The notes: generated from the sequence alone by a model not told the origin. Counted from the first letter of the stretch, positions 1 through 35,590 are shown. The stretch is DNA of 35,590 nucleotides from Thermoanaerobaculia bacterium (GCA_027069135.1 JALXFE010000594.1:1-35590); one strand, 5' to 3'. Numbers and translations: made by a program.

Positions 1-2
1 TA

Positions 3-488
3 CTGGGCTTCTTGGTCAGCTATCCGTTTAGCCTTGTTGGTAGGATGGCGCTGTCGATCGGAGCTCCTGCCAGCAACGAAGAAGTTGCCATCAACGCGAT
101 GGCTCTTGGTGCTGGGGCGAGGGCGCCAGGCGTGGGATCTGCCGCTCGAGTTGGAGGGGCGGCAGGCTCAGAGGTGGAACTGAGTTCTCTTGGCCCAAGG
201 GGGACAAGTAGGATCGTCGCCAGCAACGGTACCGAGATCACTGGCTTCACCCGCCACGGAATCAACAGAGCCATCGGCGACGGAGCGTCACGGGCGGGCG
301 TAAGGCCAGAGGCCGTACTCGATGCACTCAAGAATCCTTCTAAGATCGTTGACGGCGTAGATGATCTCGGGCGAGCTTTCCAGGAGTTTCACGGTACCAA
401 CGCATTTGTGGTTGTGAACCCCAAAACCGGACGAATTGTGACGATGTACCCACTCTCGAGCGCTGGTGCAGCGCCTCATGTGCCCTGA
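3..488 (+). CDS. C-terminal part of a polymorphic toxin (RHS-type tip), 5' end outside window
   Basis: The frame is open from the window edge, so the TTG at 12 need not be the start and the gene probably continues upstream as a larger toxin-delivery protein. The first ~65 residues are Gly/Ala-rich, like the pre-toxin linker of RHS proteins, and end in ELSSLGPRG. The last ~85 residues form a compact domain with TRHGINRAIG, then DALKNPSKIV, then VVVNPKTGRIVTMYP. This His-first, 'NPKTGRIVT'-last layout resembles BECR-fold (barnase/EndoU/colicin D/RelE-like) ribonuclease toxins. That family assignment is by eye and tentative. A small gene with a good ribosome site follows 10 nt after the stop, as expected for a toxin/immunity pair. 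An RNase toxin acting in the cytoplasm of target cells is inferred. Confidence 0.7.
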   Translation: MGFLVSYPFSLVGRMALSIGAPASNEEVAINAMALGAGARAPGVGSAARVGGAAGSEVELSSLGPRGTSRIVASNGTEITGFTRHGINRAIGDGASRAGVRPEAVLDALKNPSKIVDGVDDLGRAFQEFHGTNAFVVVNPKTGRIVTMYPLSSAGAAPHVP

Positions 489-498
489 GGAGGACATA

Positions 499-765
499 AT
501 GGATTCGATGCAGAAAGTCGTCCGGCTCTCCAGCAAGGAGTTGGAGTACTTGAAGCGTGCTCGCTTTCTGCCTGCTTCTCTCGCCCAGATCTTGAAGACG
601 GCGATGGCCGGCGGCGACACGAATTCCCTGTCTGTCTCCCATGACGTCGCGGAGGAGTTCCGATCAGCGCTCATGCATCGTGTAGCCGTGGCCGGGTTTG
701 GTCCTGACTACGAGCCGACCAGCGAAGGCTGGATGCTTGAGGAACTGATCGACCGCTTCTTCTAG
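499..765 (+). CDS. small immunity protein for the upstream toxin (predicted)
   Basis: This encodes an 88-residue soluble protein. ATG 499 is chosen over the in-frame ATG at 466 because a strong GAGGAGG lies at 487-493, and 466 lies inside the toxin gene. The protein is mostly charged and helical, with no signal peptide or membrane segment. Its end (VAGFGPDYEPTSEGWMLEEL, then IDRFF) recalls small cytoplasmic proteins often found directly behind RHS toxin tips. The role as cognate immunity protein, binding and blocking the toxin encoded at 3-488, is inferred from position and size. I do not recognise a named immunity family with certainty. Confidence 0.6.
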   Translation: MDSMQKVVRLSSKELEYLKRARFLPASLAQILKTAMAGGDTNSLSVSHDVAEEFRSALMHRVAVAGFGPDYEPTSEGWMLEELIDRFF

Positions 766-1035
766 GGCAACGACTGATGAGTAGCCGACTCACCTGCACC
801 GAGTACCGTCGAAGTGGCTGGCGCCTCCTCGCGATCCTCTGTTACTTGGTGGGTCTGCTCGCCCCAGTGATCGCGTCGGCGAACACGGCCGCGGGCGCCG
901 CGACCTGCTCCAGGGATTTCAACTTCGCCGAGCGGGTCGACATCGAGGTGGAAGCTTCGCTAACCTGTGATCTGCACCAGGGATACGCGCCGACGTACGA
1001 CGGGCTTCTCACGTTCGACGCTCTCATCGTCCCAA

Positions 1036-1044
1036 GGGGGGGGG
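1036..1044 (+). repeat. nine-G homopolymer tract at the toxin junction
   Basis: This is an uninterrupted run of nine G between the secreted N-terminal part and the toxin end of the split gene at 777-1299. One G fewer restores a single reading frame through both halves. Such tracts can vary by slipped-strand mispairing and are also a common site of base-calling error. The sequence alone cannot decide which applies. Confidence 0.85.
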
Positions 1045-1058
1045 CTGAGTTCTCTTGG
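1045..1058 (+). repeat. 14-bp junction repeat shared with 180-193
   Basis: The 14-mer CTGAGTTCTCTTGG occurs at 180-193, inside the toxin gene at 3-488, and again here directly after the poly-G run. In both places it encodes LSSLG just upstream of the toxin domain, in the toxin reading frame. The position suits a short homology at which toxin tips are exchanged. Confidence 0.6.
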
Positions 1059-1300
1059 GCGCGCAGGTCGGAGCAAGGGCATCCGAGAGGTTGTCGGGGA
1101 CGCGGGCGATGCTCGCAAGCTGTTCGATAACTTGAGGGGGTCGAACCCAGTGACAGAAGTCAGGCCGGGCGTCTTCATTGCGCGTGGCCCTAGCGGCAAG
1201 ACCGTGACTTTCCGACCAAGATCGAAGAGCGGACCTCCAACTGTGGATGTGCCTGGAATCGAAGAAGGCCTCCGCAAAATCGAGTTTGCGGGTGAATGAG

Positions 1301-1828
1301 ATGCCTGATGTGGTCGAAGCAACCGATTTACGGGCAATCCGGTCAGCTTGGCAGCAAGTGTTCAGCACCAATGATGCGTTCACATGGCCTTTCAGGGGCA
1401 ACTACGAAGGCGGTCATATTTTCCATCCCACCGATGGATATCATCTAACTAGAGAGCAGTACTCAGCCCTAGTCGATGCTGCGCATCGTACGGGCGAGAG
1501 TTCCTTTTTCCTCTCGCTCGTCGAACCTGAAGGGTTATCCTTTCTCGATAGGGGCTGGGGCCATTGGTCGTGCGGGCTGCCCTCGTATGAGGAGTACTAC
1601 GAGTTGGACATTCCACTCGAGAATGCTCTGTACTCCAAAGACGGGCGTTGGGGCGTCTTGATCTCACACGAGATGCATGCGGTGATTGGCGGTACCAGGG
1701 CTTTTATGGCTGCGCTCGACGACTACTACCAAGGATGGGCAAACGATATTCGCATGCTACGTGAAGCCTGGTCCGGCAACGCGAACGCTACCTGGTTGGA
1801 GCCGATCATTAGTCGGATGGCTCCCTAG
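1301..1828 (+). CDS. immunity protein of toxin module 2 (predicted)
   Basis: This encodes a 175-residue soluble protein. ATG 1301 follows the toxin stop (1297-1299) by one base, with GGTGAATGAG just upstream. The in-frame ATG at 1247 lies inside the toxin end and is less likely. Visible features are a Trp/Tyr-rich middle (GWGHWSCGLPSYEEYYELDI) and a stretch DGRWGVLISHEMHAVIGGTR followed by a helix. There is no signal peptide or membrane segment. That pattern of an acidic, aromatic-rich cytoplasmic protein after a toxin tip is typical of immunity proteins. No named family is recognised, and the immunity role is inferred from context. Confidence 0.6.
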   Translation: MPDVVEATDLRAIRSAWQQVFSTNDAFTWPFRGNYEGGHIFHPTDGYHLTREQYSALVDAAHRTGESSFFLSLVEPEGLSFLDRGWGHWSCGLPSYEEYYELDIPLENALYSKDGRWGVLISHEMHAVIGGTRAFMAALDDYYQGWANDIRMLREAWSGNANATWLEPIISRMAP

Positions 1829-2019
1829 CGGTCGAGGCGACTGGAAGAGAGGTTCAGCCCATTTCCGTAGCCCGGCTTGGGCCTGGCTATCGTCTGTATG
1901 GGCAATCGTTCGAGCGAGCTGAATCACATCGCCACTCCCTTGGGCAGAGAACCGATGGCCCTTAGCAGAGTGGTTTGCTGTGTCGGTGGTAGCTGCTCCA
2001 GCTTCTCCAGGCGCCGTAG
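1829..2019 (+). other. non-coding gap between toxin modules 2 and 3
   Basis: No convincing plus-strand gene lies here. Short open stretches exist in all frames, each broken by stops (for example at 2017-2019). The minus strand holds a short frame that may be the end of an XRE-type regulator (see findings). The gap looks like decayed DNA left by cassette replacement. Confidence 0.4.
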
Positions 2020-2253
2020 CACCTTGCGGCTGGGCTCAGTGCCATTCTTCGGGCTCTGCGCGAGGCCGAGAAGCTCGTTGAAGAACTCTCGAAGGGAGGC
2101 ACAGATGTGACACCCACCGGCCATCCGGGTAAGCTAGTGCGTCTTCCTGATGGTGGTTTCGAGGGCATTCGAGGCGCGTCGAAGTCCGGGCCGCTGACCG
2201 TCGATTTGAACATTTCTGGAATCACCGTGCGAAAGATAAAGTTTCCCAAATGA
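2020..2253 (+). pseudogene. toxin C-terminal fragment, module 3
   Basis: The frame opens after the stop at 2017-2019, has no credible start codon or ribosome site, and ends at TGA 2251-2253. Its ~77 residues include EAEKLVEELSKGG, then RGASKSGPLTVDL, then TVRKIKFPK. These align with the end of module 2 (ARKLFDNLRG, RSKSGPPTVDV, GLRKIEF), so the two are clearly related toxin tips. The delivery part is missing, so this looks like a displaced orphan RHS tip. It overlaps the next gene by four bases (ATGA), which shows it was once translationally coupled to its immunity gene. The biochemical activity is unknown. Confidence 0.55.
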
Positions 2254-2603
2254 GTACCCTTTCGGAGATAGGTCAGGAACTCGTAGATGAAGGACTGGAT
2301 GACTACGTCGGTCTCTGGGAAGTGGCGTGGATTCTTCGGCGCAGGAAACCAAGCTATACAGACGACGAAATCCACGAGGCAGCTCTGGAAATCCTGGGTC
2401 CTCTGCTGCGAAAGGGGTTGATGAAGCCCGGAGCCCTCCAGGAGAAAGGCGGCTTCCGTGCTTGGAAGCTCACTGCGGAGGAGTCCTTGGCGCGGATCGA
2501 CCAAGAATGGCGAGAGCTCGGGCAGGACCCGAACATAGGGCAGGTGTGCTGGTTCAGTAACACTGCTTCCGGTGATGTAGCTGCCGGAAAAAGGGAGACG
2601 TGA
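2250..2603 (+). CDS. immunity protein of toxin module 3 (predicted)
   Basis: This encodes a 117-residue soluble acidic protein. The start is fixed by the ATGA overlap with the toxin stop. Its N-terminal half is helical (VGLWEVAWILRRRKPSYTDD), and a central stretch (EILGPLLRKGLMKPGALQEK) looks like a small winged-helix or helical domain. A W-containing helix follows. There is no signal peptide. It shows no visible similarity to the 175-residue immunity gene of module 2, although the two toxin ends are related. The immunity function is inferred from coupling and size, and the family is not recognised. Confidence 0.55.
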   Translation: MSTLSEIGQELVDEGLDDYVGLWEVAWILRRRKPSYTDDEIHEAALEILGPLLRKGLMKPGALQEKGGFRAWKLTAEESLARIDQEWRELGQDPNIGQVCWFSNTASGDVAAGKRET

Positions 2604-2617
2604 GCAGCTAATCCTTT

Positions 2618-3592
2618 TTGCAGAGCAGGCATCAGCCATTTCAGCGCAGCGAGCTCAACACCTACGATGGCTTCGACAACGTTCTCCAATCGGTGGTGGA
2701 TGGCGCCACCGCCACGCCGCAGTACTACTATGCCGACAACAAGAACCGCCTGCTGGGCGGCACCGCCGGTCGCACGGACACGGTCTACGACACAGCGGGA
2801 CGGTTTCTCTTCTGGGACTTCAACCCGGTACACGAGGGCTACGACGTCGAGTTTCTCTACGACCCGCTGGGCAAAGAGACATCGTTTAAGCGTTGGCTCT
2901 ACGACCCGGCGGCCCAGGAGTGGTTTCCGCAGAACTTCGTGGGCATCTACGGGCCGGGCAATTTACGTCTCCTCTCCTGGTACAACCGGGACGGCTCGAT
3001 GGTCTACAGCCTGCGGGACCTGACGGGCAAGGTGATCCGCACCTGGAACACCACCGGGCTGCCACCGGGTACCCGCTGGAGCTTCGACAAGGACTACCTC
3101 TTCGGCCCCGAAGGGATGTTTGGCACCTACGGCAACGGCGGCTCCCTACGTTTCTTCCACGCCGACCACCTGGGCACGCCGCGCCAGATCACCAACCAAG
3201 TCGGGGCCATCGTCGGCCGGCACAACTACTACCCCTTCGGCTTCGAAGTGCCTCCCTCCGGAAACACCTACGACGACCGGATGAGCAAATACACCAGCCA
3301 CGAACGCGACCGCGGCGGCGCCAGCGACTACATGCTGGGCCGCACCTACATCTACCCGATCAAACGGTTTTCGACGGTGGATCCGGGGCGGGATGGGTGG
3401 AATTTGTACGGGTATGGGGCTGGGAATCCCCTGAAGTTTGTGGATCCGGATGGGCAAGAGGCCCAGGGGATGAACCTGGCCGCGGACGAGGAAACGCTGC
3501 GCCAGCGCGGGATCTATGAGGATGCCCTCATCGGCATGGTGCTAAGACGTCGGCAGCCGAATATCGGGCTGCAGAAATCGTCTCCGGCCTAA
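2618..3592 (+). CDS. RHS core fragment without toxin tip
   Basis: About 320 residues of RHS/YD-repeat protein. Repeats such as YDGFDNVLQS and YDTAGRFLFWDF are followed by the conserved core end: FFHADHLGTPRQITN, MLGRTYIYPIKRFSTVDPG, and WNLYGYGAGNPLKFVDPDG. After DPDG only ~43 residues remain (ending IGLQKSSPA), too short for a usual toxin tip. An in-frame stop at 2609-2611 and a TTG as the only nearby start show that the 5' part is missing, so this is a truncated core fused to foreign DNA just after module 3. Intact RHS proteins form a hollow shell around the C-terminal toxin and release it in the target. This copy should be inactive on its own but can act as a recombination partner. Confidence 0.8.
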   Translation: MQSRHQPFQRSELNTYDGFDNVLQSVVDGATATPQYYYADNKNRLLGGTAGRTDTVYDTAGRFLFWDFNPVHEGYDVEFLYDPLGKETSFKRWLYDPAAQEWFPQNFVGIYGPGNLRLLSWYNRDGSMVYSLRDLTGKVIRTWNTTGLPPGTRWSFDKDYLFGPEGMFGTYGNGGSLRFFHADHLGTPRQITNQVGAIVGRHNYYPFGFEVPPSGNTYDDRMSKYTSHERDRGGASDYMLGRTYIYPIKRFSTVDPGRDGWNLYGYGAGNPLKFVDPDGQEAQGMNLAADEETLRQRGIYEDALIGMVLRRRQPNIGLQKSSPA

Positions 3593-3643
3593 AACTCCCA
3601 CATCCCGCCACCCGCACAGGACACTAGATCCTTTACACAAACA

Positions 3644-3680
3644 GCCCGACCGGCCTCTTACAACGGGAACCCGGTCGGGC
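3644..3680 (+). terminator. 10-bp perfect hairpin after the RHS fragment
   Basis: The arms GCCCGACCGG (3644-3653) and CCGGTCGGGC (3671-3680) pair perfectly around a 17-nt loop, 51 nt after the RHS stop and 30 nt before the next start. There is no T run, so an intrinsic terminator of the classical kind is doubtful. It may instead be a 5'-leader structure of the operon at 3711. Confidence 0.4.
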
Positions 3681-3710
3681 CTGGATCCATCAAGTAAGGA
3701 GATACCCCCA

Positions 3711-4157
3711 ATGACGAATCCTGAGGAGCATTCTAGCCTGCCGGAGACTCCCTCCGTCGCCATCGACCGCACTCTGCGCACTGCCGCCGTGGCGCAGATG
3801 CACCTGGCGGAAAATCCCTCCCTTTGGCTGCAGGGCCCGGCGCCGGTCGTCAAGTCGCTCTCGCCGCTCCAGGCTACCCATCCCGAATGGATTCTGGAGC
3901 TGCTGACCCGCGTAGGCATCGACCAAGCCCTTCCCGGTGGGCCGGCGTTGGTCCTGGCCCGGGCCGTCCTGGAGGACTTGAAACACCTGGCCCTCGATCT
4001 ACGGAGGGCGGGGCTCCTCGCCGGGGCAGCGTCCACTCCCCAGCTCACTGGGTCGGAGAGTCGCGCGTTGGCAAGGGTCCAAGCGGGCCACCCTGCTGGG
4101 GAGACTTCGCATCGGGTTCCAAGATGGGCTCGTGGTATCTTTAGAATTCTGCTATGA
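3711..4157 (+). CDS. hypothetical protein coupled to thymidylate kinase
   Basis: This encodes 148 residues. ATG 3711 has AAGGAG at 3696-3701 at good spacing. The frame stops at TGA 4155-4157, overlapping the tmk start by four bases (ATGA), so translation is likely coupled. The middle is helical and Leu-rich (PEWILELLTRVGIDQALPGG, then ARAVLEDLKHLALDLRRAGL). The C-terminus is basic and low in complexity. There is no signal peptide, membrane segment or known motif. I do not recognise the family. It may be a genuine small operon leader gene or a remnant next to the toxin island. Its weak similarity to anything familiar keeps confidence moderate. Confidence 0.5.
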   Translation: MTNPEEHSSLPETPSVAIDRTLRTAAVAQMHLAENPSLWLQGPAPVVKSLSPLQATHPEWILELLTRVGIDQALPGGPALVLARAVLEDLKHLALDLRRAGLLAGAASTPQLTGSESRALARVQAGHPAGETSHRVPRWARGIFRILL

Positions 4158-4813
4158 AGCCGCTTTTCATCACCTTCGAGGGCCTCGACGGAAGTGGGAA
4201 ATCGACCCACCTCACCGCCGCTGGGCGATGGTTCCAGCAGCAGGATCTCCCGTGCCTGGTGACCAAGAATCCCGGAGGAACCCGTCTGGGGCAGTGCATT
4301 CGCCAGGCGGTCCTGGACCCCGAGGCCGGGCATATCGACGGTCGGGTCGAGGTGTTGATGATGTTCGCGGATCGCCGGCATCATCTCCTGGAGGTCGTGG
4401 ATCCGGCTCTTGCGGAGGGCCGTTTCGTGCTCTGCGATCGGTTCTCCGATTCGACCCGGGCCTACCAGGGATTCGGCCGCGGGGTCTCTCTGGAGCTCAT
4501 CGATCGGGTCGATGAGCTGGCCACGGATCATCGCCGGCCGGACCATACCGTATTCTTCGAGGTCTCCCCGGAAGAGGCGCAGCGGCGGGGCCAATCCGCT
4601 TCGAGACGTAAGAAAGCAGGGGGTGTCGACCGCATCGATGCCGAGAATCTGGAGTTTTACCAGCGGGTGGAGGAAGGGTATCTCACCCTAGCCGCCGCAG
4701 AGCCTCAACGCTTTGGCCGGGTCGATGCCATGGGCTCGAAAGAAGAGACCTGGGAGCAGGTAGAGGCCCTCCTGGCGCGATGGGTCGAAGAGGCTCGGAG
4801 CCAACGCCCGTGA
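4154..4813 (+). CDS. tmk: thymidylate kinase
   Basis: This encodes 219 residues, the usual length for bacterial dTMP kinase, which phosphorylates dTMP to dTDP with ATP in the cytoplasm for DNA synthesis. The P-loop FEGLDGSGKST lies at residues ~8-18. The substrate-binding motif LCDRFSDSTRAYQGFGRG lies near residues 92-109. A lid-like basic stretch (SRRKKAGGVDRID) followed by a FYQRVEEGY helix lies at ~152-178. The start overlaps the preceding gene (ATGA), and the stop overlaps the GTG start of holB. This gives a tmk-holB pair, a gene order common in bacteria. Confidence 0.96.
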   Translation: MKPLFITFEGLDGSGKSTHLTAAGRWFQQQDLPCLVTKNPGGTRLGQCIRQAVLDPEAGHIDGRVEVLMMFADRRHHLLEVVDPALAEGRFVLCDRFSDSTRAYQGFGRGVSLELIDRVDELATDHRRPDHTVFFEVSPEEAQRRGQSASRRKKAGGVDRIDAENLEFYQRVEEGYLTLAAAEPQRFGRVDAMGSKEETWEQVEALLARWVEEARSQRP

Positions 4814-5640
4814 ATCTCGAAGGCGCTCTCGGTCTCGCTCGACGAGGCGAACTCTATCCTTCCCTCATCATCCATGGCGGGGAAGAGAAGGATCGCCACC
4901 GGGCTGCCCTAGAGCTGGGGCGCTGTCTCCTTTGTGAAACGGAGCCCCGACCCTGTGGCTCCTGCCATCATTGCCGACGCATCGTTTGGCCGGGATCCGG
5001 GGGAGACGCGTTTCATCCGGACTTCCGGGTGTTGGAGCGGGATCTCAAGACCTCGACCTCCGTCGACGCTGTCAAAACCCTCCTGCGAGGCGCCCAGGTT
5101 TCGCCTTTCGAAGCTCGGGGGCAGGTCTTCGTGGTGGCCAACGCCGAAACTCTGACCGGGGAAGCTTCCAACGCGCTGTTGAAGAACCTGGAGGAGCCGC
5201 CGGAGTCGGCCCCTCGCCATTTTGTCCTTGCCGCCCCTTCCCAATTCGATCTGCTGGCGACGCTGCGGAGCCGGTCTTTGGCCATTTTCTTGGGCTCCGG
5301 CCAGGCTGTCGACCGAGATCTGGCGACGCGGCTGGCGCAGGATTTCGCCGCGGCGGTGCGGGCCTTTGCCCAGACCGGCGCCGGAGTCTATGTATTGAGC
5401 GCTGCGGCGGTGCTCCAGGAGTCCGGAAGTTTCAAGGACGCCCGATCCTCCCAGCCCTTCATGGTCGCCGCCCAGGCAGTGCTCTCCAGCGTGATCGAGG
5501 AAGACGTCCCGGAGGGTGCCCGGCGCCGGCTTTTGGACCTGTCGCAGGCCCTCCTGACCGCTTCTGATCTTCGCTTGCGGGGGATCCCGGCGGAGCGCGT
5601 TCTGGAAGGTTTGGTGGCCAAGCACCTGCTGGTGGGTTGA
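4810..5640 (+). CDS. holB: DNA polymerase III delta-prime subunit
   Basis: This encodes 276 residues if translation starts at GTG 4810, which overlaps the tmk stop (GTGA). A start at 4780 would lie inside tmk. The protein is the delta-prime subunit of the replicative clamp loader. Visible features are a degenerate Walker A region (IIHGGEEKDRHRAA, lacking GKT, as is normal for this non-ATPase subunit) and four zinc-binding cysteines in CLLCETEPRPCGSCHHC. Also seen are ALLKNLEEPP and the sensor-like LRSRS, where many homologues have SRC. The C-terminal collar domain is short and divergent. It probably shares a transcript with tmk. Confidence 0.9.
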   Translation: MNLEGALGLARRGELYPSLIIHGGEEKDRHRAALELGRCLLCETEPRPCGSCHHCRRIVWPGSGGDAFHPDFRVLERDLKTSTSVDAVKTLLRGAQVSPFEARGQVFVVANAETLTGEASNALLKNLEEPPESAPRHFVLAAPSQFDLLATLRSRSLAIFLGSGQAVDRDLATRLAQDFAAAVRAFAQTGAGVYVLSAAAVLQESGSFKDARSSQPFMVAAQAVLSSVIEEDVPEGARRRLLDLSQALLTASDLRLRGIPAERVLEGLVAKHLLVG

Positions 5641-5748
5641 GTCAGCTCCCCCCTCGGCATCCGGCTTGCATGAAAGCGGCCGATTACACTACTGTCTTGA
5701 ATCGTCTCGAAGAGACCCCCAAGCCCGACTCACGAAGGAGTAGACCCG

Positions 5749-6849
5749 ATGAATTCTGAAAATCGATTCCAGCCCGTGGCCCGCAAGGTCACCCTGGGAA
5801 TGGCCGCTATCGCATTGGTGGGAAGCGTTCTCGTGCTCCCCGCCTGCTCTGCCCAAGGCGGGGCGAATGCGTCAGAAGGTGCTGATAGCGATGTCCTCGC
5901 CACCATTGGATCGAAGGACGTCACCCGGTCGGAAATCGCCGAGGAGGCCAAGGAAGGCCTACATCAGGCGGAGATGCAAAAGCTGCAATGTGAGTCCAAC
6001 TACAAGCGCAGCGTTCACGAAGTCATGGAGTCGACCCTCAAGAAGGTCGTCCAAGATCGACTGATCGAAGAAGAGGCCGAGGGCCGCGGCATCAGTCGGG
6101 ACGAGCTGATCCAGGCGGAAGTGGATGGGAAGCTCGGTGAAGTCACCGACGAAGAAGTTTCTGCGTTCTACGAAGAGAGAAAAGCCCAGATTCGCCAGCC
6201 GATGGAGAACGTCGAGGCTCAGATCCGCCAGCATCTGGCTGGCCAGGGGCGGGCCGCGGCCTACAGTGCTTTTATCGAGGGTCTCGAAACCAAACAATCC
6301 GTAGCCTACAAGCTCGGTCCCTACCGGATCGATGTCGAGAGCTCCGGTGCCGCCAAGGGCCCGGCCTCGGCGCCGGTGACCATCGTCGAGTTCTCCGATT
6401 TCCAATGCCCCTACTGTTCCCGCGTGGTGCCCACTCTCAAGCAGGTGGAAGAAAAATACGGGGACAATGTTCGGGTCGTTTTCCGCCATTTCCCGCTCAA
6501 TTTTCATAAGGAGGCTCAGAAGGCCTCGGAGGCTTCCCTCTGCGCCGACGAGCAGGGTAAGTTCTGGGAGATGCACGACCTTCTTTTCGAAGAGCAGCGT
6601 GCCCTTCAAGTGGCCGACCTCAAGGACAAAGCGAAGCGTCTGGAGCTCGATAGCGAGAAGTTCGAGAAGTGTCTTGACTCCAACAAATATTATGCGCAGG
6701 TCCAGGAGGACATCCAGGCCGGCGTCCTGGCCGGTGTGTCCGGAACCCCCGCCATGTTCATCAACGGCCGATTCCTCTCCGGGGCGCAGCCCTTCGAGGA
6801 GATCTCCAAAGTCATCGATGATGAGCTCAAGAGTGCCGGCGCGGTCTAG
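5749..6849 (+). CDS. lipoprotein with SurA-like N-terminal region and DsbA-like thioredoxin domain
   Basis: This encodes 366 residues, with AAGGAG 8 nt before ATG 5749. The N-terminus is a lipoprotein signal ending in LVLPAC (Cys33), so the protein should sit in the periplasm on a membrane. Residues ~45-190 hold a charged helical region (SKDVTRSEIAEEA ... GISRDELIQAEVDGKLGEVT) like the N-terminal part of SurA-type chaperone/PPIases, but no PPIase domain is visible. Residues ~195-366 are DsbA-like: FSDFQCPYCSR carries the redox pair Cys220/Cys223, and the cis-proline loop is SGTPAMFING (Pro334). It is likely a thiol-disulfide oxidoreductase or isomerase for secreted proteins that also binds unfolded clients. 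The direction of the redox reaction cannot be told from sequence. Confidence 0.85.
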   Translation: MNSENRFQPVARKVTLGMAAIALVGSVLVLPACSAQGGANASEGADSDVLATIGSKDVTRSEIAEEAKEGLHQAEMQKLQCESNYKRSVHEVMESTLKKVVQDRLIEEEAEGRGISRDELIQAEVDGKLGEVTDEEVSAFYEERKAQIRQPMENVEAQIRQHLAGQGRAAAYSAFIEGLETKQSVAYKLGPYRIDVESSGAAKGPASAPVTIVEFSDFQCPYCSRVVPTLKQVEEKYGDNVRVVFRHFPLNFHKEAQKASEASLCADEQGKFWEMHDLLFEEQRALQVADLKDKAKRLELDSEKFEKCLDSNKYYAQVQEDIQAGVLAGVSGTPAMFINGRFLSGAQPFEEISKVIDDELKSAGAV

Positions 6850-6887
6850 GCTCCGAGGGGAGAAAGGCGCCAAGTAGGCAGAGCACC

Positions 6888-8375
6888 TTGCAAGAACGGC
6901 ACAAAGACGGCACCGAGACGCCGAATCTGGGCGATGTGCCCGCAGATGAGTTCCGGTCGGCGATGCATCGCGTTGCCGACCTGGTCTGCGATTATCTGGA
7001 GGGGGTCGGAGAGTATCCGGTCCTGCCGTCCGTTCGCCCGGGAGACGTGGCCCGGTCCTTGCCGGAATCGGCTCCGGAAGAGCCGGAATCCCTGGAAGCG
7101 ATCCTCGCTGACTACAAGGGGCTCATCGAGCCGAATATCACTCATTGGAACCATCCGGGCTTCTTCGCGTACTTCGCGAATACCGGATCCCGGCCGGGCA
7201 TTTTGGGCGAGACATTGGCGGCCGCCCTCAACGTCAACGCCATGCTCTGGAAGAGCGGGCCAGCGGCGACGGAGCTCGAAGAACGGGTCTGCGATTGGTT
7301 GCGCCAGCTCTTGGAGCTGCCCCCGGAGTTTCGTGGGCACATCAACGATACGGCCTCCATGAGCACTCTCCTGGCTTTGGCGGCGGCTCGCCATCGACTC
7401 TCTGAGTATCAGATTCGGGAGTGCGGCATGGGGGGGCGCTCAGATATCCCGGCGCTGGTGGTCTATGCCAACGAGCAAGTCCACTCGTCTATCGACAAGG
7501 CGATGATCGTGCTCGGCTTGGGTCATGAGAATCTCCGCCGGGTGGACACCGATCTGGCCTACCGCCTGGACTCTAGGCACCTGGAGGCCCTCATCCGGGA
7601 AGATCTGGCCGCCGGGCACCGGCCCATAGCCGTAGTCGCGACGGTGGGTACCACCTCGACGACGGCCATCGATCCGGTGGAGGAGATCGCTCAAATCTGC
7701 CGGCGCCACGATCTATGGCTCCACGTCGACGCCGCCTACGGGGGTAGCGCTGGAATCTGTCCGGAGCTACGGGCACAGATGAAGGGGCTGGAGTCGGCAA
7801 GCTCCATCGTCGTCAATCCCCATAAGTGGCTCTTTGTACCGATGGATTGCTCGGTTCTCTTCGTGCGGGATAAGGAGGGCTTCGAATCGACCTTCTCGCT
7901 CCTGCCGGAGTATTTGAAAACCCCGGAGAACACTGCGGAAGCTGCCAGCAGGCCTACGGATCTCATGAACCTCGGCGTGCAGTTGGGGCGTCGGTTCCGA
8001 TCCCTCAAGCTGTGGATGGTGATGCGGGCCTTCGGCGTTTCCGGCTTGCGTGCGCGGATACGTGAACATTGTCGTTTGGCCCAGCTCTTCGCCGGTTGGG
8101 TGGAAGCGGATCCCCGTTTTGAGCTCAGAGCGCCGGTGCCCTTCAGCCTGGTCTGCTTTCGAGCGGTTCTCGGGGAGAGCGGTGAAGAGCAGGATCGGCT
8201 CAACGAGGCCATCTTGGCGAGGGTCAACGCCGCCGGACCGGTTTTTCTCTCCCACACCCAACTCGAGGGGCGGTGGGTCCTGCGTCTTTCCATCGGGAAT
8301 CTCCGGACGACCGAGAAGCACGTCGTCCAGGCCTGGGATCTGATCCGCGAAGCTTGGGAATCTGTTGCCCTCTAG
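6888..8375 (+). CDS. PLP-dependent group II amino-acid decarboxylase
   Basis: This encodes 495 residues from TTG 6888. No ATG lies upstream of the conserved FRSAMHRVADLVCDYLEG, so a non-ATG start is needed, though the exact codon is uncertain. The family is that of aromatic L-amino-acid, tyrosine and glutamate decarboxylases, which use pyridoxal phosphate in the cytoplasm to make amines. Motifs are THWNHPGFFAYFANTGS, DTASMSTLLALAAAR, HVDAAYGGSAGICPE (cofactor Asp) and VVNPHKWLFVPMDCSV with the Schiff-base Lys313. The fold and the THWNHPGFFAYF segment favour the aromatic-amino-acid branch over glutamate, but the substrate is not provable here. It stops 92 nt before the next PLP enzyme on the same strand. 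Confidence 0.92.
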   Translation: MQERHKDGTETPNLGDVPADEFRSAMHRVADLVCDYLEGVGEYPVLPSVRPGDVARSLPESAPEEPESLEAILADYKGLIEPNITHWNHPGFFAYFANTGSRPGILGETLAAALNVNAMLWKSGPAATELEERVCDWLRQLLELPPEFRGHINDTASMSTLLALAAARHRLSEYQIRECGMGGRSDIPALVVYANEQVHSSIDKAMIVLGLGHENLRRVDTDLAYRLDSRHLEALIREDLAAGHRPIAVVATVGTTSTTAIDPVEEIAQICRRHDLWLHVDAAYGGSAGICPELRAQMKGLESASSIVVNPHKWLFVPMDCSVLFVRDKEGFESTFSLLPEYLKTPENTAEAASRPTDLMNLGVQLGRRFRSLKLWMVMRAFGVSGLRARIREHCRLAQLFAGWVEADPRFELRAPVPFSLVCFRAVLGESGEEQDRLNEAILARVNAAGPVFLSHTQLEGRWVLRLSIGNLRTTEKHVVQAWDLIREAWESVAL

Positions 8376-8467
8376 CCCTCCGAAGGGCCGAGGGCCGTAC
8401 GGAGAGAGCTGGGCTGCTAGACTCGGAGACCTTCCGGACCCGCGAGGCTCGGGATGAGGGGAGTACC

Positions 8468-10279
8468 TTGAAGAAACAAGAAGCACGCGGTGGAAAAGAC
8501 TCTCGGCACAAGCTTCTGGAGACGATCCGCGCCGGGTTGATCGGAGATGACCAGACCATGGCAGGTCCCTTCGGTCGACGTCGCATCATCTATGCGGACT
8601 ACACCGCGTCCGGTCGTGCGCTTTCGTTCCTGGAGGATTTCATCCGGGATGAGGTTCTACCCTTCTACGCCAACACCCATTCGGCAAGCTCCGCAACAGG
8701 TCTTCAGGTCACCCGCTACCGCGAGGGAGCTCGCAAGATCATCCACGATTCTCTGGGCGGAGGCGACGAAGACGTCGTCATCTTCTGTGGCTCCGGGGCG
8801 ACCGGCGCCATCCACAAGCTGATCTCAATTCTCAATTTGGCTCTTCCGCCGGATTTGGATTCTCGCTACCGGCTGGCAGAGCAGATTCCTCCGTCGGAGC
8901 GACCGGTGGTGTTCATCGGCCCCTACGAGCATCACTCCAACGAGGTGCTGTGGCGGGAGACCATCGCCGACGTGGTCGTCATCGACGAGGATCCGGATGG
9001 CCAGATCGATCTCGAAGAGCTCGAGCGACAGCTCCGGGCCCACGGCGACCGGCCCCTGAAGATCGGTACCTTCTCGGCGGCCTCCAACGTCACGGGAATC
9101 CTCTCCGATGTTCGAGGGATCTCTCGCCTGCTGCACCGGTATGACGCCCTCGCCTTTTGGGATTACGCCGCCGCAGCTCCCTATGTTCCCATCGATATGA
9201 ATCCTCGAAACGAGGAAGGAACCATCGTAGGCAGCTACCTGGACGCGGTTTTTATTTCTCCCCACAAATTCGTCGGTGGGCCCGGAACCCCGGGAGTGCT
9301 AGCGGTGCGCAAGAGCCTGCTCCACAATCGGGTGCCGACGGTTCCCGGCGGGGGGACGGTGTCCTACGTCAGCTCCTCAGAGCATCATTACGTACCGGAT
9401 CCGGTGCATCGGGAAGAAGGTGGAACACCGGCGATCATCGAGTCTATCCGCGCGGGTTTGGTGTTTCAGCTCAAACGGGCCGTCGGAGAGGAGCTGATCG
9501 CCGAACGGGAGCAACGCTTCGTCTGTGAGGCCATCGAGACCTGGGGCGGGATTCCTCACCTACAGATCCTGGGAAACCCTCGAGCTCACCGCCTGGCGAT
9601 CATTTCCTTTGTCATCGGTTACGACGAGGACCGTTTTCTCCACCACAACTTCGTCGTGGCTTTGTTGAGCGATCTCTTTGGGATCCAGGCCCGAGGAGGT
9701 TGCTCTTGCGCCGGGCCCTACGGCCATCGATTGTTGGGTATCGGCTTGGATCGATCGCAGAAATTCATGGAGTGCATTCTCCGGGGGTCCGAAGGTGTCA
9801 AGCCGGGATGGGTGCGGGTGGGGTTCAACTATTTCGTTTCGGACGTGACCTTCCGCTACATTCTCGAGGCTGTGAGCCTGATCGCCCAGGAAGGGTGGAA
9901 GCTCCTGCCGCAGTATCGCTTCGATCCTCTGACCGGTGAATGGCACCATACCCGATCCAACTCGGAGGAGGTCTTCGGGCTCGAAGATCTCTCCTACGAC
10001 AGTGGCGCGTTGGAGTTCCGGCACGTGCATCGGCGCTCTTGCGAAGCGGCGCTGGCGGAGTATCTCAGGGACGCCCGCCGGGCCTTTGACGACGCCCCGC
10101 AGGCTGCCGCCCCGTTGCTGGAAGAGGAACCGATTTGGGATCACGGCACCGAGAGCCTTCGTTGGTTCCCGTTGCCCGGGGAAGCGGCGGCTCGTCTCTA
10201 CCGCGAGGAAAAAGTCTCGATGTCGACGGTGGGTACCGGCAGCGGGCCCTCTCCGGAGTCACCGATCCTCAGGAAGTAG
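8468..10279 (+). CDS. cysteine-desulfurase-like class V aminotransferase with long C-terminal extension
   Basis: The open frame reaches back to 8273 but overlaps the decarboxylase there. TTG 8468, preceded by GAGGGGAG, is the best start and gives 603 residues. The PLP fold-type I core spans ~30-470: YADYTASGRALSFLEDFI, FCGSGATGAIHKLI, EHHSNEVLWRE, DYAAAAPYVPID, and SPHKFVGGPGTPG with the cofactor Lys267. RGGCSCAGPYGHRLLG carries Cys412 and Cys414 where SufS-type desulfurases have their catalytic loop Cys. The extra ~130 C-terminal residues match nothing I recognise. A desulfurase or Cys-lyase role is plausible but unproven. The 3' end overlaps the convergent gene by 11 bp. Confidence 0.82.
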   Translation: MKKQEARGGKDSRHKLLETIRAGLIGDDQTMAGPFGRRRIIYADYTASGRALSFLEDFIRDEVLPFYANTHSASSATGLQVTRYREGARKIIHDSLGGGDEDVVIFCGSGATGAIHKLISILNLALPPDLDSRYRLAEQIPPSERPVVFIGPYEHHSNEVLWRETIADVVVIDEDPDGQIDLEELERQLRAHGDRPLKIGTFSAASNVTGILSDVRGISRLLHRYDALAFWDYAAAAPYVPIDMNPRNEEGTIVGSYLDAVFISPHKFVGGPGTPGVLAVRKSLLHNRVPTVPGGGTVSYVSSSEHHYVPDPVHREEGGTPAIIESIRAGLVFQLKRAVGEELIAEREQRFVCEAIETWGGIPHLQILGNPRAHRLAIISFVIGYDEDRFLHHNFVVALLSDLFGIQARGGCSCAGPYGHRLLGIGLDRSQKFMECILRGSEGVKPGWVRVGFNYFVSDVTFRYILEAVSLIAQEGWKLLPQYRFDPLTGEWHHTRSNSEEVFGLEDLSYDSGALEFRHVHRRSCEAALAEYLRDARRAFDDAPQAAAPLLEEEPIWDHGTESLRWFPLPGEAAARLYREEKVSMSTVGTGSGPSPESPILRK

Positions 10280-10907
10280 GGGAGGCACCGGAGGGGAACC
10301 GCTCGCGAACTTCCTCCTCTACAGAGAAGGCCTCGTCCGGGTGGTGGCGAAATCTTCCTTGAAGAGAGTAGGCCTGGGCCTCGTGAGCGATGGCCGGATA
10401 GTCGAAGCCCACCTGCACCATGCTCTCGATATAGCCGCGGACGAACCCTTCCGTGCCCAAGGTCCGGTATTGGGTCAAGTGGACCAATTCGTGAAAGAGG
10501 AGCCCGATCCACCTCCGGGTTCCCGGCTGAGTCCGAGACTCCACCACCACTACGGTATCGATGAACGCGATCCCGGACGCTCCGCGCATGTCGTAGAGCA
10601 AGCTCCCGTCCGCCCGCCTCCCGAAGTCTTCTACGAAGGGTGGGTTGGTGATCCGGGGAGCCGTGGCGATTCGGGTCTGCTCCAGCAATCCCTTGGGGAA
10701 AAAGGGATCTAAAGCACGCCGTTCCGTCTTACTCAGGGGACGACCCTGGGGTCGGTGGAGCTTGCGCTGTCCTTCCACCCAGGACACAGCTCGCGGGATC
10801 GCCGGTCGAAGCTCTTCGAGGGTCGGTTCACTGCGGAGGCTTCGGGGAAGAGCCAGAGCGAGGAGAGCTGCCAGGGCTCCCAAGACGATGAGGATAGGGC
10901 GTCGCAT
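10269..10907 (-). CDS. membrane-anchored putative metallopeptidase (HELVH)
   Basis: This encodes 212 residues from ATG 10907, which sits right before the basic-hydrophobic N-terminus MRRPILIVLGALAALLALAL (signal peptide or anchor). An upstream in-frame ATG at 10946 would bury that signal. The putative zinc site is LLFHELVHLTQYRTLG (His139, Glu140, His143), and a later HEAQAY near residue 170 could supply the third ligand. The rest resembles small secreted HExxH proteins of unknown substrate. Its 3' end overlaps the convergent desulfurase-like gene by 11 bp. The first ~70 codons and the 57 bp before the start are duplicated at 28296-28564. Confidence 0.75.
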   Translation of the reverse strand: MRRPILIVLGALAALLALALPRSLRSEPTLEELRPAIPRAVSWVEGQRKLHRPQGRPLSKTERRALDPFFPKGLLEQTRIATAPRITNPPFVEDFGRRADGSLLYDMRGASGIAFIDTVVVVESRTQPGTRRWIGLLFHELVHLTQYRTLGTEGFVRGYIESMVQVGFDYPAIAHEAQAYSLQGRFRHHPDEAFSVEEEVRERFPSGASPTS

Positions 10908-10964
10908 CTCGCGGCTGAGGATACCAGCCTCGAAGAGAATTCCCATTGAACCCGGCGGTTGCAG
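10696..10964 (+). repeat. 269-bp repeat, copy A (partner 28296-28564)
   Basis: This stretch matches 28296-28564 in direct orientation, at an offset of exactly 17,600 bp. I count six mismatches and no gaps. They form two clusters of three near the ends (10725-10732 and 10941-10943), and the 208 bp between them are identical. It covers the upstream region and first ~70 codons of the metallopeptidase gene. Confidence 0.93.
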
Positions 10965-10983
10965 CTAATGTCCCTTGCGGATT

Positions 10984-13842
10984 CTAGGGAGCTTCCGCCG
11001 GAGCGGATTGAGCGGCTTGCTTCTCCCCGGCGAGGTTTTCAAATTTGAGGAGCTCTTCTTGCTCCTTTAGCAATTCTGGATTCTGCAGGGCCTTGTAGGC
11101 CCATGTCAGGGCTCGCCGGAGACTTCGTCGACTGGGGTGTCCCGGGGGGAAGAGATCCAGGAGAAGGGGTTCGACCTCTAGCAGAATAGGTTCCGCTTCT
11201 GCCGCGCGGTCTTGGCGGAGCAAGCAATAGGCCAAGTACCTTGCCGCCTGGGTGATGCGGCGCCGGGGTCGATCCGGATGGGATTTCCAGAGCAGGAAAG
11301 CTTCGCGATAGTGGGTTTCCGCTGTCTCGAAGTCGTCGGCCCGGATAGCCAGCAAGCCGAGCTCCGCGAGGGGAAAGGCAGCGCCGGTGGCCTCAACCGG
11401 TGGCAAGCCACGAAAGGCCTCGAGGCTTTGTAGTTGCATCTCCCGAGCTTCTTCCCATCGATCGAGGGCTCCTAATGTACTGCCGTAACCACTCCGCATG
11501 AGGGCGACCCGCCGATGGTGTTCCGGGTAGATGGCCTCAACGGTTTCGAGGGCTCCACGAAGCATGGCTTCCGCTTCGTCCAGACGCTGGGTCCTGGCGA
11601 GGAGGACACCTAAGTTGAACCGGCGATTCGCGATCTGTGGATGATCTTGGCCCAGGAGCGGTAGTTCTTCTTCGATCAAAGCTCGGAAGATGGCCTCGGC
11701 CTCTCGATTCTGCCCGAGAGATCCGATCGCGCCGGCTAGGTATCCCTTGGCCTCTCGTACCTTTGGGTGACCCTCTCCGAGGGCGGGCTCGAGGATTTCG
11801 AGAGCGCGGGTGATCAGCTCCTTGCCCCGGGTAGCTTCTCCCTGGTAAAGAACGAGTTCAGCCTGTGAGGTCAAGACGATACCCACTTCCGGCGACTCTG
11901 GTCCGTAACGTCGGGCCTGTATCTCGAGAGCTCTCTTAAGGGGGCCGTCGGCCTTGCCGAAGGTGGTGCGTTCCATATAGACCCGACCGAGCTCCAACAG
12001 CGTCGTAGCGAAGTCCGGATGGTCTGTCGACGACGAGGCCTCGAATCCTGCCAAGACCTCCTGGAGCAGTACTTCGGCGGTCTGCCAGTCGGCGTTCTCC
12101 CGAGCCACATGGGCGAGCACGCGAAGGGCCTGCCCTTTCAAGCGCACCGCAAGATCCGGTGTCTCCGTGCCGATCGCCAGAGCACGGTTTGCATACTCCT
12201 GCGCGCCTTGAAAGTTACTGCGGTCCAATTCTGTCCGGGCGAGAGCCACGAGGGTTCGGGCCTTCTCTTCCCTCGGTTTTTCCACGGAAATCGGCCCCTC
12301 CTGCAAGGCCTCCAAGAGAAGCTCCTGGGCTTGATCCAAGGCGCCCAGACCCAGGTAGGCCTCACCCATGGCTCGCAGCAATGTGGTCCGGACCTGAGGC
12401 TGCTTCTCCAACTCTCGCGCAATCCGAGCAGTGCCGCGGTCTAGCATCTGCCGTGCGGTCACGTTCCCGTCCGCTTGCAGCGGGTCCGCTTGCGCGAAGG
12501 TCTCGATGAGAAATCCCTCCACGGCCCGTGCCCGGTCTCGCTCCTTGGCCGTACGGTGCGCTTGTTCTGCCATGGCGACGGCGAAGCCCAGGGTGAGGAG
12601 AAATCCGCTGCCGGTAGCCACGGCCAGGGTACGGTGCCGACGGAGGAACTTTTGGGCCTTGTAGAGGCCGTTACCGCGCCGCGCCTGGACCGGGAACCCT
12701 TGGAGATACTGGTGCAGGTCGTCGGCGAAGGCTTCCACCGACGGGTACCGCTGGGCCGGTTCCTTCCGCAGGGATTTGAGGAGGATGGCGTCGAGGTCTC
12801 CCATGAGCCTCCGGCGCAGAGCCCGATGGGGGATTCCTGGCAAGGCCTCGCCGTCGGCCGAAGTGTCATCGATCGCGGCGCTGGGGGTCGTCGGATCCTC
12901 TTCGGCGATGGCCCGGGCCATCCGTGCAGAGCTGCTGCGGTGCTCGGCGAAGGGTATGCGGCCGGTGAGGAGATGATAGGCGAGGAGCCCCAAGGCATAA
13001 ACATCCGTGGCGGTGGTGACGGCCTTGCCGTCGACCTGCTCTGGGCTCGCGAACAGAGGCGTCAGGGGGTGGCCCCGCGTCGCGATGGCCGGGTCCTCGG
13101 CTCCGGCTTCCGGGGTTCCCAGGAGCTTGGCGACTCCGAAATCCAGGAGCTTCGGGTTCCCTTCCTCGTCGACGAGGATATTGGCTGGCTTGAGGTCTCG
13201 GTGGATGACCAGATGGCGGTGGGCGAGCTGTACCGCCTCACAGACTCTCAAGAGAATCTGCAGCCGCTCATCGACTCCCAGACGGTGCTCCTCACAATGT
13301 TCGTCGATGGGCTTTCCCGGAACGTATTCCATGACGAAATAGGGTTGTCCGTCGCCGGCGGTGCCGGCGTCGTAGAGCCGAGCGATATTGGGATGCTCGA
13401 GGCGAGCGAGGATGTTGCGCTCCCGACGAAACCGGCGGACCAGATGGTTGCCGGCCCCAGGGCTCACCAGCTTCAAGGCGACGAGCTTGTCGAAGGCTTC
13501 ATCGTCCCGGCGAGCCAGGTAGACGGTTCCCATTCCACCGCGGCCGAGAAGCTTCTCGATCCGGTAGGCACCGATCTGGGTACCGAGATCTATGGTCTCG
13601 GACAGCCCCGACGGCCCGGGATCTTGCCTCCAGGCCTGCCACTGCTCGCTTTCGAGGTAGCCGGCGCTGGCTTCTAGGGCAGAAACGAATCTGGTGACGC
13701 GTTGGAGAAGGTCCGCATCGCCTCCGCAGGCCTGGGCGAGAAAAGCGGATCGTTCCTCGGCTGGGATCTCGAGAGCAGATTCTGCGAGAGATTCGATAAG
13801 GTCCCGCGTCGCAGCTGGGAGCCCACGAGCAAGATGGCTCAA
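10984..13842 (-). CDS. Ser/Thr protein kinase with transmembrane helix and TPR repeats
   Basis: This encodes 952 residues. Translation most likely starts at TTG 13842, whose last two bases overlap the sigma-factor stop (TTGA), so the two genes are coupled. A helical N-terminal ~85 residues is followed by a PknB-like kinase domain (~93-375): LLGRGGMGTVYLARR, VALKLV with Lys124, HRDLKPANIL with Asp216, DFGVAKLLG with Asp234, and ATDVYALGLLAYHLLTGRIP. All catalytic residues are present. One transmembrane helix (TGSGFLLTLGFAVAMA, ~415-430) is followed by many TPR units to ~940, for example AYLGLGALDQAQELLLEAL. The TPRs would lie outside the cytoplasm, so it may sense an envelope signal and control the linked sigma factor. 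That link is inferred from coupling. Confidence 0.93.
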   Translation of the reverse strand: MSHLARGLPAATRDLIESLAESALEIPAEERSAFLAQACGGDADLLQRVTRFVSALEASAGYLESEQWQAWRQDPGPSGLSETIDLGTQIGAYRIEKLLGRGGMGTVYLARRDDEAFDKLVALKLVSPGAGNHLVRRFRRERNILARLEHPNIARLYDAGTAGDGQPYFVMEYVPGKPIDEHCEEHRLGVDERLQILLRVCEAVQLAHRHLVIHRDLKPANILVDEEGNPKLLDFGVAKLLGTPEAGAEDPAIATRGHPLTPLFASPEQVDGKAVTTATDVYALGLLAYHLLTGRIPFAEHRSSSARMARAIAEEDPTTPSAAIDDTSADGEALPGIPHRALRRRLMGDLDAILLKSLRKEPAQRYPSVEAFADDLHQYLQGFPVQARRGNGLYKAQKFLRRHRTLAVATGSGFLLTLGFAVAMAEQAHRTAKERDRARAVEGFLIETFAQADPLQADGNVTARQMLDRGTARIARELEKQPQVRTTLLRAMGEAYLGLGALDQAQELLLEALQEGPISVEKPREEKARTLVALARTELDRSNFQGAQEYANRALAIGTETPDLAVRLKGQALRVLAHVARENADWQTAEVLLQEVLAGFEASSSTDHPDFATTLLELGRVYMERTTFGKADGPLKRALEIQARRYGPESPEVGIVLTSQAELVLYQGEATRGKELITRALEILEPALGEGHPKVREAKGYLAGAIGSLGQNREAEAIFRALIEEELPLLGQDHPQIANRRFNLGVLLARTQRLDEAEAMLRGALETVEAIYPEHHRRVALMRSGYGSTLGALDRWEEAREMQLQSLEAFRGLPPVEATGAAFPLAELGLLAIRADDFETAETHYREAFLLWKSHPDRPRRRITQAARYLAYCLLRQDRAAEAEPILLEVEPLLLDLFPPGHPSRRSLRRALTWAYKALQNPELLKEQEELLKFENLAGEKQAAQSAPAEAP

Positions 13843-14453
13843 ACCTCTTCCCCGACCGCCAATTCTTCGTAGAGCCAAGCCTGCGCCAGCCGCCAGTCTC
13901 GTTCTACCGTAGCGCGGGAGCAGCCGAGAATCTCCGCCGTCTCGACGTTTGTGAAGCCCCCGAAGAAGCGCAGCTCCACCACCTTGGCCTTGCGCAGGTC
14001 TACGGTTTCGAGGGCCGTCAGAGCATCATCGAGCTTCACGAGTTCCGCCGACGGCTCATCCGCCAACGTTGGCACCTGATCCAAGGCGAGAGCTTTCTTG
14101 CCGGAACCGCGTTTCAGGTAGCCCCGGTGGCGGGCGTGGTCCACCAGTACCCGACGCATGGCCTGAGCGGCCACGGCAAAGAAGTGGTGGCGGTCCTTCC
14201 AATCCCGGGATCCCCCTTTGGCAAAGCGGAGATAGGCCTCGTTGATGAGCTCCGTAGCCTGCAGGGTGTGATCCCAGCGCTCTTTTCCCAGGTAACTTTG
14301 GGCGAGGCGGCGCAACTCGCTGTAGACCTCCTTCAGTAGATTTTCCTCCGCCTCGGTCCGCCCGTCGCGCCAGGCGTTCAAGAGCTGTGTGACGGTTCCG
14401 GTTTCTGGCTCATGTATCGGATGTCGATTCCCGGCCCGATCGTGCTCGTCCAT
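13839..14453 (-). CDS. ECF-type RNA polymerase sigma factor
   Basis: This encodes 204 residues. ATG 14453 has GGGAG six bases upstream. Another in-frame ATG at 14459 has no spacing to that site. Region 2 covers ~40-105 (LRRLAQSYLGKERWDHTLQA, then AQAMRRVLVDHARHRGYLKR). Region 4 covers ~150-200, with a helix-turn-helix (TNVETAEILGCSRATVERDW). The HTLQATELINEAYLRF stretch is typical of the ECF subgroup found with Ser/Thr kinases in Acidobacteriota and Planctomycetota. No anti-sigma gene is adjacent. Coupling to the downstream kinase gene suggests phosphorylation-based control, as described for some ECF/kinase pairs. Targets are unknown, though the divergent secreted-protein gene is a natural candidate. 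Confidence 0.92.
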   Translation of the reverse strand: MDEHDRAGNRHPIHEPETGTVTQLLNAWRDGRTEAEENLLKEVYSELRRLAQSYLGKERWDHTLQATELINEAYLRFAKGGSRDWKDRHHFFAVAAQAMRRVLVDHARHRGYLKRGSGKKALALDQVPTLADEPSAELVKLDDALTALETVDLRKAKVVELRFFGGFTNVETAEILGCSRATVERDWRLAQAWLYEELAVGEEV

Positions 14454-14459
14454 TTCCAT

Positions 14460-14588
14460 CTCCCATCTGCGCGGCAACCCAGTATTTCAAACAACTCCAG
14501 GTGGGTGAGGGTATTCCCCGACAGATCTCGCTGTGCATTGGATGACGACAGATTCCATTCATGGACGTTCCCCGAGAGGATCCGAGCT
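14460..14588. promoter_or_regulatory. divergent intergenic region, sigma factor / secreted modular protein
   Basis: This 129-bp gap separates the divergent starts at 14453 and 14589, so it must hold promoters for both directions or upstream signals. No clear housekeeping -35/-10 pair stands out by eye. An ECF-type promoter recognised by the adjacent sigma factor is possible but not identified. Confidence 0.4.
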
Positions 14589-17500
14589 ATGCACCCGAGA
14601 CCATCCCTTTTCTTCTGCTTCCTTCTCTTCCTTGCTCTGATCGTGCCGCCGATTCAGGCGGACATCTGTACCTCGACTCTGATCGTGAACTCAGAGACGG
14701 TCTCAGTGCCTGCCGGAGAGCCAGCCTTTGTGGACTTGCTGGCCAACGACTCTCAGGACTGTGGAGCACCGCTGGCGGTGATCGTGGCCCCACAGAGCTG
14801 TCCGGGGACTGTGCAGGACTATGGGGATGGGTCCATCACGTATTTTCCGGCGGGCCAAGACGAGGCCTGTACCATTTCCTATCGCGTGACCAGCGAAGAC
14901 GGGGGTTCCGCCACCACGACCGTTCAAGTGGTGGTGGGAATGGGAACCACGAATCCCGGAGGTTCCTCTGTACCGCTGCTTCGCCTCGACGAGCTTGTCG
15001 ACCCGCATCGGTTTATTTCAGGAGGTTCGTCGGTCTACCTGGCTGGGTATTACCCGGGTATCCAGGCTCTGCTGGTCGCGGAGGCCGGCGTGGGCTTGCG
15101 CAACCAGCACGAAGAGCTCTTCGATGCGCTCGTAGCGAACCGAGTCAATCTCCTCCGGGCGGTGTTGACGATGGGAATGGCTCTTGAAACCCATGACTGG
15201 CTTCATCCCTATAACCGGTCTAACGACCCCTCAGACCCCAACACCTACCACTCTTCCCAAGAGGGGATAACCGGTGGACGGGTCTTCGATCTCTCCTCTT
15301 TCAATGAAGGTTTTTTCAACTATTGGAACCTGGTCGTCGAGGCCGCCGAGACGAGGGGACTGTATCTTCAGGTAGCGATTCTGGATGGCTTTCACGTACA
15401 TGAATTTGACAAGACAGATTCCCGTGGCGATGCTGTCGCTCCGCTGGAAAGGTTTGGGCGAATCTTCGACTATTTGCGGCCGACGAATCGTTCGAACTCA
15501 GTTGCTACCCAGCTTTCCACCGAGCGAGATTTCTACCAGCACCGGGTCACGGTCGAGACCCAAGAGAAATTTGTAGAAAGGGCGGTAGGAGATCTCTGCC
15601 ACCACGACGGTATCGTCTGGGAGTTGATCAACGAGCCGAATGATGTCCTGGCCAACGAGGTGCTCACCAACTGGCGCGACCCCGGGAAGACGTGGATACA
15701 GATCATCTACGAAGCTGTTCGCAGGGCTGAGGCCGAGGCAGGTTGTTCTGAACATCTGGTCATGCCCTTTCACTCTCCGGACCACCGAGATCTGGCGGGC
15801 CATTGGACACCAAGTGGCGGGGAAAGACCCGATGATCCTCTGCCGGGAGACGATCCCGGGCGAGATGATGAAGACCTCGAATACCAAGTCGTTTATCAGG
15901 CATTGGTAGGCGATTTCGAGGCGGTCTATACGATTCCCGAGTATGTCTCGGGAGCCGGCGGTGGCGCTAACCCCAACCATCTTCCGCTGATCGCCGACAA
16001 CGACTGCTGTGCGACGCCGGGAACACCCCTTCAACTACGCAAGAAAGCGTGGCTTTCTCTGTTGGCTGGGGCCAATCCCAGCATGCTGGTCTATGACGTA
16101 CCCGGGAGAACTATCGGGGCCCCGGAAATTCAGGATGGAATGAGGTGGGTCGGTTATACCCGGCAACTCGTCCTCGACCGAGGCATCAATCTTGTCGGCA
16201 TGGTGCCCCGGAGTGATTTGATCCATCAGAATGCCCAGGACATGGTCTGGCTCTCGGCGAGGGCCGGTGAAGAGTACATCGCTTATCTCTTCAACGGTGG
16301 GACCGTGAGCTTTATCGATGGCGTCTTGCCGGAGAGCTATCAAGCATGGTGGTTCGATCCCCGATCCGGTACAGAAGAAGCGATCCAACCTGTGCCAGCG
16401 AACGGGGTATTCACCAAGCCGGCGGGTAGCAACAGCGATTGGGTTCTCTACCTTCGAGGCGCTGACGGAGGGGGTACCAGCATTACCATTACGTCCCAGC
16501 CGCAGAGTCTTACGGTAGAGGTCGGCAAGACAGCCTTGTTCGCCGCCGGAGCCGCCGCCAATCCGCCTCAGCCTCTGACCTTCGTCTGGACTCTGGACGG
16601 TGGGCCGATCTCTGTGCTCGGCGTACGAGCGACGGTGACAAGCACGGATACGACGTCCCAGCTGACGATCTCAGATCTTCAACTGAGCGACGCTGGCAGC
16701 ATCCGCTGTAGGGCTTCCGGTGGCGGCGCCGCTGTCGATTCGGATGACGTGACGCTCACTGTTGTCGAGGTCCTGGAAACAGAGTCCACTGTAGGCGACC
16801 ACTTTGAGCTTGGCACCGCGGGGCCGGTCAGCGGCGATCCCCTGGCCGGGGCGGTGACCGATCTGGGGTTTCGTACCTGGCAGGCCAATATCGAGAGTGT
16901 GTTCGGCGGAAATGGGGCCAGCGGCTATGTGACCCATATCGCTTCCCAGACCACGATCCAGGGAGCCGGTGGAGTGGCCTTCGATCCCGATCTGATGGTG
17001 GGGCAGCCCCAGGTTCTGACCGTGGCCGCCGATTTTTCCGTGACCACCGGCAGCGGCTGGGGAGCCATCGGATTCGGCAGTACTCCCTTCAGTAGTTTTT
17101 GGGTCGATGGAGTTTGGGTGCTGCTGCAATCGAATGGAGATTGGACGGTATACGACGCCGGCCACGCTGGGGGTGCCCTGGTCCAGAGCTCGGCCCCGGT
17201 GGAGGGTTTTCTCGCCTCGGGTGAGAATGCCCTCAAGCTGCAATACGATCGGCTGGCGGGTACCCTGTCGGCGTGGGTCAACGAAGTGCCGTTAATTCTG
17301 AACCAGCCATTGCAGACTTCGGTGGTCCCCGACACGCGATTCGTCGGTTTTCGCATTTTCGCGACCAACGGCGGCGCCGAAGGCCGCATCCGCCTCGACG
17401 ATTTCTGGGCCATGGCGGGAGGGGATCCCGGTGAGCTCGACGATGCCGCCATCGTCGTTCAGAGCTTCCCTCCAGCGATGGGCTGCGGATCGACTGATAT

Positions 17501-20500
17501 GGCGGCGGTCACGGTCCAGAACCTCGGCAACACCGCCTGGAACGGCTTACCCATTGGGCGCGGCGGGGGTTACCTTTGGGACGTTCCCGACACCGACCCT
17601 TTTACTCTGATCCCCGTACAGGTCCGCCTCGACGAGGGGGAGACCATCTTTCCTCTGGAAACGAAGACCTTCATCTGGGATCTGACCGCTCCGGCAACCC
17701 CAAGCCCACCTCAGGGTTACAGGACCCAAGGCCGGATGCTCCGAGAGTCCTTTGGTGGATTCGGTTCTACGGCATTCGCGGATATCACCGTCGATTGCGA
17801 CAACCTGCCGCCGGAACCCGTGGATGACCCGAGGACGGTGGAGATGAATGGGACTTTCCGCTTCACGGGAGCTAGCCTCATCACCAACGACACCGATCCG
17901 AATGGTGATGCTCTCTTCTTCGTCGAGCTCGACACCGCGGGCACGGCCGGAACGGTGGATCCGGTCATCGGGGCTCCGATCCCGACCTTCGACTACCATG
18001 CCCCGCCGGGCGTCAGCGGTACCACGGACACGGTCCGATATCTCGTCGAAGACGAGCAAGGCGCCGGAGCCTGGGGCAACCTGGTGTTCACGATTCCTCT
18101 CAACCATCGGCCGGTGCCGGTGCCGGACACGCTTTCAACCCCGGCCAATATCTCCGTGACCTTCACCGCCGACTTTCTGACCGGCAACGACACGGACCAG
18201 GACGGTGACGGTATCGAATTATCCTCTCTGACCCTGACGGGGGTGACCGCCGGCCTCGATCCTCTGCCGGGGGTGACGCCGACGACCTACGAGTTCGTAC
18301 CGCCAACCGGGGGCATCCCGGGAGATTTCATCTTCAACTACTTCATCCAGGACGAACACGGTCTCGCCGCCTCCTTTGCCGGAACCCTTACGATCACGGT
18401 CGTCCAGCAGCCTCCCGTGCCGGCGGAGGATCGGATGTTGGTGCCTTTCGGTACCGCGTTCTTCCGAATCCCGGAGGACTATCTCCTGGCCAACGACACG
18501 GACCCCAACGGGGATCCACTATCTGTTACCAGCCTCGGGGATCCGGCCTTCGGCAGCTTCGGTTTCTCCCAATTCGGTCAAGGGTACGTCGCAGATCCGG
18601 AGTTTTGGAATGTCGGTTCGGACGCCTTCACGTACCAGGTCACGGACGGCTTCAACCCCTCCCAGGGTCTGGTCCGCCTCGAAGCGGAACCGGTCTGCGA
18701 CATCTACTTCGGTGACGGCGCCGAAAGTGGAGACCTCTCTACCTGGGACAGCATCATTTCCTTCGGCGGCGGTAGCATCTCTGCCGATGCAGCGGCGGCG
18801 TTTCAAGGCTCCTACGGTATCCGGATCGCCCCAGCCCAGGGTACGACCCAGCTCTATGTCCAAGACGATCTCCCGGTCGAGGAACGTCATTTCCGAGCTG
18901 GATTCCGGCTCAACCCGAACGACTTCGTCCTGACGGCGGGAGGCCGGCACAACCTCTTTACCGGATTCACTCCAGGCCAGAACGCTTTCATGCTACAGAT
19001 GGTGGCCGGAACCTCGGAGCCTCAGCTGAGCCTGGTGGTCAGCGAAGACAACAACGTCCAGCTCACGGCCCCTGCAGTGGAGCTGGGCAGCGAGTTCTGG
19101 CAGATCTGGCACCGTGTCTTCGTCGATTGGTGGGCGGCCTCGGCCCCGGGTGCCAACGACGGTGGAGCCCGCCTGTGGATCGACGGTCAGCTCGCTGCCG
19201 AGATCCTAGGCGCGGACAATGACGGGCGCATGGTCGGCAGCCTTCGGCTGGGCGCGGTCTGGGGAATCGACCCGGGGTTCTCCGGGACGTACTTCATCGA
19301 TAGCTACACCTCCTGCGATGGTCCCCGGAGCTCTCGAACGCTCAAGGCCGACGATTTCGAGAGTGGCACCTTGGCCGCCTGGGACGAACTTCGCCAGACC
19401 GGTACGGGCTCGGTCAGTGCTGCGGCCTCGGCAGCTCTGGCGGGTTCTTTCGGTCTGGAAGTGGCTCTGGGAACCGGTGCTTCGGAGCTCTACATCCTTG
19501 ACGAGAGCCTCGCCGCCCAGCGCCATCTCTGGGTCGAATTCTCTGTGGACACCAGCGCTCTCAGGCTGTCCAGCGGGTCTGTGTCCCTCTTGGAGGTGGA
19601 GGGCGGCGGTCCCGGCAATGCCGCCCAGCTGTCCCTGGTTTTCGCCGGCAACGGCGGCTTTCTCGACCTCGATGCGACCCAGGATGACGGCCTCCCGACC
19701 TTTGGAGGCAATCCCATCGACCTGCCGGCGGGGGAGCATCACATCCGCGTCGAGGTGGGCTCTGCCGCCAGTCCCGGAGAAGCCAGCGGCTTTGTCCATC
19801 TGTGGTTGGACGGCCAGCCCATGACCGGTCTGGAGGCTTTGCGCAACTCGACCCAGGCCGCCGAGAGGATCCGCCTCGGAGCGGTGAGCTCTATCCCCGC
19901 GTCCGCCTCCGGATTCCTCTACTTCGATGATTACCGTAGTTGGAGCGCGGCGGAGGACCTGCCGGTCCTGGCGGACGATTTCGAGGCCGGCTCCACGGCG
20001 GCCTGGGACGTGGTCATGGCGAGCGGAGGCGGGACGGTGAACGTTACCGGGGCGGCGGCGTTGGGCGGTACCCAGGGTCTCGCCATCGGTCTCGTCGAGG
20101 GGGCAGGCCAGGTTCATGTTCGCAAGGATCTGGCCCACCATCCCGCATCGCTGACTGCGGAGTTCCGATTCGATCCCAACTCCATCGCCATGAACAACGG
20201 CAGCGCCCATCCCATCTTCCAGGCCGGGGCCGCTTCCGGTGGCGCCATGGCCCTGTCCTTGGCACGCGAATTCGGCCTCTACCAGCTGCGTATCCAGGGC
20301 ATTCATGACGGCGGCCAATCCGTCCTCTCCAGCCTGACGGCGCTCACCGACGAGCCCCACACCCTGCGCCTCGAATTCCACAAGGCGACGGCCCCGGGCC
20401 TGTCCGACGGCAGCCTAGACCTGTGGGTGGACGGTACCAAGGTCCTTGGCCTGACCGGTCTCGACAACGCCACCAAAGCCCCCAGCACTCTGCGTCTCGG

Positions 20501-20567
20501 TGCCGTCTGGCTTCTAGACCCGGGCACGGTGGGAACTCTCTACTTCGACGACTTCCGGGCCTGGTAG
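14589..20567 (+). CDS. giant secreted modular glycoside-hydrolase-like protein
   Basis: This encodes 1992 residues. ATG 14589 is chosen because it opens a signal peptide (MHPRPSLFFCFLLFLALIVP) and has GAGAGG upstream. Order seen: a cadherin/Ig-like domain (~25-120), then a TIM-barrel-like region (~130-570) with VWELINEPND (Glu349, likely acid/base) and YTIPEYVSG (Glu451, possible nucleophile). Next come a WFDPRSGTEE segment like the putative collagen-binding domain that follows DUF4038-type hydrolases, an Ig domain (~631-727), and a LamG-like domain (~734-944). A CARDB-like domain, three cadherin-like repeats with NDTDPNGD (~1076-1367), and three ~200-residue LamG-like repeats follow, the last two opening with DDFESG/DDFEAG. 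It probably binds and cleaves an extracellular polysaccharide or glycoprotein. The substrate is unknown. Confidence 0.85.
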   Translation: MHPRPSLFFCFLLFLALIVPPIQADICTSTLIVNSETVSVPAGEPAFVDLLANDSQDCGAPLAVIVAPQSCPGTVQDYGDGSITYFPAGQDEACTISYRVTSEDGGSATTTVQVVVGMGTTNPGGSSVPLLRLDELVDPHRFISGGSSVYLAGYYPGIQALLVAEAGVGLRNQHEELFDALVANRVNLLRAVLTMGMALETHDWLHPYNRSNDPSDPNTYHSSQEGITGGRVFDLSSFNEGFFNYWNLVVEAAETRGLYLQVAILDGFHVHEFDKTDSRGDAVAPLERFGRIFDYLRPTNRSNSVATQLSTERDFYQHRVTVETQEKFVERAVGDLCHHDGIVWELINEPNDVLANEVLTNWRDPGKTWIQIIYEAVRRAEAEAGCSEHLVMPFHSPDHRDLAGHWTPSGGERPDDPLPGDDPGRDDEDLEYQVVYQALVGDFEAVYTIPEYVSGAGGGANPNHLPLIADNDCCATPGTPLQLRKKAWLSLLAGANPSMLVYDVPGRTIGAPEIQDGMRWVGYTRQLVLDRGINLVGMVPRSDLIHQNAQDMVWLSARAGEEYIAYLFNGGTVSFIDGVLPESYQAWWFDPRSGTEEAIQPVPANGVFTKPAGSNSDWVLYLRGADGGGTSITITSQPQSLTVEVGKTALFAAGAAANPPQPLTFVWTLDGGPISVLGVRATVTSTDTTSQLTISDLQLSDAGSIRCRASGGGAAVDSDDVTLTVVEVLETESTVGDHFELGTAGPVSGDPLAGAVTDLGFRTWQANIESVFGGNGASGYVTHIASQTTIQGAGGVAFDPDLMVGQPQVLTVAADFSVTTGSGWGAIGFGSTPFSSFWVDGVWVLLQSNGDWTVYDAGHAGGALVQSSAPVEGFLASGENALKLQYDRLAGTLSAWVNEVPLILNQPLQTSVVPDTRFVGFRIFATNGGAEGRIRLDDFWAMAGGDPGELDDAAIVVQSFPPAMGCGSTDMAAVTVQNLGNTAWNGLPIGRGGGYLWDVPDTDPFTLIPVQVRLDEGETIFPLETKTFIWDLTAPATPSPPQGYRTQGRMLRESFGGFGSTAFADITVDCDNLPPEPVDDPRTVEMNGTFRFTGASLITNDTDPNGDALFFVELDTAGTAGTVDPVIGAPIPTFDYHAPPGVSGTTDTVRYLVEDEQGAGAWGNLVFTIPLNHRPVPVPDTLSTPANISVTFTADFLTGNDTDQDGDGIELSSLTLTGVTAGLDPLPGVTPTTYEFVPPTGGIPGDFIFNYFIQDEHGLAASFAGTLTITVVQQPPVPAEDRMLVPFGTAFFRIPEDYLLANDTDPNGDPLSVTSLGDPAFGSFGFSQFGQGYVADPEFWNVGSDAFTYQVTDGFNPSQGLVRLEAEPVCDIYFGDGAESGDLSTWDSIISFGGGSISADAAAAFQGSYGIRIAPAQGTTQLYVQDDLPVEERHFRAGFRLNPNDFVLTAGGRHNLFTGFTPGQNAFMLQMVAGTSEPQLSLVVSEDNNVQLTAPAVELGSEFWQIWHRVFVDWWAASAPGANDGGARLWIDGQLAAEILGADNDGRMVGSLRLGAVWGIDPGFSGTYFIDSYTSCDGPRSSRTLKADDFESGTLAAWDELRQTGTGSVSAAASAALAGSFGLEVALGTGASELYILDESLAAQRHLWVEFSVDTSALRLSSGSVSLLEVEGGGPGNAAQLSLVFAGNGGFLDLDATQDDGLPTFGGNPIDLPAGEHHIRVEVGSAASPGEASGFVHLWLDGQPMTGLEALRNSTQAAERIRLGAVSSIPASASGFLYFDDYRSWSAAEDLPVLADDFEAGSTAAWDVVMASGGGTVNVTGAAALGGTQGLAIGLVEGAGQVHVRKDLAHHPASLTAEFRFDPNSIAMNNGSAHPIFQAGAASGGAMALSLAREFGLYQLRIQGIHDGGQSVLSSLTALTDEPHTLRLEFHKATAPGLSDGSLDLWVDGTKVLGLTGLDNATKAPSTLRLGAVWLLDPGTVGTLYFDDFRAW
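18705..20567 (+). repeat. three tandem ~200-codon LamG-like repeats
   Basis: The 3' third of the giant gene repeats a unit about 600 bp long at roughly 18705-19320, 19345-19945 and 19970-20567. Each unit opens with a variant of D-x-F/A-E-x-G-x-x-x-x-W-D and has an L-W-x-D-G strand. Each ends with R-L-G-A-V followed by an F-x-D-x-Y/F strand. The repeats are diverged, not recent copies. Confidence 0.75.
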
Positions 20568-20579
20568 GCGATCCGGGTT

Positions 20580-20618
20580 GCCCTCGGGCATTTTCCTTCA
20601 AGGAATGTCCCCGGGGGC
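20580..20618 (+). terminator. imperfect hairpin after the giant hydrolase gene
   Basis: Arms at 20580-20598 and 20600-20618 pair over about 19 positions with two mismatches and two G-T pairs, 13 nt after the stop at 20567. The core is CCTT/AAGG plus GCCCTCGGG/CCCGGGGGC. It lacks a T run, so termination is only probable. It sits between two same-strand genes. Confidence 0.4.
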
Positions 20619-20667
20619 TCCACCCCCACTGGCTGCTGGATCTCTTCTAATGAAAAGGACGATAGAT

Positions 20668-23600
20668 ATGAAATGTGACTTGGATTTCTCGAATAGAATC
20701 CCCAAAAACCATCTTGGAAGAGATCGCAGGCCCCGGCTTCTCGCCGTTTCCGGGTTGCCTCTCGTGCCGGTGCCGTGCCGCTCCCAACCTCTGAAGAGAC
20801 GAGGTCTGGCCGTTTTTCCGGCGCTCGTACTCGCTCTCGTCGTTGCGCCTTCTCTCGCCGGCCAGGGTTCTTCAGGAACAGAAGGAGATGATCCGTCCCT
20901 GGTCGGTACCGCCGCCGCTCAGGCCCGGGGAACTTCTGTCGACTCCGCGTTTCATTTCGGAAAAGTCGACAATATCAATCTCTTCAATGGAAACCTTTCG
21001 ATCGAGATTCCTTTGGGGCAAACCTATTCCGCCGGTGCCGGGCTCTCCTACGGCCTCAATTTGGCCTACAACTCAAATATCTGGGACTACGAAGAGCATT
21101 GCCAATGGAAATCTTCAGCAACTTCCGGTCCGGATTTCGGTCTCAAGATAAATCTTGCCCATGAGGTACCCGCTGCAGCTTCCAATGCCGGCCTCGGATG
21201 GATGTTGGAGCTCGGAAGGATCCTCATTCCGGGAAATCTTTATAATTGGGATTCTACCGGAAGAGGTCCCGACAACCTCACTTACGTCGCTCCAGACGGC
21301 AGTGAGCATGCCTTTTTTTCGACCCTTCATGACGGAGAGGTGGCCGGTAACGATCTTGCCTACTCGACCGACGGATCCTACCTGCGGCTCCGTTCGACTC
21401 CTGCCGGATGCATGCGCCCACGCAACGGAATCGATAGCACTCTGGAATTCGAGGGTTGTACTCTCCTCGAAGTGGATTTTCCGGATGGATCTTCTCAAAG
21501 GTTTGCGAACTTTGGGATCTCGGACCCTCTCCAACCGGAGCTCGCGGATTGGCGAATGATCCGGATGGAGGATGCCTTCGGGAACGGAGTGACTGCCACC
21601 TACGAGGACGGCCCTCTTCCTTTCACCGAGCTATGGAAGTTGACCGACGACCTTGGCCGGACCCAAGAGATTGATCTCTTCGGCCCGCAGGTCGATGACA
21701 CCGGAAATCTGTATGCCACAGCTCCCCAGGTCGAGCAAGGACTCCGCGTCCACGAGGTACGGCTCACGGGATTTGGTGGGAGCACCTTGGTCTACCGCTT
21801 CGACTACGTCCTCGACTTCGTCGAAAGGCATAAGGCTGGCGGCAATGAGGGCCTTGAGTACACCTGCAACGGATCTCCACAAACCACCCACAGCCTGGAA
21901 GCCTTTCTTCTGAGCAAGTTGACCGCCGTCGAGGGATTCACCGAAATCTATGCCTACGAGATGTACTACTACGACCAGACCGGACCGCCTTCTGCAGGGC
22001 CAGCGCCCAATTTCTCTGGAACAAAGGCCGGTGCTCTCGCCCGTCTTCGACTGCCCACGGGGGGAGGATATGCCTACACCTATGGGAAGTATCGACATGG
22101 TTATGAGATTGACCACCCGAACATAGCTGCGGAATTCAAGATCAAGAGGATCGATTCGATCGGAGTGGTGCGCAAACACATCCTTAGCAAGGTGGGTTCG
22201 GCACCTCCCTTGATCAGCGATGTGGAAGGTACCTGGGCCTACGAACCGGAGCCGAGCCCTGCTCTGGAGGCTCCCTGGGACGATGCTACGAACTACGATA
22301 CGACAGATCCGGATCGTCCTACAGGGCTGGACCCCTGCTTTCTCAAGACGACCGTCACGGATCCGGTGGGAAACATTACTGAGAATTTCTTCAATACGGC
22401 CCGCATCGGTTTTACCCGAGAGTTCGGTTTGCCCTATACGGTTTGCCATCCGGATACCCGAGTCTTTTTCGATTTTGACGGAGACGGCATCCGAGACAAT
22501 GCTCAGGATCCTCTGACCTTCAGACCTATCACCGGCGCGACGGGTCCCGATGCGGAGTTCTATCCGACGATCGGCGCCCCTCCGACCCGCCTTCTCTCGA
22601 GCCGAGTCTTGGGTCCTGCTCCCTCGGGGGGCGGAGCTCCTCCAGTTCTCCGGGAGACCTATATCCACTATGAATTCGATGACCTTTCTCCGACCTTTGC
22701 GAGCCCGGGGTTTCTTGCTCATAGCTCGAACTCTCGGGTTCGGGATCAAGAAACTTGTTTTTTCGACGATCCCGGGAGTGTACCTCCGAGTATTTGCAGC
22801 GCCCACCATTGGAAGAGGGCCACAAGAAGCGACTTTGACGGCTTTGGCAGCTATCGGACGACGATCACGAATTCGAGCTTCGGAGGCAACGACCGGGTCC
22901 AAACGATCCGCAACTCGAATCCCGTGCCGGCCAACGCCGGCTATCCGTGGGGTGCTGGCTATACCGAAGAGGAGAACCTCCTCGCCGGAGACCTTGCTAC
23001 GGGACCTTGGATTCTGGGCCTGTCCACCTGGACGGAAGTCGACCAGGCGCCGAATACCCCCGGGGAGGTGGCCGTCACCTTGACCTGCTTCGATCCGGCG
23101 ACGGGTTTTCTCCAGGGCCGACGAAGCCTCGCCAGCAACGGTGGCCCGGGGTCGGCGCCACCGGCACCCCAGGCCAACGATCTGCTGGTTCGCTTTTCTC
23201 CAACGGTCTCCGGTGCTGGCAACCTCGGCTTCGTGAGCTCAGAGGAGTATTTCGGTGGCGATGGCCAGAACCTCCCAATAGGGACCGGGTGTGAAGCCCC
23301 GGGCGCTCTATCTCCGGAATACCGGGTCGAGGCGACCTACGCTTCGGGGGCTCTGGAGCGAGCCTGGTTTTCTCGAGGAGGCTCAGAGTTCTTGGAGATC
23401 GGGGATTTCTCGATCGATTCGGGCACTGGCTTCACTGCCAACTCCTTTGACGCAGCGGATGTGGAGACACAGTTTCGATACGACGCTCTGGGGCGGTTGG
23501 TCGAGACCTGCCGGCCGGGGGTGAGTGTTGCTGTCAACGAGTTTACTTTCCCGAACTCGGCTTCTTCGATCCTGGAATCGACTCTCGATACCCAGATCTT

Positions 23601-26346
23601 CGAAGTGCCCGCCGCGGGAGGGTGCTCCCCGGGAGTCAGGACGACCCAAGAGCGGAGCATTTTCGACGGCCACGGTCGGCGAATACGAGAAGAGCAAAGG
23701 CGGCCTCAACGGACAGGCCCGGGCTCTTACACCTCGACTCTGGCCGAGCATAGCTTCGAGTTCGATGCCCTGGACCGGACGGTCAAGACCGGTCTCTGGA
23801 CAGGCCCGGGAGGTGGTTTGACTCCGGCAGCCACGGAAGTCTTGAGCTTCGACCCTTTCAGCCGCCCTCTGCAGGTCCAACAGCCAGACGGATCCCTCCT
23901 TACGATGAGCTATCTGGGGGAGCGCGTGGAGGAGAGTGTCATTGGGATCGAGACTGATTCCGGCGAACAGGACAGCGTTACCCGGAGCACCAGGGACGGG
24001 CTCGGAAGACTTTTTCTCCTCGAGAACCGGAATTCGTCGGGCTTGGTGCTCCTGAGCACCTCTTACCGCCACGACGAGGCCGGCCGCCTAGCTCAGGTCT
24101 GTGTCCGGGATACGGATGACAATCCCGCCGGCTGCGGTGGGCAGAAGCGAACCTTCACCTACGACGGCCGAGGGCTGCTCGTCTCCGAAACCCATCCGGA
24201 GATCGGAGGTGGCGGAAATGGAACCGATACCTATGCCTACGATTCCCGCGGCAATCTCTTAGGCAAGAACACCAGCGATCCAGCCTTCAGCCTTAACTAC
24301 CTCTATGACCCGGCGGCGCGAGTGACGCAAATCTCGGCAGCGGCGACCGGCTCGTTGCTCACGGAGTATTTCTATGGCCGCGCCAACAGTGGACCTCTTG
24401 GCTCGCTCGATCGCCGCGCCGGGAAGTTGGTCGGCACCAAGCAGCACAACCGGATCCCCGGCCCGGTCGGTGCGGGGCTGTCACCGGATATCGCGGTCAC
24501 CGAGTCCTACTCCTTCGTGGACCCGGCAGGCCGGCTCTCGGCCTACTCGGTTCGCTCCGGCTCCGGCCCGAGCTTTACCAGCTCCATCCTGGGATACGAC
24601 GCCCTGGATAGCGTTCTATCTCTCTCGTACCCCCAATGCGATCACTTTCCCTGTTCCGGCGCGGGCTCCAGCCGAGTGGTGAGCTATCAGACCCGGGATG
24701 GGGCCGTGACGGCGGTTCTCCAAAACGGGGTTTCCTTTGCTGATGGGCTGGACTATCACCTGGACGGAACTCTTCGACGGGTGGGGCATGGCAATGGAGT
24801 CACGGACCTCCTGGACCAAGACACCTTGGGCTGGCGCCTGGGGCATATTCGGGCACAGGGCATTGCCGGTGGGGATTGGGACTATGGACCCTACACCTAC
24901 GACAGTGCGGGCAATGTCACCAGTATCAGTCCCGGTCAGCAATACCGCTACGATCTTTTGAATCGGTTGACCTCGGGGCAGGTCCAGGTCCTCGATGGAA
25001 GCATCACGCAACAGGCGATCCAGACCGCCTCCTATGATGATTTCGGCAACCTTTCCTCGTTGGTCGCGACCGGTACCCTCCAAGGCCCGAGTCCCGGAAC
25101 CATTGCCCACAGCACGGCGACAAATCGCCTCGCGGGCATTTCTTACGATGCCAACGGCAACGCCCTTTCGGGAACCCTCGGTAGCGAGAGTGTCAGTTAC
25201 TCCTGGGATCTGCTCAACCGGATGACATCGCTCCAGGCAGGAACCGTAGGAAAAGCCTACCTCTACACCGCCGCCGGGGAACGGCTTGCCACCCTGAACC
25301 CCGCCCTGGGGGACGCCGCCTACACCCCTCGTTCGGCAACCAACCAGGTGCTGCGTCGTTTCAAAAAACTCGGAACTCTCCCCTGGGCTTGGGACGAAGA
25401 CTACATCTACGCCGGTAACCGCCAACTCGGTGCCGTCACCGCCGGAGGGGAACACTACTTCCACCTCGATCACCTGGGGAGCGTCCGAAGGATCACCGAC
25501 TCCGCAGCGCAGCTGGTCGAATCCCGGGACCTTTACCCCTTCGGCGGCTACATTCTCACCCCCAACGCAGACGCCGAAGAATTCCACTTCGCCGGTCACG
25601 AACGCGACGCCAACGGCGCCAACATCGTCGCCGATCTCGACTACATGCATGCACGGTACTACACCCCGTACCTGGGACGGTTCCTGAGTGTGGATCCGGA
25701 CCCGGGGCGGGATGGGTGGAATTTGTATGGGTATGTGGGGAATAATCCGATCAACAAGACGGACCCCACCGGTGAATTCGGAGTCTTTGGGGCACTAGCA
25801 GGAGCAGTCATCGATTTTGGAGTTCAAACTTTAGTGCAGGGGAAATCTCTTTCAGAAGTCAACTACGTGTCGGTTGGTGTCAGCGCGCTTTCCGGTGCCT
25901 CCGGTGTAGGTCTGGGGCGAGTCGTGGCAAGAAATGTAGCGAAGGTAGGTGCTCGGATAGCCCTGAACGCAGCAGGGAGCGCTGCGATAGGAGCGACGGC
26001 CTCCGTGGTGAACACGGTAGGGACGAACGCGGTGGAAGGAGAAGCTTTGACAGAGGGTTTGAGGACGGAGAATGTTGTCAAGGCTGCGGTAATAAGCGCC
26101 CTAGCTGGCGCTATAGGGTCAATTGCAGAAGAAGCTGCTTCGGCTGTCACTACAGCAGCAGCAAGGAATGCTAACGTGAGTGACGTGATCGATCCAAACA
26201 TCCCGTTTTATGCGACCGGTAACAGGGCGTCGAATATTCAGTCCTTCGGAACAGGTGCTGGGAATGCAGTTGCAACTCCATTATCAAATTCTGGCGTCTT
26301 GATCGAAACCATGATAGATGGTGAGTTACAGCCCGAGCCCAGGTAG
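20668..26346 (+). CDS. very large secreted RHS-repeat protein with variable C-terminal tip
   Basis: This encodes 1892 residues from ATG 20668, which has AGGA 8 nt upstream; an ATG at 20650 lacks such a site. A hydrophobic export segment (AVFPALVLALVVAPSLAG) lies at ~49-66, unusually far from the start. Next is the N-terminal beta-rich RHS region (NLFNGNLSIEIPLG) with a calcium-type loop FDFDGDGIRDN (~600). Many YD repeats (YDALGRLVETCRPG, YDLLNRLTSGQ) follow to ~1530. The core end is HYFHLDHLGSVRRITD, ARYYTPYLGRFLSVD and YGYVGNNPINKTDPTG (~1590-1702). The last ~190 residues are a Gly/Ala/Val-rich helical linker and a short unknown tip (NIPFYATGNRASNIQSF). By analogy with RHS toxins, the shell delivers this tip. 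Toxin activity is not recognisable. Confidence 0.9.
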   Translation: MKCDLDFSNRIPKNHLGRDRRPRLLAVSGLPLVPVPCRSQPLKRRGLAVFPALVLALVVAPSLAGQGSSGTEGDDPSLVGTAAAQARGTSVDSAFHFGKVDNINLFNGNLSIEIPLGQTYSAGAGLSYGLNLAYNSNIWDYEEHCQWKSSATSGPDFGLKINLAHEVPAAASNAGLGWMLELGRILIPGNLYNWDSTGRGPDNLTYVAPDGSEHAFFSTLHDGEVAGNDLAYSTDGSYLRLRSTPAGCMRPRNGIDSTLEFEGCTLLEVDFPDGSSQRFANFGISDPLQPELADWRMIRMEDAFGNGVTATYEDGPLPFTELWKLTDDLGRTQEIDLFGPQVDDTGNLYATAPQVEQGLRVHEVRLTGFGGSTLVYRFDYVLDFVERHKAGGNEGLEYTCNGSPQTTHSLEAFLLSKLTAVEGFTEIYAYEMYYYDQTGPPSAGPAPNFSGTKAGALARLRLPTGGGYAYTYGKYRHGYEIDHPNIAAEFKIKRIDSIGVVRKHILSKVGSAPPLISDVEGTWAYEPEPSPALEAPWDDATNYDTTDPDRPTGLDPCFLKTTVTDPVGNITENFFNTARIGFTREFGLPYTVCHPDTRVFFDFDGDGIRDNAQDPLTFRPITGATGPDAEFYPTIGAPPTRLLSSRVLGPAPSGGGAPPVLRETYIHYEFDDLSPTFASPGFLAHSSNSRVRDQETCFFDDPGSVPPSICSAHHWKRATRSDFDGFGSYRTTITNSSFGGNDRVQTIRNSNPVPANAGYPWGAGYTEEENLLAGDLATGPWILGLSTWTEVDQAPNTPGEVAVTLTCFDPATGFLQGRRSLASNGGPGSAPPAPQANDLLVRFSPTVSGAGNLGFVSSEEYFGGDGQNLPIGTGCEAPGALSPEYRVEATYASGALERAWFSRGGSEFLEIGDFSIDSGTGFTANSFDAADVETQFRYDALGRLVETCRPGVSVAVNEFTFPNSASSILESTLDTQIFEVPAAGGCSPGVRTTQERSIFDGHGRRIREEQRRPQRTGPGSYTSTLAEHSFEFDALDRTVKTGLWTGPGGGLTPAATEVLSFDPFSRPLQVQQPDGSLLTMSYLGERVEESVIGIETDSGEQDSVTRSTRDGLGRLFLLENRNSSGLVLLSTSYRHDEAGRLAQVCVRDTDDNPAGCGGQKRTFTYDGRGLLVSETHPEIGGGGNGTDTYAYDSRGNLLGKNTSDPAFSLNYLYDPAARVTQISAAATGSLLTEYFYGRANSGPLGSLDRRAGKLVGTKQHNRIPGPVGAGLSPDIAVTESYSFVDPAGRLSAYSVRSGSGPSFTSSILGYDALDSVLSLSYPQCDHFPCSGAGSSRVVSYQTRDGAVTAVLQNGVSFADGLDYHLDGTLRRVGHGNGVTDLLDQDTLGWRLGHIRAQGIAGGDWDYGPYTYDSAGNVTSISPGQQYRYDLLNRLTSGQVQVLDGSITQQAIQTASYDDFGNLSSLVATGTLQGPSPGTIAHSTATNRLAGISYDANGNALSGTLGSESVSYSWDLLNRMTSLQAGTVGKAYLYTAAGERLATLNPALGDAAYTPRSATNQVLRRFKKLGTLPWAWDEDYIYAGNRQLGAVTAGGEHYFHLDHLGSVRRITDSAAQLVESRDLYPFGGYILTPNADAEEFHFAGHERDANGANIVADLDYMHARYYTPYLGRFLSVDPDPGRDGWNLYGYVGNNPINKTDPTGEFGVFGALAGAVIDFGVQTLVQGKSLSEVNYVSVGVSALSGASGVGLGRVVARNVAKVGARIALNAAGSAAIGATASVVNTVGTNAVEGEALTEGLRTENVVKAAVISALAGAIGSIAEEAASAVTTAAARNANVSDVIDPNIPFYATGNRASNIQSFGTGAGNAVATPLSNSGVLIETMIDGELQPEPR

Positions 26347-26351
26347 TAATC

Positions 26352-26633
26352 ATGGGCAGAATTCTAGAATGGATCAATTCCTCATGGGCAATCAAGACCC
26401 TCATGCGCTCTCGCAGCGGAAGGTTTATCTATTTTCTCGTCTTTGGGGTAGTTATATGGGGCTGTGCAGGGGGGACTTTATTCCTCGCTAGTTGGTATTT
26501 TACTCGAAGACGGGGTATTTCACTCGTTCCTCTTGTTGCATTCCTAGGTCTAGGTGTTCCGATGACACTTTACGATGGTTGGCCAGTTATCGTTTCAAAA
26601 TCTTCCCAGAGGGCAGAGGAAGTTTCGCGATAA
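26352..26633 (+). CDS. small membrane protein, possible immunity factor for the RHS tip
   Basis: This encodes 93 residues with ATG 26352, five bases after the RHS stop. Two hydrophobic segments are visible (FIYFLVFGVVIWGCAGGTLF and SLVPLVAFLGLGVPMTL) with a basic loop between them (YFTRRRGIS). Base composition is clearly lower in GC than the chromosome around it, like the RHS tip before it, so tip and this gene probably arrived together. Position directly after an RHS tip suggests an immunity protein, and a membrane location would suit a toxin acting on or crossing the inner membrane. The family is not recognised and no strong ribosome site is seen. Confidence 0.55.
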   Translation: MGRILEWINSSWAIKTLMRSRSGRFIYFLVFGVVIWGCAGGTLFLASWYFTRRRGISLVPLVAFLGLGVPMTLYDGWPVIVSKSSQRAEEVSR

Positions 26634-26681
26634 TGCCGAAGAATGGTCAACTGAATTCCAGGAACCCGAAGAGCGAACTCC

Positions 26682-26942
26682 CTAAGAAACAGTAGATATC
26701 ATGGGCTGTTGTGTAAGCTCCTGAACTCCCCAAACTCCGCCCGTCCGGTAGGCCTTGTCTCGCAAACGGCCCAGCGTTGCGGCCCCGAGCAAGCGATTGG
26801 GAAAGGCTTCACCCCATTCGCTGAAGTCCAGATTGCTGGTGACCACCGTCGCTGCCCGCTCGTAGCGTTCACCGATCAGATCGTGGAGGTCCTCGTCCTG
26901 AGGAGAGCGCAGCGGCTTGAGACTGTAGTCGTCCAAGATCAT
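26682..26942 (-). pseudogene. istB: IstB ATPase, C-terminal third only
   Basis: About 66 residues match the C-terminal part of IstB, the AAA+ helper ATPase of IS21 transposition: ILDDYSLKPLRS (Walker B region), LHDLIGERYERAATVVTSNL, FPNRLLGAATLGRLRDKAYR. The Walker A half (roughly 170 residues) is absent. The remaining frame runs on for ~20 unrelated residues (TGGVWGVQ...) into flanking DNA. The upstream end joins directly to istA sequence, so an internal deletion removed the end of istA and the start of istB. Confidence 0.85.
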
Positions 26943-28159
26943 CGGGTGTCTGGCGCAGGAAGGCCTGGGCCTCCGGTGGCAGGTGGTCGGACACAGTCGC
27001 CGATCGCCCGGGCCGCTGGGACCGCACGTGGCTGGCCACCAGCTCTTGGTCGTGAAAGATCTGGATCATGGTGGCTGCCGCGCGTACCCACAGCCGCGTG
27101 CCGATCCAGACGAAGGGCACTGAGTAGAAGCGCTTATCCAATCGCATATGACCGTCACGATGCACCAGCAGGCGCTTCCATTCGGCGGGTTCGAAGGCGC
27201 GCTCCGGAAGGGCTCTCAGGAGCGCCTTCTCGGTCTCGGCGAAGCGGGTAACAGGACGCTCCCGGGTCGTGCCGTGGAGGCGCTGTCCGGCCTCTTTCAG
27301 GACCCAGGCCTCCAACTGCCGGTTGGTATCCGCCAGGTCTTGAAACTCGCGACCGGGGAAGAAGGCTCGTTTGACGTATTTGACTCCCGCCTCCACCCTG
27401 CCTTTCTTCTGGGGATCTCGCGGCGGGCACGGGGCCAACTGAAAATCGTAGGCGCTCAGCGAACTCTGCGTAGGAGCGCTGGACCTCCGGCTCCCGAAAA
27501 CAAGCCCGGGTGATCGCGCACTTGGGATTGTCCGGCATAACTTTACGAGGCACCCCTCCAAAGAAGCGGAAGGCGCGCTGATGGCATCCCAGCCAGATCG
27601 GCACCTTCTGGTCCCAGACGATCTCGGCGTACTGATGCCGACTCCAGCACAGGGTCATCACGAAGAACCAGGTCGTGCTCAGCTCCCCGGTGACAGGGTC
27701 CGCCAGCTTCGACCCGCTGCCGAAGTCCACCTGTGCAGCCTCCCCGGGCTCAAAATGAAGGCGGATCGTGCGCCCGACCGGGCCCGGATCGAGCTTGCGA
27801 GCAAACCGACGCACCGCGGAGTAGCTGCCGGCGAAACCGCAGCCCCGGCACAGCAGTCGATAGATCGTGGTGCCCTGGATTCCTTCGCGATGCCAGGCCG
27901 CCACCTGGTCGCGATAGGGCTCGAGGGATGACGGTGTCGAGGGGGCCGGAGCCCTGGCAAGAACCTCCGCCAGCTCAGCGTCGTCGGGAAGAATCCGCTC
28001 GGAATCCAGCCAGCCGTGGGCCAGCGCAATGACGCGCACTTGCTGGGCCTTGTCTCTTCCCATCAGCCGAGCTCGGCTGATGGCGCGGTCGGATTGTCCC
28101 TGGCGCATCCGCACCAAGACTTGTCGATACTCGTACGCCTCGAATCTCCTGTTCGCCAT
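26943..28159 (-). pseudogene. istA: IstA transposase, frameshifted and 3'-deleted
   Basis: ATG 28159 has AAGGAGGTG just upstream. The N-terminal helix-turn-helix region (FEAYEYRQVLVRMRQGQSDR) and the catalytic core are clear: AAQVDFGSGSKL (first Asp) and VMPDNPKCAIT (second Asp). Near 27450 the frame changes. The protein continues in another frame as AYDFQLAPCPPRDPQKKGRV, then EAGVKYVK carrying the third acidic residue, then RLDKRFYSVPFVWIGTRLWV. One extra base in ...GAGCGCC-TACGAT... explains the shift. The coding sequence then breaks off at EAQAFLRQTPD, where istB sequence begins (~26943). Inactive as it stands. Confidence 0.88.
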
Positions 28160-28217
28160 GGCACCTCCTTGGTGGGGAGGGTACCGGTCGATGAAATCCG
28201 AGATCCCGACCCGGCCA

Positions 28218-28263
28218 GGTGGCCGGATTAGGGCGATCCTCTGGTGGCCGGATTGAGGTGATC
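28218..28263 (+). repeat. IS21 sub-terminal repeats
   Basis: Two 21-bp copies, GGTGGCCGGATT followed by AGGGCGATC (28218-28238) or GAGGTGATC (28243-28263), differ at three positions and lie 25 bp apart. A weaker third copy may sit at the terminus. Multiple end repeats are typical transposase-binding sites of IS21-type elements. Confidence 0.7.
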
Positions 28264-28507
28264 ACGCTTTGGCCAGATAGTGGCGGTCAGTGCCAGGGAA
28301 AAAGGGATCTAAAGCACGCCGTTCTGTCTGATTCAGGGGACGACCCTGGGGTCGGTGGAGCTTGCGCTGTCCTTCCACCCAGGACACAGCTCGCGGGATC
28401 GCCGGTCGAAGCTCTTCGAGGGTCGGTTCACTGCGGAGGCTTCGGGGAAGAGCCAGAGCGAGGAGAGCTGCCAGGGCTCCCAAGACGATGAGGATAGGGC
28501 GTCGCAT
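28262..28507 (-). pseudogene. truncated duplicate of the HELVH metallopeptidase gene
   Basis: From ATG 28507 this frame repeats the first ~70 residues of the protein encoded at 10269-10907 (signal peptide MRRPILIVLG onward, through TERRALDPFFP), with only a few changes. It then runs into the IS21 terminus (GTDRHYLAKA) and stops. The zinc-site half is missing, so the product would be a secreted stub. The join coincides with the IS end at 28295/28296, consistent with insertion of the element into a second gene copy and loss of the remainder. Confidence 0.88.
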
Positions 28508-28564
28508 CTCGCGGCTGAGGATACCAGCCTCGAAGAGAATCGACATTGAACCCGGCGGTTGCAG
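28296..28564 (+). repeat. 269-bp repeat, copy B (partner 10696-10964)
   Basis: This is the direct-orientation partner of 10696-10964: six mismatches, no gaps. Its left edge is the IS21 terminus. Its right edge falls after the shared GGCGGTTGCAG, where the sequences diverge abruptly. Confidence 0.93.
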
Positions 28565-28729
28565 GAGGACCTGAACGTGAAGCCGTGGCTGAGTGGAGCG
28601 CCAGGCAAACCAAGGTTCGAAACCCTGGGGGGCTTGGGCTCTATCGTATGAGGTTCCTGATCAGTGTTGGGGGCCTTGAATGAATTGGTTGAAGTACTCA
28701 GAGCCGCGGGTCCGACACTACTTTGGGCA

Positions 28730-28762
28730 AACGTATCAGGAACCACCAACCCCTGATACGTT
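28730..28762. repeat. 11-bp perfect inverted repeat
   Basis: AACGTATCAGG (28730-28740) and CCTGATACGTT (28752-28762) are exact inverse complements around an 11-nt loop. With AT-rich outer ends and no T run it suits a protein-binding operator, a recombinase site or an RNA hairpin. Nothing in the sequence decides between them. Confidence 0.6.
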
Positions 28763-28907
28763 CTCCCGCCCGATTCCGCGTACAAGGATAGAGGCAAGGC
28801 TCAAGCGGGATCCATTTGATATCTCCTCCATCTGGTCTGCCACGCGCCCGGGAACTCCTGGGCCTTGCCTTTTCCTCGCGGGCTTCTCTCCCTCCTCTGG
28901 TAGGTAG

Positions 28908-28953
28908 CCCAGGGCCGGATCGGCGATCCTCCTCTCGCTGATTCGGCCCTGGG
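28908..28953. promoter_or_regulatory. 19-bp stem-loop in the leader of the beta-helix gene
   Basis: Arms 28908-28926 and 28935-28953 pair along all 19 positions (17 Watson-Crick, two G-T) with an 8-nt pyrimidine-rich loop. The stem ends 53 nt before the ATG at 29007. No T run follows on either strand, so it could be a 5'-leader structure, an attenuator or a REP-like palindrome. Confidence 0.6.
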
Positions 28954-29006
28954 ATGGTGGTGGGTTGGGCTAGGATTGACGACAACAGATTCGGAGGCTC
29001 TTGAAT

Positions 29007-31238
29007 ATGCGCATTCCTTCTCGTTTGCCTTCCCGGATAGCCTCTTTGGTGCTGACCGCTATCTCTCCCTTAGGCCTTTCCGCGGCAACTTTTGAGGTTT
29101 CAGATTTCGCCGACAGCGGGCCGGGCACCCTTCGCCAGGCGATCCTCGACGCCAACGCCGCGGCGGGGCTCGACACGATCACGTTCAATCTAGGGGGAAG
29201 CGTACCGTTTCTCCTGCAGCCGACATCGGTGCTACCGGCAATCACCGAACAGGTGACGATCGACGGCAGCTCGCAACCGGGATTCTCGGGGGCACCCATC
29301 GTCGTTTTGGATGGAAGCCTTGCCGGAGCTGGTGTCGACGGTTTGCAGGTGATCTCCCGGCTTCCGGTCACCGTCCGTGCCTTGGTGGTGAGCCGCTTTG
29401 CAGGTCACGGCATCCATTTCGAGGGGACGTCCCTGTCGTCCAGTCTGGGTCATGTCGTCGAAGGAAGCTATGTGGGGACAGATGCTACAGGAGCCTTGGC
29501 TCGGCCGAACGGTGGCGACGGAATCCGGGTGATCGACTCCTCGGAAGTACGGATCGGCGGGCCCAATGCTGGAGAAGGGAATGTGATCTCCGGCAATGGC
29601 GGGGCGGGAGTTCGATTCGAAGGAGCCTACAACGGCTCTACGAGCAATATCATTCAGGGGAATCTCATCGGCGTGGACGTAACCGGAACTCAGGCTCTGG
29701 GCAATGGGGACCACAACCTCGTCCTCTTCGCCACGGACGATAGCTTGGTCGGCGGCGGCTCGGTCGGTGAAAGGAACATTCTGTCCGGTGCCGCCGGAGG
29801 CTATGGTTTCTTTGATTCTCTCTCCATCGGTAACTCGGTGGTTGGCAATTATATCGGTACCGATATTTCCGGGATGGCCTCGATTCCCAACGCTGCGGGC
29901 GGGGCCTTGATACAAGGGTCCTCTTCTCGGGTTGAAGGAAATCTGATCTCAGGAAACTCGCTGGCAAACACTGCCGGCGTGGATTGCGATGGAAGCGGAG
30001 GGTTGTGGAAGGGTAATTGGATCGGTGTTGACGCTTCCGGAGTGGCGGCCTTACCCAACGCTGTCGGGTTGAGGTTCTCGACCAGTGGTTCCGTCACGAT
30101 AGGAGATCATCTCGATCCCGTCGCGGTCAATATCATCTCCGGGAACCTGGGGGCCGGAGTCGTCTTGGCGGGAGATGCGGGGTCCTCACCTAGCTTTATC
30201 TTCTGCCACATCGGCTTGGATGCGTCCGGACAGCCCTTGGGGAATGGCGGCAGTGGAGTCTTGGTCTCGGGCGGAAGGATCCGCGAGATGCAGCAATGCA
30301 TCATCGCAGCTAATGGTGCCCATGGCATCGAACTCCGGGGGATATCCTCCAGCTTCAGCCTTATCCATTCAAGCTACATTGGGACGGACGCGGCGGGCTC
30401 CTCCGGTCTTGGGAATCAGCTCCATGGAGTCTTCATCAACGATGGGGCCAACGCCGTTCTCGGACGCCCCGGCGAGGGCAACGTGATTTCCGGAAACGGT
30501 ATGTCCGGGGCCGGGGACGGTGTGCATATCGAAGGTTTGAGCGCGACGGGAAATCTCGTCCAGGGAAATCTCATAGGGATCCGACCGGATGGCACCAGCC
30601 CATTGCCCAATGCAGGCCATGGAGTCCTTCTCGGTGGAGGGGCAAGCGGGAATCAAGTGGGTGGAATCGTCGCCGGTGAGGCGAATGCCATCAGCTTTCA
30701 TTCGGGAAGCGGGATCTTCGTGGATTCCGGCGACGCGAATCTTCTGAGCGGCAATTCCCTTTCCGACAATGTCGGCTTGGGTATCGATCTAGCCCCGCCG
30801 GGGATCAATCCCAACGACCCGGACGACAGCGACGGCGGTGCAAATCTTGGGCAGAACTACCCCTTGCTCACGTCCGTATTGGTGGACGCCATCACCACGG
30901 TGGTGGGAGGAACCCTCGACGGCGTCCCTTCCACAGGGCACCTGGTAGAGATTTTTGTGAGCCCCAGCTGCGATCCGCTCGGGAATGGAGAGGGAGGGGC
31001 CTATCTCGGCACGGTCGCGGTGACGACGGATAGCTCCGGCGATGCCAGCTTCGCCGGCCTCCTCCCGCTGACCGCCGCCGGCCTTTTCGCCACGGCCACG
31101 GCCACGGACCCTCTGGGCAATACTTCTGAGTTCTCTCCCTGTGTCGAGGTCATCCCTGGCTCTTGCGGCTTCTGCATTCTCCTGGACGGTTTCGAAACCG
31201 GCGACACCTCCCGCTGGTCCGCGACGGTGGGGTTGTAG
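29007..31238 (+). CDS. secreted right-handed beta-helix protein
   Basis: This encodes 743 residues. ATG 29007 is chosen because GGAGG lies 9 nt upstream; a TTG at 29001 is too close to it. After a signal peptide (SLVLTAISPLGLSAA) comes the common opener FEVSDFADSGPGTLRQAILD. Many short parallel beta-helix turns follow, with recurring GEGNVISGNGGAGV, NIIQGNLIGVD and GTDATGA phrases, to ~600. A beta-sandwich-like stretch precedes the end, CGFCILLDGFETGDTSRWSA, within nine residues of the last codon. Proteins of this type bind or cleave polysaccharide or act as cell-surface adhesins. No catalytic residues can be named. The stop is only 5 bp from the convergent RND stop. Confidence 0.87.
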   Translation: MRIPSRLPSRIASLVLTAISPLGLSAATFEVSDFADSGPGTLRQAILDANAAAGLDTITFNLGGSVPFLLQPTSVLPAITEQVTIDGSSQPGFSGAPIVVLDGSLAGAGVDGLQVISRLPVTVRALVVSRFAGHGIHFEGTSLSSSLGHVVEGSYVGTDATGALARPNGGDGIRVIDSSEVRIGGPNAGEGNVISGNGGAGVRFEGAYNGSTSNIIQGNLIGVDVTGTQALGNGDHNLVLFATDDSLVGGGSVGERNILSGAAGGYGFFDSLSIGNSVVGNYIGTDISGMASIPNAAGGALIQGSSSRVEGNLISGNSLANTAGVDCDGSGGLWKGNWIGVDASGVAALPNAVGLRFSTSGSVTIGDHLDPVAVNIISGNLGAGVVLAGDAGSSPSFIFCHIGLDASGQPLGNGGSGVLVSGGRIREMQQCIIAANGAHGIELRGISSSFSLIHSSYIGTDAAGSSGLGNQLHGVFINDGANAVLGRPGEGNVISGNGMSGAGDGVHIEGLSATGNLVQGNLIGIRPDGTSPLPNAGHGVLLGGGASGNQVGGIVAGEANAISFHSGSGIFVDSGDANLLSGNSLSDNVGLGIDLAPPGINPNDPDDSDGGANLGQNYPLLTSVLVDAITTVVGGTLDGVPSTGHLVEIFVSPSCDPLGNGEGGAYLGTVAVTTDSSGDASFAGLLPLTAAGLFATATATDPLGNTSEFSPCVEVIPGSCGFCILLDGFETGDTSRWSATVGL

Positions 31239-31243
31239 GCCGG

Positions 31244-34200
31244 CTACTCCCCCCGGTCCAAGACCGCATAGACCACTGGGATCACGACCAATGTCAGGGC
31301 GGTGGAGCTCAAGAGCCCGCCGATAACGGTAAGCGCCATGGGGGAGCGCAGCTCGCTACCTTCGCCCAGGCCGATGGCCATGGGAAGGAGTCCCAAGACG
31401 GTGGTGGCGGTGGTCATGAGAATGGGCCGCAGGCGTTGGCGACCCGCGCGCCGTAAGGCCTCGAGCTTGGGGAGGCCCTGTTCCCGGCGGTAGCGGTTGG
31501 TGGCGTCGACCAGCAGGATCGCGTTGTTGACGACAATACCCGCCAGCATCACCACACCGATCAAGACGACGACGGAGACCGTGACCTTGAAGATGACGAG
31601 GACTATGAGCACTCCGACCAAGGAAAGCGGGACGCTGAACAGGATCACGAGGGGATGGAGCAGCGACTCGAATTGGGAGGCCATCACCAGATACACGAGG
31701 AAAATCGCCAGGGCGATGGCCAAGCGCATGCTCTTGAAAGAAGATTGCATCTCCCGCTGCTGTCCTCCCAGGCGCCAGTCGAAGCCGATGGGGAGGTCGA
31801 GGCCTTTGAGGAGGGCTTCGATATCCCGAGCTGCGGAGGCTAAATCCCGATCTTCGAGGTTGGCGGTGACGACGGCGGTGCGCTCGGCGTCGATGCGGCG
31901 GATCTCTGCCGGCCCCTCGACCTCCACCACCTCGGCGACGGCGGATAGCGGCAGGGCGGTGCCCCCGGTGAGAGCGACGACCAGTTGGCTTAAGTCGCGG
32001 GCGCTGTCACGGTATCGCTCCTCGGCGCGGAGGCGAATGTCGATGGTGCGCTCCGCCTGGTGAATCTTGGTAGCGACATTGCCCTGGACTTTGTCTTGAA
32101 CCACCGTCGCGACTTGTTGGAGGGTCAAGGAGAGGGCGGCCAACCGTTCCCGATCGAAGCGTATCTGGAGCTCCGGTGAGCCTCCTTCCGCCGAGGATTT
32201 GACGTCGGTCAGCCCTGGAATGTCTCGCATTCCGGCGGCTGCCTGGTCCGCGAACCGGCGCAGCTGCCGCTGGTTGAAACCACGAATCTCGACTTCGATG
32301 GGGGTGCTGAAGCTGAAGAACGACGGCCGACCGAAGCGCAGCTCCAGATCCTCCTGATCTGCCAGGGCTTCCCGAAGCTCGGCCATCAGCCGCTCTTCTT
32401 TCTCGCGGGAGAAAGGGGCGGCGACGGTGATCGCCAGCTGGCCTCGGTTCTCACGGCTCTCGGCGGCGGAACCGCCCTGTTGGCTGGAGGTACCGACCAG
32501 GGTATAGATCTGGGCGACCCCCTCCAATCGAGCCGCGGTGCGTTCCAAGGCGGCGAGCCGCCGCTGGGTGATATCCAGATGGGTGCCGGGTGGCAGCTCC
32601 ACGTCCACGAAGAATTCCCCCTGGATCACTTCCGGAACCAATTCCTGGCCGAGACGGGGATAGAGAGCGAGACTCGAGACGAGGGCCACGAGAGCGAAGA
32701 GCAGGGTTATCCCCCGGTGCTGAAGAGCTCCCGCCAGGAGGCGATCGTAGACGGCGGCCAGGGCATTGAAAGCTCGTTGAAAGAGCCGAGCGGGCGGATC
32801 GAAGACTAGCGCCGTGATCTCGGCAATGCCTCGAGCGATGCCTTTGGCGACGCGGGCCAGGGCGACAGCGACCCTAAAGCCCCCGCGTTCGACGCTCTCG
32901 GTGAGCTTTCGTTTCGGGTGCCGATCTGGGGAGGTCGCCTCAGCCTCCTCTTCGTCCCTTTCTTCGGCCTCAAGGTCCCGAACATGGAATTGCCGGGAGG
33001 CGAGCATGGGGATCAGGGTCAGGGCGACGAAGAGAGATACCAGGAGGGAGAAGGTGACGGTCATGGCCTGATCGGAAAAGAATTGGGCCGCCACCCCTTC
33101 CACAAAAATGATGGGAAGAAAGACGCAGATGCTGGTGACGGTGCTGGCGACGATGGCGGAAGAAACTGCCTTCGTGCCCTTGAGGGCAGCTTCGGCGATG
33201 CTGAGCCCTTGTTCTCGCCGCCGCTCTATCGCTTCTAAGACGACGATGGCGTTGTCCACAAGGAGCCCGATGCCCAGAGTGAGCCCTCCCAGGGACATGA
33301 TGTTGAGGGAGATGTCAGTGGCGTACATGAGAAAGAAGGTCGCCACGACGGAAACCGGGATCGCGGTGCCGATGATGGCGGTGGCGCGCCAGGAACGAAG
33401 AAAGAGGAAGAGCACCAGGATCGCTAAGGCGCCGCCGATGACGGCGGTCCTCAAGACCTCCCGGACGGATTGGCGAATGAATCGGGCCTGATCCGTGATC
33501 ACCGTCAGCTTGAGGTGGGGGTCGATCTTGGCCAACCGCTGCCGCAGGTCGCCAAGGGCTTCCTGGACGGCGGTCGATACCGTGACGGTATTCGTGCCGC
33601 CGGCCTTGAAGATTCCGACCTCGACACTCTCCTGGCCATCCAGGCGGCTGATGATCTCCCGCTCTCGGAAGCCCTTCTTTACTTTGGCGACGTCGCGCAG
33701 GCGTAGCAGCGCTCCGCCGGTGGCGGAGACGACCAGGTCTTCCAATTGCTCCGCTCGAAGGATCTCGTTTACCGTGCGGACCAGGTATTCCGTTTGTCCC
33801 TCCTTCAGGCGTCCGCCGGTGAGGTTGACGTTCTCCTGAGCCAGCTGTTGGATCACGCGCTCTACCGGCAGCGCGAGCCCCGCTAGCCGGCGCTCATCGA
33901 GCTCGATCTGAATCTCCTCCTCGAGGCCGCCCTGGACCACGGCGGCAGCCACCCCTTCGAGGCGTTCCAAGCTGCGCTTGACCCGCTCTTCGGCCACCTG
34001 CCGCAGGTGAATCAGATCGTCCGAGCCGGTGAGAGCGACACGGAGAATCGGGTCGAGGGAGGGGTCGTAGCGCAGGAGGAGCGGCGCCTGTGCATCCTCC
34101 GGTAGCACGAGGACGTCCAAGCGTTCCCGTACGTCGAGGGCGGCGAAGTCCATGGCGGTGCCCCAGGCGAATTCCAGGGTCACCTCGCTGACCTGGGCCC

Positions 34201-34453
34201 GGGAGCTGGAGGAGACCCGCACCAGGTTGTTGACCACGCCGACGGCGTTTTCCACCGGGCGGGAAATGAGGGTCTCGACCTCCGGCGGCGCCGCGCCGGG
34301 GAATTCGGTGCGAACCGTCAGGGATGGGTAGGTGATATCCGGCAGCAGGTCCGTCGCCAGCTGGCGGTAGGCCACCAGGCCGAACACCACGGCGGCGACG
34401 GCGAAGATGAAGATTGTCACCGGTCGCCGGATCGAGAGTTCGATCAGCTTCAT
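31244..34453 (-). CDS. RND-family efflux pump, inner-membrane transporter
   Basis: This encodes 1069 residues starting MKLIELSIRRPVTIFIFAVA, the standard RND N-terminus. It is a proton-driven tripartite exporter subunit of the AcrB/MdtB type. Visible features are porter-domain motifs (FPGAAPPEVETLISRPVENA), GLTLGIGLLVDNAIVVLEAI in TM4 (Asp-Asn where AcrB has Asp-Asp), and the second-half equivalents VMLAGIVVNNAILLVDATNR and MTTATTVLGLLPMAIG. The loop between TM6 and TM7 is long (~100 residues) with an acidic-then-basic stretch (EERDEEEAEATSPDRHPKRK). It lies downstream of the membrane-fusion gene in one operon (43-bp gap). No outer-membrane channel gene is in the window. The substrate is unknown. 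Confidence 0.95.
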   Translation of the reverse strand: MKLIELSIRRPVTIFIFAVAAVVFGLVAYRQLATDLLPDITYPSLTVRTEFPGAAPPEVETLISRPVENAVGVVNNLVRVSSSSRAQVSEVTLEFAWGTAMDFAALDVRERLDVLVLPEDAQAPLLLRYDPSLDPILRVALTGSDDLIHLRQVAEERVKRSLERLEGVAAAVVQGGLEEEIQIELDERRLAGLALPVERVIQQLAQENVNLTGGRLKEGQTEYLVRTVNEILRAEQLEDLVVSATGGALLRLRDVAKVKKGFREREIISRLDGQESVEVGIFKAGGTNTVTVSTAVQEALGDLRQRLAKIDPHLKLTVITDQARFIRQSVREVLRTAVIGGALAILVLFLFLRSWRATAIIGTAIPVSVVATFFLMYATDISLNIMSLGGLTLGIGLLVDNAIVVLEAIERRREQGLSIAEAALKGTKAVSSAIVASTVTSICVFLPIIFVEGVAAQFFSDQAMTVTFSLLVSLFVALTLIPMLASRQFHVRDLEAEERDEEEAEATSPDRHPKRKLTESVERGGFRVAVALARVAKGIARGIAEITALVFDPPARLFQRAFNALAAVYDRLLAGALQHRGITLLFALVALVSSLALYPRLGQELVPEVIQGEFFVDVELPPGTHLDITQRRLAALERTAARLEGVAQIYTLVGTSSQQGGSAAESRENRGQLAITVAAPFSREKEERLMAELREALADQEDLELRFGRPSFFSFSTPIEVEIRGFNQRQLRRFADQAAAGMRDIPGLTDVKSSAEGGSPELQIRFDRERLAALSLTLQQVATVVQDKVQGNVATKIHQAERTIDIRLRAEERYRDSARDLSQLVVALTGGTALPLSAVAEVVEVEGPAEIRRIDAERTAVVTANLEDRDLASAARDIEALLKGLDLPIGFDWRLGGQQREMQSSFKSMRLAIALAIFLVYLVMASQFESLLHPLVILFSVPLSLVGVLIVLVIFKVTVSVVVLIGVVMLAGIVVNNAILLVDATNRYRREQGLPKLEALRRAGRQRLRPILMTTATTVLGLLPMAIGLGEGSELRSPMALTVIGGLLSSTALTLVVIPVVYAVLDRGE

Positions 34454-34496
34454 TGGGGGAGCTCGGAGGCGCGACCGGATCCCGGGGCCGAGATGA

Positions 34497-35590
34497 TCAT
34501 CGGGAGCGATCCTTCATCCGTTCAAGCCTCCGGTCGATCTCTTCATCGGAGAATCCGCGCTTCTTCATCCGTTGGCGGATCTTCTCGACTTGGCTCGGGT
34601 CGTCCAGGTCGATGTTTCGGCCACCGAAACCTCCGGGCCGGCCCGAGCCCCCGTCGCCGCGCCGCCGGTCCGTTCCCGGCGCGGGGCCCGCACCGGTTCT
34701 CGGGGAAGGCGGTCCCGGAACGGGTCGTTCGACGGCGGTTTCGCCCCGGAGAATGTCGACGGGGGTTCCCTCGCTCAGATCGTCCTGGCCGACGACGACG
34801 ATGTTTTCTCCTTCCGAGACACCGTCAAGAATTTCGAGGAGCTGGGAGTTCTGGAAACCGAGCTGCAGGCGACGACGTTGGGCGACGCCGTCCTCGACGA
34901 CGAAAACGGAGTCGTCGAGGCTGTCGAGGGCTAGAGCCGCTTTCGGGATCACCAGCGTATCGCTGCGGGATTCCATCTCCAGATACACGCTGGCGAACAT
35001 CCCCGGGCGCAGCCGGTCACCCTTAACTTCCAAGGTCACCTTGAAGGTTCCGGTGGCGGCGTCAACCACGGGGCTGACCCGCAGGACCCGAGCCTCGAAT
35101 CGGTCGTCGGGCCAGGCTTCGACCTCGATGCGGGCCGGCTGGCCGATGCGTAGCCGAGGCAGCTCCCGTTCCGGCACCTGGATCGGGCACAGAAGGGGAT
35201 CGAAGTCCGAGATGCGAAAGACCGGCGAGCCGACGCTCAAGGTTTGGGCGAATTTTACGTAGCGGTTGACCACCAATCCACTGAAGGGGGCCCGCACCTC
35301 GGTGTAGAGCACCTGGATCTGAAGCCTCTCGAAATCGCTCTGGGCGCTTTGATAGCTGGCGAGAGCCTGATCTACGGTCTCCTGACTGACCAGGCCACCC
35401 TCAGAGAGCTTCTTGGAGCGCTCGTAGGTGAGCTCGGTTTCCTTGAGCCGAACGTTGGTGACGTCCAGTTGAGCTCGCAGCTCCCGATCGTCGATGCGGG
35501 CGAGAAGTTGGCCCTTGCGGATCCGCTGGCCTTCTTCGGCGTCGAGCTTGACGACGGGGCCTGCCACCCGGGCGAGGAGATCCACCTCCT
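34497..35590 (-). CDS. RND membrane-fusion (periplasmic adaptor) protein, 5' end outside window
   Basis: At least 363 residues are seen; the frame is open at the window edge, so the signal peptide is missing. Order: biotinyl-lipoyl half (GPVVKLDAEEGQRIRKGQLL), a coiled-coil hairpin (VRLKETELTYERSKKLSEGG), second lipoyl half (VRAPFSGLVVNRYV), then beta-barrel (ATGTFKVTLEVKGDRLRPGM) and membrane-proximal domains. This is the HlyD/AcrA adaptor for the pump encoded directly downstream. An unusual C-terminal tail of ~75 residues follows: Pro/Gly/Arg-rich, then a short helical module (KIRQRMKKRGFSDEEIDRRL) resembling SHOCT-like C-terminal modules. Confidence 0.93.
   Translation of the reverse strand, partial: EVDLLARVAGPVVKLDAEEGQRIRKGQLLARIDDRELRAQLDVTNVRLKETELTYERSKKLSEGGLVSQETVDQALASYQSAQSDFERLQIQVLYTEVRAPFSGLVVNRYVKFAQTLSVGSPVFRISDFDPLLCPIQVPERELPRLRIGQPARIEVEAWPDDRFEARVLRVSPVVDAATGTFKVTLEVKGDRLRPGMFASVYLEMESRSDTLVIPKAALALDSLDDSVFVVEDGVAQRRRLQLGFQNSQLLEILDGVSEGENIVVVGQDDLSEGTPVDILRGETAVERPVPGPPSPRTGAGPAPGTDRRRGDGGSGRPGGFGGRNIDLDDPSQVEKIRQRMKKRGFSDEEIDRRLERMKDRSR

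Follow-up and report, generated by a model that had tools for sequence, protein, structure and literature searches.

A short C-terminal tail on unrelated exported proteins of an acidobacterial lineage looks like an undescribed surface address label

The DNA analysed here (hereafter the window) is a stretch of 35,590 nucleotides from a Thermoanaerobaculia bacterium (GCA_027069135.1 JALXFE010000594.1:1-35590), in which two exported proteins, a giant hydrolase and a beta-helix protein, were of particular interest (Table 1). The hydrolase likely starts at the Met that precedes its signal peptide, about 14589. Translation and Pfam analysis showed that it has collagen-binding-like, Ig and cadherin-like domains and three C-terminal jelly-roll repeats. 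These repeats make up its last ~620 residues and each of them is opened by a copy of the same motif, D-x-F-E-x-G-x4-W or a degenerate form of it (GDGAESGDLSTWD, DDFESGTLAAWD and DDFEAGSTAAWD); the second repeat matches PF14099 Polysacc_lyase (E 6.9e-07, residues 1649-1814). A fourth copy, LLDGFETGDTSRWSA, with its D at 31185, is found in the beta-helix protein, whose translation ends in ...CILLDGFETGDTSRWSATVGL, so that the stop codon follows six residues past the W (...WSATVGL).

Table 1. Location of the two exported proteins, the jelly-roll repeats and the tail, in window positions.
Feature	Coordinates	Strand	Basis
Giant exported hydrolase	14589..20567; open frame from 14412	+	Translation, Pfam
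Jelly-roll repeat 1, opened by degenerate motif GDGAESGDLSTW	18702..19316	+	GDGAESGDLSTWD at ~18711
Jelly-roll repeat 2, opened by DDFESGTLAAW (19350-19382)	19341..19961	+	DDFESGTLAAWDE at 19350
Jelly-roll repeat 3, opened by DDFEAGSTAAW (19974-20006)	19965..20564 (or 20570)	+	DDFEAGSTAAWDV at 19974
Beta-helix protein, exported, right-handed, with signal-peptide-like N-terminus, tail carrier	29007..31238	+	Pfam Beta_helix E 9.7e-08; signal-peptide script
C-terminal tail ILLDGFETGDTSRWSATVGL of the beta-helix protein, stand-alone	31176..31235 (stop codon 31236-31238)	+	Translation

These four copies had been listed in a preliminary description of the window, with coordinates and sequences that our translation reproduced. 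It had also proposed that the motif may act alone, perhaps as a sorting or anchoring tag, and not merely as the first strand of a domain. As far as placement in the beta-helix protein is concerned, the motif does stand alone: the three hydrolase copies each open a complete repeat of ~200 residues, and no domain follows the beta-helix copy. The AlphaFold model of repeat 3 is a beta sandwich (mean pLDDT 94.9), with glucuronan lyase (2zzj) and Cip1 (3zyp) among its closest solved structures. In this model the motif is predicted to be an N-terminal cap, made of a short bridge and a helical turn; no regular strand is modelled there, and the description of the motif as the first strand of a domain is roughly right for the hydrolase repeats, which it does open. 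Because the hydrolase motif caps a complete jelly-roll domain, the motif has two contexts.

When the whole 7.17-Mb genome was searched with the corresponding DNA pattern, 72 matches were obtained, as compared to 2 for the reversed pattern; the exact pattern overlooks degenerate tails, and the genomes examined are drafts. As many as 57 of the 72 matches are followed by a stop codon within 35 residues, where 4.3 would be expected if the matches were spread uniformly along their own open frames. The distance from the D to the stop ranges from 12 to 33 residues in these 57 tails and is exactly 16 in 37 of them. The remaining 15 matches include six jelly-roll openers (two of the three in the window, three on contig C492 and one on contig C149), five copies placed directly after a signal peptide (one paralogous family), three within RHS-like proteins and one internal copy. 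The five copies after a signal peptide and the three inside RHS-like proteins are not C-terminal and count against a tag.

A similar distribution was observed in Acidobacteriota contigs and closely related MAG labels, where 95 motif copies could be followed to a stop, which comes within 35 residues in 89 of them. In other groups only 4 out of 20 copies are so placed: two are in short frames and probably spurious, and two are in genomes with a single match (the 'Kangiella' MAG and the 'Deltaproteobacteria CSMAG_220' MAG), probably on stray contigs. The other 16 are followed by at least 150 residues, and several non-acidobacterial copies belong to jelly-roll domains that align with the window repeats, such as the Anaerolineae sequence IFADGFESGNLSAWT...YFFDAFESRR. 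The genome-wide search near C-termini that the preliminary description had suggested thus yielded a clear C-terminal excess, both in this genome and in related contigs, and the C-terminal copies are free of any following domain. The motif therefore does occur as a tail in its own right, specific to the lineage and carried by proteins with signal peptides.

The tail spans ~15-19 residues (...IFADGFESGDTSAWSATVP) and recurs, within this acidobacterial lineage, at the end of dozens of exported proteins that have nothing else in common. The logo of the 57 tails gave the consensus [IL]F[AS]DGFESGDTSAWSxxxP, followed by the stop, in which the search pattern itself imposes D, F, E, G and W. The strong positions that the pattern does not set are the preceding I/L and F, the inner G, S and D, the S past the W and the terminal P, whereas residues upstream of position -3 are little conserved. 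In none of the 54 carriers is the motif followed by a transmembrane helix, a helix-like stretch being present in the last 45 residues of only one, before the motif, and a basic C-terminal cluster was found in only one of the 54. No Pfam model matches the tails, and the best NCBIfam match, NTTRR-F1 (NF033675), concerned 2 of 44 tails with a best E of 0.058, far below significance. A PDB sequence search with the tail profile gave chance matches only, tblastn of plasmids with the tail gave no match, and a search for the motif strings in openly licensed papers returned nothing relevant. The AlphaFold model of the beta-helix C-terminus with its tail, computed without an alignment, had a pLDDT of 41.6 and was left unused. 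Similar stretches, of the form hFx[DN]GFE, may also terminate some secreted proteins of Xanthomonadaceae.

A signal-peptide-like start was found in 48 of the 54 complete carriers, as compared to 39 of 121 neighbouring ORFs (Fisher p 9e-13, signal peptides being called by a simple script and not by SignalP); p-values are only indicative, since related sequences are not independent. One carrier, L114, has a twin-arginine-like signal (MTEITRRGFVAG). Outside the tail the carriers are unrelated and end in many different folds. They comprise peptidases (M36 fungalysins, S8 subtilases and M12 reprolysins), FG-GAP/ASPIC proteins, choice-of-anchor B and J proteins, GH114, glucose/sorbosone dehydrogenase-like propellers and beta-helices. 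The sharing of the motif by unrelated secreted proteins, already noted from the window alone, therefore extends to the whole genome. The NCBI models closest to the M36 carriers have names that describe them as T9SS-dependent, myxosortase-dependent or rhombosortase-dependent, and the choice-of-anchor carriers likewise have NCBIfam relatives with names of this kind. The FESGD tail occupies the place in which M36 relatives bear T9SS, MYXO-CTERM or GlyGly-CTERM signals. Lipoproteins are frequent among the tail-free ASPIC members of this genome (about 5 of the 10 N-termini that could be read, judged by eye on small numbers), and a relaxed lipobox test was passed by only one of the 48 tail carriers with a signal peptide. 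Identity is higher in the tail than in the linker, by a margin that is overstated, six residues being set by the pattern.

Tail counts were determined over 396 genomes for the phylum and 148 for the class. The counts are bimodal, close to an on/off pattern: most of one order and some members of a sibling family have tens to ~170 tails in each genome, and other genomes have almost none; ten genomes contain 45-167 copies (G000, G386, G015, G152, G238, G318, G326, G334, G368 and G380). Outside the order, nearly all genomes of the phylum set have 0-3 copies. The switch is also seen among close relatives. In family f3, every genome of genus g3 has 0-2 copies and g4 has 97; in family f10, genera g29, g245, g247 and g250 have tens of copies and g14, g15 and g24 have 0-1 (class set). 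Within genus g6 of family f5, a second pattern gave 98 copies in G480, which is 81% complete, vs. 2 in G246. Family f88 contains several low-count genomes, and some of the copies in those sampled are domain starts.

The C-terminal placement, the unrelated exported carriers, the restriction to a lineage, the position of the relatives' sorting signals, the contrast with the tail-free ASPIC lipoproteins and the serine codon usage of the tails described below all argue for a tag. We therefore favour, with a probability of roughly two in three, the interpretation that the tail is a short C-terminal targeting tag of exported proteins, devoid of a membrane helix and serving outer-membrane export or surface retention. 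Carriers would cross the inner membrane via Sec, and some via Tat, using their N-terminal signal peptides, and would then fold in the periplasm leaving the tail exposed. A putative periplasmic or outer-membrane receptor might read the conserved F..D.FE.G....W residues, and may move the carrier across the outer membrane and/or keep it at the surface. It is from the features of the tail and its carriers that we infer recognition by a receptor and export across, or anchoring at, the outer membrane. In short, the tail resembles an address label of an undescribed kind, by which proteins would be sent to the cell surface or held there.

The preliminary description had also suggested looking for a co-occurring dedicated processing enzyme or secretion system. 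None of those tested (T9SS sorting domain, exosortase, secretin clusters) tracks the tail. The proposal of a sorting or anchoring tag is in keeping with the anatomy of the tail, which replaces known sorting signals of M36 and choice-of-anchor proteins. The T9SS sorting domain TIGR04183 was absent or, in 2 of 23 genomes, represented by one weak match each, never in a tail; with this domain essentially absent from tail-rich genomes, T9SS is not supported as the cognate system. Exosortase is present in all 10 tail-rich genomes tested, yet also in most tail-free or tail-poor ones, and is likewise not supported as the cognate system. The best secretin matches belong to an operon reading as pilMNOPQ, with no such match in g3 and with one in the tail-free f10 genera; T2SS GspD, considered as separating tail-positive from tail-negative genomes, was dropped on account of this reading. 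A second, T2SS-like cluster with secretin, GspE-like and GspF-like genes occurs in tail-rich genomes and in tail-free g3 alike, the second secretin not being found in G000; gene identities in the secretin clusters derive from gene order and sequence and not from family searches. No neighbour gene of the tail genes recurs convincingly.

A different kind of partner is conceivable. The tail closely matches, almost to identity, the ~15 residues with which the jelly-roll domain begins (IFADGFESGNLSAWT), and the same residues form the cap in the AlphaFold model, so that the tail might be a detached jelly-roll cap that inserts into a cap-less receptor jelly-roll, gathering carriers on a scaffold as dockerins do. 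In a profile search the jelly-roll domain was indeed commoner in tail-rich genomes, but the tail-rich genomes G318 and G424 gave no match. The jelly-roll family cannot therefore be the general receptor, and was rejected in that role; moreover, no cap-less receptor was found. We consider docking of this type unlikely. The on/off pattern is explained by none of the T9SS domain, exosortase, secretins, jelly-roll domain and neighbour genes.

The cap seen in the jelly-roll model is also compatible, with a slightly lower probability than docking, with a tail that needs no partner and clasps the last beta domain of its own carrier, conferring stability or protease resistance. Stabilised ends would be useful to mature exoproteins. 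However, it is unlikely that a single invariant sequence could suit the many unrelated terminal folds of the carriers, the sequence upstream of position -3 is little conserved, and the ASPIC proteins of close relatives manage without the tail. It is improbable, in our opinion, that the tail marks carriers for quality control, turnover or processing by a periplasmic protease. Short terminal hydrophobic or aromatic peptides can be protease recognition signals, but the carriers are types of secreted enzymes that are expected to persist, and the tail occupies the position of the relatives' sorting signals. Finally, the resemblance to the first residues of the jelly-roll might indicate truncated leftovers of that domain, or copies of a mobile DNA repeat at gene ends, an origin that the codon test largely refutes and that we rejected as very improbable: the serine of DGFES is encoded by TCN codons in 27 tails and by AGY in 24, no pair among the 57 tail cores (45 nt) reaches 95% DNA identity, and tails are retained across homologous carriers from different genera. 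The use of both serine codon classes means that the tail is kept at the protein level and was not recently copied as DNA.

If the targeting-tag interpretation is true, a bare tag of ~15-19 residues marks dozens to ~170 proteins per genome, and thus much of the secretome, in a group known mainly from uncultured genomes. Somewhat more tentatively, at a little under even odds, Acidobacteriota may possess an outer-membrane sorting pathway that reads this helix-free tag on up to ~170 exported proteins per genome and that replaces T9SS, rhombosortase, myxosortase and exosortase. Such a tag may bear on how outer-membrane secretion systems, T2SS included, choose their substrates. Since the tail is on or off among close relatives, the search for its reader is directly doable.

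The anatomy of the tail can be compared with that of known systems. PEP-CTERM/exosortase (PMC1569441) and GlyGly-CTERM/rhombosortase (PMC3237569) were both discovered from a short C-terminal region found on many unrelated signal-peptide proteins, all-or-nothing by genome, and in such systems a membrane-embedded enzyme acts beside a helix (PMC11980579, on MYXO-CTERM/myxosortase). Like the tripartite signals (LPXTG/sortase, PEP-, GlyGly- and MYXO-CTERM), the tail is a short region that recurs within a genome on many unrelated proteins with signal peptides, is all-or-nothing by lineage and is found on M36 and choice-of-anchor proteins. Unlike them, it has neither a transmembrane helix nor a basic cluster (apart from one carrier in 54 for each), no cognate enzyme among those searched and no NCBIfam model. 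NTTRR-F1, the only library model that touches the tails, and weakly, is not a C-terminal tail family. Having no membrane helix, the tail is unlikely to work as PEP-CTERM and GlyGly-CTERM do. The PF14099-like, concanavalin-like jelly-roll (2zzj, 3zyp) is nearly identical to the tail over its first ~15 residues and is present in three copies in the window hydrolase, but no domain comes after the tails, and in two tail-rich genomes the domain itself was not found. With the T9SS C-terminal domain (PMC10202324) the tail has in common Sec-exported carriers, a helix-free C-terminal signal and homologous M36 peptidases, whereas T9SS uses a folded domain as its signal (TIGR04183, 72 model positions), against ~15-19 residues for the tail. 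By analogy, a tail that is read after export would be closer to the T9SS C-terminal domain, but without the domain. Among the Gram-negative tags considered here, PEP-, GlyGly- and MYXO-CTERM have a membrane helix and the T9SS signal folds as a domain, and a bare tail, if it is indeed a tag, would represent a different solution.

The number of tails, i.e. of exported proteins ending with the candidate sorting or anchoring stretch D-x-F-E-x-G-x4-W, was found to differ greatly between close relatives. When counted with the second pattern, the motif search applied to the 148 genomes of the class, two genomes of the same genus (f5 g6) gave 98 tails (G480, which is only 81% complete) and 2 tails (G246), respectively. 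This contrast within one genus makes them a good pair for tracing a putative tail machinery, with the reservation that G480 is incomplete. Tails are essentially absent from genus g3 (genomes G089, G108, and G126), and no match to either an exosortase or a pilMNOPQ-type secretin was obtained in it. As regards the genome of the window (G000), the T2SS-like second secretin present in relatives gave no match, which is possibly due to an assembly gap.

The motif is also observed away from the C-terminus. In one paralogous family it lies at the start of the mature protein (...PEGLAPIFLDGFESGDYFGWS...), immediately behind the signal peptide. In three RHS-like proteins of G000 (loci L084, L091, and L099) it is internal (VFTDGFETGDTRCWAG...), 165-345 residues from the protein end.

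Location of the gene pair and of the family with the N-terminal motif
Feature	Location
Giant hydrolase and RHS-repeat protein directly 3' of it	window 14412-26346
Paralogous family with N-terminal motif	L064, L077, L089, L096, L097 (G000); L200

Since relatives of the giant hydrolase and of the RHS-repeat protein recur at two further G000 sites (L086 on contig C492 and L110 on contig C149), the two genes appear to form a module that exists in paralogous copies.

Both the tail counts and the genome size of "Deltaproteobacteria P_S1_bin.14" (JAHZIX01; loci L155, L176, L179, L186, and L240) are identical to those of G386, a tail-rich genome of the window's own genus. For this reason, its public label, Deltaproteobacteria, looks wrong.
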